Assembly (NCBI RefSeq): GCF_003367375.1
Contig: NZ_CP031416.1
Span: 2,673,501 to 2,737,500, forward strand
DNA length: 64,000 bases
Direction of reading: 5' to 3'
Source: Gallaecimonas mangrovi
GTDB lineage: Bacteria > Pseudomonadota > Gammaproteobacteria > Enterobacterales > Gallaecimonadaceae
The notes beneath the pieces are model-generated. The model was not told the origin of the DNA. It saw nothing but the letters and a program-made list of their open reading frames with translations, and ran no database searches. The position numbers were made by a program, and so were the translations under genes. Positions 1 to 64,000 of this stretch are shown here, piece after piece. Each line of letters starts with the position of its first letter. The stretch's first letter is position 1.

Positions 1-1
1 G

Positions 2-703
2 GCAATGATGGGTGCCCAGTGGTTCATGACCCACACCGGTTGGTGCGCGACAGCGCACCTTGAAGCAGGTGGTTTCGTGCGCCGCAACGACGAGGTTGAA
101 CATCCGGATATTCAGTTTCACTTCCTGCCAGGCCTGGTCAACGACCACGGCCGTGACCAGGGTGACAAGCACGCGTTTCAGGTCCACGTTGGCCCGATGC
201 GCCCTGTATCTAAAGGATTTATTGCCCTGCGTAGCAAAAATCCCAGCGAATACCCGGTTATTCAGCCGAATTATCTGGAATCTGAGCAGGATCGCATAGA
301 AATGCGCGATTCAGTAAAAATTACCCGTGACATTTTCGCCCAAAGAGCGTTTGATTTATTTCGTGGCGAGGAGATCCGGCCAGGTTCTAGCTGTACCACA
401 GACAAAGACATTGATGACTTTGTTCGTGCAAAAGCGGACTCTGCCTATCACCCCTGCGGTACCTGCAAAATGGGAGACGATCCCATGAGCGTGGTAAACA
501 GCCAAGCACAAGTGCATGGCGTTGCGGGGTTACGGGTGGTGGACGCCAGTATCATGCCCAGCATCGTGTCAGGCAATTTAAACGGCCCGACAGTGATGAT
601 GGCGGAGAAATGTGCTGATCACATTCTCGGGAACCGGCTGCTTGCTCCATCCGAGGTCCCGTTTTTTGATTGGCGCCAAGACACTCCGTCTTACAAGGGC
701 TAG
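2..703 (+). CDS. betA: Choline dehydrogenase BetA, C-terminal part (5' end outside window)
   Basis: GMC-family FAD oxidoreductase that oxidises choline to betaine aldehyde for osmoprotection. The open frame runs in from the window edge, so only about the last 230 residues of a protein of roughly 550 are present. Family signatures are HPCGTCKMG (about residue 155 of this fragment), which carries a conserved active-site His, and LRVVDASIMP followed by SGNLNGPTVMMAEK near the C-terminus, the typical GMC C-terminal segment and close in wording to E. coli BetA. The usual partners betB, betI and betT would lie upstream and cannot be seen. The stop lies 25 bases before the next gene. The choice of BetA over another GMC alcohol dehydrogenase rests on the C-terminal wording. 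Confidence 0.88.
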   Translation, partial: AMMGAQWFMTHTGWCATAHLEAGGFVRRNDEVEHPDIQFHFLPGLVNDHGRDQGDKHAFQVHVGPMRPVSKGFIALRSKNPSEYPVIQPNYLESEQDRIEMRDSVKITRDIFAQRAFDLFRGEEIRPGSSCTTDKDIDDFVRAKADSAYHPCGTCKMGDDPMSVVNSQAQVHGVAGLRVVDASIMPSIVSGNLNGPTVMMAEKCADHILGNRLLAPSEVPFFDWRQDTPSYKG

Positions 704-728
704 CTATCAACCAAAAGAAGGGAACGAC

Positions 729-1427
729 ATGAAACAAGCATTGATTGCGTCACTGATCGCTAGCAGTTTTGCGTTTACAGCACACGCCGCCACAGAATAT
801 TCCGCTTCCATTACAGGCGCCAGCGACTACGTATTCAACGGTGTCAGTCAGACCGACGAAAAGCCTGCTGTGCAGGTCAGTATGGGTGCCGCTTTTGACA
901 GCGGCCTCTACGTTGGCACCTGGGCTTCCAATGTCGATTTTGGTGACGACGCGCAGGAGGAATGGGACTTCTACGCCGGGTATACCCAAGATTTCGGCCA
1001 AGGCTGGAACTATGATCTGATGATCAACCAGTACACCTATGTGGGCGAATCTGACTACAACTACCCGGAAGCTTCCGCCTCTATCACGGCGCCAACCAAC
1101 ACCATGTTGAAGGTTTGGTACACCTGGAAACAGGCTGGCATTAGCAATCTGGACCACACCTACATCCAGCTGCACCAAGGCTATGCCATCAATGATATCT
1201 GGGGCTTGGAAGCCGCCTATACCTACAACAAAGCCCTGTCAGGCCCTGGCTCTGACACCTTTTGGGCAGGCAAAGACCACTACAGCAACTGGCTGCTTGG
1301 GGTAACCGCCTCCTATAAAGGGTTTGATTTTGCCTTAAATTACCAAGACACCAACATGGACGACTCCAGCGCCTATAACGCTGACAGCCGTGTCGTCTTT
1401 AGTGTCACCAAGGCCTTTAGCTTCTAG
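729..1427 (+). CDS. TorF-family putative porin (small outer-membrane beta-barrel)
   Basis: Protein of 232 residues with a clear Sec signal peptide (MKQALIASLIASSFAFTAHA, cleavage after about residue 20). Alternating aromatic and polar beta-strands follow, ending in a terminal Phe (KAFSF), the outer-membrane barrel insertion signal. The start SASITGASDYVFNGVSQTD is characteristic of the conserved family of putative porins called TorF/TIGR02001. The start ATG at 729 has AAGAAGGGA just upstream; a longer open frame begins earlier but would put extra residues before the signal peptide. It follows betA closely and may be read with it. The substrate is unknown. Confidence 0.8.
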   Translation: MKQALIASLIASSFAFTAHAATEYSASITGASDYVFNGVSQTDEKPAVQVSMGAAFDSGLYVGTWASNVDFGDDAQEEWDFYAGYTQDFGQGWNYDLMINQYTYVGESDYNYPEASASITAPTNTMLKVWYTWKQAGISNLDHTYIQLHQGYAINDIWGLEAAYTYNKALSGPGSDTFWAGKDHYSNWLLGVTASYKGFDFALNYQDTNMDDSSAYNADSRVVFSVTKAFSF

Positions 1428-1485
1428 TATCGCTGGCAACTAAGGGGCTTATACACCTTTAAGCCGAAATCACTAAGACGCTAAC

Positions 1486-1520
1486 AAAAATCGCTGCCAC
1501 CACCTGGCGGCGATTTTTTT
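1486..1520 (+). terminator. Intrinsic terminator after the porin gene
   Basis: Inverted repeat with arms AAAAATCGC and GCGATTTTT around a short GC-rich loop, ending in a run of seven T. It lies 60 bases after the porin stop and directly before the leu promoter. Confidence 0.8.
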
Positions 1521-1521
1521 A

Positions 1522-1550
1522 TTGACATTCATCGCCATCCCCTGCATGTT
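1522..1550 (+). promoter_or_regulatory. Likely leu operon promoter
   Basis: A perfect -35 hexamer TTGACA (1522-1527) is followed after 17 bases by a weak -10 CATGTT (1545-1550), with TG at 1543-1544. Transcription would start near 1557. It sits between the porin terminator and the leucine leader, as expected for an attenuated biosynthetic operon. The -10 match is only three of six, so the exact start site is inferred. Confidence 0.6.
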
Positions 1551-1557
1551 CTTTCAC

Positions 1558-1698
1558 ATGAATATGTCAGGCAGCTTTACCTTACCCCTGCAACACGGCC
1601 AAAAATTGGACCGTGTTTTTGCGTGCCTGACTACCTCTAGCAGCCTCCTCCTTGGTCTCCTCCTCCTTCTTAAACGCGGGAGCGGGCCACTTTTGTGA
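1558..1698 (+). CDS. leuL: Leucine-rich leader peptide (leuL-type)
   Basis: Open frame of up to 46 residues whose C-terminal half reads SSSLLLGLLLLLKRGSG, with three Leu codons, one Gly, then five consecutive Leu codons (1645-1671, all CTC/CTT). This is the sensor of a classical transcription attenuator: ribosome stalling at Leu codons when charged tRNA-Leu is scarce frees the downstream RNA to form the antiterminator. The stop codon TGA is at 1696-1698. The start is uncertain: ATG 1558 and ATG 1564 are in frame but lie almost at the predicted transcript start and lack a clear ribosome site; a TTG at 1606 is another possibility. The Leu run and stop are certain in frame. Confidence 0.75.
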   Translation: MNMSGSFTLPLQHGQKLDRVFACLTTSSSLLLGLLLLLKRGSGPLL

Positions 1699-1757
1699 TT
1701 TGAAAGCCAGAGGCAAACAAATTTCAAAAAACCCGCTCCCAACGAGCGGGTTTTTTT
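1678..1757 (+). promoter_or_regulatory. leu attenuator: antiterminator pair and terminator hairpin
   Basis: The terminator hairpin has arms ACCCGCTC (1731-1738) and GAGCGGGT (1744-1751), followed by seven T. Its 5' arm, as CCCGCTCCC (1732-1740), is also perfectly complementary to GGGAGCGGG at 1678-1686, which lies just after the run of Leu codons in the leader. Two mutually exclusive structures are therefore possible: 1678-1686 with 1732-1740 (antiterminator, reads through) or the 1731-1751 hairpin (terminator). A ribosome stalled at 1645-1671 would favour read-through into leuA, as in enteric leu operons. Confidence 0.85.
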
Positions 1758-1781
1758 ATGGATTTTTTCAGGAGAATAGCA

Positions 1782-3302
1782 ATGTCAGACAAAGTCATCA
1801 TTTTCGACACCACACTGCGAGACGGCGAACAATCACCAGGCTGTGCCATGACGCTGACGCAAAAGCGCCGCATGGCCAAAGCCCTGGGCGCCCTTGGCGT
1901 TGATGTGATCGAAGCCGGCTTTGCTGCCGCCAGCCCTGACGACTTTAATGCCGTTGCTTCTATCGCTCGTGAAGTCAAAGGCCCCACCATTTGCGCCCTG
2001 GCCCGTTGCCACGACAACGACATTCGTGAAGCGGCTCGCGCTTTGGAAGACGCCGAGAAAAAACGCATTCACGTTTTTATTGCCACCAGCCCGCTGCACC
2101 GCGAGCACAAGCTGAAAATGACCAAAGAGCAGGTGATTGAACGCACCATTGCCGCCGTTAAATTAGCGAAAAGCTTTGTCGATGATGTGGAGTTTTCCTG
2201 TGAAGATGCCACCCGCACCGAGAAAGACTATTTAGCCCAGGTGGTGGAAGCCGCCATTGAAGCCGGTGCCACCACCATCAACATTCCCGACACCGTTGGC
2301 TACACCACGCCCACCGAAATGTACGACACCATTGCTCACTTAAAGCAAAATGTTGGCAACATCGACCAAGCCATACTGTCTACCCACTGCCACGACGACT
2401 TGGGGTTAGCGGTAGCCAACAGTTTGGCCGCGGTGGAAGCCGGTGCCCGCCAGATAGAATGCACCTTAAACGGTATCGGTGAGCGCGCCGGTAACTGCGC
2501 TTTGGAAGAAATCGTGATGGCCATTAAAACCCGCGCCAATCACTACGGCCTGGATACCGGCATCCGCACCGAACAAATTCTGCCAAGCTCTCGCCTGCTG
2601 TCGGCCATTACCGGCTCTGTGGTACCGCGCAACAAAGCCATTATTGGCGACAACGCCTTTGCCCACGCGTCCGGTATTCACCAGCACGGTATGCTGAGCC
2701 ACCCCGAAACCTACGAAATTATGCGCCCGCAATCGATTGGCCGGGTTGATACCAGCTTGGTACTGGGTAAACACTCGGGCCGCCACGCCCTGGTTGATAA
2801 AGTCAAAGAACTGGGTTTTGACGCGGCCCACGAAGACATCGACCGCATTTTTGCCGACTTTAAAAACCTGGCCGACCGCAAAAAACACATTACCGATGCC
2901 GACATTGAAGCCCTGGTGGTTGGCCAAGCCAACACCGGCCCCTGGCAGTTAGCACAGTTGCAAGTGACCTCCGGCACCGGCGACACCATTGCTTCGGCAG
3001 CGGTGTTTATTATCGGCCCCGATGGCAGCGAACATCGCGAAGCCGCCACCGGCGACGGCCCGGTTGACGCCGCCTTCAGGGCCATTGAACGCGCCACCGG
3101 TATGGAGATACATCTTGAAGGCTTGTCGGTAAATTCCATTTCCGAAGGGGTTGATGCCCAAGGTGAAGCCCAGGTGCGCGCCCGTTATGCCGGCCACAGC
3201 TTCCACGGCCGCGGCACCGCCACCGATATCGTTGCTGCGTCCGTATCCGCTTTTATGGATGTGATTAACCGCATCAGCCGCCAAATGGCCAAAGCCAGCT
3301 AA
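1782..3302 (+). CDS. leuA: 2-isopropylmalate synthase
   Basis: First committed enzyme of leucine biosynthesis: condenses acetyl-CoA with 2-ketoisovalerate. It has 506 residues, close to E. coli LeuA (523). The HMGL-like TIM barrel starts with [13 protein letters not shown] (residues 8-20); metal-binding STHCHDDLG lies near residue 200 and HASGIHQHG near 300; a C-terminal regulatory LeuA dimer domain (about 370-506) would bind leucine for feedback inhibition. The start ATG at 1782 is preceded by CAGGAGA; an in-frame ATG at 1758 lies inside the terminator T-run and is rejected. Expression should depend on the attenuator just upstream. Confidence 0.97.
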
Positions 3303-3313
3303 GGAGAAAAACA

Positions 3314-4711
3314 ATGGCTCAAACAATGTTCGACAAGATTTGGCAGCGCCATATCGTTAAACCCGCTGAAAATGGCCACCCGGCGGTTATTTATATCGAC
3401 TTGCACCTTATTCACGAAGTGACCAGCCCGCAGGCATTCACCGAGTTAAAAAACCGCGGCCTGAGTGTGCGCCGCCCCGACCGGGTGTTAGCCACCTTGG
3501 ACCATTCCACGCCAACCTCAGCGCCCGATGCCCAGGGCCAGCGCAAATACGTGTCGGAAGCCGCCTGGCAACAGGTGCGCAAGTTGCAGGAAAACTGCCG
3601 CCGTTTTGGCATTCATTTGCACGGTTTTGACAGCCCGCACCGCGGCATTGTGCACGTGATGGGCCCAGAACTGGGCGCCACCCAACCGGGGATGACCATT
3701 GTCTGTGGCGACTCCCATACCGCAACTCACGGCGCTTTTGGCGCCCTGGCCTTTGGTATTGGTACCACCGAAGTAGGCCACGTATTGGCCACCCAAAGCC
3801 TGCTGCAGCACAAACCCAAAACCCTGCGGGTGTGGGTAGACAACAAGCTGCGCCCAGGTGTTGGGGCTAAAGATTTGATTTTGCATATCATCGGCAAATT
3901 GGGCATGGGCGGCGGCACCGGCCATGTTATCGAATACGCCGGTCCCGCCATTGAAGCGCTGACCATGGAAGAGCGGATGACGGTGTGCAACATGTCCATT
4001 GAAGCCGGTGCGCGTGCGGGCCTTATAGCCCCCGATGAAACCACCTTTAATTGGCTGCGTGGCCGGGCCATGGCACCCAAAGACTTTGATGCCGCCTGCG
4101 AAGACTGGCGCACCTTGCGCACCGACGAAGGCGCCAGCTTTGACAAAGAACTGCGAGTAGACGCCGCGCAAATTGGCCCCACCATTACCTACGGCACTCA
4201 CCCCGGCATGGTTATTCCCATCGGCACGGCGGTGCCTGCTGCAAAAGATGAAGTGGAAGCCAAGGCCCTGGATTACATGCACCTGAGCGCAGGCGAGCAG
4301 TTGTCTGACCGTAAAGTGGATATCGTTTTTGTGGGTTCTTGCACCAACGGCCGCCTGAGCGACATGCGCGAAGCCGCCATGGAACTGAAAGGCAAAAAAG
4401 TGGCGGGCGGCGTGCGCATGCTGATTGTGCCAGGCTCGGAAGATGTAAAACGCCAAGCCGAAGACGAAGGCCTGGATAAAATCATCATTGCCGCTGGCGC
4501 CGAATGGCGCGAACCTGGCTGCTCCATGTGTATCGCCATGAACGGTGATATGGCCCAACCCGGCCAAACCGTGGTGTCTACCTCTAACCGTAACTTTGCT
4601 GGCCGCCAAGGGCCGGGTTCACAAACCTTTTTGGCGAGCCCCGCCATTGCTGCCCGCGCCGCCATTTGCGGCTTTGTTTGCGAACCTAATACCTTTAAGG
4701 AAAGCGCATGA
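3314..4711 (+). CDS. leuC: 3-isopropylmalate dehydratase large subunit
   Basis: Aconitase-family [4Fe-4S] subunit that, with LeuD, isomerises 2- to 3-isopropylmalate. It has 465 residues, the normal length. The three cluster ligands are visible as C343 (GSCTNGR) and C403/C406 ([11 protein letters not shown]); [20 protein letters not shown] is the substrate-side signature. The start has a strong AAGGAGAA site. It directly follows leuA with an 11-base gap; leuB, which sits between leuA and leuC in E. coli, is at the end of this operon. Confidence 0.97.
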
Positions 4712-5259
4712 AAATCGACTCTAAGGTGTTGGTGATCCGCCAAAATAACATCGATACCGACCAAATTATTCCGGCCCGTTTTTTAACCACCACCACCCGT
4801 GAAGGTTTGGGCCAGCACGCCTTTGCCGACTGGCGTTATAAAGACGGCGAGAAAACCGATTCCATTTTAAATACCGACCACGGCTGCACCGTGCTGGTGG
4901 GCGGTGAGAACTTCGGTTGTGGCTCGTCTCGTGAGCACGCGCCCTGGGCCATGACCGATTACGGCTTTAAAGCGGTTATCTCCAGCCAAATTGCCGACAT
5001 TTTCCGCGGCAACGCGCTAAAAAACGGCCTGGTGCCGATTGAAGTCACGCCAGAGCAGCACCAATACCTGTTCGACCACCCGGATACCCGTGTCAGCATT
5101 GATGTGAGCGAAGCCACCATCACCCTGGATAACGGCGAAACCTGGTCTTTCGAATTAGACCCCTTTAGCCGCCACTGCTTGGTGCAAGGTGTTGATCAGT
5201 TAGGTTATCTTTTGAGCCTGGAAGACAAAATCAGCGAATTTGAGGAGAAACGCGCGTGA
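4708..5259 (+). CDS. leuD: 3-isopropylmalate dehydratase small subunit
   Basis: Swivelling-domain partner of LeuC. It has 183 residues, shorter than E. coli LeuD (about 201). It contains [13 protein letters not shown] near residue 14 and [15 protein letters not shown] near residue 68, both standard for the family. The ATG overlaps the leuC stop (ATGA), indicating translational coupling. The stretch [14 protein letters not shown] with a following ADWRY resembles the LeuD wording familiar from Bacteroidetes-type enzymes more than enterobacterial LeuD; this is recollection, not a computed result. Confidence 0.95.
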
Positions 5260-6299
5260 AGGCCAATATCGTTTTACTGCCCGGCGACGGCATAGGCCCG
5301 GAAGTGGCTACAGCGGCCAAAGCCGCCTTGGAAGCTATCGCCAAACGCTTTGGCCATGAATTCACCTTAAGCGAAGCCTTAATGGGCGGCGCCGCCATCG
5401 ACGCCACCGGCGAGCCGCTGCCCGCCGAAACCCTGGCCGCCTGCCAAAAGGCCGACGCGGTATTCTTGGGCGCCGTTGGTGGCCCCAAATGGGACAAAGC
5501 CCCCAAACGCCCAGAACAAGGTTTGCTGGCCATTCGTAAAGCCCTTGGGCTTTACGCCAACCTGCGCCCGGCAGTTACCCACCCTGCCCTTTATGATGCC
5601 AGCCCACTGAAAACCGACCGCCTGAAAGATGTGGACATCATGGTGGTGCGCGAGCTGACCGGCGGCATCTATTTTGGTGAAAAAGAAGAAGGCACCGAAG
5701 CGGCATGGGACCGCTGCGCTTATAGCGCAAAAGAAGTTGACCGGGTATTACACAAAGCCGCCAAACTGGCTCAAAGCCGCCGCGGCAAAGTCACCATGGT
5801 CGACAAAGCCAACGTACTGGCCACCTCGCGCCTGTGGCGCCGGCGCACCGAAGCGGTTTTTGCCGAGCATTACCCCGACATTGAGTTGGAATTTATGCTG
5901 GTAGATGCCGCCGCCATGCACCTGCTGTCGCGCCCCGCCAGTTTTGATGTACTGGTCACCGAAAACCTGTTTGGCGACATTCTCACCGACGAAGCCTCCA
6001 TGCTGGTTGGCTCCATGGGTATGTTGCCGTCAGCCTCTTTAGGAGAAAAAGGCCCCGGCCTATTCGAGCCCTGCCACGGCTCGGCGCCCGACATTGCCGG
6101 CCAAGGTAAAGCCAACCCCTTCGCCGCCATGCTGTCGGTCTCTATGCTGCTGGAACTCGGCCTTGGCCTGGCAAAAGAAGCACAGCTACTAAAAGACGCG
6201 GTGTTCGAGGCACTTTCAGCCAATGAGTGCACCGCCGATCTTGGCGGCAGCCTGGATACCCAAGGCGCCACCGCCGCAGTACTAACCCGTATTGCGTGA
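5256..6299 (+). CDS. leuB: 3-isopropylmalate dehydrogenase
   Basis: NAD-dependent oxidative decarboxylase giving 2-ketoisocaproate, the last operon-specific step. It has 347 residues, slightly short against E. coli (363). The N-terminal [22 protein letters not shown], the catalytic Lys in DKANVL, and the C-terminal [25 protein letters not shown] with [15 protein letters not shown] are all in place. The start is GTG at 5256, overlapping the leuD stop and preceded by GAGGAGA. It closes a leuA-C-D-B operon, ending at a strong terminator. Confidence 0.96.
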
Positions 6300-6308
6300 G
6301 TATTAAAA

Positions 6309-6341
6309 AGAAAAAGCCCGGCATTTGCCGGGCTTTTTTTA
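6309..6341 (+). terminator. Intrinsic terminator of the leu operon
   Basis: Arms AAAAAGCCCGGCA and GCCGGGCTTTTT around a TTT loop, followed by T residues; it begins ten bases after the leuB stop. It also marks the left border between the core chromosome and the cassette array. Confidence 0.93.
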
Positions 6342-6475
6342 TGGAATAAGGTTAGCCACCTAGGAGCTCTATTCTTTTGCACTCTTGGTGGGCAAACTTT
6401 AAGGCATAGCAAGAGTTGCCCAGTGAATTGACAGAACGCCACAGTCACTTGTTAGCTTCCTCTTTTTGTCAAAAA
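6342..6475. other. Intergenic stretch with a degenerate attC-like hairpin
   Basis: An inverted repeat TGGGCAA...TTGCCCA (within 6390-6422) with one extra unpaired A, plus a possible R'' box at 6451-6457 (AGCTAAC on the minus strand), lies just after the last cassette gene. This could be the remains of a terminal attC, but I find no matching R' box (GTTRRRY) before the leu terminator, so it is not scored as a complete site. Confidence 0.35.
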
Positions 6476-6796
6476 TTAAAAAAAGTTAATTTTCTTTATT
6501 TCATTATTTTTATTTACAAAGAAAAATTTATAACCTTTCCCATTTAAAATCGAACTAATTTCTAGCAGATCACCCATTGTGAAATCGTGAGTTAATATTC
6601 TTTTAGTGTTTTTCTCGCTCAACAAACTTACAATTTTAGCTTTGTTATCTTTTGATACTACATCACCGTTTATGTGATAAAAATTATCCTTAACGGTAAT
6701 CTCCACATATTCCTGCTCATCGTTAGCTTTTTCATGATTAGATGCACATCCAGCCAAAAAGAATATCAAAAGTAAAATTATCCATATGTTACGCAT
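6476..6796 (-). CDS. Cassette-encoded small lipoprotein of unknown function
   Basis: Protein of 106 residues starting MRNIWIILLLIFFLAGCASN: a signal peptide with lipobox LAGC (Cys 17), so it should be lipid-anchored. Asp is not at position +2 (Ala is), so outer-membrane sorting is likely by the usual rule. The rest is a compact, Lys- and Asn-rich domain of about 80 residues ending KKINFF. Its strand-helix pattern (EITVKDNFYHINGDVV, then a helix, then GYKFFFVN) faintly recalls the periplasmic ExbD/TolR fold; this is a guess from pattern only. The ATG at 6796 has GGAGAAGG upstream; an in-frame start at 6826 would begin inside the neighbouring attC and is rejected. The AT-rich base use differs sharply from leuB next door. 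Confidence 0.7.
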   Translation of the reverse strand: MRNIWIILLLIFFLAGCASNHEKANDEQEYVEITVKDNFYHINGDVVSKDNKAKIVSLLSEKNTKRILTHDFTMGDLLEISSILNGKGYKFFFVNKNNEIKKINFF

Positions 6797-6811
6797 ACCT
6801 TCTCCGTTTTC

Positions 6812-6895
6812 AGATAACGCCGCCATAACAGGCAGCCGGAGCGCAGCGTAGGCTGTCCAGCGCCGATAGGCGCAAAGTTAATGGCCTAGTTATAC
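6812..6895 (-). other. attC recombination site 4
   Basis: 84-bp imperfect palindrome read on the minus strand, starting with GTATAAC right after the stop of the 142-residue cassette gene and ending with GTTATCT before the lipoprotein gene. The outer arms GGCCATTAAC and GTTATGGC pair with one extrahelical T; the inner arms GGACAGCC and GGCTGCC form the L boxes. The position, between two short same-strand genes, fits a cassette junction. The R boxes deviate from the strict consensus. Confidence 0.65.
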
Positions 6896-6901
6896 GATTT
6901 A

Positions 6902-7330
6902 CTAGCAGACACTTAGGATCACCTGCTCCTGCATACCTTCATGAGTTAATTTGACCTCATTTTTAGTAACTGTGGCTAACCATTCCAGGAAACTTACCAG
7001 CTGGATGTATGCACTTTCAGTCTGTATATCATGCGGTGAGACATCTAGTTCGATTTCCGTTTCTACGAAGAAATGACAATTTAACTGAATATCATCGGTT
7101 ACCCAGATATACAAGGTCGTAGGATCAGTTTGCTGCATACTCTTGATTGCATTTAGATAACAAGGGAATTCTTTTTCGACATCTCCGTGGGAAAACTCAA
7201 ACTTATACCCTGACCGCTTTACCTCTCCGATAAATTTATTCCAAACAGCCGAGTTTATATCTTCTACATAGATGTCTCTCAAAGATCCATCCGTTTCGAA
7301 TTCGTGCTTTATGTCACTCCATTGCTTCAT
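6902..7330 (-). CDS. Cassette-encoded hypothetical protein (142 aa)
   Basis: Soluble acidic protein of 142 residues with no signal peptide or membrane segment. Visible features are DGSLRDIYVEDI near residue 14, aromatic-rich strands (TTLYIWVTDDIQLNCHFFVETEIEL, split here only by description) in the middle, and a helical C-terminus ending in Cys. I do not recognise a family, though the opening (SDIKHEFETDGSLRDIYV) resembles small proteins I associate with integron cassettes. The start ATG at 7330 lies nine bases after the R' box GTTATAC with no Shine-Dalgarno, common for cassette genes. The stop falls just before attC site 4. Confidence 0.72.
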   Translation of the reverse strand: MKQWSDIKHEFETDGSLRDIYVEDINSAVWNKFIGEVKRSGYKFEFSHGDVEKEFPCYLNAIKSMQQTDPTTLYIWVTDDIQLNCHFFVETEIELDVSPHDIQTESAYIQLVSFLEWLATVTKNEVKLTHEGMQEQVILSVC

Positions 7331-7339
7331 ATTAGTTTC

Positions 7340-7412
7340 GTATAACGCCCAAAGCAGCGGCGCGCGTTAGCGCGTCCAGCCCGCAGGGCGATGCTGCCTT
7401 TGTTTGTTAAGT
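7340..7412 (-). other. attC recombination site 3
   Basis: 73-bp site on the minus strand. R'' is ACTTAAC, a full match to RYYYAAC, and overlaps the stop codon of the upstream cassette gene; R' is GTTATAC. The L arms CAAAGGCAGC and GCTGCTTTG pair perfectly except for one extrahelical G in the first arm, the usual asymmetry that lets the integrase choose the bottom strand. A GC-rich central stem (ACGCGC/CGCGCG region) completes the hairpin. Confidence 0.8.
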
Positions 7413-7727
7413 GTTGGTCGTAATGCAGAATAGTAAATTTGCATTATGTACCTCCGGATTTTCTAGCCACTCTGTATGAGCCTGCACGATAGTGCTTTTT
7501 ACAAGAGCAATTGCCGATGTTTTTGGCATGGCAGAGAGGTCAACTGTACCCTGATATTTTTGAGAGTGACTAAGCGTACCATTTTCATACTTTAGCCAGC
7601 CCTCCCATCCGATAACTTGAGTATCACTTTGTTCGAAAAGGTAAAGCAGCTCCATGGCATCGGCATATCCGACTACAAGCTCATCATCTGATTCCGATCG
7701 CTCTTTTATATCTTCGAAGCTATACAT
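7407..7727 (-). CDS. Cassette-encoded hypothetical protein (106 aa)
   Basis: Small acidic protein starting MYSFEDIKERSESDDELVV. It has no signal peptide or membrane segment. A hydrophobic segment (ADAMELLYLFEQS, about residues 22-34) and the aromatic patch VIGWEGWLKYENG (about 39-51) suggest a mixed alpha/beta fold; the C-terminus ends CITTNT. The function is unknown. The start ATG at 7727 lies nine bases after the R' box GTTAAGT. An in-frame start at 7841 would translate through the attC and the IS end and is rejected. The stop TAA is part of the R'' box of attC site 3, typical of compact cassettes. Confidence 0.68.
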   Translation of the reverse strand: MYSFEDIKERSESDDELVVGYADAMELLYLFEQSDTQVIGWEGWLKYENGTLSHSQKYQGTVDLSAMPKTSAIALVKSTIVQAHTEWLENPEVHNANLLFCITTNT

Positions 7728-7851
7728 AGTTGTGACACTTAACGCCGTGGTTTGGAGCAGCCGAAACAGAGCGAAGCGGCGTGTAGGCTGTCCCAGCCGC
7801 GCGCTTTTTGCGTGGTGATGTTCACCCGATAAAACGGACACGCAGTTGTTA

Positions 7852-8736
7852 TTAAGCGGCTTGCTCGTACTGTATCGGTGATACGTAATCGAGGCTACTG
7901 TGTAGCCGCACCTTGTTGTAAAAATGCTGGATGTAATGGCCTACCTGTTGGCGCAGTGACGCCACCGTACCGAAGTGATTGTCGTGTATCAGTTCGGCTT
8001 TGAGCGTCTTAAAGAACGACTCCACTTCTGCATTATCCGTGCATTGCCCTGGGCGGTTCATGCTATGGCGAATACCATATCGATTGAGCCATTTCTGCAT
8101 CACTTTCGCCCGGAATTCAATGCCCCTGTCGGTGTGCAGTATCAATCCTGGCTTGGGCTTACGCTGCTTGATGGCTTTATAAAGCGCGACCGTGCTCAGT
8201 TCGGCGTTGAGCTTTTCATGCAGCGCCCAGCCGATGATTTTCCGTGACCACAGGTCCACGATAACCGCTAAAAACACATGGCGGCGGCCAAAGCGGATGT
8301 AGGTAACATCACTGGACCACTGCTGGTTTGGGCCGCTCGCTTTGGGGATAGCCAGGCGATGGTTCGGCAGCACTTTCAGTTCTGCACGGCGCTTGTTCAT
8401 CCGCCGGTAAACCCGCTCCACACGGGCTTTTAGCCCCGCTTCACGCATCAGCCTTGCCACCCGTTTAGCGCCAACCCGAATACCCTCCAAGCGCAAGGCA
8501 CGATGGATTTTCGGGCTGCCATAGCGTTGCTTTGCCTTCTCAAATAGGCGGCGGATAGCCGTTAGCAAAGCGTCGTCTTGTTGCTGACGTTGGCTTGGTT
8601 GGCGCTTGAGCCAGTCGTAGTAGCCACTGCGCGAGACCTTCAGCCTGGCACACAGCGCTTTTACCGGGATTTGCCCTTGCTGGCGTTGGATGAAGCGATA
8701 CCGCTGCGTTGTTCCTCCGCCTGGAAACGTTGCCAC
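7852..8736 (-). CDS. IS3-family transposase OrfB (DDE integrase core)
   Basis: 294 residues from GTG 8736, although the natural product is probably the OrfAB fusion made by -1 frameshifting. The N-terminal HTH_21-like segment (VKALCARLKVSRSGYYDWLKR, described not quoted further) is followed by the rve integrase core with the catalytic triad: Asp in SSDVTYI, Asp in LHTDRG, Glu in NAEVESFFKTLK. The C-terminus VRLHSSLDYVSP is the usual IS3-family ending. It catalyses copy-out/paste-in transposition of the element. No inactivating mutation is seen. Confidence 0.95.
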   Translation of the reverse strand: MATFPGGGTTQRYRFIQRQQGQIPVKALCARLKVSRSGYYDWLKRQPSQRQQQDDALLTAIRRLFEKAKQRYGSPKIHRALRLEGIRVGAKRVARLMREAGLKARVERVYRRMNKRRAELKVLPNHRLAIPKASGPNQQWSSDVTYIRFGRRHVFLAVIVDLWSRKIIGWALHEKLNAELSTVALYKAIKQRKPKPGLILHTDRGIEFRAKVMQKWLNRYGIRHSMNRPGQCTDNAEVESFFKTLKAELIHDNHFGTVASLRQQVGHYIQHFYNKVRLHSSLDYVSPIQYEQAA

Positions 8737-9023
8737 TTTTTTAGGATGTCGTTCTCCATCTCCAGCTCGGCAATGCGCTTCTTGAGCTGTTTCACTTCAT
8801 CCTGCTCTTTGAGCTTGCCTTCGGGCTTCGGGGTCTTGCTGGCCATGCCGTACTTACCTTCACGGGATTCTTTGCGCCAACGAGACAACATGAAGGGGTG
8901 AATGTCCAGCGCCTCGGCCACTTCCTTGACGCTGCGGTGTGGCTCATGGCTCCACTGCACGGCCTTCTTCTTGAACTCAAGGCTGTACTGCTGGGTACGT
9001 TTTCCGGTCTTGTAAGCGGGCAT
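8661..9023 (-). CDS. IS3-family transposase OrfA (HTH)
   Basis: 120 residues. The N-terminal helix-turn-helix (YSLEFKKKAVQW... SVKEVAEALDIHP... LSRWRKE, residues about 12-55) binds the IS ends, and the C-terminal leucine zipper-like coiled coil (VKQLKKRIAELEMENDILKK) mediates multimerisation. A -1 slippery heptamer AAAAAAG at 8742-8736 (minus strand) lies where OrfA (LKKWQRF) and OrfB frames overlap, allowing the OrfAB fusion. The start ATG at 9023 is preceded by AAGAGG; a TTG codon just before is less likely. Confidence 0.93.
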   Translation of the reverse strand: MPAYKTGKRTQQYSLEFKKKAVQWSHEPHRSVKEVAEALDIHPFMLSRWRKESREGKYGMASKTPKPEGKLKEQDEVKQLKKRIAELEMENDILKKWQRFQAEEQRSGIASSNASKGKSR

Positions 9024-9097
9024 CAATGACCTCTTTGTCAGTTATTGATGCGTGTCCGATAAACCGGGTGAGGTCCATGGCGAACAACACCACCTTG

Positions 9098-9520
9098 TTA
9101 GGCTTTGATTTCTGCATCCGCCCTCTCCGCTTGCACAGCTAATACTGCACCCGACATAAAATCTATTGCTGTGAGCCACTCAGGTTCAATTTCTTGATTG
9201 GGCTCTACCATTATTACACCCTCAGCCCAATCTTCGTCTACCCAGTAGCCAATTGAATTAATACAGTCATCCTCTGAGAATGGAATTCCCTGCTTGCGAG
9301 GCATAAATCGGAGTTCGCTGACTTGGCTAAAAGTTAGTTTTACACTTCGTGGCGTAGTGCGGCTTACCCAATCTCCTTCTGAGCGAACCCAATACAGTTC
9401 AAGCTTTCTCTCTGTAATGGAGTAATCAAAACCAGTGAAATTAAAATTATTGTGCAAATCGAGTTCATTCTCTCCTTGCACAAGATAAATCCCTTCGACT
9501 ATTTCGTAGTTCCGATTCAT
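9098..9520 (-). CDS. Cassette-encoded hypothetical protein (140 aa)
   Basis: Soluble acidic protein of 140 residues with beta-strand-rich N-terminus (MNRNYEIVEGIYLVQGENEL) and no signal peptide. Trp-containing segments (LELYWVRSEGDW, SIGYWVDEDWAEG) and the C-terminal helix FMSGAVLAVQAERADAE are the main landmarks. I do not recognise the family. The start ATG at 9520 lies four bases after the R' box GTTAGGC, whose AGG can serve as the ribosome-binding site. The stop TAA is inside the R'' box of attC site 2. The AT-rich codon use matches the other cassettes. Confidence 0.72.
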   Translation of the reverse strand: MNRNYEIVEGIYLVQGENELDLHNNFNFTGFDYSITERKLELYWVRSEGDWVSRTTPRSVKLTFSQVSELRFMPRKQGIPFSEDDCINSIGYWVDEDWAEGVIMVEPNQEIEPEWLTAIDFMSGAVLAVQAERADAEIKA

Positions 9521-9524
9521 AGAA

Positions 9525-9596
9525 GCCTAACGCCTTGCTCACCGGTAAATTAGGAGCAAAGCGAGTAATTTATCCGAGTGCAGCAATTTGTTATAT
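9525..9596 (-). other. attC recombination site 1 (best-formed)
   Basis: 72-bp site on the minus strand with R'' ATATAAC (one mismatch to RYYYAAC) and R' GTTAGGC (exact GTTRRRY). Between them the left arm TTGCTGCACTCGGATAAAT... and the right arm ...ATTTACCGGTGAGCAA pair over 18 bp perfectly, except that the left arm carries three single extrahelical bases (G, T and A). This is the structural signature by which integrases recognise folded single-stranded attC. It lies between the 410-residue and the 140-residue cassette genes. Confidence 0.9.
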
Positions 9597-9601
9597 TTTG
9601 C

Positions 9602-10834
9602 TCACTCCAATTCGTCTTCACCCTCGTCTTTATCCTCACCATCATTTCGATAACGATCAGCGTTTTTCATTTTCGCCCAGTTGAGAATATGAACCCATTC
9701 ATTTCTATTTTCTATCTCCCTTTTTAACTCATTTATCTCATCGTCTTCTAGACTTCCATACTGGTATTTGGATTTTAGGTCTTCATATCTATCGTAATCT
9801 TTGAATGACCGTAATACCTTAGTGAAATATTTCTTTTCTAATTCTTTTTCGGCTAGATTTGATTCTAGGTGGCGAGTAACGCGCCCAAAAGATTGTAAAA
9901 ACATTGTGTTTGCATCCTGAATAGAGCTGTCATGCACGCCTAGGTCTAAAATTTCTTTTCCGCTCTCCAGGAAACTTGAAGTGTTATACATATGAAAGAG
10001 ATCTAAGTTTGCCTCTCTATATATCTCGCTTTGCAAATTTGCATGTGGGCCAACTTGCTTCTTTCCCCTAGACTCTAATATATACCACCAGTCTTCTTTA
10101 GAATCGTCGGTGACAAAGATAACATTCTTGACGCCATCCTCTTTAGCCTTACCAATGAGCTGCTTCCAAAGAATCAAATCACCATATTGGCGATCGTACT
10201 TTAATCCGTTATAAGAAAAGGTGTTTGTCTCAGATTTTGATTTATTAAAATCTTTGTACCCCGGGGGTATTTTGTTTTCATATCGCTCCTTCCCCTCTTC
10301 GTACAAACCATTAAGCCATTCTTGGTCTTGGGGTGGCTCTCCAACTTTACCTTCAGTAAGCTCATTCAGTTTTTCTCTTATTGAATCATGCGACCTTACA
10401 CAAGGTTGCTTGTCATCCCAGTAAGAAACTGATTTTTTGTAAGAAGATACCGACTTACTAATATCTTTATGCAATTTTTCGGTGTTTTCATGCAGTTTTG
10501 GAAATCTTCTCTTTAGTGCTAGCTGCTCAAAATCACCCTTAAATACTTTATCTATTTTTTCTAGATTGTCGTTGATCTTATTAAAAATCGCTTTTTCGTC
10601 TCGAATTACTTCTAGCCGTCTTCTTTGGTACTCCAAGCCTACATGGTAGGGAATCCAAAGCTTACCCCCTAAGGACTCAAGTAACGCGAAAAAGTCATCA
10701 CGCGTCTGTTCAGCATAACCATACAAATTAAGCAATACATTTGTGTCGAGAACAAATAGTGTTTCATCGCTTGTCCATGCCGCTTGAAGTAATTCCTCTG
10801 TTGGGTTGTAAAAACCCTTAAAACAATCTCTCAA
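9602..10834 (-). CDS. PIN-like domain protein (PIN_8 type), cassette-encoded
   Basis: 410 residues. The N-terminus FVLDTNVLLNLYGYAEQTRDDF (about residues 27-48) gives the first PIN acidic residue (DTN) and the strongly conserved layout of the PIN-like family Pfam calls PIN_8; LWIPYHVGLEYQRRR follows. A long charged, probably coiled-coil stretch (about 80-200) interrupts the domain, and the second half returns with YGDLILWKQLIGKAK and VIFVTDDSKEDWW (about 215-260), supplying more acidic residues. An RNase-like or nuclease role is likely; relatives occur in defence contexts, but no partner is present here. The start is TTG 10834: an in-frame stop lies three codons upstream, and AGG precedes it by five bases. 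The C-terminus is very acidic (DEGEDELE). Confidence 0.75.
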   Translation of the reverse strand: MRDCFKGFYNPTEELLQAAWTSDETLFVLDTNVLLNLYGYAEQTRDDFFALLESLGGKLWIPYHVGLEYQRRRLEVIRDEKAIFNKINDNLEKIDKVFKGDFEQLALKRRFPKLHENTEKLHKDISKSVSSYKKSVSYWDDKQPCVRSHDSIREKLNELTEGKVGEPPQDQEWLNGLYEEGKERYENKIPPGYKDFNKSKSETNTFSYNGLKYDRQYGDLILWKQLIGKAKEDGVKNVIFVTDDSKEDWWYILESRGKKQVGPHANLQSEIYREANLDLFHMYNTSSFLESGKEILDLGVHDSSIQDANTMFLQSFGRVTRHLESNLAEKELEKKYFTKVLRSFKDYDRYEDLKSKYQYGSLEDDEINELKREIENRNEWVHILNWAKMKNADRYRNDGEDKDEGEDELE

Positions 10835-10840
10835 CTTAAC
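10834..10840 (-). other. R' box at the right end of the cassette array
   Basis: GTTAAGT on the minus strand, an exact GTTRRRY, directly precedes the PIN-like gene's TTG start and marks the array's upstream boundary. A related segment (CAAGCTTAACCTACTG, 10915-10930) repeats the sequence around this box (CAACTTAACCTACCTG, 10832-10847) 83 bases away, but the DNA between does not fold as an attC. Confidence 0.45.
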
Positions 10841-11134
10841 CTACCTGTATGGAAAAATATAACAGTTTTATTAGCGAGCGCGCTCGCTTTCACTCATATG
10901 ACCAGTTGGTATTACAAGCTTAACCTACTGATCCTCCTTTAGATCCTACTGTAAAAGCCAAGAATGGCTCCACAAAAGCGAGCGGTCTCGTTTTTATGCG
11001 AGACATGCGCTCGTTATCATCACATCGGATGAGTTAAATCATATTATTTTTTAGCAACTTATTACTGGTCGTTCCAGTAAAAGCGAGCCTAGCGCGTTGT
11101 CACAATAGCCCTGTTGAGATGGGTGCAACAGATA

Positions 11135-11154
11135 TACTGTATATAAAAACAGTA
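11135..11154 (+). promoter_or_regulatory. LexA (SOS) box without an assigned gene
   Basis: TACTGTATATAAAAACAGTA, an excellent fit to the gammaproteobacterial LexA consensus CTG-N10-CAG with an AT-rich centre. No convincing gene starts close on either strand. It may be a relic of a lost SOS gene; integron integrase genes are among known LexA targets, which is notable next to an integrase-less attC array. Confidence 0.6.
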
Positions 11155-11557
11155 AATGTAAGGACACACCTTCTAATCACCCACAACGCCATTCCCCCAA
11201 CGAAGCCACCCGCTCTTTTGCCCGTTAAGTGCAGCGCCTCGCGTAAAGGAGTGAGAGCTGACTTGAGGCAGGGAAGCCGAAAGAGCGGAAGACGCGTCTG
11301 GAACGCGTGTGCAGCGGTCAGCGGTAAACGACTGATAGCGAGGACAACGCGGAACGTGGGCGATGGTTTTGCCAACTTTTGCCGAAACAAAAGTTGGGCG
11401 CCCGCCGGTGCGCGAACCGGCATATAGAACAACGCTTAAGGAAAGATGAACGCTGTAAAATCAAAGGTCTACACGCATTGTTCTAAGAACCAACACCCAC
11501 GCTACCGCCCTTAGGTGTGGTTCCCAATGTCCCGTTCTCGTCCTGAGTTGTTACCCG

Positions 11558-11599
11558 TCCCTGGTGGTTCCTACCACCTCGCACGTCCTGTGCTCGCGT
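11558..11599 (+). repeat. Dispersed repeat, divergent copy
   Basis: TCCCTGGTGGTTCCTACC followed by ACCTCGCACGTCCTGTGCTCGCG matches the first 42 bases of the tandem copies at 45294 and 45390 with few changes, then diverges into a different palindromic second half (AGCGGCGCTTCCGCT region). It has the look of a REP-like intergenic element. Confidence 0.6.
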
Positions 11600-12043
11600 A
11601 ATACTGCGCGAAAGCGGCGCTTCCGCTACGAGTATTACCCCAAATGCTGATAGCGTCCTTGTTATCACCTGGTCCCGCGTTGGAGAAACCTTCCCTGGCT
11701 AGTCACCCAGCTCGTGCGTCCAGTGTTACTCGGGCCATCCTGCCTTCGCCCTTCGGGCCGTCGTCGTTGCACTCCAACGTTCAAATCTTTTCCCGAAAGA
11801 TCTGTCGCGTAATACTGATATCCCTATCCACCTTGCCCAAAGGCACCCTCGCCTTCGCAAATCCCCTTTGCTTACATCCAGATAAACGCAACTTAAACCA
11901 CCATAACCACATCAACATGACCGGTAAACCGGTGGGCATCAAAAAATTGCAAAAAAGTGATACGCCTAATCCGCCCCCAAAACAAAGTTAGCGGGGCGAG
12001 ACACGCACAAATTATCATCGCCCCGGATTTTCAATCACTGCCG

Positions 12044-13777
12044 CTACATATACTTCGGCACAAACTCTTCCATAACCGCCTTTTTCAACAGGGCCGGCGG
12101 CAGCAAACCTTGCGACAAAATAAAGTCGTGGTAGGCCTGCTGGTTAAATTTGTCTTTGAGTTTTAGCTCAACTAGGGTGCGTAACTGGCGAAGCTGCATA
12201 TAACCGTAGTAATAGCTGGTGGCCTGGCCGGGCGAGCGGAAGGTGTAACGGTCGACCTCTTGTTCGGCAAAGGGCTTTGACAGCACCACTTCGTCGGTTA
12301 GCACCCGGCGCGCCTCTTCGGGGCTTATTAGGCCAAGGTTTAGCATCGGGTCCAAAAACGCCCTCGCTTCACGCTGCATTCTGGCTTGCAACGAGAACAG
12401 CTGGCCATCGAGTGGCAGGTATTCTTTCATAACCGCTTCGGCATAAAGCGCCCAGCCTTCAACGTTGGCGCTATTAAAGGCAAAAATGGCGCGGGCCTGG
12501 GAAACACCGTTTTCAATCATTTTTGAAAACTGCAGCTCGTGGCCCGGGCGGGCTTCATGCACGGTCAAGGTCCAGGCGAAGGCTTTATTGGTAAAGTCGT
12601 CCAGGTGCCCTTTGGCATTCGGGTCATTTAGCGGCAGCACAAACTCGCCATATTCACCGGTGTTGCCAATAAGGCGTGGTGGGTTCATGTGGGGTGCGGG
12701 CACCGCAGCGGTTTCGGCCTCAGAAGCCAGGCGAATACTGGCCTTGCGTGCTGGCAAGGTCACAATGTGGTGCTCACGCACCAGCTTTTCGATAGCCGCC
12801 AGGCGCTTTTTATAAAAAGGCAGAATGTCTTTGCCGGTAACTTGCTGCTTTTTAAGCTCTCTTAGCACGTAGCGATAATCGCTGTTTTTATAGCCTTTGT
12901 CTTTGGCAATGCGGTTGGCCAGAGACTGCATTTCGTCGCGGGTTTCGGCAAAGCCAAACATCGCCCGGTCAATGAGTTCTTGCGGCGTCATATCGACGCC
13001 ATAGCCTTTAAGGGCGCTGGCATAAATGTCTGCTGGCAGCACAAAGCTGTCACGCGCGCGGGGCGCTATGGTGTTTTTCACCCAGCTTTCGTAGGCAGTT
13101 AGCTCTTGGCTGAGGGTGGCATAAGGCTGCTGCCAGCCCGTTAGGTGGTTGGCTTCAAATAACTGCTTGATGCCCGCAAGGTAGCGCTGGCTGTTGGCAA
13201 TATTTTGTTCCACCTCCTTTTTATAGGGCCAAAGCAAGCCTTGTTCGTTAAGGCGCTCTTCGGTACGCGCTCTGGCCTGGCTTACCAGGCTTGGGTGGCC
13301 GTCTAACCCCACATAGGCGCGCAGCCGGGTAATAGCGGCCTGTTTGCGTTTATCGCTATTGCGCTCATCCAACAGGCTTTGAAGGCCCTGAAAAATGGTT
13401 GAGGGCACATTGTAATAAGGCAATAGCTTGTCGTGGTCGAGCGCGCCTGACGCCAAGCTTTGCTCAACGGCGCTAACCATGATCCCTAAATCCTGTTTTA
13501 CTTTGGGGTCGGTTTCAGCGGCCAGCGCTTTTTTGAGCGTTGCCAGTATCTGCTGTGAACCGGCTCTTGAGCGCTGGTAGCTGCCTTTACTGAGATCTTC
13601 GGTTTCGGTGTCGTATTGCTCAAGCCCTAAATAAGAGCCCATTTCCGGATTGTATTTGCCCATTTCTTCTAAAACCGGGGCGGCATAACCATTGCTTTTG
13701 GTTACCCAGGCCGGTTCTGCGGCAAAAAGGCCCAGGCTGACGCTGGCAAGGCTGATGGCAATAAGGGTGCGTTTCAC
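12044..13777 (-). CDS. DUF885-family putative metallopeptidase, exported
   Basis: 577 residues with a Sec signal peptide (MKRTLIAISLASVSLGLFA, cleavage near residue 19-20), so periplasmic or envelope-located. It belongs to the DUF885 family, whose hallmark is seen as HEARPGHE with H407, E408 and H413, a zinc-peptidase-like HExxxGH arrangement, followed by NSANVEGWALYAE about 30 residues on (a further Glu ligand). The family is usually regarded as a putative peptidase with unknown substrate. The start ATG at 13777 leads directly into the signal peptide. It stands alone, bordered by gene-less DNA downstream and the rplY promoter region upstream. Confidence 0.85.
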   Translation of the reverse strand: MKRTLIAISLASVSLGLFAAEPAWVTKSNGYAAPVLEEMGKYNPEMGSYLGLEQYDTETEDLSKGSYQRSRAGSQQILATLKKALAAETDPKVKQDLGIMVSAVEQSLASGALDHDKLLPYYNVPSTIFQGLQSLLDERNSDKRKQAAITRLRAYVGLDGHPSLVSQARARTEERLNEQGLLWPYKKEVEQNIANSQRYLAGIKQLFEANHLTGWQQPYATLSQELTAYESWVKNTIAPRARDSFVLPADIYASALKGYGVDMTPQELIDRAMFGFAETRDEMQSLANRIAKDKGYKNSDYRYVLRELKKQQVTGKDILPFYKKRLAAIEKLVREHHIVTLPARKASIRLASEAETAAVPAPHMNPPRLIGNTGEYGEFVLPLNDPNAKGHLDDFTNKAFAWTLTVHEARPGHELQFSKMIENGVSQARAIFAFNSANVEGWALYAEAVMKEYLPLDGQLFSLQARMQREARAFLDPMLNLGLISPEEARRVLTDEVVLSKPFAEQEVDRYTFRSPGQATSYYYGYMQLRQLRTLVELKLKDKFNQQAYHDFILSQGLLPPALLKKAVMEEFVPKYM

Positions 13778-13927
13778 TGTTAGCTATCCATAAAGTGGTT
13801 ACCCAAGAAACGTTACCAAGAGGTTTAAAAAAAGAAAACAAAAGGTGTTTGAGTCAGTTTTTAAGGGCCTTTAAAATGCCGTTGCCCGCTTTTATCACCA
13901 GGCCGGTAGCGCTTAGCACAATCGATG

Positions 13928-13956
13928 TTGTGGTGGCTCTATGGCTTTGTTAAAAT
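13928..13956 (+). promoter_or_regulatory. Likely promoter of rplY-pth-ychF
   Basis: TTGTGG (13928-13933), 17-base spacer, TAAAAT (13951-13956): a good sigma-70 pair about 90 bases before rplY. Confidence 0.6.
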
Positions 13957-14046
13957 GCCGCGCCCTTAGCCAAAGCTGGCTTAAGGAATGGATCGGTTTC
14001 TTGGTCGCGGGAAGCCGATAACCCTATATTTTTGTGGAGTAATACC

Positions 14047-14664
14047 ATGTCTTATATTTTTGAAGCAGAACTCCGTACCGACCTGGGGAAAGGTGCGAGC
14101 CGCCGCCTGCGTCGTGAGGAAAAAGTACCTGCTATCGTTTACGGCGCTGACAAAGAGCCGGTATCCATCACTCTGGATCACAACAAAATCATCGAAGCGC
14201 AAGCTGAAGAAGGTTTTTACACGCATATCCTGACCCTGAACATCAGCGGTGAAAAAACTGAAGTTCTGGTTAAAGACATGCAGCGTCACCCCTTCAAGCC
14301 GAAAGTCACTCACATTGACTTCCTGCGCGTTGACGCGTCTCACAAAGTTGTGACCAAAGTGCCGTTGCACTTCGTTGGCGAAGAAGCAGCTGTTAAGAAA
14401 GGTGGCGTTATCGCCCGTCAAATCACTGAAGTTGAAGTCAGCTGCCTGCCTAAGGACCTGCCTGAGTTCATCGAAGTGAACACTGCTGACCTGGAAGTGG
14501 GTGACACCATCCACCTGACTGGTCTGAAAGTGCCGGCGGGTGTTGCTCTGGTTGAACTGAGCAAAGGCGAAGGCCACGACCAAGCTGTTGTTTCTCTGAA
14601 CGCGCCGAAAGGCAGCGCGTCTGACGACGAAGATGACAGCGCCGAAGAGGCTGCAGCTGAGTAA
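14047..14664 (+). CDS. rplY: 50S ribosomal protein L25 (long, Ctc-type)
   Basis: Binds 5S rRNA in the large ribosomal subunit. It has 205 residues: an N-terminal L25 beta-barrel (about 1-95) plus a C-terminal TL5/Ctc domain (about 98-185), unlike the 94-residue single-domain E. coli L25, and an acidic Ala/Glu/Asp tail. YIFEAELRTDLGKGASRRLRR at the start is the 5S-binding basic segment. The ATG at 14047 lies eight bases after GTGGAG. It is followed after three bases by pth, the common rplY-pth order. Confidence 0.96.
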   Translation: MSYIFEAELRTDLGKGASRRLRREEKVPAIVYGADKEPVSITLDHNKIIEAQAEEGFYTHILTLNISGEKTEVLVKDMQRHPFKPKVTHIDFLRVDASHKVVTKVPLHFVGEEAAVKKGGVIARQITEVEVSCLPKDLPEFIEVNTADLEVGDTIHLTGLKVPAGVALVELSKGEGHDQAVVSLNAPKGSASDDEDDSAEEAAAE

Positions 14665-14667
14665 AGC

Positions 14668-15252
14668 GTGAGCGATATTCAACTGCTGGTGGGCCTGGGT
14701 AATCCAGGCCCCGAATACGCCCAAACCCGCCACAATGCCGGCGCCTGGTATATCGAGGAGCTGGCCCGCCTTCACCGGCAATCTTTATCCCTGGAAAGCA
14801 AATTCTCTGCACTGACCGCCCGCGTTAGCATTAAGGGCCAAGACGTGCGCCTGCTTGTTCCTACCACCTATATGAATCTTTCCGGCAAAGCGGTCAGCGC
14901 TTTGGCCAACTTTTACCGTATTCCGGTAGAAAGTATTCTGGTGGCCCACGACGAGCTGGACCTTCCTCCAGGGGTTGCCCGCTTTAAGCAAGGCGGTGGC
15001 CACGGCGGCCATAATGGTCTGAAAGACATCATGGCTAAGATGGGCAACAATCCGAATTTTAATCGGCTGCGTATCGGCATCGGCCATCCCGGCGACCGCA
15101 ACAAGGTTACCGGCTATGTGCTGGGCAAGCCGCCACAAGGCGAGCAAGAAAAGATTAACGCAGCTATAGATGAAGCCGTACGCGCCACCGACATTTTACT
15201 GCAAAGCGGTAAAACGGCGGCCCAAAACCGGCTTCACGCCTTTAAGGCATAA
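14668..15252 (+). CDS. pth: Peptidyl-tRNA hydrolase
   Basis: Releases tRNA from peptidyl-tRNA dropped off ribosomes. It has 194 residues, the standard length. [22 protein letters not shown] contains the catalytic His (about residue 23) and the conserved Asn; [12 protein letters not shown] and [26 protein letters not shown] are also present. The start is GTG at 14668, three bases after rplY. Confidence 0.97.
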
Positions 15253-15269
15253 ATTTTAAGGACACTTCC

Positions 15270-16361
15270 ATGGGATTCAAATGTGGCATTGTGGGCCTGC
15301 CTAACGTCGGCAAATCCACCCTGTTTAATGCGCTGACAAAGGCCGGTATTGAAGCCGCCAACTTCCCCTTTTGCACCATTGAACCCAACACTGGCGTTGT
15401 GCCGGTACCCGATGTTCGCCTCAATAAACTGGCGGAAATCGTTAACCCCCAGCGGGTGCTGCCCACCACCATGGAATTTGTGGATATCGCAGGCCTGGTT
15501 GAAGGCGCTTCCAAAGGCGAAGGCCTTGGCAATAAATTCCTGGCCAACATTCGCGAAACCGACGCTATTGCCCACGTGGTGCGCTGCTTTGAGAACGACA
15601 ACATCGTGCACGTTTCTGGCAAGGTAAACCCGCAAGAAGATATCGACGTTATCAACACCGAGTTGGTACTGGCCGATATGGAAGCGGTTGACCGCGCCCT
15701 GACCCGGGTTCAGAAAAAAGCCAAGGGCGGCGATAAAGACGCCAAGGCCGAACAAGAAGTGTTGCTGAAAATTCAGCCGCATTTGGAAGCCGGTAAAATG
15801 CTACGTGCCGCTGGCCTTTCTAGCGACGAAAAGGCCGCCATTGGCTACCAGAACTACTTAACCGGCAAACCCACCATGTACATTGCCAACGTCAATGAAG
15901 ACGGCTTTGAAAATAACCCCTACCTTGATCAGGTGCGGGCCATTGCCGCCGACGAAGACGCCATTGTGGTGCCGGTTTGCGCGGCGGTGGAATCTGACAT
16001 TGCCGAGCTGGACGATGAAGAGCGGGACCTGTTCATGGCAGAGCTTGGCCTTGAAGAGCCGGGCCTTAACCGGGTTATTCGCGCCGGTTACGAGCTTTTG
16101 AACCTGCACACCTACTTCACCGCTGGCGTAAAAGAAGTGCGCGCCTGGACCATTAAAATCAACTCTACTGCCCCGCAAGCGGCCGGTAAAATTCACACCG
16201 ACTTCGAAAAAGGCTTTATCCGCGCCGAAGTGGTGGGTTACGACGATTTTGTGGCCAATAACGGTGAGCAAGGTGCCAAAGAAGCCGGTAAATGGCGCCT
16301 GGAAGGTAAAGATTACATCGTCAAAGATGGCGACGTTGTTCACTTCCGTTTTAACGTCTAA
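15270..16361 (+). CDS. ychF: Ribosome-associated ATPase YchF/EngD
   Basis: Obg-family P-loop protein of 363 residues that prefers ATP to GTP and is linked to oxidative-stress response. The P-loop GLPNVGKST is at residues 9-17, switch II/Walker B at [17 protein letters not shown] (about 74), an altered NKxD as NVNED (about 210), and the C-terminal TGS-like domain contains the conserved [13 protein letters not shown]. It follows pth after 17 bases in the conserved pth-ychF pair and ends at a strong terminator. Confidence 0.97.
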
Positions 16362-16374
16362 TAAGGCGTTAATC

Positions 16375-16403
16375 CAAAAAGCCGCCCCAGGGCGGCTTTT
16401 TTA
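16375..16403 (+). terminator. Intrinsic terminator after ychF
   Basis: AAAAAGCCGCCC paired with GGGCGGCTTTTTT; ends the rplY-pth-ychF operon. Confidence 0.92.
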
Positions 16404-16478
16404 TTGCCTTGATTCTCAATGCTTTTTAAAGGCAGACTCGCATTTTGTACGTAAAACCGCAGCAGGGACGACGGCGCA

Positions 16479-17039
16479 ATGAACTGGCAGGAAAAAGCCG
16501 CAGCCTGGGCCATCACACTGGTGGCATTTGGCCTTTTTGTTTATATCACCTCTTTTATTGATGACTTTATTCTTAGCATCAAAATGGCTGCCGCCTTCAA
16601 GTGGCTGGCCCTGGCGTTAACCTTGGCAATAAGCCTGCCGTTTGCCATTAGGCTTTATCGCGCGCGCCACAGCATCAAACAAAAAGGCAGCGAGCCTTGG
16701 GGCCTGGCACTGCTGCTAACCCTAGCGGCCATCGGCTGCTACTTTTTGCTGCTATGCGCAGTGCTAACCCTGCTCTGCTACCCTCTGCACCTGGCCTTTG
16801 GCCACGCTAGCCACCAGCAGTTTTGTGCAGTAAGCAGCTCCCACGGCGGCCCCAAAGACATTTGCGGCTCATCCTTAACCCTGGAAAATGCCAATTTCTA
16901 CGGCAGCTTTTGCCATGTCGACAGCACACTTCGCCACCAAGCGGCTGGGCATTTACTGAATATCACCGGCACCCGCTCACTGTTTGGCTTTTCCGGCAGC
17001 CATATAGAGGTAACAGCAACCTATTGCGCCCAAGACTAA
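16479..17039 (+). CDS. Hypothetical membrane protein (186 aa)
   Basis: Three predicted transmembrane segments (about residues 10-30, 38-57 and 76-105), then a Cys-containing C-terminal domain of about 80 residues (Cys at HQQFCAVSS, DICGSS, GSFCHVDS, TYCAQD), probably exported and able to form two disulfides. I do not recognise the family. It is flanked by terminators on both sides, so it is a single-gene unit. The ATG has a weak ribosome site (CAGGGACGACGGCGCA). Real coding is supported by codon use and the structured membrane pattern, not by homology. Confidence 0.6.
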   Translation: MNWQEKAAAWAITLVAFGLFVYITSFIDDFILSIKMAAAFKWLALALTLAISLPFAIRLYRARHSIKQKGSEPWGLALLLTLAAIGCYFLLLCAVLTLLCYPLHLAFGHASHQQFCAVSSSHGGPKDICGSSLTLENANFYGSFCHVDSTLRHQAAGHLLNITGTRSLFGFSGSHIEVTATYCAQD

Positions 17040-17067
17040 AAAGCCGCCCCAAGGGCGGCTTTTTTAT
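17037..17067. terminator. Bidirectional intrinsic terminator
   Basis: AAAAAGCCGCCC-CAA-GGGCGGCTTTTTT has A and T runs on both sides; it closes the rightward membrane-protein gene and the leftward PepSY operon, whose last stop codon lies inside it. Confidence 0.9.
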
Positions 17068-18626
17068 CCCCAAACACTGTCTGGTTGCTGGCGGCGCTTT
17101 GCGATTTTGGCCAGCCAGAACAGTAAAGCAGCAGCAACAAGCACGGTTGCATCCACACTGGCGGTGGCTAACGTATTAGCAGGCCAGCTATAACCACTAA
17201 TGGCCGCCAACAGCGAGCTTAGCGGCACCGCCAGGGCTAACAGCGCCGTGCTGTTAAGCAAAATGGGGTTGCTGGCGGCACCTTTTACCAGGCTAAAAGC
17301 CACAAAACCAAGAAACAGCAGGTAATAGACACCCAAATACCAGTCGTTGATGTTAGCAACCCAGGCTTGCAACCATTTCCCCGCCAACATGGCGCCAGCA
17401 ACACCGGCTACCGAGCCTAAACAGCAACCAACGGTAAGCGCCGCCATTACCCGGCTAGCCAGGCTTTGTTTCGGAATAACGCCGTCTTTTTGCTGGCGCT
17501 TGCGGCGGTTTTCAAGCCATAACAAGTTACCGGTGTAAAACACCCCGGCCCCCGCCAGCCCTAACAGGAAATACACCCATTTGATAACGGGCCCACCAAA
17601 GCTGCCAAAGTGCAGGGTAAAAAAGCTATTGACGGTATTGCCCCAGGCATTACTACTTTCCGGCAAGTAATCACGCATCACCACCTTGCCGCTGTAGGGA
17701 TTAAGACTAACAAAGCCGCCGGTGGCGCCGCGGCTAAAATAGCGGTCGGAATAGGCGCTGGCCCGGACACTGGCACGGGGCGACCCCAGGCCTGAAACGC
17801 TAATAGTGCCCACCTTAAACCCAGCCGCTGCCGCCTGGGTTTTTGCCACCAAGTGGGTTAAAGGTAGCGGTTCGCCGCTTTTATCATGGTGCCCTTTTGG
17901 AAAGCTAAACATGTTTTTTTGGCCGTAGGCGGTGTGCTGCAGGCTGTCGTAGATGATGTCGTGAAAGGCAAATACCACCACCGACAGGCTTATCAACACA
18001 TGAAAGGGAAAGCTGGTGATGCCAAGCAGGTTATGGGTATCAAGCCAAAACCGTTTGTTGCTGCTCTGGCGCAGAGAAAAGAAGTCTTTAACCAGGGTGG
18101 GCAGTAACAGAATAAGGCCCGACACCAACGCCAAAAAATATAAAGCACTGGCCACGCCCATGACCAACACCCCCAGCATTTCATGGCCAAAGCCACCCGG
18201 GATGCCAGCAGTGCGGTGCAGTAAATCCACCAAGGCCGCCAGCTGTGACGGCACGGCCTTGACCACCTGAAATTCGCCCTGTGCATTCAGCCCGGCCACG
18301 GCTTGCTCGGCATTTAAATCCACCCGTCGGCTGGCCGCTGCTTGTGACCAGCTAAGGGTGGCACTGTCGGTGCTACTCAAGTGCAACTCAAAACCGTGGT
18401 TAAGCGCCGGGTATTGCTGGCGCAGCGCTGGCAAACGCTGTTCCAGCTCAAGGAGGGGGAGCGCTTTTAGTTGCTGCGAAGGCGGCGTCGCCCAGTCATC
18501 AATGGCCGGTTTAAACATGGACAAGGCGCCAGCAAAAAAGCCGATAAACAAGACAATGCCCGCGCAAATACCGACCCAGGTATGCAAATCTTTGTATAGC
18601 CGTAATACATTACCGCGGATCTTCAT
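17064..18626 (-). CDS. PepSY-associated transmembrane protein (putative siderophore/iron reductase)
   Basis: 520 residues. The N-terminal helix LHTWVGICAGIVLFIGFFAGALSMF (about residues 12-36) and several later membrane spans, with PepSY-like periplasmic regions between, identify the PepSY-TM family whose members work with TonB receptors to release iron from ferric siderophores at the inner membrane. Conserved His residues in the helices (DLHTW, FWLDTHNLLG, FPFHVL, TLHFGSFGG) could bind heme or metal. The start ATG at 18626 overlaps the upstream gene's stop (ATGA); a slightly earlier ATG (18647) would overlap more. It is the last gene of the iron operon. Confidence 0.8.
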   Translation of the reverse strand: MKIRGNVLRLYKDLHTWVGICAGIVLFIGFFAGALSMFKPAIDDWATPPSQQLKALPLLELEQRLPALRQQYPALNHGFELHLSSTDSATLSWSQAAASRRVDLNAEQAVAGLNAQGEFQVVKAVPSQLAALVDLLHRTAGIPGGFGHEMLGVLVMGVASALYFLALVSGLILLLPTLVKDFFSLRQSSNKRFWLDTHNLLGITSFPFHVLISLSVVVFAFHDIIYDSLQHTAYGQKNMFSFPKGHHDKSGEPLPLTHLVAKTQAAAAGFKVGTISVSGLGSPRASVRASAYSDRYFSRGATGGFVSLNPYSGKVVMRDYLPESSNAWGNTVNSFFTLHFGSFGGPVIKWVYFLLGLAGAGVFYTGNLLWLENRRKRQQKDGVIPKQSLASRVMAALTVGCCLGSVAGVAGAMLAGKWLQAWVANINDWYLGVYYLLFLGFVAFSLVKGAASNPILLNSTALLALAVPLSSLLAAISGYSWPANTLATASVDATVLVAAALLFWLAKIAKRRQQPDSVWG

Positions 18627-18907
18627 AAGCCGTTCTTTAGCCCCCATAACAGGCCATAAACCAGCGCATTAGCCAGCCCCAGCCACAACCACGCCCTAAG
18701 GCCACTTTTAAATAAAAACACCAGGCTGAGCGCCAGCATCCAAAGCGGTGCCACCAGCCACATTACAAATTGCACCTTATTGGCCGCCTCAAGACCGCCG
18801 GGCCCGGCAATAGCGAAAAGACTGCCAAGCCCCAGCGCCAGCAAAAAACCCAGCACCACGCCGGCCAAGCTTTTACTGAGCCAATGGCCAGAGATACGCC
18901 GCGCCAT
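18623..18907 (-). CDS. Small membrane protein (DUF3649-like) of the iron operon
   Basis: 94 residues with three predicted membrane spans (about 15-35, 45-65, 70-90). The pattern KSLAGVVLGFLLALGLGSLFAIAG and a Trp-rich C-terminus recall DUF3649 proteins, which sit beside TonB receptors and PepSY-TM proteins. The biochemical function is not known. It overlaps both neighbours by a few bases, so it is translationally coupled. Confidence 0.7.
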   Translation of the reverse strand: MARRISGHWLSKSLAGVVLGFLLALGLGSLFAIAGPGGLEAANKVQFVMWLVAPLWMLALSLVFLFKSGLRAWLWLGLANALVYGLLWGLKNGL

Positions 18908-19158
18908 TATCGGCTCCTTTTAAAAAGACTGGCCAAGGGGCCAAGGGGCAGGCACAGCATCAACACGCTGCACCAGCTAAAGATGGCGCTGGCCAGACTC
19001 ATTTGGCTGCCAAGCCCGAACAGACTGATCAGCCAAAGCAGATAGCCACACCAACGCCAAACCGCCGGTAGCGCTTTACTGCTCCACTGTTGGTTGGCAC
19101 TGGCTAAATACACCAGGAGGCTGCCGATAAAGAGCAGCGCAACAGAGAAAAGGGTCAT
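18907..19158 (-). CDS. Small membrane protein (DUF3325-like) of the iron operon
   Basis: 83 residues, three predicted membrane spans, beginning MTLFSVALLFIGSLLVYLASANQQW; the segment YLASANQQW resembles the short DUF3325 proteins found next to siderophore receptors. It lies between the TonB receptor (39 bases upstream) and the DUF3649-like gene (one-base overlap). The function is unknown; an accessory role in siderophore-iron handling is inferred from context. Confidence 0.7.
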   Translation of the reverse strand: MTLFSVALLFIGSLLVYLASANQQWSSKALPAVWRWCGYLLWLISLFGLGSQMSLASAIFSWCSVLMLCLPLGPLASLFKRSR

Positions 19159-19197
19159 TATTGGTCCTTGGCCGGCCCAGGCAGCCGGCCGTTAAAT

Positions 19198-21324
19198 TTA
19201 GAAACTCAAGCTGGCGTTTAATGCCACTTCCCGCGGCTGGCCGATGCGCAGCCCTTCGCTGCCATCGGTTGCCCAATATTTTTTGTCGGTGAGGTTGGTA
19301 AGGGTGCCGCGCAGGGTGAGCGGTTTATGCCAAAGCTGGGTTTCATAGCGCAAAGAGGCATCAAACAAGGTGTAATCGGGTAGTTTCCAGTTGTTCTCGG
19401 CATCGAGGTAACGGGCACCGTAATATTTAGCACCGGCGTTTACTGCCAGGCCCGGAATGGCCGGCACCAAGTAACTGAGGCCCAGCGCCGCTTGCCAATT
19501 GGGGGCGGCTTCAACGTCGTTGCCTTGCACGGTGCTGTCAGGGCCGGTGTCGTCGTAGCGGCTATCAAGGTGCATCAGGTTGCTATGCAGCGACCAGGCC
19601 TCGCTAAGCTGTAGCTTGGCGTCAAATTCCACGCCGTCATACAGGCTCTTCCCGTCTTGCACGTAGATATTCTCACTATTGCCGTAGGCGGCGCCTCGCT
19701 CGATGCGGTAGGCCGCGACACTGGCAAACCAGCGTGCGCGTTCCACTTTTGCCCCAAGCTCGTATTGTTTACTTTTTAAGGGGTCGAGCATTTCATCGGC
19801 GTTGGCATAGCTGGAACTGACAATGCCGCCCTCTTCCAAGGCTTCCACGTAGCTGCCGTAGAAGGTGGTGCCCTGCCAGGGCTTAAACATCAGCGCCACG
19901 GTGGGGGTGTTGGCGTTGGTGCTGTATTCCTCACCGCTGCTCAGATAATTAACGCTGTCGTATTGGATATGACGCAGGCCCAGTAACAAGTCCCATTTGC
20001 GGCCAAAGGCCAAGGTGTCAGAGACAAAGGCCGAACGTTGGCGCACGTAATAGCCCTTTTCGTTGTTTTCAACAAATTCAGAGGTATAGCTCTGAGGGTT
20101 GGGGGAATAGAGGTTGTCGTACGTGCTGGGGTCGGACGTGTCGGTTAGCCAGAACACATATTTACTGGGCGTATCGGTACGATAAGAGGTGGTTTTTTGA
20201 TAACTGACACCGCTCACCCATTTGTGGTGCACAGCGCCGGTGTCCAATTCCCCCACCGCCATTAACTGGGCGGTATCAAAGTCGGTGTCAAAGGCTTGGT
20301 CGTACACCCTTACCCGCAGATCGCCGTCGCTGTTTACCAGATAGTTGAGGGTTTTTACCCAGCGGGTATTGTTTTCAGCATGGCTGTAGTCCGCCTTTAT
20401 CTGCCAGTTATCACTGGCCTGCCAGGTCAAACTGGTCATGCCGGTAATGTTTTTGGCGTCTTCAAAGGAGCCTTTGGCCGAGAGGTTGCGGCTGCCATCA
20501 ACAGGTTCTGGCAGCGTGCTGTCACTGCTTAATAGCGACGTAAACATCCATGAGGTGACGTTATCGACGTCTCGGTCGTCATAAATAAGGTCAAGGGTCC
20601 ATTTCAGGCTGTCGGTAAGGTTGGCGTCAAAGGCCAGGGCAGCGGTGTTGCGGCGCACATGGCCGCCGTCGGTATTGGTGTCACCGTCGGCAGCGCTGAC
20701 ATTAGCGCGCAGGCCGTATTTATCACTTTCGCCAAAGCGGGTTCCGGCATCTACATGGGCGCTTAGAATGCTGTCTGAGCGATAGCCCACATCAACACTC
20801 AGCACATCGCCACGGGCCTTTTTGGTGACGTAATTGACAATGCCGCCAGGCGCAGCAAAGCCATACATAAAACCGGTAGCGCCTTTGAGTACATCAATGC
20901 GCTCGAAAATGTCATACGGCATTTCCCCGGAGAAATTCTGAAACGCCAAGCCGTTTAGCTTAAAGCTGTTGGTGTAATCAAGCGCCAGGCCGCGGATGCT
21001 CATATTTGAGCCCCAGTTGTTATAGCCGCCCCCGAGGATGGACACCGACGCATCGCGAGCAAACAGCGTATCTAAATCATTTACCTGCCGCTCTTTTAGT
21101 TCTTGCTCTGAGACGCTGGTAACAGAAAAAGGCGTATTCAAAATGGACCCTTGCCCCAGCACACCGTTATCAACGGTGGTATCAAGCTCATGCAACTGGC
21201 GGCCCAGCACCGTGATTTTTTCGGTGCCTTTTTCGTCTTTACTGTCGCGGTCATCCGCGAGAGCCGGATTGGCCAGTGCCAGTGTGACCAATAAGGCCGA
21301 GTGATAACGGTTGGGGGTGGTCAT
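19198..21324 (-). CDS. TonB-dependent siderophore receptor
   Basis: Outer-membrane ferric-siderophore receptor of 708 residues. Signal peptide about 1-23 (ending NPALA), TonB-box-like EKITVLG at about 33, plug domain about 50-165 (NTPFSVTSVSEQEL, the FMYGFAAPGGIVNYVTKK motif typical of siderophore plugs), then a 22-strand barrel ending in Phe (ALNASLSF). The ATG at 21324 is preceded by AGGGAGA; an in-frame upstream ATG (21363) precedes the signal peptide and is rejected. It is transcribed leftwards from a Fur-box promoter and followed by three membrane proteins in one operon. Which siderophore it takes cannot be told. Confidence 0.93.
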   Translation of the reverse strand: MTTPNRYHSALLVTLALANPALADDRDSKDEKGTEKITVLGRQLHELDTTVDNGVLGQGSILNTPFSVTSVSEQELKERQVNDLDTLFARDASVSILGGGYNNWGSNMSIRGLALDYTNSFKLNGLAFQNFSGEMPYDIFERIDVLKGATGFMYGFAAPGGIVNYVTKKARGDVLSVDVGYRSDSILSAHVDAGTRFGESDKYGLRANVSAADGDTNTDGGHVRRNTAALAFDANLTDSLKWTLDLIYDDRDVDNVTSWMFTSLLSSDSTLPEPVDGSRNLSAKGSFEDAKNITGMTSLTWQASDNWQIKADYSHAENNTRWVKTLNYLVNSDGDLRVRVYDQAFDTDFDTAQLMAVGELDTGAVHHKWVSGVSYQKTTSYRTDTPSKYVFWLTDTSDPSTYDNLYSPNPQSYTSEFVENNEKGYYVRQRSAFVSDTLAFGRKWDLLLGLRHIQYDSVNYLSSGEEYSTNANTPTVALMFKPWQGTTFYGSYVEALEEGGIVSSSYANADEMLDPLKSKQYELGAKVERARWFASVAAYRIERGAAYGNSENIYVQDGKSLYDGVEFDAKLQLSEAWSLHSNLMHLDSRYDDTGPDSTVQGNDVEAAPNWQAALGLSYLVPAIPGLAVNAGAKYYGARYLDAENNWKLPDYTLFDASLRYETQLWHKPLTLRGTLTNLTDKKYWATDGSEGLRIGQPREVALNASLSF

Positions 21325-21385
21325 TGTCTCTCCCTGAGCTGCGTTGTCAGGCCATGGGGCCAACGAGGGAAAGCAAATTTATATA

Positions 21386-21404
21386 AAATGCGAATTATTA
21401 TCAA
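21386..21404 (-). promoter_or_regulatory. Fur box upstream of the TonB receptor
   Basis: The minus strand reads TTGATAATAATTCGCATTT, a good fit to GATAATGATAATCATTATC, overlapping a TTGATA -35-like and TATAAA -10-like pair. It implies iron repression of the whole receptor/PepSY operon. Confidence 0.7.
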
Positions 21405-21485
21405 TAGCGATAAATAGGTAAAACGACAGTTTCATTAACCTTGCTAAATCAAAAAAATAACATTGCGCATTGGCGCTTTAGGCAC

Positions 21486-21512
21486 GAAAAAGGCCGCCAA
21501 AAGGCGGCCTTG
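21486..21512 (-). terminator. Intrinsic terminator after the lipase gene
   Basis: On the minus strand AAGGCCGCC-TTTT-GGCGGCCTTTTTC follows the stop of the DUF2235 gene. Confidence 0.82.
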
Positions 21513-21515
21513 GCA

Positions 21516-23084
21516 TTAAGCAAGGCAATGAACAGTTAGCCGAATACTGCCCTTGTTGTTGCCATAAAGGCTCCAAACATCGTTGGCAAAACAGTAAAAA
21601 TAACCGGGCTTTTGCACCGTTAACGGCGTGTTTTGAAAATCCGGCAACGCCATGGTTTGGTGGGGCGACGGGCTGCCGTCGTTGTGCATGGCAAAAGCGG
21701 CGTCACCGTCATTGGCGATAGCACCAACCATACAAAACCAGGGCAGGCTTTCAATGCGTTTGGTATAGGCCAGATCTGCCGAGTCATTGTGGCTGAGCTT
21801 TTTAAATACCGACTCAAACTTACCGAAAAAACTACTGGCAGCACGGGCCATATCGCCCAGGGTTAATTTGCTGTCTTCGGTGCCGGTCCAGGGGCAGCTG
21901 TCTTTGCCATCAACCCATTCGCCTTCGGCCGAGAAGGTAAACTGCTGCCCTTCCCCGACATAAAGGCCAAGATTGTTCCAACGCTGGTCGGCAAACACAT
22001 CAACGGTGACGCTTTCCCCGGCCTTTAACATGCGGGTTTTCCAGTAGGGCGGATAGGTAATGGGCGACGCCAACTGGCGCTCGATGGCGCTGTCGTGAAA
22101 GGCGGTTTTATTCTCGGTTACCATCCCGGCCACATTGCGTGGCCGTGACCGCAGTTTGGCGAAAATGCCTTTAAAGGAATCGTGCAGCAGGCCGCAGCTA
22201 TCCGGGTGCAGCTGTTCCAGCACCCCAAGGCGAAACATCAAGCCGCACAGGCTGGCTTCTTTTATCATCCACTGCAAGGCGCCGTCGGCAAGGGCTGAGT
22301 CGCTGTAACCGCCGCCAACGTCGCTGTGCACCCCGGGGAACCAAAGCTCTTTGGCATCATTGTGGGTTGCGGCATTGCTCCAATGGGTAACGGTAAAGCA
22401 AGAGCGTTTTTCGTCCATGGCCATGGCATGGCGGCCAGTTTGCACATGGGCGCCGATGGTATCGTCGTAAAAACGCCAATTGTCTTTGTCATCAAAGAGG
22501 TTAAGAAACTCCAGATCATCGGGGATCCCAAGGGCGCCTACCGTGTCCCAAACCCCAACAAAGCGGATGGGTAGCGGCTGGCCTGACTCAAAAAACGCCC
22601 AGTCAGCGCCAACCGACTCAACCAGCGGCGGCGGGTTTTCATTAAAGGATTGGTAGCCGCCGTCGTGGCTTTTATGCACCCTGGCCCAGGCTTCTTGCTC
22701 ACTCAAGCCGGTTAAGTCCAGCAGCCCCAACCCCAAAAACTCGCTCAGGCTACGGGCGGTAAAAGCGCCGCGGCTAAAGCCGAACAGATAAATTTGGTCG
22801 CCCGGTTGATAGTGCTTGGCTATCCAGTAATACGCCGAACACAGGTGGCGGCGGATACCAACCCCCAAGGCACCGCCCAATAGCGGAGCCAATACGCCGC
22901 CCTCGCCACTGATACTGCCTTCACCGCCAACACCGGGGTGGTAATAAATCAGTTGTTCAATATCACCGTCACTGCTGGCGATGGCATTGGATATTTTGTA
23001 GACATTGGTGGGGCAAGGAATGCCGTTTTCTTCCTGCTCGGGGTTATTCCAGGTACCGTCACAACACAATATGAGTCGTTTCAT
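21516..23084 (-). CDS. DUF2235 / Tle1-like alpha/beta hydrolase (phospholipase-type)
   Basis: 522 residues. It opens with KRLILCCDGTWNNP, the DUF2235 hallmark, and has the nucleophile elbow GFSRGA (Ser 104), then VGVWDTVGALG and WFPGVHSDVGGGY (catalytic Asp/His region near 190-270). The family includes Tle1 type VI secretion phospholipase effectors. The C-terminal 170 residues form an extra beta-rich domain that I do not recognise. There is no signal peptide and no vgrG, adaptor or immunity gene adjacent. The start ATG at 23084 follows GGAGGG; an in-frame earlier start is not needed. Confidence 0.8.
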   Translation of the reverse strand: MKRLILCCDGTWNNPEQEENGIPCPTNVYKISNAIASSDGDIEQLIYYHPGVGGEGSISGEGGVLAPLLGGALGVGIRRHLCSAYYWIAKHYQPGDQIYLFGFSRGAFTARSLSEFLGLGLLDLTGLSEQEAWARVHKSHDGGYQSFNENPPPLVESVGADWAFFESGQPLPIRFVGVWDTVGALGIPDDLEFLNLFDDKDNWRFYDDTIGAHVQTGRHAMAMDEKRSCFTVTHWSNAATHNDAKELWFPGVHSDVGGGYSDSALADGALQWMIKEASLCGLMFRLGVLEQLHPDSCGLLHDSFKGIFAKLRSRPRNVAGMVTENKTAFHDSAIERQLASPITYPPYWKTRMLKAGESVTVDVFADQRWNNLGLYVGEGQQFTFSAEGEWVDGKDSCPWTGTEDSKLTLGDMARAASSFFGKFESVFKKLSHNDSADLAYTKRIESLPWFCMVGAIANDGDAAFAMHNDGSPSPHQTMALPDFQNTPLTVQKPGYFYCFANDVWSLYGNNKGSIRLTVHCLA

Positions 23085-23397
23085 GTTTCCCTCCATGGGT
23101 ATCGTTGCGCCCTTGGCGCGGGTTCCATCCAATACCAGCAAATATCCTTGGAAGTACTCAGGTCGTTTAGTTCACTTTTTTCTTAAATTCAATCCTTTAC
23201 TTAACGCTTTGTAACGTTATGGCCCTTTGCTGCTGCTTGCCTTCTATTGTCATAAAAGCAGCACTTTATTCAGACATGCTCTGACTATACTCAGCAAGCT
23301 GCTCAAATATTGACCTAGGTTACAAAACCGGTCTGTTGCCTCACTCACAATACTCAGTTCACGCTTCCTGATTTTTGTTTAAGGAGCTTTTTTCGCC
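23085..23397. other. Intergenic region between the lipase and phaC
   Basis: 313 bases separating two divergent genes; it must hold both promoters. I see no repeats, no RNA gene, and no clear -35/-10 pair that I would commit to. Confidence 0.5.
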
Positions 23398-25095
23398 ATG
23401 GATGCCGATGTGAATTTGTTTGATAACCTTGACCGCACCTTTCAGGCCGGCTTGGCTAGGCTAACCCTGGGTTTAACCCCGGCCGGTTTGACCGAAGCTT
23501 ACAGCTCGTGGCTTGCCCATTTAGCCATGAGCCCTGGGCGGCTGGCCGAGCTTGCCAGCTTCCCCGTTACCCAACTGCCTGACTACTGGCAAAGCCAAAG
23601 TCAGCCAGTACCGGAAGCAAATAAAGACCCCCGTTTTAAAGATGAGCGCTGGCTGCAGTGGCCCTGGCGTTTTTTGGCAGAAAATTTTCGGCAAAGTGAG
23701 CTGTTCTGGCAAAAAGCCACTGTTGGCATTCATGGCCTTTCAAGCGAATACGAGCGCATTTTGTCGTTTGCGGCGCGCCAATATCTTGATGCGCTCTCCC
23801 CCAGTAACTTTGTGGCCAGTAACCCCGAGCTTATCCATCAAACCCTGGCGCACTTAGGGGAAAACCTGGTGCAAGGCGCCGCCAATGCGCTGGAGGATTG
23901 GCGCCGCGATAAAACCGGTGAACCGCCGGTGGGAGCCGAGGCCTTTGTGCTGGGTGAAAACCTCGCCTGCACCCCCGGCAAAGTGGTGTTTAAAAATACG
24001 CTGATGGAGCTTATTCACTACCAGCCGCGCAGCGAAACCGTGAAAAAAGAGCCGGTGCTGTTTATGCCGGCCTGGATCATGAAGTACTACATTCTCGACC
24101 TGTCCGAACATAACTCCATGGTGCGCTGGCTATTAGAGCAAGGCCATGATGTTTATATGATTTCTTGGAAAAACCCCGGCAGTGAAGACCGTAACCTGGG
24201 CATGGAAGACTATGTGCGCGATGGCGCCCTAAAAGCCATTGAAGTGGCCGGTAGCATCAGCGGTGAACAGCTGCACCTGGCGGGCTATTGCTTAGGGGGA
24301 ACCCTGGCACTACTCACGGCCGCCTTCTTGGGCGGCAAAGAAGAAAAACCGCTAAAAAGCCTGACCCTTTTCGCCGCCCAAGGGGATTTTACCGAAGCCG
24401 GCGAGCTGATGCTGTTTGTCACCCCAAGCGAAGTGGCTTACTTAAAAAACATGATGTGGGCGCAAGGCACTCTGGATACCAAGCAAATGTCGGGCGCCTT
24501 TCAATTGCTGCGCTCAAACGACCTGATTTGGTCGCGGATGGTGCATGAATACCTGATGGGAGAAAAGCCCAGCCTTAACGACCTGATGGCCTGGAATAGC
24601 GATGCCACCCGCATGCCTTATAAAATGCACAGCGAATACCTCGAAAAACTGTTTCTACACAACGAGTTTGCCGAAGGTCGCTACAGCTTATTTGGCGAAC
24701 CGCTGGCCCCCGACGACATCCAGTTGCCTATCTTTGCGGTCGGTACCGAAAAAGACCATGTGGCGCCCTGGGTGTCGGTGCACAAGGTGCATCTGATTGG
24801 CGGCAACGACGTGACCTTTGTGCTGGCCAGCGGCGGCCACAATGGCGGCATTGTCTCGGAGCCCGGCCACCCGCACCGTAGCTATCACATTTTGCATAAA
24901 GCCCCGAAAGACCCTTACCTCTCCCCCCAGCACTGGTTAGAACAAGCGCCGTTAAAACAAGGTTCCTGGTGGCAGCCCTGGCAGCAATGGCTTAGCGACA
25001 ACAGCAGTGGCGACATACCCGCCCCCAAAAACCTGGGCAACCGCCACTACCGCGCCCAGGGCGATGCGCCGGGCAGCTATGTGTTCTTGAAGTAG
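23398..25095 (+). CDS. phaC: Poly(3-hydroxyalkanoate) synthase
   Basis: Polymerises (R)-3-hydroxyacyl-CoA into PHA granules. It has 565 residues, class I size. The N-terminal regulatory half (about 1-200) includes DPRFKDERWLQWPWRF, a standard PhaC signature. The catalytic triad is visible: Cys298 in the lipase-like box GYCLGG, Asp453 in GTEKDHVAPW, and His481 in GGHNGG. It is the first gene of an operon with a MaoC-Pta fusion, a short-chain kinase and a fabI homologue. The ATG at 23398 is preceded by AAGGAGC. Confidence 0.95.
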   Translation: MDADVNLFDNLDRTFQAGLARLTLGLTPAGLTEAYSSWLAHLAMSPGRLAELASFPVTQLPDYWQSQSQPVPEANKDPRFKDERWLQWPWRFLAENFRQSELFWQKATVGIHGLSSEYERILSFAARQYLDALSPSNFVASNPELIHQTLAHLGENLVQGAANALEDWRRDKTGEPPVGAEAFVLGENLACTPGKVVFKNTLMELIHYQPRSETVKKEPVLFMPAWIMKYYILDLSEHNSMVRWLLEQGHDVYMISWKNPGSEDRNLGMEDYVRDGALKAIEVAGSISGEQLHLAGYCLGGTLALLTAAFLGGKEEKPLKSLTLFAAQGDFTEAGELMLFVTPSEVAYLKNMMWAQGTLDTKQMSGAFQLLRSNDLIWSRMVHEYLMGEKPSLNDLMAWNSDATRMPYKMHSEYLEKLFLHNEFAEGRYSLFGEPLAPDDIQLPIFAVGTEKDHVAPWVSVHKVHLIGGNDVTFVLASGGHNGGIVSEPGHPHRSYHILHKAPKDPYLSPQHWLEQAPLKQGSWWQPWQQWLSDNSSGDIPAPKNLGNRHYRAQGDAPGSYVFLK

Positions 25096-25105
25096 GAGCC
25101 AAGAC

Positions 25106-26515
25106 ATGGACAACAACCGCTTAAACAACATTACCTTTGACGAGCTGTCCATCGGCCAGAGCGCCAGCCTTAAGCGCACCCTGACCCAAGACGACATCAA
25201 CCTGTTTGCCGTGATGTCGGGTGACATCAACCCCGCGCATATGAATCCCGAATACGCCAAGGCCAGCCTGTTCCATGGCGTTATTGGCCATGGCATGTGG
25301 TCAGGGGCCTTGATATCAACGGTGCTGGGAACCCAGCTGCCTGGCCCTGGCACCATTTATTTAAGCCAGGATATTCACTTTAAACGGCCGGTGCGCCTTG
25401 GCGATGAAGTAACCGTGACCCTGACCGTAAAAAGCAAGGCCGATACCGGCAAACCGCTGGTCGATTTTGATTGCCAATGCACCAACGAAAATGGTGAGGT
25501 GGTGGTCAGTGGCATTGCCACCGTGCTGGCCCCCACCGAGCATTTATCCATTGAGCGCGCGCATCTACCCAATATCGAGCTGTATCAGGACCATTACCAA
25601 AGCGTTATTGATGCCTGCCATGACCGCGGGGCGGTAAAAACCGCCGTTGTGCACCCGGTCAATAAGGCGTCGCTGCTGGCGGTAAAAGAAGCCTTTGAGG
25701 CCGCCCTTATTGCGCCGGTGTTAGTGGGCCCGAAAGAGCGGATAAGCGCCGCGGCCGATGAAGCCGGTATCGATATTAACCAGTGGCCACTGGTCGATAC
25801 CGAGCACAGCCATGGCGCCGCTGCCAAAGCGGCAGAGCTTGCCGCCAGCGGCGAGGTGGCGGCCATTATGAAAGGCGCGCTTCATACCGACGAACTCTTG
25901 GGCGCGGTGGTCAAAACCAGCAGCGGCCTTCGCACCGAAAGGCGCATATCCCACTGTTATGTCATGGACGTTCGCGGCCACAACAAACCGCTTATTATCA
26001 CCGATGCCGCCATTAACATTGCGCCAAGCCTTGAGGAAAAGGCCGACATCTGCCAAAACGCCATTAACCTTTGGCACACCTTGTTTGGCCAAAAAGGCAC
26101 CCTGCCCAAGGTAGCCATCTTGTCAGCGGTAGAAACGGTGACCAGCCGTATGGCCTCAACCCTGGATGCCGCCAGCCTTTGCAAAATGGCCGACCGCGGC
26201 CAAATCGAAGGCGCCATTCTTGACGGCCCCTTGGCACTGGATAACGCCATCAGCCTGGAAGCCGCGCAAAACAAAGGCATTCAATCACCGGTGGCAGGGG
26301 ATGCCGATATTCTGGTGGTGCCTAATATCGAAGCCGGCAACATGCTCGCCAAACAGTTGACCTTTCTTGGTAAAGCCGACGCTGCCGGCATCGTGCTTGG
26401 TGCCCGGGTACCCATTATTCTGACCAGCCGCGCCGATAGCCTGCGCACCCGGCTGCTGTCTTGCGCGGCGGCGGTATTCCTGGCTGATGCCAGGCAACAA
26501 GGGAGCCTCAAATGA
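25106..26515 (+). CDS. MaoC-like (R)-enoyl-CoA hydratase fused to phosphate acetyl/butyryltransferase
   Basis: 469 residues in two domains. Residues about 10-150 are a MaoC hot-dog hydratase (GDINPAHMNPEYA, then GVIGHGMWSGALIS). Residues about 160-469 are a phosphotransacylase of the PTA/PTB family (KGALHTDELLGAV, MDVRGHNKPLIITDAAINIAP, GPLALDNAIS). The hydratase can make (R)-3-hydroxyacyl-CoA, the PhaC substrate, and the transferase links acyl-CoA with acyl-phosphate. It follows phaC after 10 bases and overlaps the kinase gene by four. This bifunctional architecture is known in proteobacteria. Confidence 0.93.
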   Translation: MDNNRLNNITFDELSIGQSASLKRTLTQDDINLFAVMSGDINPAHMNPEYAKASLFHGVIGHGMWSGALISTVLGTQLPGPGTIYLSQDIHFKRPVRLGDEVTVTLTVKSKADTGKPLVDFDCQCTNENGEVVVSGIATVLAPTEHLSIERAHLPNIELYQDHYQSVIDACHDRGAVKTAVVHPVNKASLLAVKEAFEAALIAPVLVGPKERISAAADEAGIDINQWPLVDTEHSHGAAAKAAELAASGEVAAIMKGALHTDELLGAVVKTSSGLRTERRISHCYVMDVRGHNKPLIITDAAINIAPSLEEKADICQNAINLWHTLFGQKGTLPKVAILSAVETVTSRMASTLDAASLCKMADRGQIEGAILDGPLALDNAISLEAAQNKGIQSPVAGDADILVVPNIEAGNMLAKQLTFLGKADAAGIVLGARVPIILTSRADSLRTRLLSCAAAVFLADARQQGSLK

Positions 26516-27630
26516 CCCCGGCCCTACTGACCATCAACACCGGCTCATCGAGCATTAAATTTCGGCTGTTTGCACTGACAGATAACCTGCCGCTGTTAGC
26601 AGGCGGCAAGGTTGAAGACATCGGCACCGGCGCCCGCTTTAAGGCAAGCCTTGGCAGCGCCCCCCAACAACCGGTGCCACTGGCTGGCGCCGACAATCAC
26701 GACAGTGCCATGGAAGCCGTGCTTAACTGGCTCGATGCCCAGCCGCCGTCTTGGCATTGGGTGGCCGCCGCTCACCGCATTGTGCATGGCGGTGACCGTT
26801 ACACCGACCCGGTGGAGCTAACAGCCGCCGCCATGGACTACCTGGCAGGCCTTTGCCCGCTGGCACCACTGCACCAACCCCATAACTTGGCAGGGGTAAA
26901 AGCCTTGGCAGCAAGGCGCGCTGACATTCGCCAGTTTGGCTGTTTTGACACCGCTTTTCATGCCCGCCACCAACCGCTTTTTAATCGCTATGCCCTGCCC
27001 CAGTCGCTTTTTCAAAAAGGCATTCGCCGCTACGGTTTTCATGGCCTGTCTTACGACTGGATAGCTCATCATTTGCGTAGCGAACACCCGCAGTTGGCCA
27101 GTGGCCGGGTTGTCGCTGCGCACTTGGGCAACGGCGCCAGCCTGTGCGCGATGAAGGATTTGCAAAGTGTTGATACCACCATGGGCATGACCGCCTTAGA
27201 GGGCCTGCCCATGGGCACTCGCTGTGGCAACATCGACGCTGGCGCGGTTATTTATATGGTCAAGGGCCTGGATATGCCGCTTGATGACGTGGAATACCAA
27301 CTCTATGAAGAGTCGGGGTTGAAGGGGCTTTCAGGGCTCAGTAATGACGTGAAAACCCTGCTTGAAAGCAGTAAACCTGAAGCGCAATTTGCCCTTGATT
27401 ACTTTGCTTTTAAGACCGCACAGCAAATCGCCGCCATGGCGGTATCTATTGGCGGTTTAGACACCTTGGTGTTTACCGGTGGCATTGGCGAAAACGCCGC
27501 ACCGGTGCGCTGCAAAATCATGTCGCATCTGGCGCATTTGCCGCCCTTTACCCAGTTGGTGATCGCAGCCAATGAAGAGGGCTGCATGGCGATGGAGATC
27601 CAGGAACACTTTGCCAAGGAGCTATTATGA
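26512..27630 (+). CDS. Acetate/butyrate-type kinase
   Basis: ASKHA-fold acyl kinase of 372 residues, somewhat short for AckA (about 400). It opens with LTINTGSSSIKFRLF, has HRIVHGGD (about 88), FDTAFHARHQP (about 145), RRYGFHGLSYDW (about 175) and HLGNGASLCA (about 205), the acetate-kinase-family phosphate and substrate signatures; FTGGIGENAAPVR lies near the C-terminus. It interconverts short-chain acyl-phosphate and acid with ATP, next to its partner transacylase, so acetate, propionate or butyrate are all possible. Coupled by a four-base overlap on both sides. Confidence 0.9.
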   Translation: MTPALLTINTGSSSIKFRLFALTDNLPLLAGGKVEDIGTGARFKASLGSAPQQPVPLAGADNHDSAMEAVLNWLDAQPPSWHWVAAAHRIVHGGDRYTDPVELTAAAMDYLAGLCPLAPLHQPHNLAGVKALAARRADIRQFGCFDTAFHARHQPLFNRYALPQSLFQKGIRRYGFHGLSYDWIAHHLRSEHPQLASGRVVAAHLGNGASLCAMKDLQSVDTTMGMTALEGLPMGTRCGNIDAGAVIYMVKGLDMPLDDVEYQLYEESGLKGLSGLSNDVKTLLESSKPEAQFALDYFAFKTAQQIAAMAVSIGGLDTLVFTGGIGENAAPVRCKIMSHLAHLPPFTQLVIAANEEGCMAMEIQEHFAKELL

Positions 27631-28385
27631 GCCGCCCGCTGAAAGGCCTGATCGTTGGCCTTGCCAATGCTGATTCAATCGCTTACGGCTGCGCAAAAGC
27701 CTTTAAGGAACAAGGGGCAAGCCTGGCTGTTACCTATCAAAGCGAGAAGGCCAAGCCCTATGTTGAACCCCTGGCAAAGGACTTGGGCAGCGACATTTTT
27801 ATGCCGCTGGATGTACGGTCAGCACCGCAAATGCAGGCACTTTTTGACGCCATTGCTGAAAAATGGGGCCGCCTTGATTTTGTACTGCACTCGGTGGCCT
27901 TTGCCCCGAAGGATGACCTTCAGGGCCGCTTTGTTGACAGCTCTGTCGAGGGCTTTACCTTGGCCATGGACATTTCTTGCCATTCACTGGTGCGCCTGGC
28001 TAAAGCGGCCGAACCGCTGATGAGCGAAGGCGGCGCGCTACTGACCATGAGTTACTACGGCGCCGAAAAGGTGGTGGATAACTACAACCTGATGGGGCCG
28101 GTAAAAGCGGCGCTCGAGGCTAGCGTGCGCTATTTGGCCAAGGAGCTTGGGCCGCAGAATATTCGTATCAATGCCCTTTCTCCGGGGCCGGTTGCAACCA
28201 GAGCCGCCTCTGGCCTTGCCCATTTTGACGCCTTAATGGCACAAGCCGCTACAAAAGCGCCGCTGCATCAGCAGGTGTCCATTGAACAAATTGGCCATGC
28301 CGCGGCGTTTTTGGTGTCAGATAACGCCCAAAACATTACCGGCCAGGTGATTTATGTCGACAACGGTTACAGCGCCTTAGGCTAA
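27627..28385 (+). CDS. fabI: Enoyl-[acyl-carrier-protein] reductase, FabI type
   Basis: NAD(P)H-dependent short-chain dehydrogenase/reductase of 252 residues. The FabI-type nucleotide start GLIVGLANADSIAYGCAKAF, HSVAFAPKDDLQGRFVD and YYGAEKVVDNYNLMGPVKAALE (Tyr and Lys of the active site) are present; SPGPVATRAASGL and a C-terminal VDNGYSALG close it. Because it is inside the PHA operon, it may be a specialised paralogue rather than the housekeeping FabI; the function in PHA metabolism (for example converting crotonyl to butyryl groups) is inference. Confidence 0.88.
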   Translation: MSRPLKGLIVGLANADSIAYGCAKAFKEQGASLAVTYQSEKAKPYVEPLAKDLGSDIFMPLDVRSAPQMQALFDAIAEKWGRLDFVLHSVAFAPKDDLQGRFVDSSVEGFTLAMDISCHSLVRLAKAAEPLMSEGGALLTMSYYGAEKVVDNYNLMGPVKAALEASVRYLAKELGPQNIRINALSPGPVATRAASGLAHFDALMAQAATKAPLHQQVSIEQIGHAAAFLVSDNAQNITGQVIYVDNGYSALG

Positions 28386-28494
28386 TGGTCCTGAAGCCGC
28401 GGCAGCTACGTTATTCACCTAATACGCTGTAAACCCAGAATTTACATCTGTTACCCTGTCTGAAATGGCGCTTTTAACACCACGATGAGGCAAT

Positions 28495-29103
28495 ATGTCT
28501 GACACTATTCCCGGGCCCGATGGCCAGCCACGTTGCCGCTGGTGCCAGGGGGACGACGCCTTTTTCCCCTACCACGACAACGAGTGGGGCTTTCCGGTTG
28601 CCGACGATATCCGTCTTTTTGAAAAGCTCTGCTTGGAAAGCTTCCAGTCGGGCCTGAGCTGGCGAACCATTTTGGCCAAACGTGAAAACTTTCGCCGCGC
28701 CTTCGCCGGCTTTGATTTTCACCAGGTCGCGCAATTTAATGAAGATGACATAACACGTTTGCTAAATGACGCCGGTATTGTTCGCCACCGGGGGAAAATT
28801 GAAGCGGTGATTAATAACGCTCGCTGCGCGCAAGAGCTGGTAGCCAAGGAAGGCTCTTTAGCCGCCTTTTTTTGGCGCTATGAAGAAACCGAGACAGGCC
28901 TTACACCGCAAAGCCGTTCAACGTCAGCGTTGTCGGTAGCGCTGTCCAAAACGCTAAAAAAAATGGGCTGGAAATTTGTTGGCCCCACGACCGTTTATGC
29001 CTTTATGCAAGCCATGGGGCTGGTTAATGACCACGTCCACGACTGCGTAACACGCCAAGCGGTAGTGAAAGCCAGAAAAGCCTTTGTGCCACCGGCCGCT
29101 TAA
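28495..29103 (+). CDS. tag: DNA-3-methyladenine glycosylase I
   Basis: Base-excision repair enzyme removing 3-methyladenine; 202 residues. The N-terminal CRWCQGDDAFFPYHDNEWGFPV carries the first zinc Cys and the conserved YHDxEWG; LCLESFQSGLSWRTILAKRENFRRAF is the core helix pair; KFVGPTTVYAFMQAMGLVNDH carries conserved C-terminal residues including the zinc His, and HDCVTRQ follows. A single gene convergent with idi. ATG 28495 has GATGAGG upstream. Confidence 0.93.
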   Translation: MSDTIPGPDGQPRCRWCQGDDAFFPYHDNEWGFPVADDIRLFEKLCLESFQSGLSWRTILAKRENFRRAFAGFDFHQVAQFNEDDITRLLNDAGIVRHRGKIEAVINNARCAQELVAKEGSLAAFFWRYEETETGLTPQSRSTSALSVALSKTLKKMGWKFVGPTTVYAFMQAMGLVNDHVHDCVTRQAVVKARKAFVPPAA

Positions 29104-29648
29104 GCAGCTTGCGCCTCAATATGGCCAGCCTCTTCAAGCGCCTTTAATTGCGCAACCATCCAGGGGCTAAAAGCCCAAGGGGTTGCCGACACGGCTAACA
29201 GCAAGTCTGAAAGATTGACCCAGTGCCAGTCCATCACTTCATCGGCTAATGGTGCTGGCGGCGTTTGGCAATAGGCCTTAAAGACGGGGCAAAACTCGTT
29301 TTCCATAATGCCGGACGCATCTTGTGCAACATAGCTAAATTCCGGCAACAGCATTTCAATTTTTTGTACCTGCAGCCCCAGTTCATACTGGCAGCGCCGG
29401 GTAACAGCTGCGGCCATCGGTTCACCCGGTAGCGGGTGGCCACAGACCGAGTTGGTCCAGACACCTGGCCAGGCCTTTTTGTTTAGGGACCGGCGGGTGA
29501 GCAAAATTTGGCCTTTGTCATTGAGGATGTAACAGGAAAACGCTAAATGCAGCGGGGTTTGTTGGTGGTGAACACGCGCTTTTTCGATGACGCCAACAGG
29601 CTTGTTGTTCTCATCTAGCAGCACGACTTCTTCAATTATGGCCGTCAT
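29100..29648 (-). CDS. idi: Isopentenyl-diphosphate delta-isomerase, type I
   Basis: Nudix-fold enzyme of 182 residues interconverting IPP and DMAPP. SCYILNDKGQILLTRRSLNKKAWPGVWTNSVCGHP (catalytic Cys in NSVCGHP, about residue 68) and the Glu region MENEFCPVF (about 115) are present. The ATG overlaps the MarR gene's stop (ATGA), so the two are one transcript. It overlaps the 3' end of the convergent glycosylase gene by four bases. Confidence 0.94.
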   Translation of the reverse strand: MTAIIEEVVLLDENNKPVGVIEKARVHHQQTPLHLAFSCYILNDKGQILLTRRSLNKKAWPGVWTNSVCGHPLPGEPMAAAVTRRCQYELGLQVQKIEMLLPEFSYVAQDASGIMENEFCPVFKAYCQTPPAPLADEVMDWHWVNLSDLLLAVSATPWAFSPWMVAQLKALEEAGHIEAQAA

Positions 29649-30061
29649 TTTTCCTCCAGCATCAGCCCCAGAAGCCGGCTCAGCTCTTGCTGCTGGGCCA
29701 CGGACAGGCGATTAAGAAATACATCATCAGCCTCCTTGCTGGCAGGTGCTGCCATCGCAACCACTGCTTTTCCTCGCTCGGACAAGTATACATAGCGCCG
29801 ACGCTTATCCGTCAGGCTCGGCTCTCGGCGTACCAGACCACGGCTTTCCAGGCGCGCCAGTAAATCGGCCAAGGTGGCCTTGGTTGCAACCGCCGGGCCC
29901 ATTAAATCAACCTGCTCTATGCCAGGCTGTTCATCAATGGCGCGCAGCACCGCGAACTGGGGTTTGGTCAACGCATTGATATGCTGTTGCCAAATGGCGG
30001 TATGTTCTTGCATTAACCGGCGCAGTAAGTGAAAAACTTCCCTCCTTACACTTTTTGCCAT
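29645..30061 (-). CDS. MarR-family transcriptional regulator
   Basis: 138 residues with the winged-helix layout LTKPQFAVLRAIDEQPGIEQVDL... TKATLADLLARLESRGLVRREPSLTDKRRRYVYLSERG (about 32-100), the classic MarR recognition helix and wing. It is divergent from the UbiX-type prenyltransferase gene and co-transcribed with idi. The near-palindrome at 30118-30133 in the shared region is its likely operator. Ligand unknown; aromatic acids are common for the family. Confidence 0.92.
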   Translation of the reverse strand: MAKSVRREVFHLLRRLMQEHTAIWQQHINALTKPQFAVLRAIDEQPGIEQVDLMGPAVATKATLADLLARLESRGLVRREPSLTDKRRRYVYLSERGKAVVAMAAPASKEADDVFLNRLSVAQQQELSRLLGLMLEEK

Positions 30062-30117
30062 GCTCTGTTGCCTCAGGCCGCTTGTTTAAGCGATGGCATT
30101 CACCTTACCATAGACAT

Positions 30118-30133
30118 TGTACGTATACGAACA
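30118..30133. promoter_or_regulatory. Palindromic operator candidate between marR and ubiX-type genes
   Basis: TGTACGTATACGAACA, an inverted repeat matching 14 of 16 positions about the central GTATAC, sits 22 bases before the ATG of the divergent prenyltransferase gene and 57 bases before the MarR start. Confidence 0.55.
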
Positions 30134-30155
30134 TTACTAATTTTACGGAGTCGCA

Positions 30156-30725
30156 ATGAGATTAATCGTCGGCATCACTGGTGCCACTGGCGCGCCGTTG
30201 GCAGTGGCACTCCTAAAAGCGCTACGCGACATGAACGATGTTGAAGTGCATTTGGTGATGTCGAAGTGGGCGAAAGTCACTATCGAGACCGAAACCGCCT
30301 ATAAAGCCCACGACCTGGCCGCCCTGGCCGATGTTGTGCACTCGCCAGGAGACCAAGGCGCCAGCATCTCCTCCGGCTCTTTCTTGACCGATGGCATGAT
30401 AGTGATCCCTTGCAGCATGAAAACCCTGGCCGGCATTCGCATGGGGTTTGCTGATGGTTTGGTCGGCCGAGCGGCCGACGTCATACTCAAAGAAGGCCGT
30501 AAGCTGGTACTGGTGCCAAGGGAAACGCCCCTTAGCAGCATTCATTTGGAAAACATGCTGGCGCTGTCAAGAATGGGAGCCGCGATAGTGCCGCCCATGC
30601 CCGCTTACTATAACCAGCCCGAAACCATTGATGATGTCACTAACCACATTGTGGCGCGGGTGCTCGACCAGTTTGGCTTACGTTCCGACAAAGCCAAGAG
30701 GTGGCAAGGTTTGCAGCATAGCTAA
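30156..30725 (+). CDS. ubiX: UbiX/Pad1-family flavin prenyltransferase
   Basis: Makes prenylated FMN, the cofactor of UbiD-type decarboxylases. It has 189 residues: IVGITGATGAPLAVALLKAL (flavin-binding start), SISSGSFLTDGMIVIPCSMKTLAGI, and KLVLVPRETPLSSIHLENM are all family hallmarks. It may serve ubiquinone synthesis (UbiX) or a non-oxidative hydroxyarylic acid decarboxylase (BsdB/EcdB type); no ubiD-like gene is adjacent. The divergent MarR gene favours regulation by an aromatic compound. ATG preceded by CGGAG. Confidence 0.88.
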   Translation: MRLIVGITGATGAPLAVALLKALRDMNDVEVHLVMSKWAKVTIETETAYKAHDLAALADVVHSPGDQGASISSGSFLTDGMIVIPCSMKTLAGIRMGFADGLVGRAADVILKEGRKLVLVPRETPLSSIHLENMLALSRMGAAIVPPMPAYYNQPETIDDVTNHIVARVLDQFGLRSDKAKRWQGLQHS

Positions 30726-30758
30726 CCGGTGGCACAAAAGCCTTGCCGCAAGGTGGCA

Positions 30759-31412
30759 TTATTGCTGCGCTAACACCCACTTTTTAACCGCCGCCATGCT
30801 CGAGAAGCTGGCTGCGGCGCCGGTAAAGTCTTGCGCTTTTGACATTGGCGATGGCACCACCACACAGGGCAGCTTTGCAGCAAGCGCGGCTTTCATGCCA
30901 TGCACCGTATCTTCAACTGCCAGACAATCGGCGGCGCTTAGTCGCAAACGGCTCAGCGCCAGTTGGTAGGTTTGCGGATGCGGCTTGCCATGCTGCACAT
31001 CGTCTCGACTCACGATGGCTTCAAAAAAATGGCTAAGCCGATGAAAACGGCAGGTGGCGTCAACAGCATATTGATTGGCGCCGGTGGCAATAGCCATGCG
31101 TATGCCAGCTTGCTGAAAGGCCGCCAAGGTCTTGGCAACACCAGGCAGTAAAGGAAAGGGGTGTTGTTGTAAAAACCGTTGGCTAAGCCGCGCTTTTTGT
31201 TCGGCTAATGCCGATGGCGATATCGACAAATCAAAGTGTTGCACCAAACGCTGCGCATTTTCGAGGGCAGGAATACCGGCGTAATGGGCTTGGTAATCCT
31301 GCACCTCAAGCTGCAACCCCAATGGCTTCAAAACCCGCTGCCAAAGTACATAGTGCAGCTGCTCTGAATCCACCAAGGTACCATCATGGTCAAAAATAAC
31401 AGCCGTGATCAT
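30759..31412 (-). CDS. HAD-superfamily phosphatase (beta-phosphoglucomutase-like)
   Basis: 217 residues. The DxDGTxxDS motif appears as FDHDGTLVDSE (nucleophile Asp near residue 8; here DHD instead of the common DxD, still two Asp), MAIATGANQYAV holds motif II, KPHPQTYQLAL motif III, and LAVEDTVHGMKAALAA motif IV. The insertion after motif I is the helical cap of subclass I enzymes such as YqaB/GPH. Substrate not identified. The start ATG at 31412 has AAGGAG five bases ahead, better than the GTG two codons upstream. Confidence 0.88.
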   Translation of the reverse strand: MITAVIFDHDGTLVDSEQLHYVLWQRVLKPLGLQLEVQDYQAHYAGIPALENAQRLVQHFDLSISPSALAEQKARLSQRFLQQHPFPLLPGVAKTLAAFQQAGIRMAIATGANQYAVDATCRFHRLSHFFEAIVSRDDVQHGKPHPQTYQLALSRLRLSAADCLAVEDTVHGMKAALAAKLPCVVVPSPMSKAQDFTGAAASFSSMAAVKKWVLAQQ

Positions 31413-31660
31413 CAGCACTCCTTGGCAAATAAAAAACCTTATCTACCCTAGAGTTACCCTAATATGTACTCAAGCGATCACCAACAGTTATTCCTTAGCG
31501 GCTATGGCTATAGAAAAATCGAACATTAATGTTGGTTAAATGTTAAATGCATCGTGTTAGCATATTAAAATACCCATTTTCATATATGCTCTTTTTGCAA
31601 CGCTTTTGAAATGGCGATCAACAACGCGCAGGTTCCCCTTTGCAACGACGTAATGAAGAC
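31413..31660. other. Intergenic region upstream of the GGDEF gene
   Basis: 248 bases between divergent genes with AT-rich promoter-like sequence around 31440-31590. No RNA gene or repeat seen; a 21-codon open frame here has no support. Confidence 0.45.
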
Positions 31661-33124
31661 ATGCAAAACAATAAAGTGCTGCTGACCAAAACGGTGAGAG
31701 CCAATAATTTGTTGTTGCAAAAGCCATGGCTGAGCGACTTGCTGCTGATATTGCTGTGGATGGCGATGTGGCGTGTTTCAGGATTAATGGAATACGCTCC
31801 TCATGCCAGCATCTGGTTTCCTCCTGCCGGCCTTTCCTTTGCCGCTTTTCTGCTGATTGGCCCGCGCGCACTACCGGCCATTATGATTTGCGCTGTCGCC
31901 AGCACTTTTGGCGAGAATATTATTTATAAAACCGGGTACGGGTGGCTGGAACTATTACGCTCTGGTGTGCTGTTTGGTACTGCGCACTGCCTGAGCTATT
32001 GGTTTGGCGCGAGCCTGGTCAACCTCTTTATACGCCGCTCTGGCCGCCATGAATTGCCACAGGTCATACTCGCCTTTTTGCTGATAGGGCCACTGACTGC
32101 ACTGTTGGCCACGTTCTGTGGCACCCAAGCCTTACAGCTTGGCGGCATTGTGACCGAATCATCGGTCAATAACATCTGGCTGGCCTGGTGGATAGGCGAC
32201 CTTATCGGCATTGTGGTGCTGACACCGCTGTTTATCGGTGCCATCAGCCGTATTTACCCCCGCTCTGGTGCCTGGCTAAGCGAAATGGGGCTGCGCCAGC
32301 CTGATGTTGAAAACTACGGCTACGTAATGAAGCTGGTGCTCAGTGCCTTGTTGCTGATTTTAGCAATGACGGCCACGGCCCAATTTCATCATCAGGAAAC
32401 CGTGTTTTCGGTGTTCTTCTTATGTATTCCACAGATGTGGATTGTTTATACCGAAAGCCCGCTGCGCGGCGCCATTAGCCTGGCACTGTTAAGCACATTA
32501 ACTGCCATTGGCATTAAAATACTTGGCCTTAACGACCACGCGCTGGTCTATCAATTTGCCATCAATGTGCTGGCCGCCAGCACCTACTTTGGGCTAACGG
32601 TGCCGGTACTGGTGTCCCATAACGTCAGGCTTCGTGAAATGGCACTGGAAGACGGCTTAACCAAGGCCGCTTCGCGCAGCCACTTTTTTGAGCAAGGCGA
32701 ACACGAGCTGCAACGAGCCCGCCACTATCGCCAGCCCATTTCGTTGGTGGTTTTTGACATTGACCACTTTAAGAACATTAACGACCGCTTCGGCCACACC
32801 GTTGGCGATAACGCACTGTTAGCGGTAGTCACCGCTGTAAAACAGCAGCTGCGCCAAGCCGATATGCTTGGCCGCTTTGGTGGTGACGAATTTATGTTGC
32901 TGCTACCGGGTAACAACTTGCAAGAGTCGATGCAAACCGCTGAAAGAATTCGCCTAACCCTGATGCAACTGACCTTACACGGCACCATTAGCGGTTTGGC
33001 TGGCAGCTTTGGTGTGGTGGAAATTGGCAGTGATGAAACCCTGATGGCCGCCTTTGAGCGGGCAGACAGGCGCCTGTTAGAGGCCAAACGTACCGGTCGC
33101 AACAAAGTGGCGGTCAGTGCCTGA
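31661..33124 (+). CDS. Membrane-bound diguanylate cyclase (MASE1-GGDEF)
   Basis: 487 residues. The N-terminal MASE1 sensor domain has about eight membrane helices (about 20-310), including SIWFPPAGLSFAAFLLIG, typical for MASE1. The C-terminal GGDEF domain (about 330-487) has an intact active site GGDEF at 407-411 (in GRFGGDEF) and an inhibitory RxxD I-site at 398-401, exactly five residues before it. It should therefore be an active, product-inhibited c-di-GMP synthase. No EAL domain. The ATG 31661 (MQNNK) is preferred to the TTG at 31640. Confidence 0.92.
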   Translation: MQNNKVLLTKTVRANNLLLQKPWLSDLLLILLWMAMWRVSGLMEYAPHASIWFPPAGLSFAAFLLIGPRALPAIMICAVASTFGENIIYKTGYGWLELLRSGVLFGTAHCLSYWFGASLVNLFIRRSGRHELPQVILAFLLIGPLTALLATFCGTQALQLGGIVTESSVNNIWLAWWIGDLIGIVVLTPLFIGAISRIYPRSGAWLSEMGLRQPDVENYGYVMKLVLSALLLILAMTATAQFHHQETVFSVFFLCIPQMWIVYTESPLRGAISLALLSTLTAIGIKILGLNDHALVYQFAINVLAASTYFGLTVPVLVSHNVRLREMALEDGLTKAASRSHFFEQGEHELQRARHYRQPISLVVFDIDHFKNINDRFGHTVGDNALLAVVTAVKQQLRQADMLGRFGGDEFMLLLPGNNLQESMQTAERIRLTLMQLTLHGTISGLAGSFGVVEIGSDETLMAAFERADRRLLEAKRTGRNKVAVSA

Positions 33125-33128
33125 GCAA

Positions 33129-33160
33129 AGAAAAACGGCCACAACAGCGGCCGTTTTTAT
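33129..33160. terminator. Bidirectional intrinsic terminator
   Basis: AAAAACGGCC-ACAACAGC-GGCCGTTTTT between the convergent GGDEF and beta-propeller genes. Confidence 0.9.
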
Positions 33161-33169
33161 TAAGAGCCG

Positions 33170-34324
33170 TTACTCATTATGCCAGTAGTAAGCCAGGCCA
33201 TCGTCACTGCCGCCCAGGATGCGCTTGCCACTGCCGGTTATCATCATTGGCCAATTCATTAAGCTGGTCTGGTAGCGCCAAAGCGCGGCGCCATTTTGGG
33301 CATCAAACAGATAAAAATGCCCGGCGGACTCTTCTTTACCTTCCGGCGCACCATCGGTTGCCGTCACAAAGCGGCCGGCTCTATCCAAGCTGATGCCAGG
33401 GTTCGCCGGATACGTCAGCGGTGCCTGCCAGGCTAAACTGGCCGTTTTGCCGTCACTTTTCACCACATACAACAGCCCTTGGTCATCACTATTGCTGATA
33501 TTCACGCCACAGGCTGCCAGCACTTGGTTCTGCTCGGTACACACCAAGTCAAGACCATAGCCAATACCCAGCCCGGCAAGCGTTGGCTGGCAACGGGCAA
33601 AAGGCGTTGCCGGGTCGTCACGGCTAAAGAGCACACAACTACCGTCGTGCAACACCGCCGCCCAAAACTGGCCGTGGTGACTCACAGCAACCCGCATCGA
33701 AGCGGTATCCACCAAACAGCCACGTAGGTGGGCTAGCTTTTCATCTTCAATATCAAAAACAAATACATAGCCTTTATCTTGATCGTAATTACGGCCCGAT
33801 ACCACCACAGTGTTGCCATCGGTAGCAATCACGGCACTGTTACCATAAAAGCTCAATTCTTCGGCATTCAGTGCCTGGCTGCTTCGCAGCGCATATTGGT
33901 CTTCTTCCCGGCGATACAGCTGCACAGTGTCAGAAAACACCGCCACCAGATAACGGCCATCGTGGTTCATCGACACCTGGTTCACCCGGCCGGGTAACGA
34001 TACATCCAGCATCACCTTACCGGTATGGCAGTCGTAGGCCTTTAAAAAACCACTGTCTTCGCTGTATTGACCGCCGCCTGCGGCGTAGTCGCCATTGTCA
34101 CTGATACAAGCCCAGAAAAAGCCCTGGGTGGCGCTAGGGCTCAAAGGCTCAGACCAAAGCGCATTACCGCGACCGTCGCAGCAATAAAAGGCAAAATCGC
34201 CTTGTCCGTATTCACTGGAGGTTCCGAACACACAGCGGTCACCGTTGTAATCAAGGGCAACACTATTGATTTGATAAGGGTTTTGAGGAGTAAAAGTCCA
34301 TTGGGGTTGGGTTTGCGCATCCAT
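33170..34324 (-). CDS. Beta-propeller (WD40/PQQ-like) repeat protein, no signal peptide
   Basis: 384 residues made of repeated four-strand blades of about 45 residues: ...INSVALDYNGDRCVFGT, ...FFWACISDNGDYAAGGGQ, ...VNQVSMNHDGRYLVAVF, ...SMRVAVSHHGQFWAAVL, ...NPGISLDRAGRFVTATD. Each has the (S/D)xxGxxxA turn of WD40/YVTN-type propellers; about seven blades fit the length. It lacks a signal sequence, so it is probably cytoplasmic. The function is unknown. It stands alone between terminators. Confidence 0.75.
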   Translation of the reverse strand: MDAQTQPQWTFTPQNPYQINSVALDYNGDRCVFGTSSEYGQGDFAFYCCDGRGNALWSEPLSPSATQGFFWACISDNGDYAAGGGQYSEDSGFLKAYDCHTGKVMLDVSLPGRVNQVSMNHDGRYLVAVFSDTVQLYRREEDQYALRSSQALNAEELSFYGNSAVIATDGNTVVVSGRNYDQDKGYVFVFDIEDEKLAHLRGCLVDTASMRVAVSHHGQFWAAVLHDGSCVLFSRDDPATPFARCQPTLAGLGIGYGLDLVCTEQNQVLAACGVNISNSDDQGLLYVVKSDGKTASLAWQAPLTYPANPGISLDRAGRFVTATDGAPEGKEESAGHFYLFDAQNGAALWRYQTSLMNWPMMITGSGKRILGGSDDGLAYYWHNE

Positions 34325-34384
34325 GTTTGCGTCCTTGTCAGCCGATAGGATCCTCGCTCAAATTAGAAAATTATTGAGTAAAGG

Positions 34385-34406
34385 TAAAGCCGCCCGAAGG
34401 CGGCCC
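34385..34406 (-). terminator. Possible terminator after the MFS gene
   Basis: GCCGCC-CGAA-GGCGGC hairpin; on the minus strand it is followed by TTTACCTTT, a poor U tract, so only a weak terminator. Confidence 0.5.
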
Positions 34407-34442
34407 TGTTATTTATGACGGTGCGCGTACCGGCTGGCGCCA

Positions 34443-35630
34443 TTATTGAGAAGGTGCCTGCGCCTGCTGCTGCTCGGTCACCCGTCCTTTTATCAGCAGT
34501 ACCAGCGCCAAGCTCGCGGCAATGCCGCCTATCAGATACACAATGCCAAAACCCTGACTGCCCACCAGCAAACCACAAAGCGGCGCCGAAACACCGTAAG
34601 CTAAATCCTGAAAAGCCGAAAAGGCACCCAGGGCGGTACCGCGTTGCTGTGGATTGATCATTTTCACCACTTCAACGCCCATGGCGGGATAAACCATGGA
34701 GCAGCCCATACCGGTAAGTAAGGCACCCAGTAACGCCATGTAACTATTACCAGCGCCCCACAACAGATATTGGCCAACGGCTTCAACAATCAAGGCACCA
34801 AAAGCCACTTTGCCGCCGCCTATTTTGTCAGGCAGATGGCCGCACAAGATGCGCACCAACACAAAACCGCCACCAAAGCAGGTTAGGCCCCAGCCGGCAT
34901 GGGCCCAATGCTGGCTGTCAAAATACTGGGTAATAAAAGCGCCCAATAGCGCAAAGCCCACCCCTTGCAGGCCAACAACGGCGCCCAGTGCCCAAATGGA
35001 TTTAACCACCTTGAAAAAGGGCTCTCGCTTGCCTGGAATGGGTTTGGATGACGGCAAAGGCCGGATGGCAAACCACCCTATCAGGGGTAGCAAAGCGCAC
35101 ACGGCCATCAAAGCAATAAAGCCCCACTTTTGGTAAATCCAAAGCCCGACAGGGCCGCCAAGGGCAAAAGCGCCGTACATGCCCATGCCAAGCCAGGCCA
35201 TTACCCGGCCGGAACGAGCCGGGCCCATCAAGCCAATTCCCCAGCTAACCATGCCAACGATGGTAAAACTTTCACCCACACCAAGCAGCAACCGCCCTAA
35301 CAGCAGCACGCCGTAACTCAATAGCGGGCTTAACCAATGGGACAACATGCAAATGAGCCCGGCGACGCAATAGATAATTAGCCCCCATTGCATGGATTTT
35401 TTGCCGCCTCGGCCGTCGGCAAGGTCGCCTGCGGGGCCGCGAGTGAGCAATGTTGATAAAAAGGCAATACCGACCGCAAGGCCACCTAAGTCGGCTCCCA
35501 GCCCAAGATGCTGATGGGTATAGCCAGACAAAACCGGTAGCGGCATGGCCACGGCCAGATACGACAAGGTCAATGCCAAGATCAACTTGATCACGTCAAG
35601 CTGGGCATCATTTTTATCTGATTGGGTCAT
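34443..35630 (-). CDS. Major facilitator superfamily transporter
   Basis: 395 residues with 12 predicted membrane helices. The MFS motif A after helix 2 reads GDLADGRGGKK, and the family-typical VGESFTIVGMVSWGIGLMG follows (about 115). The arrangement resembles E. coli YfcJ/YhhS-type arabinose-efflux relatives, but the substrate cannot be told. The start ATG at 35630 has CAGGAGA upstream; a start 16 codons earlier lacks a ribosome site. Confidence 0.88.
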   Translation of the reverse strand: MTQSDKNDAQLDVIKLILALTLSYLAVAMPLPVLSGYTHQHLGLGADLGGLAVGIAFLSTLLTRGPAGDLADGRGGKKSMQWGLIIYCVAGLICMLSHWLSPLLSYGVLLLGRLLLGVGESFTIVGMVSWGIGLMGPARSGRVMAWLGMGMYGAFALGGPVGLWIYQKWGFIALMAVCALLPLIGWFAIRPLPSSKPIPGKREPFFKVVKSIWALGAVVGLQGVGFALLGAFITQYFDSQHWAHAGWGLTCFGGGFVLVRILCGHLPDKIGGGKVAFGALIVEAVGQYLLWGAGNSYMALLGALLTGMGCSMVYPAMGVEVVKMINPQQRGTALGAFSAFQDLAYGVSAPLCGLLVGSQGFGIVYLIGGIAASLALVLLIKGRVTEQQQAQAPSQ

Positions 35631-35785
35631 AAAGCGGTCTCCTGATTGAAACCGCTGACAGGCGGGACGTTTAGACACAACAACGCACTCCGCCGATCAA
35701 CGGTGGATGTGCGTTGGTTAACGTTAAACGCTTACGGCTGAAATATTCAGCACTGTTAGGCTACCAAATTAGGTTTAGTTGTCAA

Positions 35786-36211
35786 TCACTTGGCAAAGAG
35801 TTGATTCATATCTTTGAAAGCTTTGAACTCTAAAGCATTGCCACAAGGGTCATAAAAAAACATCGTTGCCTGCTCGCCTACCTGGCCTTTAAAACGAATA
35901 TAAGGCTCGATAACAAACTGGGTGTTGTAAGACTGCAAACGCTCAACCAGGGCGTGCCACTGCTGCCATTCTAAAACCACCCCAAAATGCGGTACCGGCA
36001 CCTCATGGCCATCAACCGGGTTGGTATGGGCACTATCTTGGGAAGCGGTTTTAGGATGCTCGTGGATAACCAATTGGTGGCCAAAAAAATCGAAATCGAC
36101 CCATTGTTCACTTGAGCGGCCTTCGCTAAGCCCAAATACCTCACCATAAAAGCGCCGGGCAGCGGCAAGGTCGTATACGGGAATGGCTAAATGAAAAGGT
36201 GACAAAGGCAT
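35786..36211 (-). CDS. VOC (glyoxalase/dioxygenase) family protein
   Basis: 141 residues with two beta-alpha-beta-beta-beta modules. Likely metal-ligand positions are His6 ([10 protein letters not shown]), a His in the middle (PHFGVV) and a Glu near the end (NALEFKAF). These fit an extradiol-dioxygenase/glyoxalase-like fold; [12 protein letters not shown] is a standard VOC helix. The start ATG at 36211 follows GGAGACG; an earlier ATG at 36280 would run through the intergenic promoter region. Divergent from a LysR regulator that probably controls it. Confidence 0.87.
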
Positions 36212-36324
36212 AACGTCTCCATACCAGTGGTCAAGGTTAAAGAACACAATATACGGCGGGTTTTTATTGAGAAAAATCAATATATAATTGCACCATACAC
36301 AAATTTAATTTGCGAATTAAAGCG

Positions 36325-37221
36325 ATGCTTCGCGAACTCAACACCTTTGCCGTTGTGGCCCAAGAAGGCACTTTTGCAGCGGCTGGCCAAAAAATTGGCC
36401 TGACCCAAGCCGCCGTTAGCGCCCAAATGCAGCGCCTGGAAACTGAACTGGGTATCACCCTTTTCGACCGCAGTGGCCGCGCCGCCAAGTTAAACCGGCA
36501 AGGTCAGCAACTGCTGCCGGAAATACAGGCGCTGCTGCGCCAGTTTCAGCAGCTGGGAAACAAACCGCAGGCTCCGGCCCTAAAGCCACAACTCACCCTG
36601 GGGGCCATCGTCTCCATTCAGCGCACCTTATTACCGCAAGTGTTGCTGCGCTTTCACCGCCACAACACGCGTTTTCGCACCCGGGTGGTGCCTGGCATGT
36701 CCTTTGACTTGATAAATCAGGTTGATGCTGACGAGCTGGATTTGGCCGTGGTTATCAAACCGCCCTTTTCGTTGGCTAATGAACTGACCTGGACGCCACT
36801 ACTGCAAGAGCCTTATCAGTTGCTGGTGCCACGCCAGTTGGCCAATGCCAGCCCGATAGAGCTTATGTCGCAACAGCCTTTTATTCGTTACGAACATACC
36901 TCATTTGGCGGCCGCCAAGTTGACCGCTACCTGCGCGAGCAAGGTATTGACGTTAACGAGGTTTGTGAAATTGATGAGCTTGATACGTTGGTAACCTTAG
37001 TGGCAAAAGGCTTAGGGGTTGCAATAGTGCCGCAGACCCTTAGCTGGCGGCGCTGGCCGGCGGCGGTAACGGCGCTCGATTTAGGTGAGCAGCGCTTTTA
37101 CCGCCAGCTAGGTTTGGTTCATAAGGCTGATAAGGCTCAAGCAGAGGTGTTAGCCGAGCTTAAACAGCACTTTGTAGCAGAGTTAAAAAAAGCCGCGCCA
37201 GCTGACACTGACACGGCTTGA
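36325..37221 (+). CDS. LysR-family transcriptional regulator
   Basis: 298 residues. The N-terminal winged helix LRELNTFAVVAQEGTFAAAGQKIGLTQAAVSAQMQRLE (about 2-40) is a textbook LysR HTH, followed by FDRSGRAAKLNRQGQQLLPE and a periplasmic-binding-like effector domain (about 90-290). It is divergent from the VOC gene across 113 bases, the usual layout for a regulator of its neighbour. The ATG at 36325 is preferred over the in-frame TTG at 36310. Confidence 0.92.
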   Translation: MLRELNTFAVVAQEGTFAAAGQKIGLTQAAVSAQMQRLETELGITLFDRSGRAAKLNRQGQQLLPEIQALLRQFQQLGNKPQAPALKPQLTLGAIVSIQRTLLPQVLLRFHRHNTRFRTRVVPGMSFDLINQVDADELDLAVVIKPPFSLANELTWTPLLQEPYQLLVPRQLANASPIELMSQQPFIRYEHTSFGGRQVDRYLREQGIDVNEVCEIDELDTLVTLVAKGLGVAIVPQTLSWRRWPAAVTALDLGEQRFYRQLGLVHKADKAQAEVLAELKQHFVAELKKAAPADTDTA

Positions 37222-37239
37222 TGGCCGAACCGACGTTTA

Positions 37240-38913
37240 TTAGACCTTGTTCGGTAACTGATAACCGGCGACCAAAGATTCCATGTTATTCGCTTCTTGC
37301 TTAAGGCTGCCGCTGGCTTCAAGCAATTGGTTGATAACCCGCTCGGTTTCTTCAACCGAGTCACGAATACCAAGAAGGTTACGGTTCACCTCTTCGGTCA
37401 CCTGACTTTGCTGCTCGGCCGCGGCAGCAATTTGCGTACTGTGATCAGCCACTTGGGCGGTTTTTTCATTGATCACATCAAATTCCTGACGGGATGCTTC
37501 AACATTTTCCAAGGTTTTGTCTGCGGTATTGGCTGACTCGCGCATACGCAATACCGCGGTATCGGCCTGGTTGCCTAAACCTTTTATTACTTGCGCAATA
37601 TCTTGGGTCGTTTTTTGGGAATGGCCCGCCAACTGCCGTACTTCGTCAGCTACAACAGCAAAACCGCGGCCTTGCTCACCGGCACGCGCCGCTTCAATGG
37701 CGGCGTTTAGGGCCAGCAGGTTGGTTTGTTCGGAAATGCCATCAATCGCATCGGTTAACTTGCCGATTTGTTTGACCCCTTGATTGACCTCTTCCACCGC
37801 CTGGGCGCTATTGGCCATATCTTCGGCTAACGAACGAACCGCATCGATAATTTGTTCAAGGGTCGTCATACCTTTACTGACCAAGTCAGAGGCATGCTGG
37901 GTGTCAGCGGCGCTGGCCTGGGCATTGTTGGCAACTTCTTGCGTGGAGCCGGCCATTTGTTCCAAAGCCGAAGCCAAGGTTTCCAAGCGTTGGCGCTGCG
38001 ATAAAATCGCTTCGCCTACCTGGCTCATGCCGCTGTCCATTTGTACCGAGGCGCTGGCCAGTGTCATGGCACTGCTGCGCTGGGTATGCAGTACCTCTGC
38101 TAGCGCTTTACGGGTGTCGTCCAGGCCAATAGAGACTTCGGCAAACTCATCTTTACCACGCAGCGCTGTTGATTTGCTCAAGTCGCGCCGGCCGATGCTG
38201 CCCAGGCCTTGCATCAGTTCTTTTACCCGGCCCTTAATGGTTTTATTCACCGCAAAGATCCAAAGGCTTAGCACCACAATGGCGATCAGCAGTGAGATCA
38301 CACTGTCGGTTAAAAAGCTGGTCATTTCTTTGTCGGCGGCATCGAGGTAAACGCCGCCAATCAAGATGTAATCACCAACAGGTACAACGTAGGAGTCTTT
38401 GATTACGCTGCCGGTGCCGGGCTTGATATAGCTGTAACGGAGCCTGGCAGGTACGCCGGTACGGCCTACTTTGGTCACCGCGTCGCGAAGGCCCAAGTCA
38501 CTGTTTTCCAGTGAACGCTCTGACATCTGCGCCCCTTCCCTGGACAATTTAGGCGGGAAGATGGTGAGGTGGCCGTCGTGGCTGACTAAAAACAGATAGC
38601 CACTTTTGTCTTGCCCCCAACGCGCGTTGTAAAGAATTTCTCTGGCACGGCTCAAAAAATGTTCGGGGTCAGACTTGGCAATCGCCTTTAATACCCCTTG
38701 GTAGCCCTCAACCTGGTCAACCAGCTTGCTGTCAATCAGCTCCATCACTGAACTGCGGGTTTTATACGCGTTATACAGCGAGGAGATGGCTACGCTGATC
38801 ACCACCAGGATCAGTAGCAATAACATCTTTTGCGATAAGTTCAGGCGGGCAGAAAAACGCTGCCAAAGACCTTCGTTGTTGGGTCGGTCAAACCCGGGAG
38901 ATACAGCATGCAT
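37240..38913 (-). CDS. Methyl-accepting chemotaxis protein with Cache domain (copy A)
   Basis: 557 residues: N-terminal membrane helix (about 23-45), a periplasmic single-Cache (sCache_2-like) ligand domain (about 50-190, with [17 protein letters not shown] and [16 protein letters not shown]), second membrane helix (about 200-220), HAMP, and a cytoplasmic signalling domain. The conserved hairpin tip [37 protein letters not shown] is intact. The start at 38913 (MHAVSPG) aligns with the start of the neighbouring paralogue; earlier in-frame codons exist. Ligand unknown; small organic acids are common for this domain. Confidence 0.93.
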
Positions 38914-39041
38914 AAACAACTCATCCATCAATAAACGTTGGGGGGTAAGCAAGCGATTCGAGGGTAAATTAGCAAATTACGAAAAAAAGCAAGCAGAGTG
39001 CCTAGTATTGTAAGGCGACGAGGAGCGATAAACATATAAAT

Positions 39042-39075
39042 GTTTAAGACTGGTCAGAGCAGACCAGCCTTAAAC
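39042..39075. other. Long stem-loop between the two chemoreceptor genes
   Basis: GTTTAAG-AC-TGGTC-loop-GACCA-GC-CTTAAAC, two perfect stems of 7 and 5 bp with a symmetric internal loop. It lies just after the copy B stop. There is no T run, so it may be a processing or partial termination structure. Confidence 0.5.
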
Positions 39076-39083
39076 TGAAGCGG

Positions 39084-40754
39084 TTATCGCTCAAGGCGAT
39101 AACTTTCCACCAGTTGCTCCATGTTTTGCGCCTCCCCTTTCAAACTGCTGCTGGCACTGTGCAATTCATTAACCACGGTTTCGGTTTCTTCAACTGCGTC
39201 ACGAATGCCAATGAGGTTTTGGCTAACTTCTTCGGTCACCAAGCTTTGCTCTTCGGAAGCGGCAGCGATTTGCGTACTGTGGTCAGCAATCAGTGTGGCT
39301 TTGTCATTAATGGCGTTAAATTCACTGCGCGCCGCTTCCACCTCAGCCATGGTTTGCTCGGCGGCTTTTACCGCGCCATGCATCATGGTGACAGCTTGGC
39401 CAGTATGGCCAGTCAGGCTATTGATAACATTCGCGATATCTTGCGTTGTGCGCTGCGAATGCCCCGCTAGTTGCCGCACTTCATCGGCCACCACCGCAAA
39501 ACCTCGGCCCTGCTCACCGGCGCGAGCAGCTTCAATGGCGGCATTGAGCGCCAACAGATTGGTTTGCTCGGCAATACCATTAATGGCAGAGGCCAGTTTG
39601 CCAATCTCGCTAACCCCTTGTTCTACTTCATCCACCGCCGATGCCGTGCTGTTCATATCTTCAGACAAGCGATGCACGGCGCTGATAATGCCATCAAGGG
39701 TTGTCATCCCCTCGGCAACCATACGGGCTGTGTGTTGGGTATCAGTGGCACTGGCCTGGGCATTCTTGGCCACTTCTTGGGTGGAACTGGCCATTTGCTC
39801 AAGTGCCGACGCCAAGGTTTCCAAACGCTGGCGCTGTGAAACCACCGCAGCACTGACCTGAACCATACCGTTGTCCATTTGGGTTGAGGTGCTGGCCAGT
39901 GTTACAGCGCTGGTGCGCTGGGCATTGAGTACATCAGACAACGCCAGGCGCGTGGTTTCCAGGCCTCTGGCCACCTCGGCAAATTCATCCTTGCCGTGCA
40001 GCAGCGCTGATTGGCTCAAGTCTCTTTCGCTAATGCGAGCAAGACCGGTCATAACCCGTTTCACCCGCACTTTAATGGCCTTATTAAGGCTCATGATCCA
40101 AAGCCCCAGCAGTGCCAGGGAACAGGCTAAAGCCAACAGGCTGCGCACCAAGAGCTGATGCATTTGCTTGTCGGCAGCATCAAGGTAAACACCGCCCGCT
40201 AACAGGTAGGGGCCAACCGGCACCACGTACACATCCTTAAGCACCTTGCCGCCACCCGGCTTTTGATAGCGATAACGCATTAAGGTCGGGGTTTTGGTTT
40301 GCCCAATCTCAGCAAGACCCTGGTTTAAATTCTTGCTGCGTCCTTCCAGCGCCACCGGGTCGGCAAAGCCTCCTTCCCGGCTCTTGTTCGGTGGATATAT
40401 CGCTAATTCACCGCTGCTTTTCGTTAAAAACAGATAATCACTGTTGTCTTCACCCCAGCGAGCGGTTTCTAACACCTGGCGGCTCTTTTGCAGAAAATGC
40501 GCCGGATCTTGGTCATAAAACTGCTGCAAAAGCTTTTGGTAGCTGTCGACCTGGCTTTCAAGCCCCGTGTCGATAACCTCACGAATGGATTCGCGCGTTT
40601 CCAGGCCGTTAAAGGCATTGGTGGCCACCACACCAAGGGTGATAAGCCCCATCAAAAGCAGCATTTTTTGTGACAAGCGATAACGAGCAGACAGTCTGTC
40701 CCACCAACTGTCCTCATTTATCACTGATACCGCACCACGAGAAGCCGACTGCAT
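39084..40754 (-). CDS. Methyl-accepting chemotaxis protein with Cache domain (copy B)
   Basis: 556 residues, same architecture as copy A and similar throughout ([14 protein letters not shown] at the N-terminus; periplasmic [17 protein letters not shown] and [16 protein letters not shown]; identical [14 protein letters not shown]-type tip here as [24 protein letters not shown]). The sensor domains differ more than the signalling domains, suggesting tandem duplication followed by ligand divergence. ATG 40754 is preceded by GAGGG. It lies upstream of copy A on the same strand. Confidence 0.93.
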
Positions 40755-40957
40755 AAAACCCTCACAACCCAAAATCAAGGGAAAACATTAAAATTCAAAA
40801 AGTTAAAGGCGGGATTGGCTGTAAAAGCACCCTTGATGGCCGCGGTTTATAGCCGATGGCAACCGCTGACCGAGTCTGCATCGGCCGTATGCAAAAAAGA
40901 TGTAGGCCAATATTCACCAAAAAATTGACCTAAATCATAAAGATAGAAATAAAAATC

Positions 40958-40987
40958 GTACAAAAAAGCCGCAATTAATGCGGCTGG
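40958..40987 (-). terminator. Intrinsic terminator after uxuB
   Basis: On the minus strand AGCCGC-ATTAATT-GCGGCT followed by TTTTTTG, 27 bases after the uxuB stop. Confidence 0.85.
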
Positions 40988-41012
40988 GTTTCTTTTACAG
41001 GCAGCAACCTTG

Positions 41013-42455
41013 CTACAAATGCAATTTGGCCGTCGCGAGAGTCATTCCGGCCAGGCGCTGATAAGCGGCATGAAGTTCGGCAATAAATACCGGATTATCG
41101 GCCAATTCACCGAAAACGCTTGTTAAGGCTAAAAAGTCAGCCACTGTCTCACAGGCCAGCAGTGAAGGAGCAATGGGGTCAACCACTTTGCCGCCGCATT
41201 GCCGCTGGCGCTGAATAAAGTGCAGCCAGGCTGCCACCGCAACACAGAGCCGCTTGATGCTGCGCCCCTGCTTTAGATTGTCTTTGACAGTCGCAAGCAG
41301 CCTGAACGGCAGCTTTTGCGAACCGTCCCAGGCAATTTGCGCCAGTAAATGGCGAATATAAGGATTGCGGTACCGTTCAATAATGGCGCTAGCGTAGGCG
41401 TTTATATCCAGCGCGTCGGGCACGGATAACGATGGCGCAATCTCCTCGCTGACCAGTGCTTCAATAAAGAACGCCAGCGCCGGTTGGTTTATGGCGTCAT
41501 ACACCGTTTCGAGGCCCAGTAAACTGCCCAAATAGGCCAAGGCAGAATGGGTGCCATTTAATAGCCTTAGCTTGGCTTGCTCATAAGGTGCGACGTTGCC
41601 GGTAAAGGTAACGCCAACCTTGTCTAGCGCAGGCTTTGGCCCACTGAAATTGTCTTCAATCACCCACTGGCAAAAGGCCTCACGTTTAATAGGCCAGGCA
41701 TCACCAACCCCTAGCGTCGCGGCGACATCGGCCTTTAAAGCGGCATCTGATGCCGGCGTTATGGCATCGACCATGCAGCAGGGAAAGGCAACATGGTGTG
41801 TTATCCACTGGCTAAGGGCCGGGTCAAGGTATTGCGCCATAGCCAACACCGCGCTCTTTAACTTGTGGCCGTTATCGCTGAGGTTATCGCAGCTCAGCAC
41901 AGTGAGGCCCAAAGTGCCTTGGTTAAAACGGCGCTTAAGGGCCGCCACCAAAAAGCCAATAGCGGACACTGGATTGTCGATGTCGGCCAAATCCGCTTGA
42001 ATATCAGGGTGCTGCCAATCAAGCCCGCTGCCGTCCAAGCAATAGCCCTTCTCGGTAACGGTAAGGGTAACAAGGTGGGTGTCAGGGCTTGCCATTCGCG
42101 CCAAGATGGCGGCGTTATCAGCAGGGGCGGCAAGTAATTCGCTAAAAGCCCCTATCACGCGATACCGCGGTTCACGCTCTTGTATCGCCAAGGTATAGAG
42201 ATTGTCTTGCTGGCCAAGGGCCGCTTTCAGCGAGGCTGAGCGCAAAGATACGCCGCAAATGCCCCAGCGATTATCCGTTGCCAGCAGGCTGTCGATATAG
42301 GCGGCCTGATGGGCGCGATGAAAGGCCCCCGGGCCAAGGTGGACAATGCCCGTTTTAATGGTTTGGCGCTGATAACAAGGCTTAATAACGGCCTTTGGCA
42401 GTGAAGCCAGCGCTGCATTGGTAAGCGGCGCTTTTGGAGTTGTATCACTGCTCAT
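41013..42455 (-). CDS. uxuB: Mannitol dehydrogenase family protein, probably fructuronate reductase
   Basis: 480 residues, polyol-specific long-chain dehydrogenase. N-terminal Rossmann start IVHLGPGAFHRAHQAAYIDSLL (about 35-57), VSLRSASLKAALGQQDNLYTL, and the C-terminal domain with LRLLNGTHSALAYLGSLLG and RYRNPYIRHLL around the catalytic Lys/Asn/His region. Pairing with uxaC indicates D-fructuronate to D-mannonate reduction in glucuronate use, rather than mannitol oxidation. The ATG overlaps the uxaC stop by four bases. No uxuA, kinase or transporter gene is next to it. Confidence 0.85.
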   Translation of the reverse strand: MSSDTTPKAPLTNAALASLPKAVIKPCYQRQTIKTGIVHLGPGAFHRAHQAAYIDSLLATDNRWGICGVSLRSASLKAALGQQDNLYTLAIQEREPRYRVIGAFSELLAAPADNAAILARMASPDTHLVTLTVTEKGYCLDGSGLDWQHPDIQADLADIDNPVSAIGFLVAALKRRFNQGTLGLTVLSCDNLSDNGHKLKSAVLAMAQYLDPALSQWITHHVAFPCCMVDAITPASDAALKADVAATLGVGDAWPIKREAFCQWVIEDNFSGPKPALDKVGVTFTGNVAPYEQAKLRLLNGTHSALAYLGSLLGLETVYDAINQPALAFFIEALVSEEIAPSLSVPDALDINAYASAIIERYRNPYIRHLLAQIAWDGSQKLPFRLLATVKDNLKQGRSIKRLCVAVAAWLHFIQRQRQCGGKVVDPIAPSLLACETVADFLALTSVFGELADNPVFIAELHAAYQRLAGMTLATAKLHL

Positions 42456-43867
42456 AACCGGTAAGCCTTTTTCGCCAAGTCGTAGGCCAGCGCCTTGGCC
42501 AGCTCAAAGCCGTCGTCTTCGCTTAAACGGTGCTCACTGATCAAGGTGGCCAAAAAGCGGCAATCAATACGCCGCGCCACATCATGACGGGCGGGAATAG
42601 ATAAAAAGGCGCGGGTGTCATCGTTAAAGCCAACAGTGTTATAAAAACCTGCGGTTTCAGTTACCTGCTGGCGAAACCGCAACATGCCTTCGGGGCTGTC
42701 GTTAAACCACCAGGCAGGCCCTAGTTTCAGGCAAGGGTAGTGGCCCGCCAGCGGTGCTAGCTCGCGAGCATAACTGGTTTCATCAAGGGTAAAGACAATC
42801 AAGTTCAGGCGTGGGTCGTTACCGAATTTATCCAGCAGCGGCTTAAGGGCGGCAACGTATTCGGTAGCCGATGGCATATCGGCGCCTTTATCACGGCCAA
42901 AGCGCTCAAAAACCAGGGGGTTATGGTTACGATAAGCGCCGGGATGCAGTTGCATTACCATGCCATCATCAATACTCATGGCCGCCATTTCGGTAAGCAT
43001 CTGGGCACGAAACAGCTCCTGCTGCGCCGCGCCAGCCTTACCACTCAAACAAAGCTCAAACAGAATACGGCTTTCAGCCGGAGACAAGTTCGCCGTAGCC
43101 GCTGTGGGGTGGCCATGGTCAGTGGCAGTAGCACCGTGCTCACGAAAAAACGCCCGCCGCTGGCGAAGCGCCGCTAGGTAACCGGCCCAACTGTGGGTAT
43201 CTTCCCCGGTCAGTTCACCCAGCTTAAGCACATTATCGCGAAAATCTGGCCGCGAAGGGTCAACCACATCGTCGGGCCTAAAGGTGGTTATCAGCCGTTT
43301 CTCGATGCTGCTGCCTTTAATAGCGCCATGGTATTTAAGGCTATCCAAGGCACCTTCAGTTGTGGCGAGCACTTCAATATTAAAGCGGTCCAACAGCGCC
43401 CGGGGTTTAAAGGCCTCTGTCGCCAGCTTTTGGCTTATGACCTCAAAGTAATGTTCAGCGGTATCACTATCGAGCCTTTCGGTTAGCCCAAACACCTCGT
43501 GAAATACCGTTTCTAGCCAAAGTTGTGACGGCGTGGCGCGAAATAGCGGGTAATGCTTGGCAAACAGTCGCCAGATGGCGAGCGGGTCTTGTTCTACCGT
43601 ACTGCCATCGAGCCGAGATATCCCCAAGGACTCAAGGCTGATGCCCTGGCTGTAGAGCATGCGAAACACGTAGTGGTCGGGGCGAATAAAAAGTTCGCTG
43701 GCATTTTCAAAGGCGGCGTTTTCGGCAAACCAGCGCGGATCAGTATGGCCATGTGGGCTGATAATGGGTAACGCTTTAATGCTTTGATAAAGACGCCGAG
43801 CAATAGCGCGCAGGCTGGGGTCGGCGGGGAATAAGCGGTCAGGGTGCAATAATAACGGCTTGGGCAT
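42452..43867 (-). CDS. uxaC: Uronate (glucuronate/galacturonate) isomerase
   Basis: 471 residues, normal for UxaC (470). ISPHGHTDPRWFAEN (about 35) carries the metal-binding HxH; VLATTEGALDSL, AYRNHNPLVFERFGRDKGADMP, FTLDET and GPAWWFNDSPEGM are conserved amidohydrolase-like segments of the family. It converts D-glucuronate to D-fructuronate (and galacturonate to tagaturonate). The ATG at 43867 is preceded by GAGGA. First gene of a two-gene leftward operon with uxuB. Confidence 0.95.
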   Translation of the reverse strand: MPKPLLLHPDRLFPADPSLRAIARRLYQSIKALPIISPHGHTDPRWFAENAAFENASELFIRPDHYVFRMLYSQGISLESLGISRLDGSTVEQDPLAIWRLFAKHYPLFRATPSQLWLETVFHEVFGLTERLDSDTAEHYFEVISQKLATEAFKPRALLDRFNIEVLATTEGALDSLKYHGAIKGSSIEKRLITTFRPDDVVDPSRPDFRDNVLKLGELTGEDTHSWAGYLAALRQRRAFFREHGATATDHGHPTAATANLSPAESRILFELCLSGKAGAAQQELFRAQMLTEMAAMSIDDGMVMQLHPGAYRNHNPLVFERFGRDKGADMPSATEYVAALKPLLDKFGNDPRLNLIVFTLDETSYARELAPLAGHYPCLKLGPAWWFNDSPEGMLRFRQQVTETAGFYNTVGFNDDTRAFLSIPARHDVARRIDCRFLATLISEHRLSEDDGFELAKALAYDLAKKAYRL

Positions 43868-44141
43868 GGGAGATCCTCGCAGCAATCGTCTGGCCGAAAA
43901 AATGCAAGATAATGGCGCGACCAGAACGTTTGCCTAACACCCTACCCCGTTAGGTGCCTAAGGGGCCATGCTTCCAGTGCGTTTTACAAAATAAAGCCAC
44001 CCTTGTTCTTCATGGGTATTCACCCCGGCGCAATTGGCTTTTAGCAAGGCCCACCCCTTTTTTAAATTGGCCTAAATGGCTGAAAAAGTCCCCGCTTCTG
44101 AGCAAATAGTCGGCAAACAACACAGATAGGCCCTTAAACCG
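43868..44141. other. Gene-less stretch upstream of uxaC and the tRNA operon
   Basis: Holds the leftward uxaC promoter region and, at its right end, the tRNA promoter. I see no repeat, RNA gene or recognisable operator. Confidence 0.5.
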
Positions 44142-44170
44142 TTGACGCTATGCTTAGGTATCGGCATAAT
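44142..44170 (+). promoter_or_regulatory. tRNA operon promoter
   Basis: TTGACG (44142-44147), 17-base spacer, CATAAT (44165-44170), followed by the GC-rich discriminator TCGCGCCG typical of stringently controlled stable RNA genes; the first tRNA begins 19 bases after the -10. Confidence 0.85.
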
Positions 44171-44188
44171 TCGCGCCGTTCACTCGTT

Positions 44189-44265
44189 GGCTATGTAGCT
44201 CAGTTGGTTAGAGCACATCACTCATAATGATGGGGTCGCAGGTTCGAATCCCGCCATAGCCACCA
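44189..44265 (+). tRNA. tRNA-Met (CAT)
   Basis: 77-base cloverleaf: acceptor GGCTATG/CATAGCC, anticodon loop CTCATAA with anticodon CAT, T arm GCAGGTTCGAATCCCGC, encoded CCA. The G1-C72 pair and position in a Met-Leu-Gln cluster fit elongator tRNA-Met, as E. coli metT. Confidence 0.95.
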
Positions 44266-44276
44266 TGAACAAAAAT

Positions 44277-44361
44277 GCGGGAGTGGCGGAATTGGTAGAC
44301 GCACTGGATTTAGGTTCCAGCGCCGCAAGGCGTGAGAGTTCAAGTCTCTCCTTCCGCACCA
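44277..44361 (+). tRNA. tRNA-Leu (TAG)
   Basis: 85-base class II tRNA with long variable arm (CGCCGCAAGGCGT), acceptor GCGGGAG/CTTCCGC, anticodon loop TTTAGGT giving anticodon TAG, encoded CCA. Corresponds to E. coli leuW. Confidence 0.96.
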
Positions 44362-44365
44362 CTAC

Positions 44366-44440
44366 TGGAGTATCGCCAAGCGGTAAGGCAGCGGGTTTTG
44401 ATCTCGCCATTCCTAGGTTCAAATCCTAGTACTCCAGCCA
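44366..44440 (+). tRNA. tRNA-Gln (TTG), copy 1
   Basis: 75 bases, acceptor TGGAGTA/TACTCCA, anticodon stem AGCGGG.. with loop TTTTGAT (anticodon TTG), encoded CCA. Confidence 0.95.
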
Positions 44441-44532
44441 TATTGAAGATGTCGGCTTAGGCGGGCATACGGGCACAATTCGATTAACCTTTTCGGTTTT
44501 GAACAATTGTTAGCTCAACGGGATTTAAGTGT

Positions 44533-44609
44533 GGCTATGTAGCTCAGTTGGTTAGAGCACATCACTCATAATGATGGGGTCGCAGGTTCGAATCCCGCCA
44601 TAGCCACCA
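44533..44609 (+). tRNA. tRNA-Met (CAT), second copy
   Basis: 77 bases, identical to the copy at 44189, anticodon CAT, encoded CCA. Separated from the preceding Gln tRNA by a 92-base spacer. Confidence 0.95.
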
Positions 44610-44618
44610 TGATTTTGC

Positions 44619-44693
44619 TGGGGTATAGCCAAGCGGTAAGGCAGCGGGTTTTGATCTCGCCATTCCTAGGTTCGAATCCTAGTACCCCAGCCA
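44619..44693 (+). tRNA. tRNA-Gln (TTG), copy 2
   Basis: 75 bases; acceptor TGGGGTA/TACCCCA, a compensatory change from copies 1 and 3; anticodon TTG; encoded CCA. Confidence 0.95.
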
Positions 44694-44700
44694 CTATTTA

Positions 44701-44721
44701 GGTATCTACACTGTAGATACC
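44701..44721 (+). other. Spacer hairpin between tRNA-Gln copies 2 and 3
   Basis: GGTATCTAC-ACT-GTAGATACC, a perfect 9-bp stem, probably a processing structure in the tRNA precursor. Confidence 0.6.
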
Positions 44722-44745
44722 GAAGTAAAAGAAAAACGGTTTTGT

Positions 44746-44820
44746 TGGAGTATAGCCAAGCGGTAAGGCAGCGGGTTTTGATCTCGCCATTCCTAGGTTC
44801 GAATCCTAGTACTCCAGCCA
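44746..44820 (+). tRNA. tRNA-Gln (TTG), copy 3
   Basis: 75 bases; acceptor TGGAGTA/TACTCCA; anticodon TTG; encoded CCA. Last tRNA of the operon. Confidence 0.95.
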
Positions 44821-44827
44821 TTACATC

Positions 44828-44856
44828 AAGGCCCGCTTAATGCGGGCCTTTTCTTT
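44828..44856 (+). terminator. Intrinsic terminator of the tRNA operon
   Basis: AAGGCCCGC-TTAAT-GCGGGCCTTTTCTTTT, eight bases after the last tRNA. Confidence 0.9.
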
Positions 44857-44920
44857 TGTGTATTCCTGCCTTATGCAAGCAGCGCTATAGTGAGCCACTC
44901 CTTCGCAAACGGACTCGCTC

Positions 44921-45277
44921 ATGCAAAAGCTTTTTTCCTATGGCACCTTACAGCAGCCAGAGGTGCAGTTAGCGCTCTTTGGCCGTCTACTTGCGGGCAA
45001 CCAAGATAGCCTGCCTGGCTATGTTTTAGGGTCAGTAACCATTCGCGACCAAGAGGTTATTCGCCAAAGCGGCACTGCCGTACACCCCATTTTGCAATTT
45101 ACAGGCAACGCTGCTGATAAAGTGCCCGGCATGGTATTTTTGATAAGTGATGCCGAGCTGGCGCAATCAGATGCGTACGAAGTAGAAGAATACCAAAGGG
45201 TTGAAGCCGTAATGGCATCAGGCAACAACGTCTGGATTTACAGAGATGCTAACGACAAGGCGCCGTATTCTGACTAA
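44921..45277 (+). CDS. Gamma-glutamylcyclotransferase-like (AIG2/GGCT fold) protein
   Basis: 118 residues. It begins LFSYGTLQQPEVQLALFGR, the YGTL substrate loop of the AIG2-like fold, and has a probable catalytic Glu in DAYEVEEYQRV (about residue 87-93). The fold cleaves gamma-glutamyl-amines or has unknown substrates in bacteria. A single small gene between the tRNA operon and a tandem repeat. Confidence 0.85.
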   Translation: MQKLFSYGTLQQPEVQLALFGRLLAGNQDSLPGYVLGSVTIRDQEVIRQSGTAVHPILQFTGNAADKVPGMVFLISDAELAQSDAYEVEEYQRVEAVMASGNNVWIYRDANDKAPYSD

Positions 45278-45293
45278 CCAGAAACAACCGCCG

Positions 45294-45365
45294 TCCCTGG
45301 CGGTTCATGCCACCTCGCACTTCCTGTGCTCGCGCTCAGCTGCAGCAAAGCAGTGCTTTGCTTTC
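45294..45365 (+). repeat. Dispersed repeat, tandem copy 1
   Basis: 72 bases beginning TCCCTGGCGGTTCATGCC and ending in the inverted repeat AGCAAAGCA-G-TGCTTTGCT. Nearly identical to the copy at 45390, and its first 42 bases match 11558-11599. Confidence 0.8.
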
Positions 45366-45389
45366 ATCAAATTCCAAAGTTGAGAGCCA

Positions 45390-45463
45390 TCCCTGGCGGT
45401 TCATGCCACCTCGCACATCCTGTGTGCTCGCGCTCAGCTGCAGCAAAGCAGTGCTTTGCTTTC
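45390..45463 (+). repeat. Dispersed repeat, tandem copy 2
   Basis: 74 bases, same as copy 1 apart from a single change and a TG insertion; ends with the AGCAAAGCA-G-TGCTTTGCT hairpin at the ubiF stop codon, where it could act as a 3' structure for that leftward transcript. Confidence 0.8.
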
Positions 45464-46605
45464 TAGCTGAGCCCCGCGGCGTAACGGAGGATTTGTTTTT
45501 TGATTGGCGGCAGGAAATCCAGGCCCATTACGGCCAGGCCTCGTAGGTGGCTGAGTAGCGGTTTGTCGGTGGAAAAACCCTTGTAGCAAGCATCCATCAT
45601 GCTTTGCATCAGCAGGTTATGGGGCTTGCGGGCCCGCTCATAACGCTTAAGTAATGCATCAGTCCACCAATTCTCACCGCTTGTAAAGGCGCCGCCAATA
45701 ATACGGTCCAGCGCTTCGACATCACGAAAGCCCAGGTTGACTCCCTGCCCGGCTAACGGGTTGATGGTATGCGCAGCATCGCCCACCAACCATACGCCAC
45801 GCTGGCCGTAGCGCTGGGCGTGCCGGCGGGTAAGGGCAAAATTACCGGCGCTAATCACGGCGATATCTCCCAGCAGGGCCGGGTAAACCTTGTGGGCTTC
45901 AGTAACCAGTTGCTCTGGGGAAAGTGCGCTTAGGCGTTTGATTTCAGCCGGGCTGTCATACCAGGCCAGCACCGCTTGGTTATTAACCATTGGCAACCAG
46001 GCCTTGGGGCCGGTTGCGGTAAATTGCTGCCAGGTGGTGTCTTGCATTTGGCCTTGGGTTTTAACCGCCACCAACATGCAGCGCTGACGGTAGTCCCAAC
46101 CGCTAAGGCCGATGCCGGCTTGTTGGCGCAGCCAAGACTGAGCGCCATCGGCAGCAATGGCTAGGGGCGCGGTCAGGCTTTCGCCATTATCAAGGGTTAA
46201 GGTCACGCCGTCTGCGTGGTGGCAAAACTCGTTGGCGCGAGCCAGTTTTACGGTAACGGTCTTTGGTAATGCCTCCCAAATGGCCTGCTGCAGGCGGCTA
46301 TTTTCAATAAAGAGCCCCAACTGCTCACAGCCAATTTCGTCACTACTAAACTGGCAAGTTTGGTCGCCATCAAACACCGTAAGATGCTGATACGGCTGGC
46401 AATGGCCTTCAGGAAATTCAACACCTAGGTTTTTAAGGTAACTGACCGAGCCTTCACTAATGGCACTGACTCTTGGGTCTAGCTGTTCCGGGGCTTTGGG
46501 GGCTTGTAATTCAATCAGCGCTATACGCATGCCTTGGCGGCCAAGGGCTAATGCCAAAGCAGCGCCCACCATGCCACCGCCATTGATAATTAAATCAAAT
46601 TTCAT
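45463..46605 (-). CDS. ubiF: UbiF-family FAD-dependent hydroxylase (ubiquinone biosynthesis)
   Basis: 380 residues. The FAD-binding start LIINGGGMVGAALALALGRQG (Rossmann, residues about 5-25), the middle DG motif (APLAIAADGAQSWLR) and the C-terminal GDAAHTINPLAGQGVNLGFRDVEALD are those of UbiH/UbiF/VisC flavoprotein monooxygenases. Adjacency to the Met-Leu-Gln tRNA operon and miaB matches ubiF in E. coli, the C-6 hydroxylase of the ubiquinone ring. ATG 46605 is preceded by AAAGGAGC; an 18-codon upstream extension is rejected. The stop coincides with the end of repeat copy 2. Confidence 0.9.
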   Translation of the reverse strand: MKFDLIINGGGMVGAALALALGRQGMRIALIELQAPKAPEQLDPRVSAISEGSVSYLKNLGVEFPEGHCQPYQHLTVFDGDQTCQFSSDEIGCEQLGLFIENSRLQQAIWEALPKTVTVKLARANEFCHHADGVTLTLDNGESLTAPLAIAADGAQSWLRQQAGIGLSGWDYRQRCMLVAVKTQGQMQDTTWQQFTATGPKAWLPMVNNQAVLAWYDSPAEIKRLSALSPEQLVTEAHKVYPALLGDIAVISAGNFALTRRHAQRYGQRGVWLVGDAAHTINPLAGQGVNLGFRDVEALDRIIGGAFTSGENWWTDALLKRYERARKPHNLLMQSMMDACYKGFSTDKPLLSHLRGLAVMGLDFLPPIKKQILRYAAGLS

Positions 46606-46742
46606 TACTGCTCCTTTTGCATGGCGCCATTGTACGCTCAAGCCTGGGGCCACTGACAAAAACTCTTACATTTGCGCAAGGAATAACCGGCAACCTTTTC
46701 GTGTCTAATGCAATGCCACCCGGCAAACAGTGGAGATGCAAC

Positions 46743-47087
46743 ATGAAATGCAAAATGTTACTGGCCGGGGCTGCCGTGGTTATGTTGTCCACTCCTGCCC
46801 TAGCGGCCATGGACTCTTACGTTGAAAGTGCCCTTATTGAAGTTTGTAAGGCCTCAATCAACAATAAACCTCACCAACTGAATGGCAAGGTAAAAGAACA
46901 CCGCCTGACCTACCCGGTGATCGCCAACAAACTGATGTGTAATGGCCAAAGCGTTTATCACTTTGCCAAAGACCACAATGCCGATCGCACCGCCGCGCTT
47001 ATCTTTACGCGCGGTAATTTAGGTACTGTCACCATTGAAGACCTGGCCCAAACCGCTGGCGACCAACGCTGGTATGTGTCCTTCTAA
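46743..47087 (+). CDS. DUF3718-family exported protein
   Basis: 114 residues with signal peptide MKCKMLLAGAAVVMLSTPALA (cleavage near 21). The mature part has DSYVESALIEVCKASINNK, NKLMCNGQSVYHFAKDHNADRTA, matching the small DUF3718 family of marine gammaproteobacteria, with two Cys likely disulfide-bonded. Function unknown. ATG 46743 has GTGGAG upstream; a longer frame starting at 46617 runs through the ubiF promoter. Confidence 0.8.
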   Translation: MKCKMLLAGAAVVMLSTPALAAMDSYVESALIEVCKASINNKPHQLNGKVKEHRLTYPVIANKLMCNGQSVYHFAKDHNADRTAALIFTRGNLGTVTIEDLAQTAGDQRWYVSF

Positions 47088-47231
47088 ACCCCATAGTGCC
47101 ACCTCCTTGTTGGGGGTGGCCTGTTCTGGATCAGCAAAAAGCCTTCGCCCGCTTGTGGTAGCCACCGTTGCCTTGGGGTAGAATATGCGGTCATTTTTCC
47201 ATCCCGATAGAAGTTGCAGGTAGCGAGTCAC

Positions 47232-48674
47232 ATGGGCCAGAAGTTGCACATCAAAACCTGGGGTTGCCAGATGAACGAGTACGATTCCGCAAAAATGGCG
47301 GATCTGCTGGGCAGCACCCACGATCTTAGTGTCACCGAGATCCCCGAAGAGGCGGATGTGCTGCTACTCAATACCTGCTCGATTCGTGAAAAGGCGCAGG
47401 AAAAGGTCTTTCATCAGCTTGGCCGCTGGAAAGAGCTGAAAAAAACCAACCCGAACCTGGTGATAGGGGTTGGCGGCTGCGTGGCCTCGCAAGAAGGTGA
47501 ATACCTGCGCGAACGTGCCCCATATGTGGACATTGTCTTTGGCCCACAAACCCTGCACCGCTTGCCGGAAATGATTAACCAAGTGCGCGGCACCAAGTCC
47601 GCCATTGTCGATATTTCCTTCCCGGAAATCGAAAAATTCGACCGCTTGCCCGAGCCAAAAGCCGAAGGCCCCAGCGCCTTTGTTTCCATCATGGAAGGCT
47701 GTTCAAAATATTGTTCCTTCTGCGTGGTGCCTTACACTCGCGGTGAAGAAGTCAGCCGCCCGGTAGACGACGTTTTGTACGAAGTGGCGCAACTGGCCGA
47801 ACAAGGCGTGCGGGAAGTGAACCTGTTAGGCCAAAACGTTAATGCCTTTCGCGGTGCCACCCATGACGATGGCATTTGCAGCTTTGCCGAACTGCTGCGT
47901 TTGGTCGCCGCCATCGACGGCATCGACCGCATTCGCTACACCACCAGCCACCCACTGGAATTTACCGACGATATTATCGACGTGTACCGCGACACCCCGG
48001 AAGTGGTGAGCTTTTTGCACCTGCCGGTACAAAGTGGCTCTGACCGGGTGCTGACCTTAATGAAGCGCAATCACACTGCGCTGGAATACAAATCGAAAAT
48101 TCGCCGGCTGCGCGAGGCTCGCCCTGACCTGTGCTTAAGCTCAGACTTTATTGTTGGCTTCCCTAACGAGTCAGACGATGATTTTGAGCGCACCATGAAG
48201 CTGATTAGCGACGTGGGCTTTGACCAAAGCTTTAGCTTTATCTATTCGGCCCGTCCCGGCACCCCGGCTGCGGATATTCCTGATGATGTGACCGAAGACA
48301 CCAAAAAGCAGCGGCTCTATATTCTGCAAGAACGTATCAACCAGCAGGCGATGCAAATCAGCCGCCGTATGCACGGCACCGTGCAGCGCATTCTGGTTGA
48401 AGGCCCCTCGAAGAAGAACCCGATGGAGCTTCGTGGCCGCACCGAAAATATGCGGGTTGTAAATTTTGAAGGCAGCCCCAATCTGATTGGTAGTTTTGTG
48501 GATGTACAGATAACCGACGTATATCCGCATTCCCTGCGTGGCACCGTGGTGCGTACCGAGCCCGAAATGGGCCTGCGTGTGGCCGTTAACCCGGCTGACA
48601 TTGTTGCCCAGTATGATGCCCGTAATGGCAAGGCTGACGCCCTTGGCGTCGCCACTTTTGACCCCACAGCGTAA
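47232..48674 (+). CDS. miaB: tRNA-2-methylthio-N6-dimethylallyladenosine synthase
   Basis: Radical-SAM methylthiotransferase adding the 2-methylthio group to i6A37 of tRNA. It has 480 residues: UPF0004 domain (1-125) with Cys ligands in [23 protein letters not shown] and [10 protein letters not shown]; radical SAM core with CSKYCSFC (about 155-162); C-terminal TRAM domain (about 375-440). The ATG 47232 matches the E. coli start ([16 protein letters not shown]); the in-frame TTG at 47214 is upstream. Starts the miaB-ybeZ-ybeY-ybeX-lnt operon. Confidence 0.97.
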
Positions 48675-48683
48675 GAGGAAGAA

Positions 48684-49727
48684 TTGGCTAACCCTTTACT
48701 GACTGTCAGCGTACATCTCGAGCCCGCCAACATGGACCGCTTGGCGTCCTTGTGCGGGCCTTTCGATGACAACCTCAAACAGATTGAGCGCCGCTTAGGC
48801 GTTGAGATCAACTACCGCGACAACCACTTTCAAATTCTGGGCCGCGCCATTACCGCCAAAGCGGTAGCCGACTTGCTGCGCGACCTATACGTGGAAACAG
48901 CGCCGGTAAAAAACAAGATACAAGACCTTGACCCGCAACTGGTGCACCTGGCTATTCAAGAACTGAAGGTGCTGGAAGCCGAGTCCGGTGTTGATGAAAA
49001 CCGCGAGATTTTCGTCAAAACCAAGCGCGGCGTCATTAAGCCGCGTACCCCTAACCAGGGCACCTACATCCAAAACATTCTCAATCACGACATCAGCTTT
49101 GGCATAGGCCCGGCCGGTACCGGTAAAACCTACCTGGCCGTTGCTTGCGCCGTTGATGCCTTGGAGCGTCAGGAAATTCGCCGCATTCTGCTGACCCGCC
49201 CGGCCGTGGAAGCCGGGGAAAAACTAGGCTTTTTGCCGGGGGATTTAAGCCAGAAGGTTGACCCTTACCTACGCCCGCTCTACGACGCCCTTTTTGAAAT
49301 GCTTGGTTTTGAAAAGGTTGAACGGCTGATTGAGCGCAATGTGATTGAAGTGGCGCCCCTTGCCTACATGCGCGGGCGCACCTTGAACGACGCCTTTATC
49401 ATCCTTGATGAAAGCCAAAACACCACGGTTGAACAGATGAAAATGTTCTTAACCCGTATCGGCTTTAACTCCAAGGCGGTTATCACCGGCGATATAACCC
49501 AGGTGGACTTGCCGCGCGGTGCCCGTTCAGGCCTTCGCCATGCCATTGAAGTGCTGCAAGATGTGGAAGACTTATCTTTTAACTTCTTTCAGTCAGCTGA
49601 CGTGGTGCGCCACCCGGTGGTGTCAAAAATCATCAATGCTTACGATGCTTTTGAGCAGCAGCAAGAACGCATCAAAGCCGAGCGCCGCCGCGAACGCGAA
49701 CAACAAGCGCAGGACAGCCGCGAATGA
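48684..49727 (+). CDS. ybeZ: PhoH-like ATPase YbeZ
   Basis: P-loop ATPase of 347 residues of the PhoH family. Walker [13 protein letters not shown] (about 138), [18 protein letters not shown], Walker [12 protein letters not shown] (about 235) and the sensor region [19 protein letters not shown] are clear. It works with YbeY in ribosome and rRNA maturation. The start is TTG at 48684 with AGAGGAAG upstream, nine bases after miaB. Confidence 0.95.
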
Positions 49728-50188
49728 CCCTTTACCTGGATTTGCAGGTTGCTTCCAAGGCCAAAGACATCCCCAGCCAACAGCAATTTGAGCTGTGGGT
49801 GTCGGCGGCCCTTAAAGACAGTGGCCGCGATGACACCGAACTGACGGTGCGCATTGTTGACGAAGAAGAAGGGCTGGAGCTTAACAGCACCTACCGTGGT
49901 AAGGATTACGCCACCAATGTGTTGTCCTTCCCTTTCGAAATGCCAGAAGGCATTGAGCTGCCGCTGATTGGCGATTTGGTGATTTGCGCCGGGGTAATGG
50001 CCCGCGAGGCTGCCGAGCAGCAAAAAACCGCCGAGGCCCATTGGGCGCACCTTGTTATTCATGGCACCTTGCATTTGCTGGGGTATGACCATATAAAGGA
50101 CGAGGATGCGGAGCTGATGGAAAGCAAAGAAATTGAGCTTCTACAAGGCCTTGGGTTTGCTGACCCTTACGGCGACCGCGACATTTAA
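49724..50188 (+). CDS. ybeY: Endoribonuclease YbeY (rRNA maturation)
   Basis: Zinc-dependent single-strand RNase needed for 16S rRNA 3' processing and ribosome quality control. It has 154 residues with the signature [11 protein letters not shown] (zinc ligands His113, His117, His123) and NVLSFPFE. Coupled to ybeZ by a four-base overlap. Confidence 0.97.
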
Positions 50189-50206
50189 ATACTGGTTTAA
50201 AGGATT

Positions 50207-51067
50207 ATGAGCGACGACAATCCCCACTCGAGTCAGGGCTCTTCCAAGAGCTGGCTTGACCGCATCAGCCATTTCTTCTCTGACGAGCCCAAGAACCGTG
50301 ATGACTTGATGTTGGTCATCGAAAGCGCCACCGAGCGTGAGCTTATCGATGTTCAAACCAAAGACATGCTGCAAGGTGTGTTGGATGTATCCGAGTTGCG
50401 GGTCAGGGATATTATGATCCCCCGCAGCCAAATCGTGGCTATCGACAAAAGCCAAAAGGTGCAGGACTTTCTGCCCACCATTATCGAATCTGCCCACTCC
50501 CGCTTTCCCATCATCAACGAAGACAAAGACCACATTGAAGGCATGCTGCTGGCCAAAGATCTGCTCAAATACGCCTTTGGCCAGGCCGAGGATGACTTTG
50601 ATTTAGATAAGGTCAAACGTGAAGCGGTAATAGTGCCTGAGTCAAAACGGGTGGATGTGCTGCTAAAAGAATTTCGCTCTGGGCGTTTTCACATGGCCAT
50701 CGTCATTGACGAATTTGGCGGTGTGTCAGGCCTGGTGACCATCGAAGACATTCTCGAAGAAATCGTCGGGGATATCGAAGATGAATACGACGCCGAAGAC
50801 AACGACGGCGACGAAATTCGTAAACTGACCAACCGCACCTTTGCGGTAGCAGCGCTAACTCCCATTGAAGACTTTAACGACCACTTTGGTAGCCAGTTCT
50901 CCGATGAAGACGTAGACACCGTGGGTGGCTTGGTGATGCATGCCTTTGGCCACTTGCCAGCCCGTGGCGAAGAAGTGCGGCTCGACGGTATGCAGTTTAA
51001 AGTCAGCCGCGCCGACAAACGCCGTCTTATTCAACTACAAGTGACGCTGCCAGAAGAGCAGGAATGA
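50207..51067 (+). CDS. ybeX: CorC/YbeX family protein with CBS pair
   Basis: 286 residues, cytoplasmic: two CBS domains (about 70-190; VRDIMIPRSQIVAIDKSQ and FHMAIVIDEFGGVSGLVTIEDILEEIVGDIEDEYD) and a C-terminal CorC_HlyC transporter-associated domain (about 205-285). Linked to Mg/Co efflux and ribosome assembly in E. coli. Between ybeY and lnt as in E. coli; its stop overlaps lnt. Confidence 0.95.
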   Translation: MSDDNPHSSQGSSKSWLDRISHFFSDEPKNRDDLMLVIESATERELIDVQTKDMLQGVLDVSELRVRDIMIPRSQIVAIDKSQKVQDFLPTIIESAHSRFPIINEDKDHIEGMLLAKDLLKYAFGQAEDDFDLDKVKREAVIVPESKRVDVLLKEFRSGRFHMAIVIDEFGGVSGLVTIEDILEEIVGDIEDEYDAEDNDGDEIRKLTNRTFAVAALTPIEDFNDHFGSQFSDEDVDTVGGLVMHAFGHLPARGEEVRLDGMQFKVSRADKRRLIQLQVTLPEEQE

Positions 51068-52542
51068 AAAAACAGATTGCACTCAGAGCCCTGTGGGTTT
51101 GGTGTTTGGGGGCGCTGAGCCATCTGGCTTTTGCCCCTTACCATCAAGCCTGGTTACTGCTATTTACCCTGCCGCTTTGGCTTTGGCAAATACAGCACAA
51201 AAGCCCCCGCCAAGGTGGCTTTTTAAGTTTTTGCTTTGGCTTTGGTTTTTTTGTTACCGGCGTGGCCTGGGTGCATGTGTCTATCTACCAGTTTGGTGGT
51301 ATGCCACTGCTGGTCAGCATGCTAATCATGGCGGTGCTGGCCTTCTATTTAGCGCTCTACCCGGCCCTGGTTGGTTATTACCTTAACCGCTTTTTCCCCC
51401 TTGCCAATTGGCCCCGCTTTTTGGTGGCGCTGCCGGTATTGTGGCTGGCCAGCGAATGGCTGCGCGGCTGGCTTTTAACCGGTTTTCCCTGGCTGAACCT
51501 AGGGGTAAGCCAGTTAGACACCCCCTTTGGCAATTACCTGCCCATTGGCTCGGAAGTGCTGGCCGGTTTTATGCTGGTGCTGTGCTGCGGCATGCTGGCC
51601 TATGCCCGCTATCAAAAGCGCTGGGCGCTGTTTGCGCTAATGCTAATCGGCCTGTCGGCGTTGCTGCCCAGCAGTTGGGTGAAGTATCGCGGCCAAACCC
51701 TGTCGGTGGCCCTGGTGCAGGGCAATATCCCGCAAAGCATGAAGTGGGACCCAGACGCACTGGTCAAATCGCTTTATAAATACTTGGACTTGTCGCGCCC
51801 GCACATGAATGCCGACATGCTGGTGTGGCCCGAAGGCGCCATTGCTGACCTTGAACAAAACCAGCAAGGCTTTTTAAGCCAGCTTAATGCCATCACCGGT
51901 TTTCGTAAAAATAACCTCGTCACCGGCATCATTGATTACAACAACCAAACCCATAACTACTACAACACGGTGATTGTGCTCGACGGCCACTATCACTACG
52001 GCGACGCTAATCGCTATATCAAGCACCATTTATTGCCCATTGGCGAGTTTGTGCCCTTTGGTGATTTGCTGCGGCCACTGGCACCGCTTTTTAATCTGCC
52101 CATGTCCGATTTTGCCCGCGGTGCCTACCGGCAACCCAACCTGAAAATAGGCAAATTTAAAGGCGCCATGGCCATTTGCTATGAGGTGGCGTTTTCTCGC
52201 CAGGTCAGAGCCAATGTTGATAAAGACACTGACTTTTTGATGACAGTGTCCAACGATGCCTGGTTTGGTGACTCCATCGGCCCCTGGCAGCACTTGCAAA
52301 TTGCCCAAGCCCGCGCCAAAGAGCTGGGCCGGCCGATGATCCGCGACACCGACAACGGCGTTACCGCCACCATGGATGCCCAAGGCCATATTCGCCGTGA
52401 GCTGCCCCGCTTTGTCGCCGCCACCCTGACCGACAAACTGCCGTTGGTCACCGGCCAAACCCCTTATGGCCGCTTTGGCTTGCTGTGGTGCTGGCTGTTG
52501 CTGCCATTGGTTATTGCCGGTTGGCGTTTTCGGTTGGATTAA
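51064..52542 (+). CDS. lnt: Apolipoprotein N-acyltransferase
   Basis: Inner-membrane enzyme adding the third acyl chain to lipoproteins. It has 492 residues: about six N-terminal membrane helices (1-200), then a nitrilase-fold domain (about 215-470) with the catalytic Glu in MLVWPEGAI, Lys in the HLLPIGEFVPFG region and Cys in AICYEVAF; a final helix closes the protein. ATG overlaps ybeX by four bases. Confidence 0.96.
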   Translation: MKKQIALRALWVWCLGALSHLAFAPYHQAWLLLFTLPLWLWQIQHKSPRQGGFLSFCFGFGFFVTGVAWVHVSIYQFGGMPLLVSMLIMAVLAFYLALYPALVGYYLNRFFPLANWPRFLVALPVLWLASEWLRGWLLTGFPWLNLGVSQLDTPFGNYLPIGSEVLAGFMLVLCCGMLAYARYQKRWALFALMLIGLSALLPSSWVKYRGQTLSVALVQGNIPQSMKWDPDALVKSLYKYLDLSRPHMNADMLVWPEGAIADLEQNQQGFLSQLNAITGFRKNNLVTGIIDYNNQTHNYYNTVIVLDGHYHYGDANRYIKHHLLPIGEFVPFGDLLRPLAPLFNLPMSDFARGAYRQPNLKIGKFKGAMAICYEVAFSRQVRANVDKDTDFLMTVSNDAWFGDSIGPWQHLQIAQARAKELGRPMIRDTDNGVTATMDAQGHIRRELPRFVAATLTDKLPLVTGQTPYGRFGLLWCWLLLPLVIAGWRFRLD

Positions 52543-52571
52543 AAAAGCCGGGCTTAGCCCGGCTTTTTTTA
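52541..52571. terminator. Bidirectional intrinsic terminator
   Basis: AAAAAAGCCGGGCT-TA-AGCCCGGCTTTTTTT with runs on both sides, shared by lnt and the convergent ybeL-like gene. Confidence 0.92.
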
Positions 52572-53030
52572 TTCCTGGTGGCGAAACTCGCGCTGAAATT
52601 GGTTATTACCGCATTGCGGACACAAGGGAATGCGGCCAGGGTGATAGAACTCCATCACAAAACCGCAGCGAATGCAGCGTAGCGCCCCAAAACCGATGTA
52701 ATCATCGGCTTTGTAACCCTCGGGGTGTTGTAAATCGTTGGCAAAAGACTGCCAGGCCAGAGCGGTTTGGTCGGCCCCTTCATATAAAAGCTTCCACAGC
52801 TCCTCGGTTCGCGGGTCTACGTCCAGTTCCCCTTCGTGTTCAGACAAGGCATGCAGGTCGTCTTTTAACTTGGCTTCAATCAAGGCCAATTCATCTTTGG
52901 TCATATCACCGGCGGCCTGAAGCAAGCCCTTGGCCTCTTCCACCAGCGCATCAAAGCTGGCTTCTACCTCGCCTTCTTTAATGCGTTTTTTCAATTCATC
53001 AAGCAGGCGCTGATAACCTTTTACTGCCAT
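52569..53030 (-). CDS. ybeL: YbeL-like zinc-ribbon protein (DUF1451)
   Basis: 153 residues: a charged helical N-terminal two thirds (YQRLLDELKKRIKEGEVEASFDALVEEAKGLL) and a C-terminal zinc ribbon with two CxxC pairs (LRCIRCGF ... IPLCPQCGN). This is the DUF1451/YbeL family, found beside leuS in E. coli too. The function is unknown. ATG 53030 is preceded by AAAGGAG; a start 21 codons upstream is unsupported. Confidence 0.9.
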   Translation of the reverse strand: MAVKGYQRLLDELKKRIKEGEVEASFDALVEEAKGLLQAAGDMTKDELALIEAKLKDDLHALSEHEGELDVDPRTEELWKLLYEGADQTALAWQSFANDLQHPEGYKADDYIGFGALRCIRCGFVMEFYHPGRIPLCPQCGNNQFQREFRHQE

Positions 53031-53169
53031 GGTCTGACTCCTTTGTTTTGCTTTGTAATACGCTGAGCGCCACCAGAATGCAAGAAGGCGCAAAGGTGGG
53101 TGGCGGGGGACCTTTGCGCAAGGTATCCTATGGCGATTCTATTTAAGCCCAGTTTTCGCAACGCGGTAA

Positions 53170-55755
<2,586 letters not shown>

Positions 55756-55764
55756 GGACTGGAT

Positions 55765-56222
55765 ATGCGCTGGCTTGTGCTTTCAATGATGTTGCTGCTG
55801 GGGGCTGTGGTTTTCACCTCCAGGGTAGCTATGAAATGCCCCAAAACTACAAAGCGGTAACCCTCACCAGCTTTGACCAGTACGCCGACATCACCAAGGA
55901 AGTGGCGAAAAGTCTGACCGCTCGCGGCGTTGATATTGCCGCCAAGGGCCCTGAGATCCATCTGGTAAAAGACCAGTTGGATCGTCAGGCGCTGAGTTTG
56001 TTCAGCACCGGCCAGGTAGCGGAGTATGAATTGGTGTATACCCTGACCTGGCAAATTATCCAAAAGGGTAAAGACCCCGAGGATAAAACCATTGAAGTAC
56101 GCCGCGACTACCAAGACGACCCGACCAAACTGCTGGCCAAAGACCGGGAGCGGGAATTGTTGGTTCAGGAAATGCGTAAAGAAGCCGCCGACCGCCTGGT
56201 TCGCCAGCTGGCTCAGGGCTAA
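55765..56222 (+). pseudogene. lptE: LPS-assembly lipoprotein LptE with a one-base frameshift
   Basis: LptE plugs the LptD barrel in the outer membrane and is normally essential. ATG 55765, preceded by AAGGA, begins MRWLVLSMMLLLG in one frame. From the G run at 55800-55804 the family sequence GCGFHLQGSYEMPQNYKAVTL continues in the -1 frame up to the stop at 56222. One extra G (six instead of five) would join them into a normal lipoprotein with lipobox LGGC and about 152 residues. As written, the first frame stops after 31 codons and the second frame has no good start with a ribosome site (first ATG at 55836 lacks the signal peptide). Sequencing or assembly error in a homopolymer is the simplest explanation; slippage or true mutation are alternatives. 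Confidence 0.85.
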
Positions 56223-57250
56223 TGCAGATCCGCGCCCAGCAACTTAGCGAGGCGCTCAAACGCCAGCCCCAATGGGTGCTGGTGTTCGGGGATGACCCTT
56301 TCTTGGTGGAAGATGCCCTGAATAAGGTACGCGGCTACGGCCGCCAATGGGGCGTTGAAGAACGCTTGAGTTTTACCGTTGAAGGCGGCTTTGACTGGGC
56401 AGTGGTGCGCGAAGAGTACCAAAGCTTGTCATTGTTCGCCTCGCGGCGGCTTATCGAAATCAACCTGCAGCAAAAGCCGGATGAGTCCGGCAAAGCACTA
56501 TTGCAGGAACTCACCCAACACCCAAACCCAGACGTATTGTTGGTGCTGCGCGGCCCGCGCGCCGAAAAAGCCATGACCAATGCCGCCTGGTTCAAGGCCA
56601 TGAACGAGCAAGGCATTTATCTGCCAATTTACCCGCTTAATGACCGCGAATTTCCCGGTTGGCTGGCAAGACAGCTGCAAGATGCCGGCTTTAAAGCAGG
56701 CAACGAGGCGGTGCAAGCGTTAGCGCACTTTACCGAAGGTAACTTGCTGGCCGCCGCCCAAGAAGTGGAAAAACTCACCCTGCTCTACCCCGCAGGCCCC
56801 CTAACCGAAGAAGACATCAATAACGCGGTGCTAGACCACGCCCGTTATGACCTTTTTCAGTGGACCGATGCGCTGTTGGGCAATGATGCCGCCAAAGCGT
56901 TAAGGGTTCTCACCCGGGTTGTCGAAGAAGGCACAGAGCCACCGCTATTGCTTTGGGCCCTTGGCCGCGAGCTCGACACCTTACTGGCATTGGCAACCTC
57001 GGGAAATCCCCAGGCAGAACTTGGCAAAAGGCGCTTGCCGCCGCACCGCAAAGGCCTTTACTTAGGGGCGCTAAAACGACTACCGGCCGGGCGTCTGCGG
57101 CAAATTGGCCGCCATTTAGCCTGGCTTGACCAACACTTTAAAACCCAAGATGGCAGCGATATTGTTCAGGGCTTTCAGGATTTAACCTTGGCGTTCTTCC
57201 CAGGAGTTCGCCCGCCGCTGCCGGTTATTCGTCCGGAGTATGCATCATGA
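56222..57250 (+). CDS. holA: DNA polymerase III subunit delta
   Basis: Clamp-loader subunit that opens the beta clamp; 342 residues as in E. coli (343). It has the AAA+-like folds without a Walker A: LVFGDDPFLVEDALNKVRG, the clamp-binding helix region (EYQSLSLFASRRLIEI, about 60-75), and the C-terminal collar domain. ATG overlaps the lptE stop by one base (TAATG). Conserved order leuS-lptE-holA-nadD. Confidence 0.95.
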   Translation: MQIRAQQLSEALKRQPQWVLVFGDDPFLVEDALNKVRGYGRQWGVEERLSFTVEGGFDWAVVREEYQSLSLFASRRLIEINLQQKPDESGKALLQELTQHPNPDVLLVLRGPRAEKAMTNAAWFKAMNEQGIYLPIYPLNDREFPGWLARQLQDAGFKAGNEAVQALAHFTEGNLLAAAQEVEKLTLLYPAGPLTEEDINNAVLDHARYDLFQWTDALLGNDAAKALRVLTRVVEEGTEPPLLLWALGRELDTLLALATSGNPQAELGKRRLPPHRKGLYLGALKRLPAGRLRQIGRHLAWLDQHFKTQDGSDIVQGFQDLTLAFFPGVRPPLPVIRPEYAS

Positions 57251-57882
57251 AGCCCATTGGTTTTTTTGGTGGCACCTTCGACCCCATTCACCTTGGCCAT
57301 CTGCGTATGGCCATTGAGGTGATGGAAACCTTCGCCTTAGAAAGCCTGACCTTGTTGCCCAACAAGGTGCCGCCGCACCGGCCACAACCGATAGCCAGTG
57401 CCGAACAGCGCCTGACAATGACGCAGCTGGCCGTTAAGGATATTGCCGGACTTACCGTCGATGATCTTGAGCTTAAACGCGACGGCGACTCTTACACCGT
57501 TGATACCCTCGAACACTTAGCGCGTAAATTCCCGGGCCGCCCGTTGCTGTTTATGATGGGCATGGACAGTTTGTTATCGTTTACCGCTTGGCATGGCTGG
57601 CAGCGTATTTTGCAGCTGGCGTCTCTGGCGGTGTGTTGCCGCCCTGGCCACCGCTTAGAGCCCGATGCCTTAGATGCGCAGTTATCGACCCGCCTTAGCA
57701 CGGGCCCCATTATTGGCCCCGGGCAAATTGTGCCGCTCACCACCACCGAGCTGGCGATTTCGGCAACCGATATTCGAACACGGGTAAAAAACGGCCAGCG
57801 CTTGGATTTTTTGCTTCCTCGGGCGGTGGTGGAATACATTCAAACGTCAGGGCTGTACCGGGCTGACAGCGCTTCGTGCTAG
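57247..57882 (+). CDS. nadD: Nicotinate-nucleotide adenylyltransferase
   Basis: NAD biosynthesis; 211 residues. Nucleotidyltransferase motif FFGGTFDPIHLGHLRMA (HxGH, residues about 6-22), TLLPNKVPPHRPQP, and SATDIRTRVKNG near the C-terminus (the ISSTxxR-type motif). Four-base overlap with holA. Confidence 0.96.
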   Translation: MKPIGFFGGTFDPIHLGHLRMAIEVMETFALESLTLLPNKVPPHRPQPIASAEQRLTMTQLAVKDIAGLTVDDLELKRDGDSYTVDTLEHLARKFPGRPLLFMMGMDSLLSFTAWHGWQRILQLASLAVCCRPGHRLEPDALDAQLSTRLSTGPIIGPGQIVPLTTTELAISATDIRTRVKNGQRLDFLLPRAVVEYIQTSGLYRADSASC

Positions 57883-57915
57883 ACTCCCCGCCTTCCATTT
57901 TTGACAGGTATTTTC

Positions 57916-58233
57916 ATGAACGGCGAACAACTTAAAGATTTTGTTGTCGATAAGGCCGACGACCTTAAAGCCGTGGATATCAAAGCCATTGATGTACGCG
58001 GCAAATCGTCTGTGACCGAATTTTTGGTGATCTGCTCCGGCACCTCCAGAACCCACGTTAACGCCATTGCCGAAAACGTGGTGACCGAGGCCAAGCATAC
58101 CGGCCTGCAACCGTTGGGGATGGAAGGTAAATCCGGCGGTGAATGGGTGCTGGTAGATCTGGGCGATGTGGTACTGCACGTGATGCAGGAACAGACCCGC
58201 GATTTTTACCAACTGGAAAAGCTCTGGGGCTGA
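57916..58233 (+). CDS. rsfS: Ribosomal silencing factor RsfS
   Basis: 105 residues, as in E. coli. Binds L14 of the 50S subunit and blocks subunit joining in starvation. [36 protein letters not shown] and [30 protein letters not shown] are family hallmarks. ATG 57916 preferred to the TTG at 57901. Confidence 0.96.
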
Positions 58234-58700
58234 TGAAGCTCAAATTGATTGCTGTCGGTCAAAAGATGCCCAGCTGGGTGACCGAAGGCTTTAATGAATA
58301 TCAACGCCGTTTTCCCCGTGACTGCCCGCTAGAGCTGATTGAAGTTCCAGCCGGTAAGCGGGGTAAAAATGCCGACATCGCCCGTATCCTTGAAAAGGAA
58401 GGTGAGTTGATGCTGGCACAGGCGCAGGGTTGCCATATCGTGACTCTGGACATTCCAGGCAAGGCCTGGGACACCCACCAACTGGCAGAGCAATGGACGC
58501 GCTGGCAAACCGATGGCCGGGATGTGGCTATTATGGTGGGCGGTCCTGAGGGTTTAGCGCCCGCCGTTAAATCAGCTGCCGAGCAATCCTGGTCGCTATC
58601 TACTCTTACCCTGCCCCACCCTCTGGTGCGGGTGGTGATGGCAGAGGCTCTTTATCGGGCCTGGAGTCTGAACAACAACCATCCGTACCACAGAGAATAA
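58233..58700 (+). CDS. rlmH: 23S rRNA pseudouridine1915 N3-methyltransferase RlmH
   Basis: SPOUT methyltransferase, 155 residues as in E. coli. [56 protein letters not shown] and [18 protein letters not shown] cover the knot and substrate site. ATG overlaps the rsfS stop by one base; a longer in-frame extension starting at 58143 lies inside rsfS and is rejected. Confidence 0.97.
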
Positions 58701-58701
58701 G

Positions 58702-60645
58702 ATGGCGTTTAAGAAAGTCCCGATCCGTGACCACAGTTTTGAAGCGTCTTTATTTTGGCGTCGGGCCTTATTTTCCTTGCTGGTGGTGGTGATTTGCTTT
58801 GGCGCCTTGCTGGTTAACCTTTACCACCTGCAAATCGACGAACACAAAGACTACCAAGTTCGCTCTAACGACAACCGCATCAAACTGGTGCCGGTGGCTC
58901 CTAACCGCGGCATTATCTATGACCGCAATGGTGTCCCGCTGGCCGAAAACCGCCCGGTGTATTCGCTAGAAGTGGTGCCAGAGCAGGTAAAATCCTGGGA
59001 CAAGCCGCTGGCGAGCTTGCAAAAACTGCTGGGCATTGACGACGACACCATCAGCGACTTTAAAGCATCGCTAAAAGGCGTGCACCGCTTTAAGCGCGTG
59101 ACGTTGCTCGAAGAGATGACCGAAAAACAGGTGGCCGAGTTTTCGGTTAACCAGCACAACTACCCTGGTTTTTCCGTTGAAGCGCGCCTGAAACGCTATT
59201 ACCCCTACGGCGATGCCATGACCCACGTGCTGGGCTATGTGGCGCGTATCAATGACCGCGACTTACAGGACTTGGCCGAGAAGAACCAGCTTTCTAACTA
59301 CGCCGCCACCCATGAAATTGGCAAGCTGGGCGTGGAACGTTATTACGAAAGCATGCTGCACGGCGAAGTTGGCTACATGGAAGTGGAAGTCAATAACCGT
59401 GGCCGGGTGATCAGGACCTTGCGTTTTAAGCCGCCGGTACCGGGTAAAGATTTATACCTCAACATTGACTTGGGCCTGCAACTTAAAGCCCAAGAATTGC
59501 TAGCCGGCCACCGTGGTTCCATTGTTGCCATTGACCCGCGCGACGGGGGTATTTTGGCGATGGCCAGTATGCCGTCTTACGACCCCAACCTGTTTGTCAG
59601 AGGCATTTCCAGCAAGGAATACAATAAGCTGCTGCACTCGCCCGACCGGCCGCTGATTAACCGCTCCACCCAAGGGCGCTATCCGCCGGGTTCAACCGTT
59701 AAACCCTTTTTGGCCTTAGCCGGCCTTGAAGAAGGTGCCATTACCCCCGAATTTAAAATCTTTGACCCAGGCTACTTTGAACTGCCTAACGTTGACCACA
59801 AATGGCGCGACTGGAAGCGCTGGGGCCATGGCTGGGTCAACATGCGCAAAGCCATTGCCGAGTCTTGTGACACCTATTTTTATCGACTGGCGCTGAGCCT
59901 GGGTATCGACAAAATTCATAGCTGGATGACCAAATTTGGCTTCGGTAAATATTCCGGCATTGATATTCACGAAGAGACCAATGGCGTTATGCCGTCCAAG
60001 GAGTGGAAGCGCCGGCGCTTCCATCAACCCTGGTATTTAGGCGATACCATTCCGGTCGGTATCGGCCAGAGTTACTGGACCGTAACGCCGGTGCAATTAG
60101 CCACAGCGGTGACCATCATGGCCGACTCTGGGGTACACCACTCGCCAAGACTGCTGCGCGCCACTGGCACGGCAGCAGATATTCAAATGGTGCCGGTAGA
60201 AGACCAACCAAAAGTGGAGGCAAGTGCCAAAAGCTGGCATGAAGTGCAAAGTGCCATGCGCTACACCGTTACCAGCCCCAGCGGCTCGGCGCACCGCGCC
60301 TTGAATGACGCCCCTTATACCGCTACCGGTAAAACTGGTACCGCCCAGGTGGTAAACGTTGGCCAAGGTGAACGCTATGACGCCCACAAGGTGGAAGAGC
60401 GGCACCGTGATAACGCCATGTTCATTACCTACGCACCTTATGAACAGCCGAAAATTGTGGTTACCGTTGCCCTTGAAAACGTCATTGGCGGAGGTAGTTC
60501 GGTGGCGGCACCGGTTGCCAGAAAAATACTCGACTACTACTTGCTCGATGAAGGCCACTTGACCGACAAGCCGGGCGAAAGGCCGCCGCCAGCGCCAGGT
60601 TCCACCAAAGGTAAGAAACAAAAAACCGAGGACAAAGCCCAATGA
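58702..60645 (+). CDS. mrdA: Penicillin-binding protein 2 (elongasome transpeptidase)
   Basis: Class B PBP of 647 residues; crosslinks peptidoglycan in rod elongation together with RodA. N-terminal membrane anchor (about 22-42), dimerisation domain (RLKRYYPYGDAMTHVLGYV), transpeptidase with Ser331 in STVK, a serine of the second motif in SCDTYF, and KTGT in TGKTGTAQVV. Directly after rlmH (one base gap). Confidence 0.97.
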   Translation: MAFKKVPIRDHSFEASLFWRRALFSLLVVVICFGALLVNLYHLQIDEHKDYQVRSNDNRIKLVPVAPNRGIIYDRNGVPLAENRPVYSLEVVPEQVKSWDKPLASLQKLLGIDDDTISDFKASLKGVHRFKRVTLLEEMTEKQVAEFSVNQHNYPGFSVEARLKRYYPYGDAMTHVLGYVARINDRDLQDLAEKNQLSNYAATHEIGKLGVERYYESMLHGEVGYMEVEVNNRGRVIRTLRFKPPVPGKDLYLNIDLGLQLKAQELLAGHRGSIVAIDPRDGGILAMASMPSYDPNLFVRGISSKEYNKLLHSPDRPLINRSTQGRYPPGSTVKPFLALAGLEEGAITPEFKIFDPGYFELPNVDHKWRDWKRWGHGWVNMRKAIAESCDTYFYRLALSLGIDKIHSWMTKFGFGKYSGIDIHEETNGVMPSKEWKRRRFHQPWYLGDTIPVGIGQSYWTVTPVQLATAVTIMADSGVHHSPRLLRATGTAADIQMVPVEDQPKVEASAKSWHEVQSAMRYTVTSPSGSAHRALNDAPYTATGKTGTAQVVNVGQGERYDAHKVEERHRDNAMFITYAPYEQPKIVVTVALENVIGGGSSVAAPVARKILDYYLLDEGHLTDKPGERPPPAPGSTKGKKQKTEDKAQ

Positions 60646-61751
60646 GACCCTCGATGAACGAACCCAGAAGCCTGCTTAACCGCTTGCACCTCGACGGGTG
60701 GTTGCTGCTGTTATTACTGTGTTTGATGGTGGTAAGCCTGGTGGTGGTGTATTCCGCCTCGGGCCAGTCCATGGCCATGACCGAGCGGCAGATGCTGCGC
60801 TGGGGTCTGGCGCTGGGTCTTACCGTGGTGCTGGCGCAAATTCCGCCCGACACCTATAAGCGTTGGGCAATGCCACTGTTTGGCGCCGGTACCTTAATGC
60901 TGTTGGCGGTGCTATTGGTTGGCGATGTGGGCAAAGGGGCGCAGCGCTGGCTAGACCTTGGCATTATGCGCTTTCAGCCATCCGAAATTATGAAGCTGGC
61001 CGTGCCGATGATGGTGTCTTATTACATTTCACGCCATCCCCTACCTCCCACCTTTTTGCAGTTACTTAAAGGCTTTGTACTGGTACTGGTGCCAACACTG
61101 CTGATCGCCAAGCAGCCTGACTTGGGCACGGCCATATTGATTGCCGCCTCTGGCGTTTTTGTTTTGTTTTTATCAGGCATGAGCTGGCGTCTGGTAATTG
61201 CGGCGTTAACCGCCATTGGCGCCTTTTTGCCAGTGTTGTGGTTTTTCTTGATGAAAGACTACCAGCGCCAGCGGGTGCTGACTTTTTTGAACCCCGAGTC
61301 TGACCCTCTTGGCAGTGGCTATCACATTATTCAGTCAAAAATCGCCATCGGCTCTGGCGGCCTGTGGGGTAAAGGCTGGCTGCACGGCACGCAATCGCAG
61401 CTGGAGTTTTTACCAGAGCGCCATACCGACTTTATTTTTGCCGTGTTAAGTGAAGAATTTGGCCTTATTGGCGTCAGTTGTCTGTTGCTGTTGTACCTGG
61501 CAATCATCACCCGCGGCCTTTATTTGGCGACCCAGGCTCAAACGGCGTTCAGCCGCCTGTTAGGTGGTGCCATTATGCTGACCTTTTTTGTGTACGTATT
61601 TGTCAATATCGGTATGGTGTCTGGCATCTTACCGGTGGTAGGGGTACCTCTGCCATTGGTGTCTTATGGTGGTACATCCATAGTGACGCTGATGGCCGGT
61701 TTTGGCATCCTGATGGCAATTCATACCCACAAACGTCTGTTGCAAAGCTGA
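60642..61751 (+). CDS. mrdB: Rod-shape SEDS glycosyltransferase RodA
   Basis: Peptidoglycan polymerase of the elongasome; 369 residues with ten membrane helices. VYSASGQSMAM near the N-terminus, PSEIMKLAVPMMVSYYI, KQPDLGTAILIAASG, the long loop with GSGGLWGKGWLHGTQSQLEFLPERHTDFIFAVLSEEFG, and PLPLVSYGGTSIV at the C-terminus are SEDS signatures. Four-base overlap with mrdA. Confidence 0.97.
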   Translation: MRPSMNEPRSLLNRLHLDGWLLLLLLCLMVVSLVVVYSASGQSMAMTERQMLRWGLALGLTVVLAQIPPDTYKRWAMPLFGAGTLMLLAVLLVGDVGKGAQRWLDLGIMRFQPSEIMKLAVPMMVSYYISRHPLPPTFLQLLKGFVLVLVPTLLIAKQPDLGTAILIAASGVFVLFLSGMSWRLVIAALTAIGAFLPVLWFFLMKDYQRQRVLTFLNPESDPLGSGYHIIQSKIAIGSGGLWGKGWLHGTQSQLEFLPERHTDFIFAVLSEEFGLIGVSCLLLLYLAIITRGLYLATQAQTAFSRLLGGAIMLTFFVYVFVNIGMVSGILPVVGVPLPLVSYGGTSIVTLMAGFGILMAIHTHKRLLQS

Positions 61752-61761
61752 CGGAGGTCAG

Positions 61762-62703
61762 ATGTCGAAATGGAAGTGGGGGCTGCTTGCCCTTTGCCCC
61801 CTTACAGCGCTGGCACAAATCCCTGACGACCAGGCGAAAACCCTGGCTCAGCTATCAGGACTTACTGAGCAGCAAGTACAAAAGGCGATGGACGGGGTAG
61901 AGAAGAACCCGAAAATTATTAAAGCCATCACTACCCCCTGGGAATCAAAGCCCTGGTATCAATACGAACCCATTTTTATTACCCAAAAGCGGCTCGACAA
62001 AGGCCTGGCTTTTTGGAAAGCCAATGAGGCACTGCTTAAGCAGGCCCAAGCCAAATACCAAGTGCCCGCATCGGTTATTGTCGCCATTATTGGCGTTGAA
62101 ACCTACTACGGTACGCACATGGGCTCCTACCCTGTGCGCGACGCGCTTTACACCCTGGGTTTTTATTACCCGCCCCGCGGCAGCTTTTTTACCAAAGAGT
62201 TGGCCCAATACTTAAAACTCGCCCACCAGCAAGACTGGCAACAAAGCCCCGATGGTAGCTACGCTGGCGCCATGGGGATGGGCCAGTTTATGCCGTCAAG
62301 CTATCAGGCCTATGCCGTCGATTTTGATGGCGATGGCAAACGCGACCTTTTTAGCTCCAACGCCGATGCTATTGGCTCTGTCGCCAATTATTTTCACGTG
62401 CATGGTTGGCAAATGGGCGAGCCGGTGATGGTAAGCGCTTCGGTTAAAGGTAAAGCGCCGGTAACCGGCGGTTTGGACATTGACAGTACCTTGGGCCAGC
62501 TAAAAAAAGCCGGTGTTACCCCAAGCGTGGCGATGGACGAAAACACCGCTGCCAAGCTGTTTGCCTTTAAGCTCAAAGACGGTACCGACTATCAGGTGGC
62601 CTTCCATAATTTTTATGTGATCACCCGTTACAACCGCTCCCCCCTTTATGCGCGGGCGGTATGGACACTGGCCAGTCAGCTGGAGCAGGCCCATGACCAA
62701 TAA
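61762..62703 (+). CDS. mltB: Lytic murein transglycosylase B-type
   Basis: 313 residues; cleaves the glycan backbone with formation of 1,6-anhydro ends. The catalytic Glu113 lies in AIIGVETYYG; GAMGMGQFMPSSYQAYAVDFDGDGKRDL is the SLT family signature. Signal peptide MSKWKWGLLALCPLTALA ends in a peptidase I site (ALA-Q) and lacks a proper lipobox (Cys12 follows Leu at -1), so the protein is probably soluble periplasmic, unlike the E. coli lipoprotein. ATG follows CGGAGG. Confidence 0.93.
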   Translation: MSKWKWGLLALCPLTALAQIPDDQAKTLAQLSGLTEQQVQKAMDGVEKNPKIIKAITTPWESKPWYQYEPIFITQKRLDKGLAFWKANEALLKQAQAKYQVPASVIVAIIGVETYYGTHMGSYPVRDALYTLGFYYPPRGSFFTKELAQYLKLAHQQDWQQSPDGSYAGAMGMGQFMPSSYQAYAVDFDGDGKRDLFSSNADAIGSVANYFHVHGWQMGEPVMVSASVKGKAPVTGGLDIDSTLGQLKKAGVTPSVAMDENTAAKLFAFKLKDGTDYQVAFHNFYVITRYNRSPLYARAVWTLASQLEQAHDQ

Positions 62704-63499
62704 AACCGGGCTGTTGTTATTGGCCACGGTTTTGCTGGCAGCTTGTTCATCCACCCCTGATAGCGGTACTAGCCAACAGGGGCGTTACCGCCAGCAGCAT
62801 GATGCCTACCCGGTTGATGTGCCGAAACTTGATAATGTCACCAACGCGAAAGTGATTGCCGAGCCTTATTCCAAACAAGGCAACCGCGATTACGAGCTGC
62901 GTGGGCACTTTTATAAAATACTCAAAAACCCGATTGGCTTTACCCAGGAAGGTTACGCCTCCTGGTATGGCACCAAGTTCCATGGCTACCACACCTCCAA
63001 CGGCGAGGTGTACGACATGTATGCCATGACGGGTGCTCACAAAACCTTGCCGCTGCCGAGTTTTGTGCGTGTCACCAATCTGGATAATGGCAAACAGGTT
63101 GTGGTGCGGATTAACGACCGCGGCCCTTTCCATCAGGGCCGTATTATCGATTTGTCCTATGCTGCTGCCTACAAGCTCGACATGCTCAAACAAGGCACCG
63201 CCCGGGTTAAGCTGGAAGTGGTGACAGCGCCGCAAAAAGAAACGGTGTTAGCCCCTATCAAGGCTAAAAACCCCATTTTTATTCAAGTGGTTGCCAGCAG
63301 CGATAAAGACAGGGCCACGGCGGCAGCCAAGCATTATGCCGCCATGGCCAATAGCAGCTACCAGCTGGTTTTTGATCAAGGCTTGTACAAGGTACAGCTG
63401 GGGCCAGTGGCCGATGAGCTAAAAGCGGAAACCATGATTGAACAGCTAAAAAAACAAGGGGTAACTCACCCCTTTAAAGTTTATGCGGAACCTCAGTGA
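62693..63499 (+). CDS. rlpA: RlpA septal-ring lipoprotein (DPBB and SPOR)
   Basis: 268 residues. Lipoprotein signal with lipobox LAAC (Cys18). Double-psi beta-barrel (about 80-180): EGYASWYGTKFHGYHTSNGEVYDMYAMTGAHKTLPLPS and VVRINDRGPFHQGRIIDLS; a lytic-transglycosylase-like domain specific for naked glycans in relatives. C-terminal SPOR domain (about 195-268; IFIQVVASSDKDRA) targets septal peptidoglycan. It overlaps mltB by 11 bases. Confidence 0.95.
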   Translation: MTNKTGLLLLATVLLAACSSTPDSGTSQQGRYRQQHDAYPVDVPKLDNVTNAKVIAEPYSKQGNRDYELRGHFYKILKNPIGFTQEGYASWYGTKFHGYHTSNGEVYDMYAMTGAHKTLPLPSFVRVTNLDNGKQVVVRINDRGPFHQGRIIDLSYAAAYKLDMLKQGTARVKLEVVTAPQKETVLAPIKAKNPIFIQVVASSDKDRATAAAKHYAAMANSSYQLVFDQGLYKVQLGPVADELKAETMIEQLKKQGVTHPFKVYAEPQ

Positions 63500-63559
63500 G
63501 CGACTGGGGTCAACATCCCTTGATGCCTCTGGTAACCTACACAAAATCGAAATAAGAAG

Positions 63560-64000
63560 ATGATTCTACCTATGCGCAATGCCCTTCTCTCTTTAAGCCT
63601 GCTTGGCTTAACCGCCTTTTCTGTTCAGGCAGCACGTATTGTCCCTGATGCGCCTCAGGTTGACGCCAAAGCCTATGTGCTAATGGACTATAACTCAGGC
63701 AAAATTCTGGCAGAGAACAATGGTGACAAGCGCCTGCCGCCGGCATCCCTAACCAAGATGATGACCAGCTATGTCATTGGTAAGGAAATCAAAGATGGCC
63801 GTATCAAACGTACCGATATGGTTACTATTTCCAAAAATGCCTGGGCTAAAAACTTTCCCGAGTCCTCCAAAATGTTTATTGAGGTCGGCACTCAGGTCAG
63901 CGTTGGCGAGCTGAACAAAGGCATTATCATCGATTCGGGCAACGATGCTTGTGTAGCCATGGCCGAATACATCGCTGGCACCGTTGGCGGCTTTGCTGAC
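63560..64000 (+). CDS. dacA: D-alanyl-D-alanine carboxypeptidase (PBP5/6 type), 3' end outside window
   Basis: First 147 residues. Signal peptide ending VQAA (about 25), then transpeptidase-like domain with the nucleophile Ser63 and Lys66 in PASLTKMM and the second motif in IDSGNDACVAMAEY. It trims the terminal D-Ala from pentapeptides. The start at 63560 has AATAAGAAG upstream; ATG 63572 is an alternative. The gene runs off the window end. Conserved neighbour of rlpA as in E. coli. Confidence 0.95.
   Translation, partial: MILPMRNALLSLSLLGLTAFSVQAARIVPDAPQVDAKAYVLMDYNSGKILAENNGDKRLPPASLTKMMTSYVIGKEIKDGRIKRTDMVTISKNAWAKNFPESSKMFIEVGTQVSVGELNKGIIIDSGNDACVAMAEYIAGTVGGFAD

Follow-up and report, generated by a model that had tools for sequence, protein, structure and literature searches.

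The question raised by lptE is whether the cell itself lacks a functional reading frame for this lipoprotein of LPS export or whether a base is lacking from its published genome. In the window, i.e. the whole stretch of 64,000 nucleotides of the Gallaecimonas mangrovi chromosome that was analysed, the recorded gene does not join signal peptide, lipobox Cys and LptE body in a single frame, and the break falls in a run of five G residues at positions 55800–55804. The parts of lptE and both neighbouring genes lie on the forward strand. The frame opened by the lptE ATG (55765–55860; 31 codons) begins MRWLVLSMMLLLGAVV..., resembling a signal peptide, continues into out-of-frame codons and ends at the stop at 55858–55860; it was read directly from the sequence, and its start and first residues align with those of intact lptE genes of the same genus. 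The mature part (55806–56222) lies in a second frame; it begins with the lipobox Cys codon and terminates at the stop at 56220–56222, within a stretch of 160 codons open from 55740 to 56222. Thus, the signal peptide and the CGFHLQGSYEMP continuation are in different frames, as the original prediction had it. Rescue by an alternative start was considered and rejected: upstream of the Cys codon at 55806, the second frame offers none of ATG, GTG and TTG back to the nearest stop, and use of the earliest listed start in that frame, the ATG at 55836, which is 3' of the lipidation site, would forfeit the lipidated Cys.

The neighbouring genes are both intact. Upstream is an 860-codon open reading frame (53173–55755), annotated as leuS in similar records; downstream, the list of open reading frames gives a gene at 56222–57250, which we take to be holA. 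The ATG of the latter overlaps the lptE stop as TAATG, as read from the sequence, and such stop/start overlaps commonly serve translational coupling; the early stop at 55858 would disturb any such coupling.

The identity of the interrupted gene is well defined. The LptE body matches Pfam PF04390 with 68.1 bits (cut-off, 23) over profile positions 1–118 of 118; among the NCBIfam models, too, LptE matches best, with a score (93.6 bits) below the cut-off of that model (235). It is the single LptE match in the whole genome (4,071,977 bases, one contig), and a second lptE copy that might act as a backup was rejected on the basis of this profile search. Among the related genomes, 55 of 59 contain an LptE above the family cut-off, and in all four genomes of the same genus (G001–G004) the CGFHL motif is in frame with the signal peptide. 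Nucleotide and frame-aware alignments, including those with the nearest relative, G001, place the window one base short of the four intact genes exactly at the G run, confirming the single-base deficit that had been proposed for 55800–55804. Over the 138 codons compared with G001, the body carries 20 differences at the first, 14 at the second and 56 at the third codon position, with 83% identical residues. This bias towards the third position shows that the lptE body is, or until very recently was, under purifying selection as a protein.

The four rrn operons carried by this chromosome provide an internal control of the quality of the assembly. Their copies (L071, L072, L073 and L074 on G000:C1, this genome) differ in length at six sites in the 16S and at eight sites in the 23S genes, and all 14 differences fall in runs of G or C. 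The shorter form is carried by 2, 1, 2, 2, 1 and 3 copies across the six 16S sites (11 of 24 copy-sites). The 16S copies of the same genus have the longer length at five of the six sites, with the exception of a single copy of G004 at alignment column 210, and at the sixth they are also longer, with a different base. For example, one 16S copy is without a G in GAATTGACGGGGGCCCG, where the other 14 of 15 aligned same-genus copies have five. Among the 23S sites, column 1417 gives no clear polarity; the short form at column 853 is shared by all four copies, both relatives being longer there. For comparison, the six 16S copies of G002, a complete genome of the same genus, show no internal length differences. 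In G004, with five copies, two such differences occur, and a single copy (L134) carries both, being one base short at two G runs; the G004 assembly may carry similar errors. Copy L071 also has substitutions near 16S alignment column 1144. Since the independent loss of G or C in several copies is biologically implausible, the differences among the rrn copies are, as judged from their sequences, the fingerprint of long-read consensus errors surviving in repeats.

Whether unique coding DNA is affected as well was addressed by aligning, with frame changes allowed, 464 genes predicted in 772 kb of G001 to 890 kb of the present genome (169,793 aligned residues); the genes surveyed correspond to about a fifth of the genome, namely, the stretches syntenic with two G001 contigs. 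The comparison yielded 36 frameshift events in 30 of the 464 genes, 21 of which passed a filter requiring 60% identity on both sides of the event. True shifts were sorted by eye from over-extensions of start codons, with family searches for the five genes so retained, that of an asmA-family gene making use of 362 of its 710 residues. Of the events that passed, 13 were judged to be over-extensions or non-coding or shadow frames, two to compensate each other within a single frame (C1_67210_69354), one (C5_291991_293007) lies outside these classes, and five were judged to be real internal frameshifts in family-confirmed genes, one each in lptE, copA (for a copper-exporting ATPase), recD, recX and the asmA-family gene. 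With respect to G001, each of the five looks like a loss on the side of this genome. Those of recD and recX are single-base losses sitting cleanly at C/G runs, that of copA adjoins a C6 run within a diverged stretch, and the asmA-family frameshift apparently consists of two short losses; the copA-like, recD, recX and asmA-family sites lie outside the window, near positions 3093371, 3353109, 2942834 and 3294047 of G000:C1, respectively. They are probably errors of the same kind as that in lptE. In-frame nonsense codons were absent from the 464 genes compared with G001, which speaks against real decay, a process that should also generate them. In the reverse direction, 27 events were found in 24 of 476 genes, with 15 passing the filter, and none was judged by eye to be a clear break of an identified G001 gene; those that passed include the two events of the compensating pair C1_67210_69354, C5_291991_293007 and one transposase-like frame. 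An open frame near position 2740392 of G000:C1, also outside the window, has its N-terminal region frame-shifted with respect to G001, either because the gene is truly broken or because its start was set wrongly.

Taken together, these data make it highly probable (approx. 90%) that the lptE frameshift is an artefact of genome assembly and not a real biological feature, in agreement with the sequence error favoured by the original prediction. With this assumption, the chromosome would carry lptE in its usual intact form, and the G run in the region coding for the signal peptide and the lipobox would have lost one base during base calling or in the consensus, as is typical of the errors that remain in long-read bacterial assemblies; the base would then be missing from the record rather than from the cell. 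This conclusion draws its strength from the fact that the same assembly drops single G or C bases in its rRNA copies and in a few conserved genes. Some observations temper it. The unique sequence is fairly clean: the 464 genes yielded five coding frameshifts, a per-base rate far below that of the rrn operons, so that one would not expect beforehand to meet an error at any particular site. Furthermore, polishing is subject to special conditions in repeats, and errors in rRNA genes do not by themselves prove that errors exist in unique DNA; and, among the four other frameshifted genes, only recD and recX present the loss cleanly at a C/G run. The low rate of frameshifts in unique DNA suggests that the assembly was probably polished, in which case lptE would probably be one residual error.

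The best surviving alternative, albeit an improbable one, is a real and recent loss of one base, in which case the strain would do without a lipidated LptE or would rely on a poorly positioned protein started at the ATG at 55836. The still open body frame fits a recent event, an ATG-started open reading frame is listed at 55836, and, according to PMC7204523, Pseudomonas aeruginosa can grow, and Neisseria meningitidis can transport LPS, without LptE. LptE is, therefore, not strictly required in every species, and essentiality alone is a weak argument for a sequence error: the conclusion initially drawn from the requirement for LptE stands, but mainly on other grounds. The hypothesis of a true mutation, however, has to be reconciled with the pattern of base losses of this very assembly, in the rrn operons as in other genes, with the lack of another LptE that could take over, with the selection evident in the body, and with the conservation of the gene among the relatives, intact in all four same-genus genomes compared. 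It must also account for lptD and lpxC, each found as one open frame scoring above its family cut-off. Their integrity indicates that the LPS pathway is retained, and a loss of this pathway as the background of the lptE lesion was accordingly ruled out.

Less probable still is a programmed or tolerated slippage, with RNA polymerase or the ribosome slipping by one base on the five G residues, so that part of the product would be full-length LptE. In its favour, a GGG codon slipping back by one base on GGGG would fully re-pair and enter the LptE frame. However, a plain G run is absent from this position in the alignment of all four same-genus genomes, giving no hint of a slippery site that has been kept, and reading of the sequence revealed no classical X XXY YYZ site. 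The downstream RNA (55806–55885) folds no better than its shuffles (z-score, −0.11), and no RNA family scored above its gathering threshold between 50000 and 60000. Thus, of the two features expected of programmed −1 frameshifting, namely, a slippery site conserved in G001–G004 and a downstream structure, neither was found, and five bases do not make the long homopolymer that is typical of transcriptional slippage or of phase-variable runs. Across many genomes, selection against slippage-prone runs is evident at about nine bases, according to PMC1088944, a paper that deals with A and T runs only. The 890 kb examined contain 253 G5, 375 C5 and 24 G6 runs, so that a five-G run by itself is unremarkable in this genome and, as a signal, unspecific. 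By taking into account also the lack of an upstream start in the body frame, the slippage on GGGGG that had been envisaged is unsupported. It is equally hard to credit that the cell truly carries five G and makes LptE only via slippage, with recoding setting the LptE level. Finally, phase variation of the LPS surface through changes in the length of the G run during replication, also raised initially, is unsupported and has a very low probability: placing a G run close to the 5' end of a surface gene is a known design for phase variation, but this run is short, is not conserved in the relatives and is one of hundreds, with nothing that singles it out, and LptE acts as a core factor of assembly, not as the product of a surface-decoration gene.

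The consequences are mainly practical. Other apparent frameshifts in this genome are suspect until they are checked against the reads, and the rRNA copies of this assembly are unsuitable for fine comparison. Were the frameshift true, instead, it would imply life with an unlipidated or recoded LptE.

When compared with known systems, the locus has the traits of a standard LptE lipoprotein (PF04390), as shown by the full-length profile match, the lipobox Cys and the position of leuS upstream, from which it departs in that the signal peptide and the mature part are recorded in separate frames. The comparison with the errors of long-read sequencing goes further. Residual long-read errors are described as mostly homopolymer insertions and deletions, which survive polishing in repeats (PMC8812927), and one nanopore assembly had its highest count of deletion errors following four to five identical bases (PMC12007338). 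The match with such homopolymer deletions is drawn from the pattern of errors alone, rather than from the sequencing platform or polishing of the record, and it extends to several of its aspects: the same type of error recurs elsewhere in the assembly, at 14 of 14 rrn sites and in recD and recX; single bases are lost from G or C runs, leaving frameshifts in otherwise intact conserved genes; and, as in such long-read assemblies, errors are far more numerous in the rrn repeats than in unique DNA.
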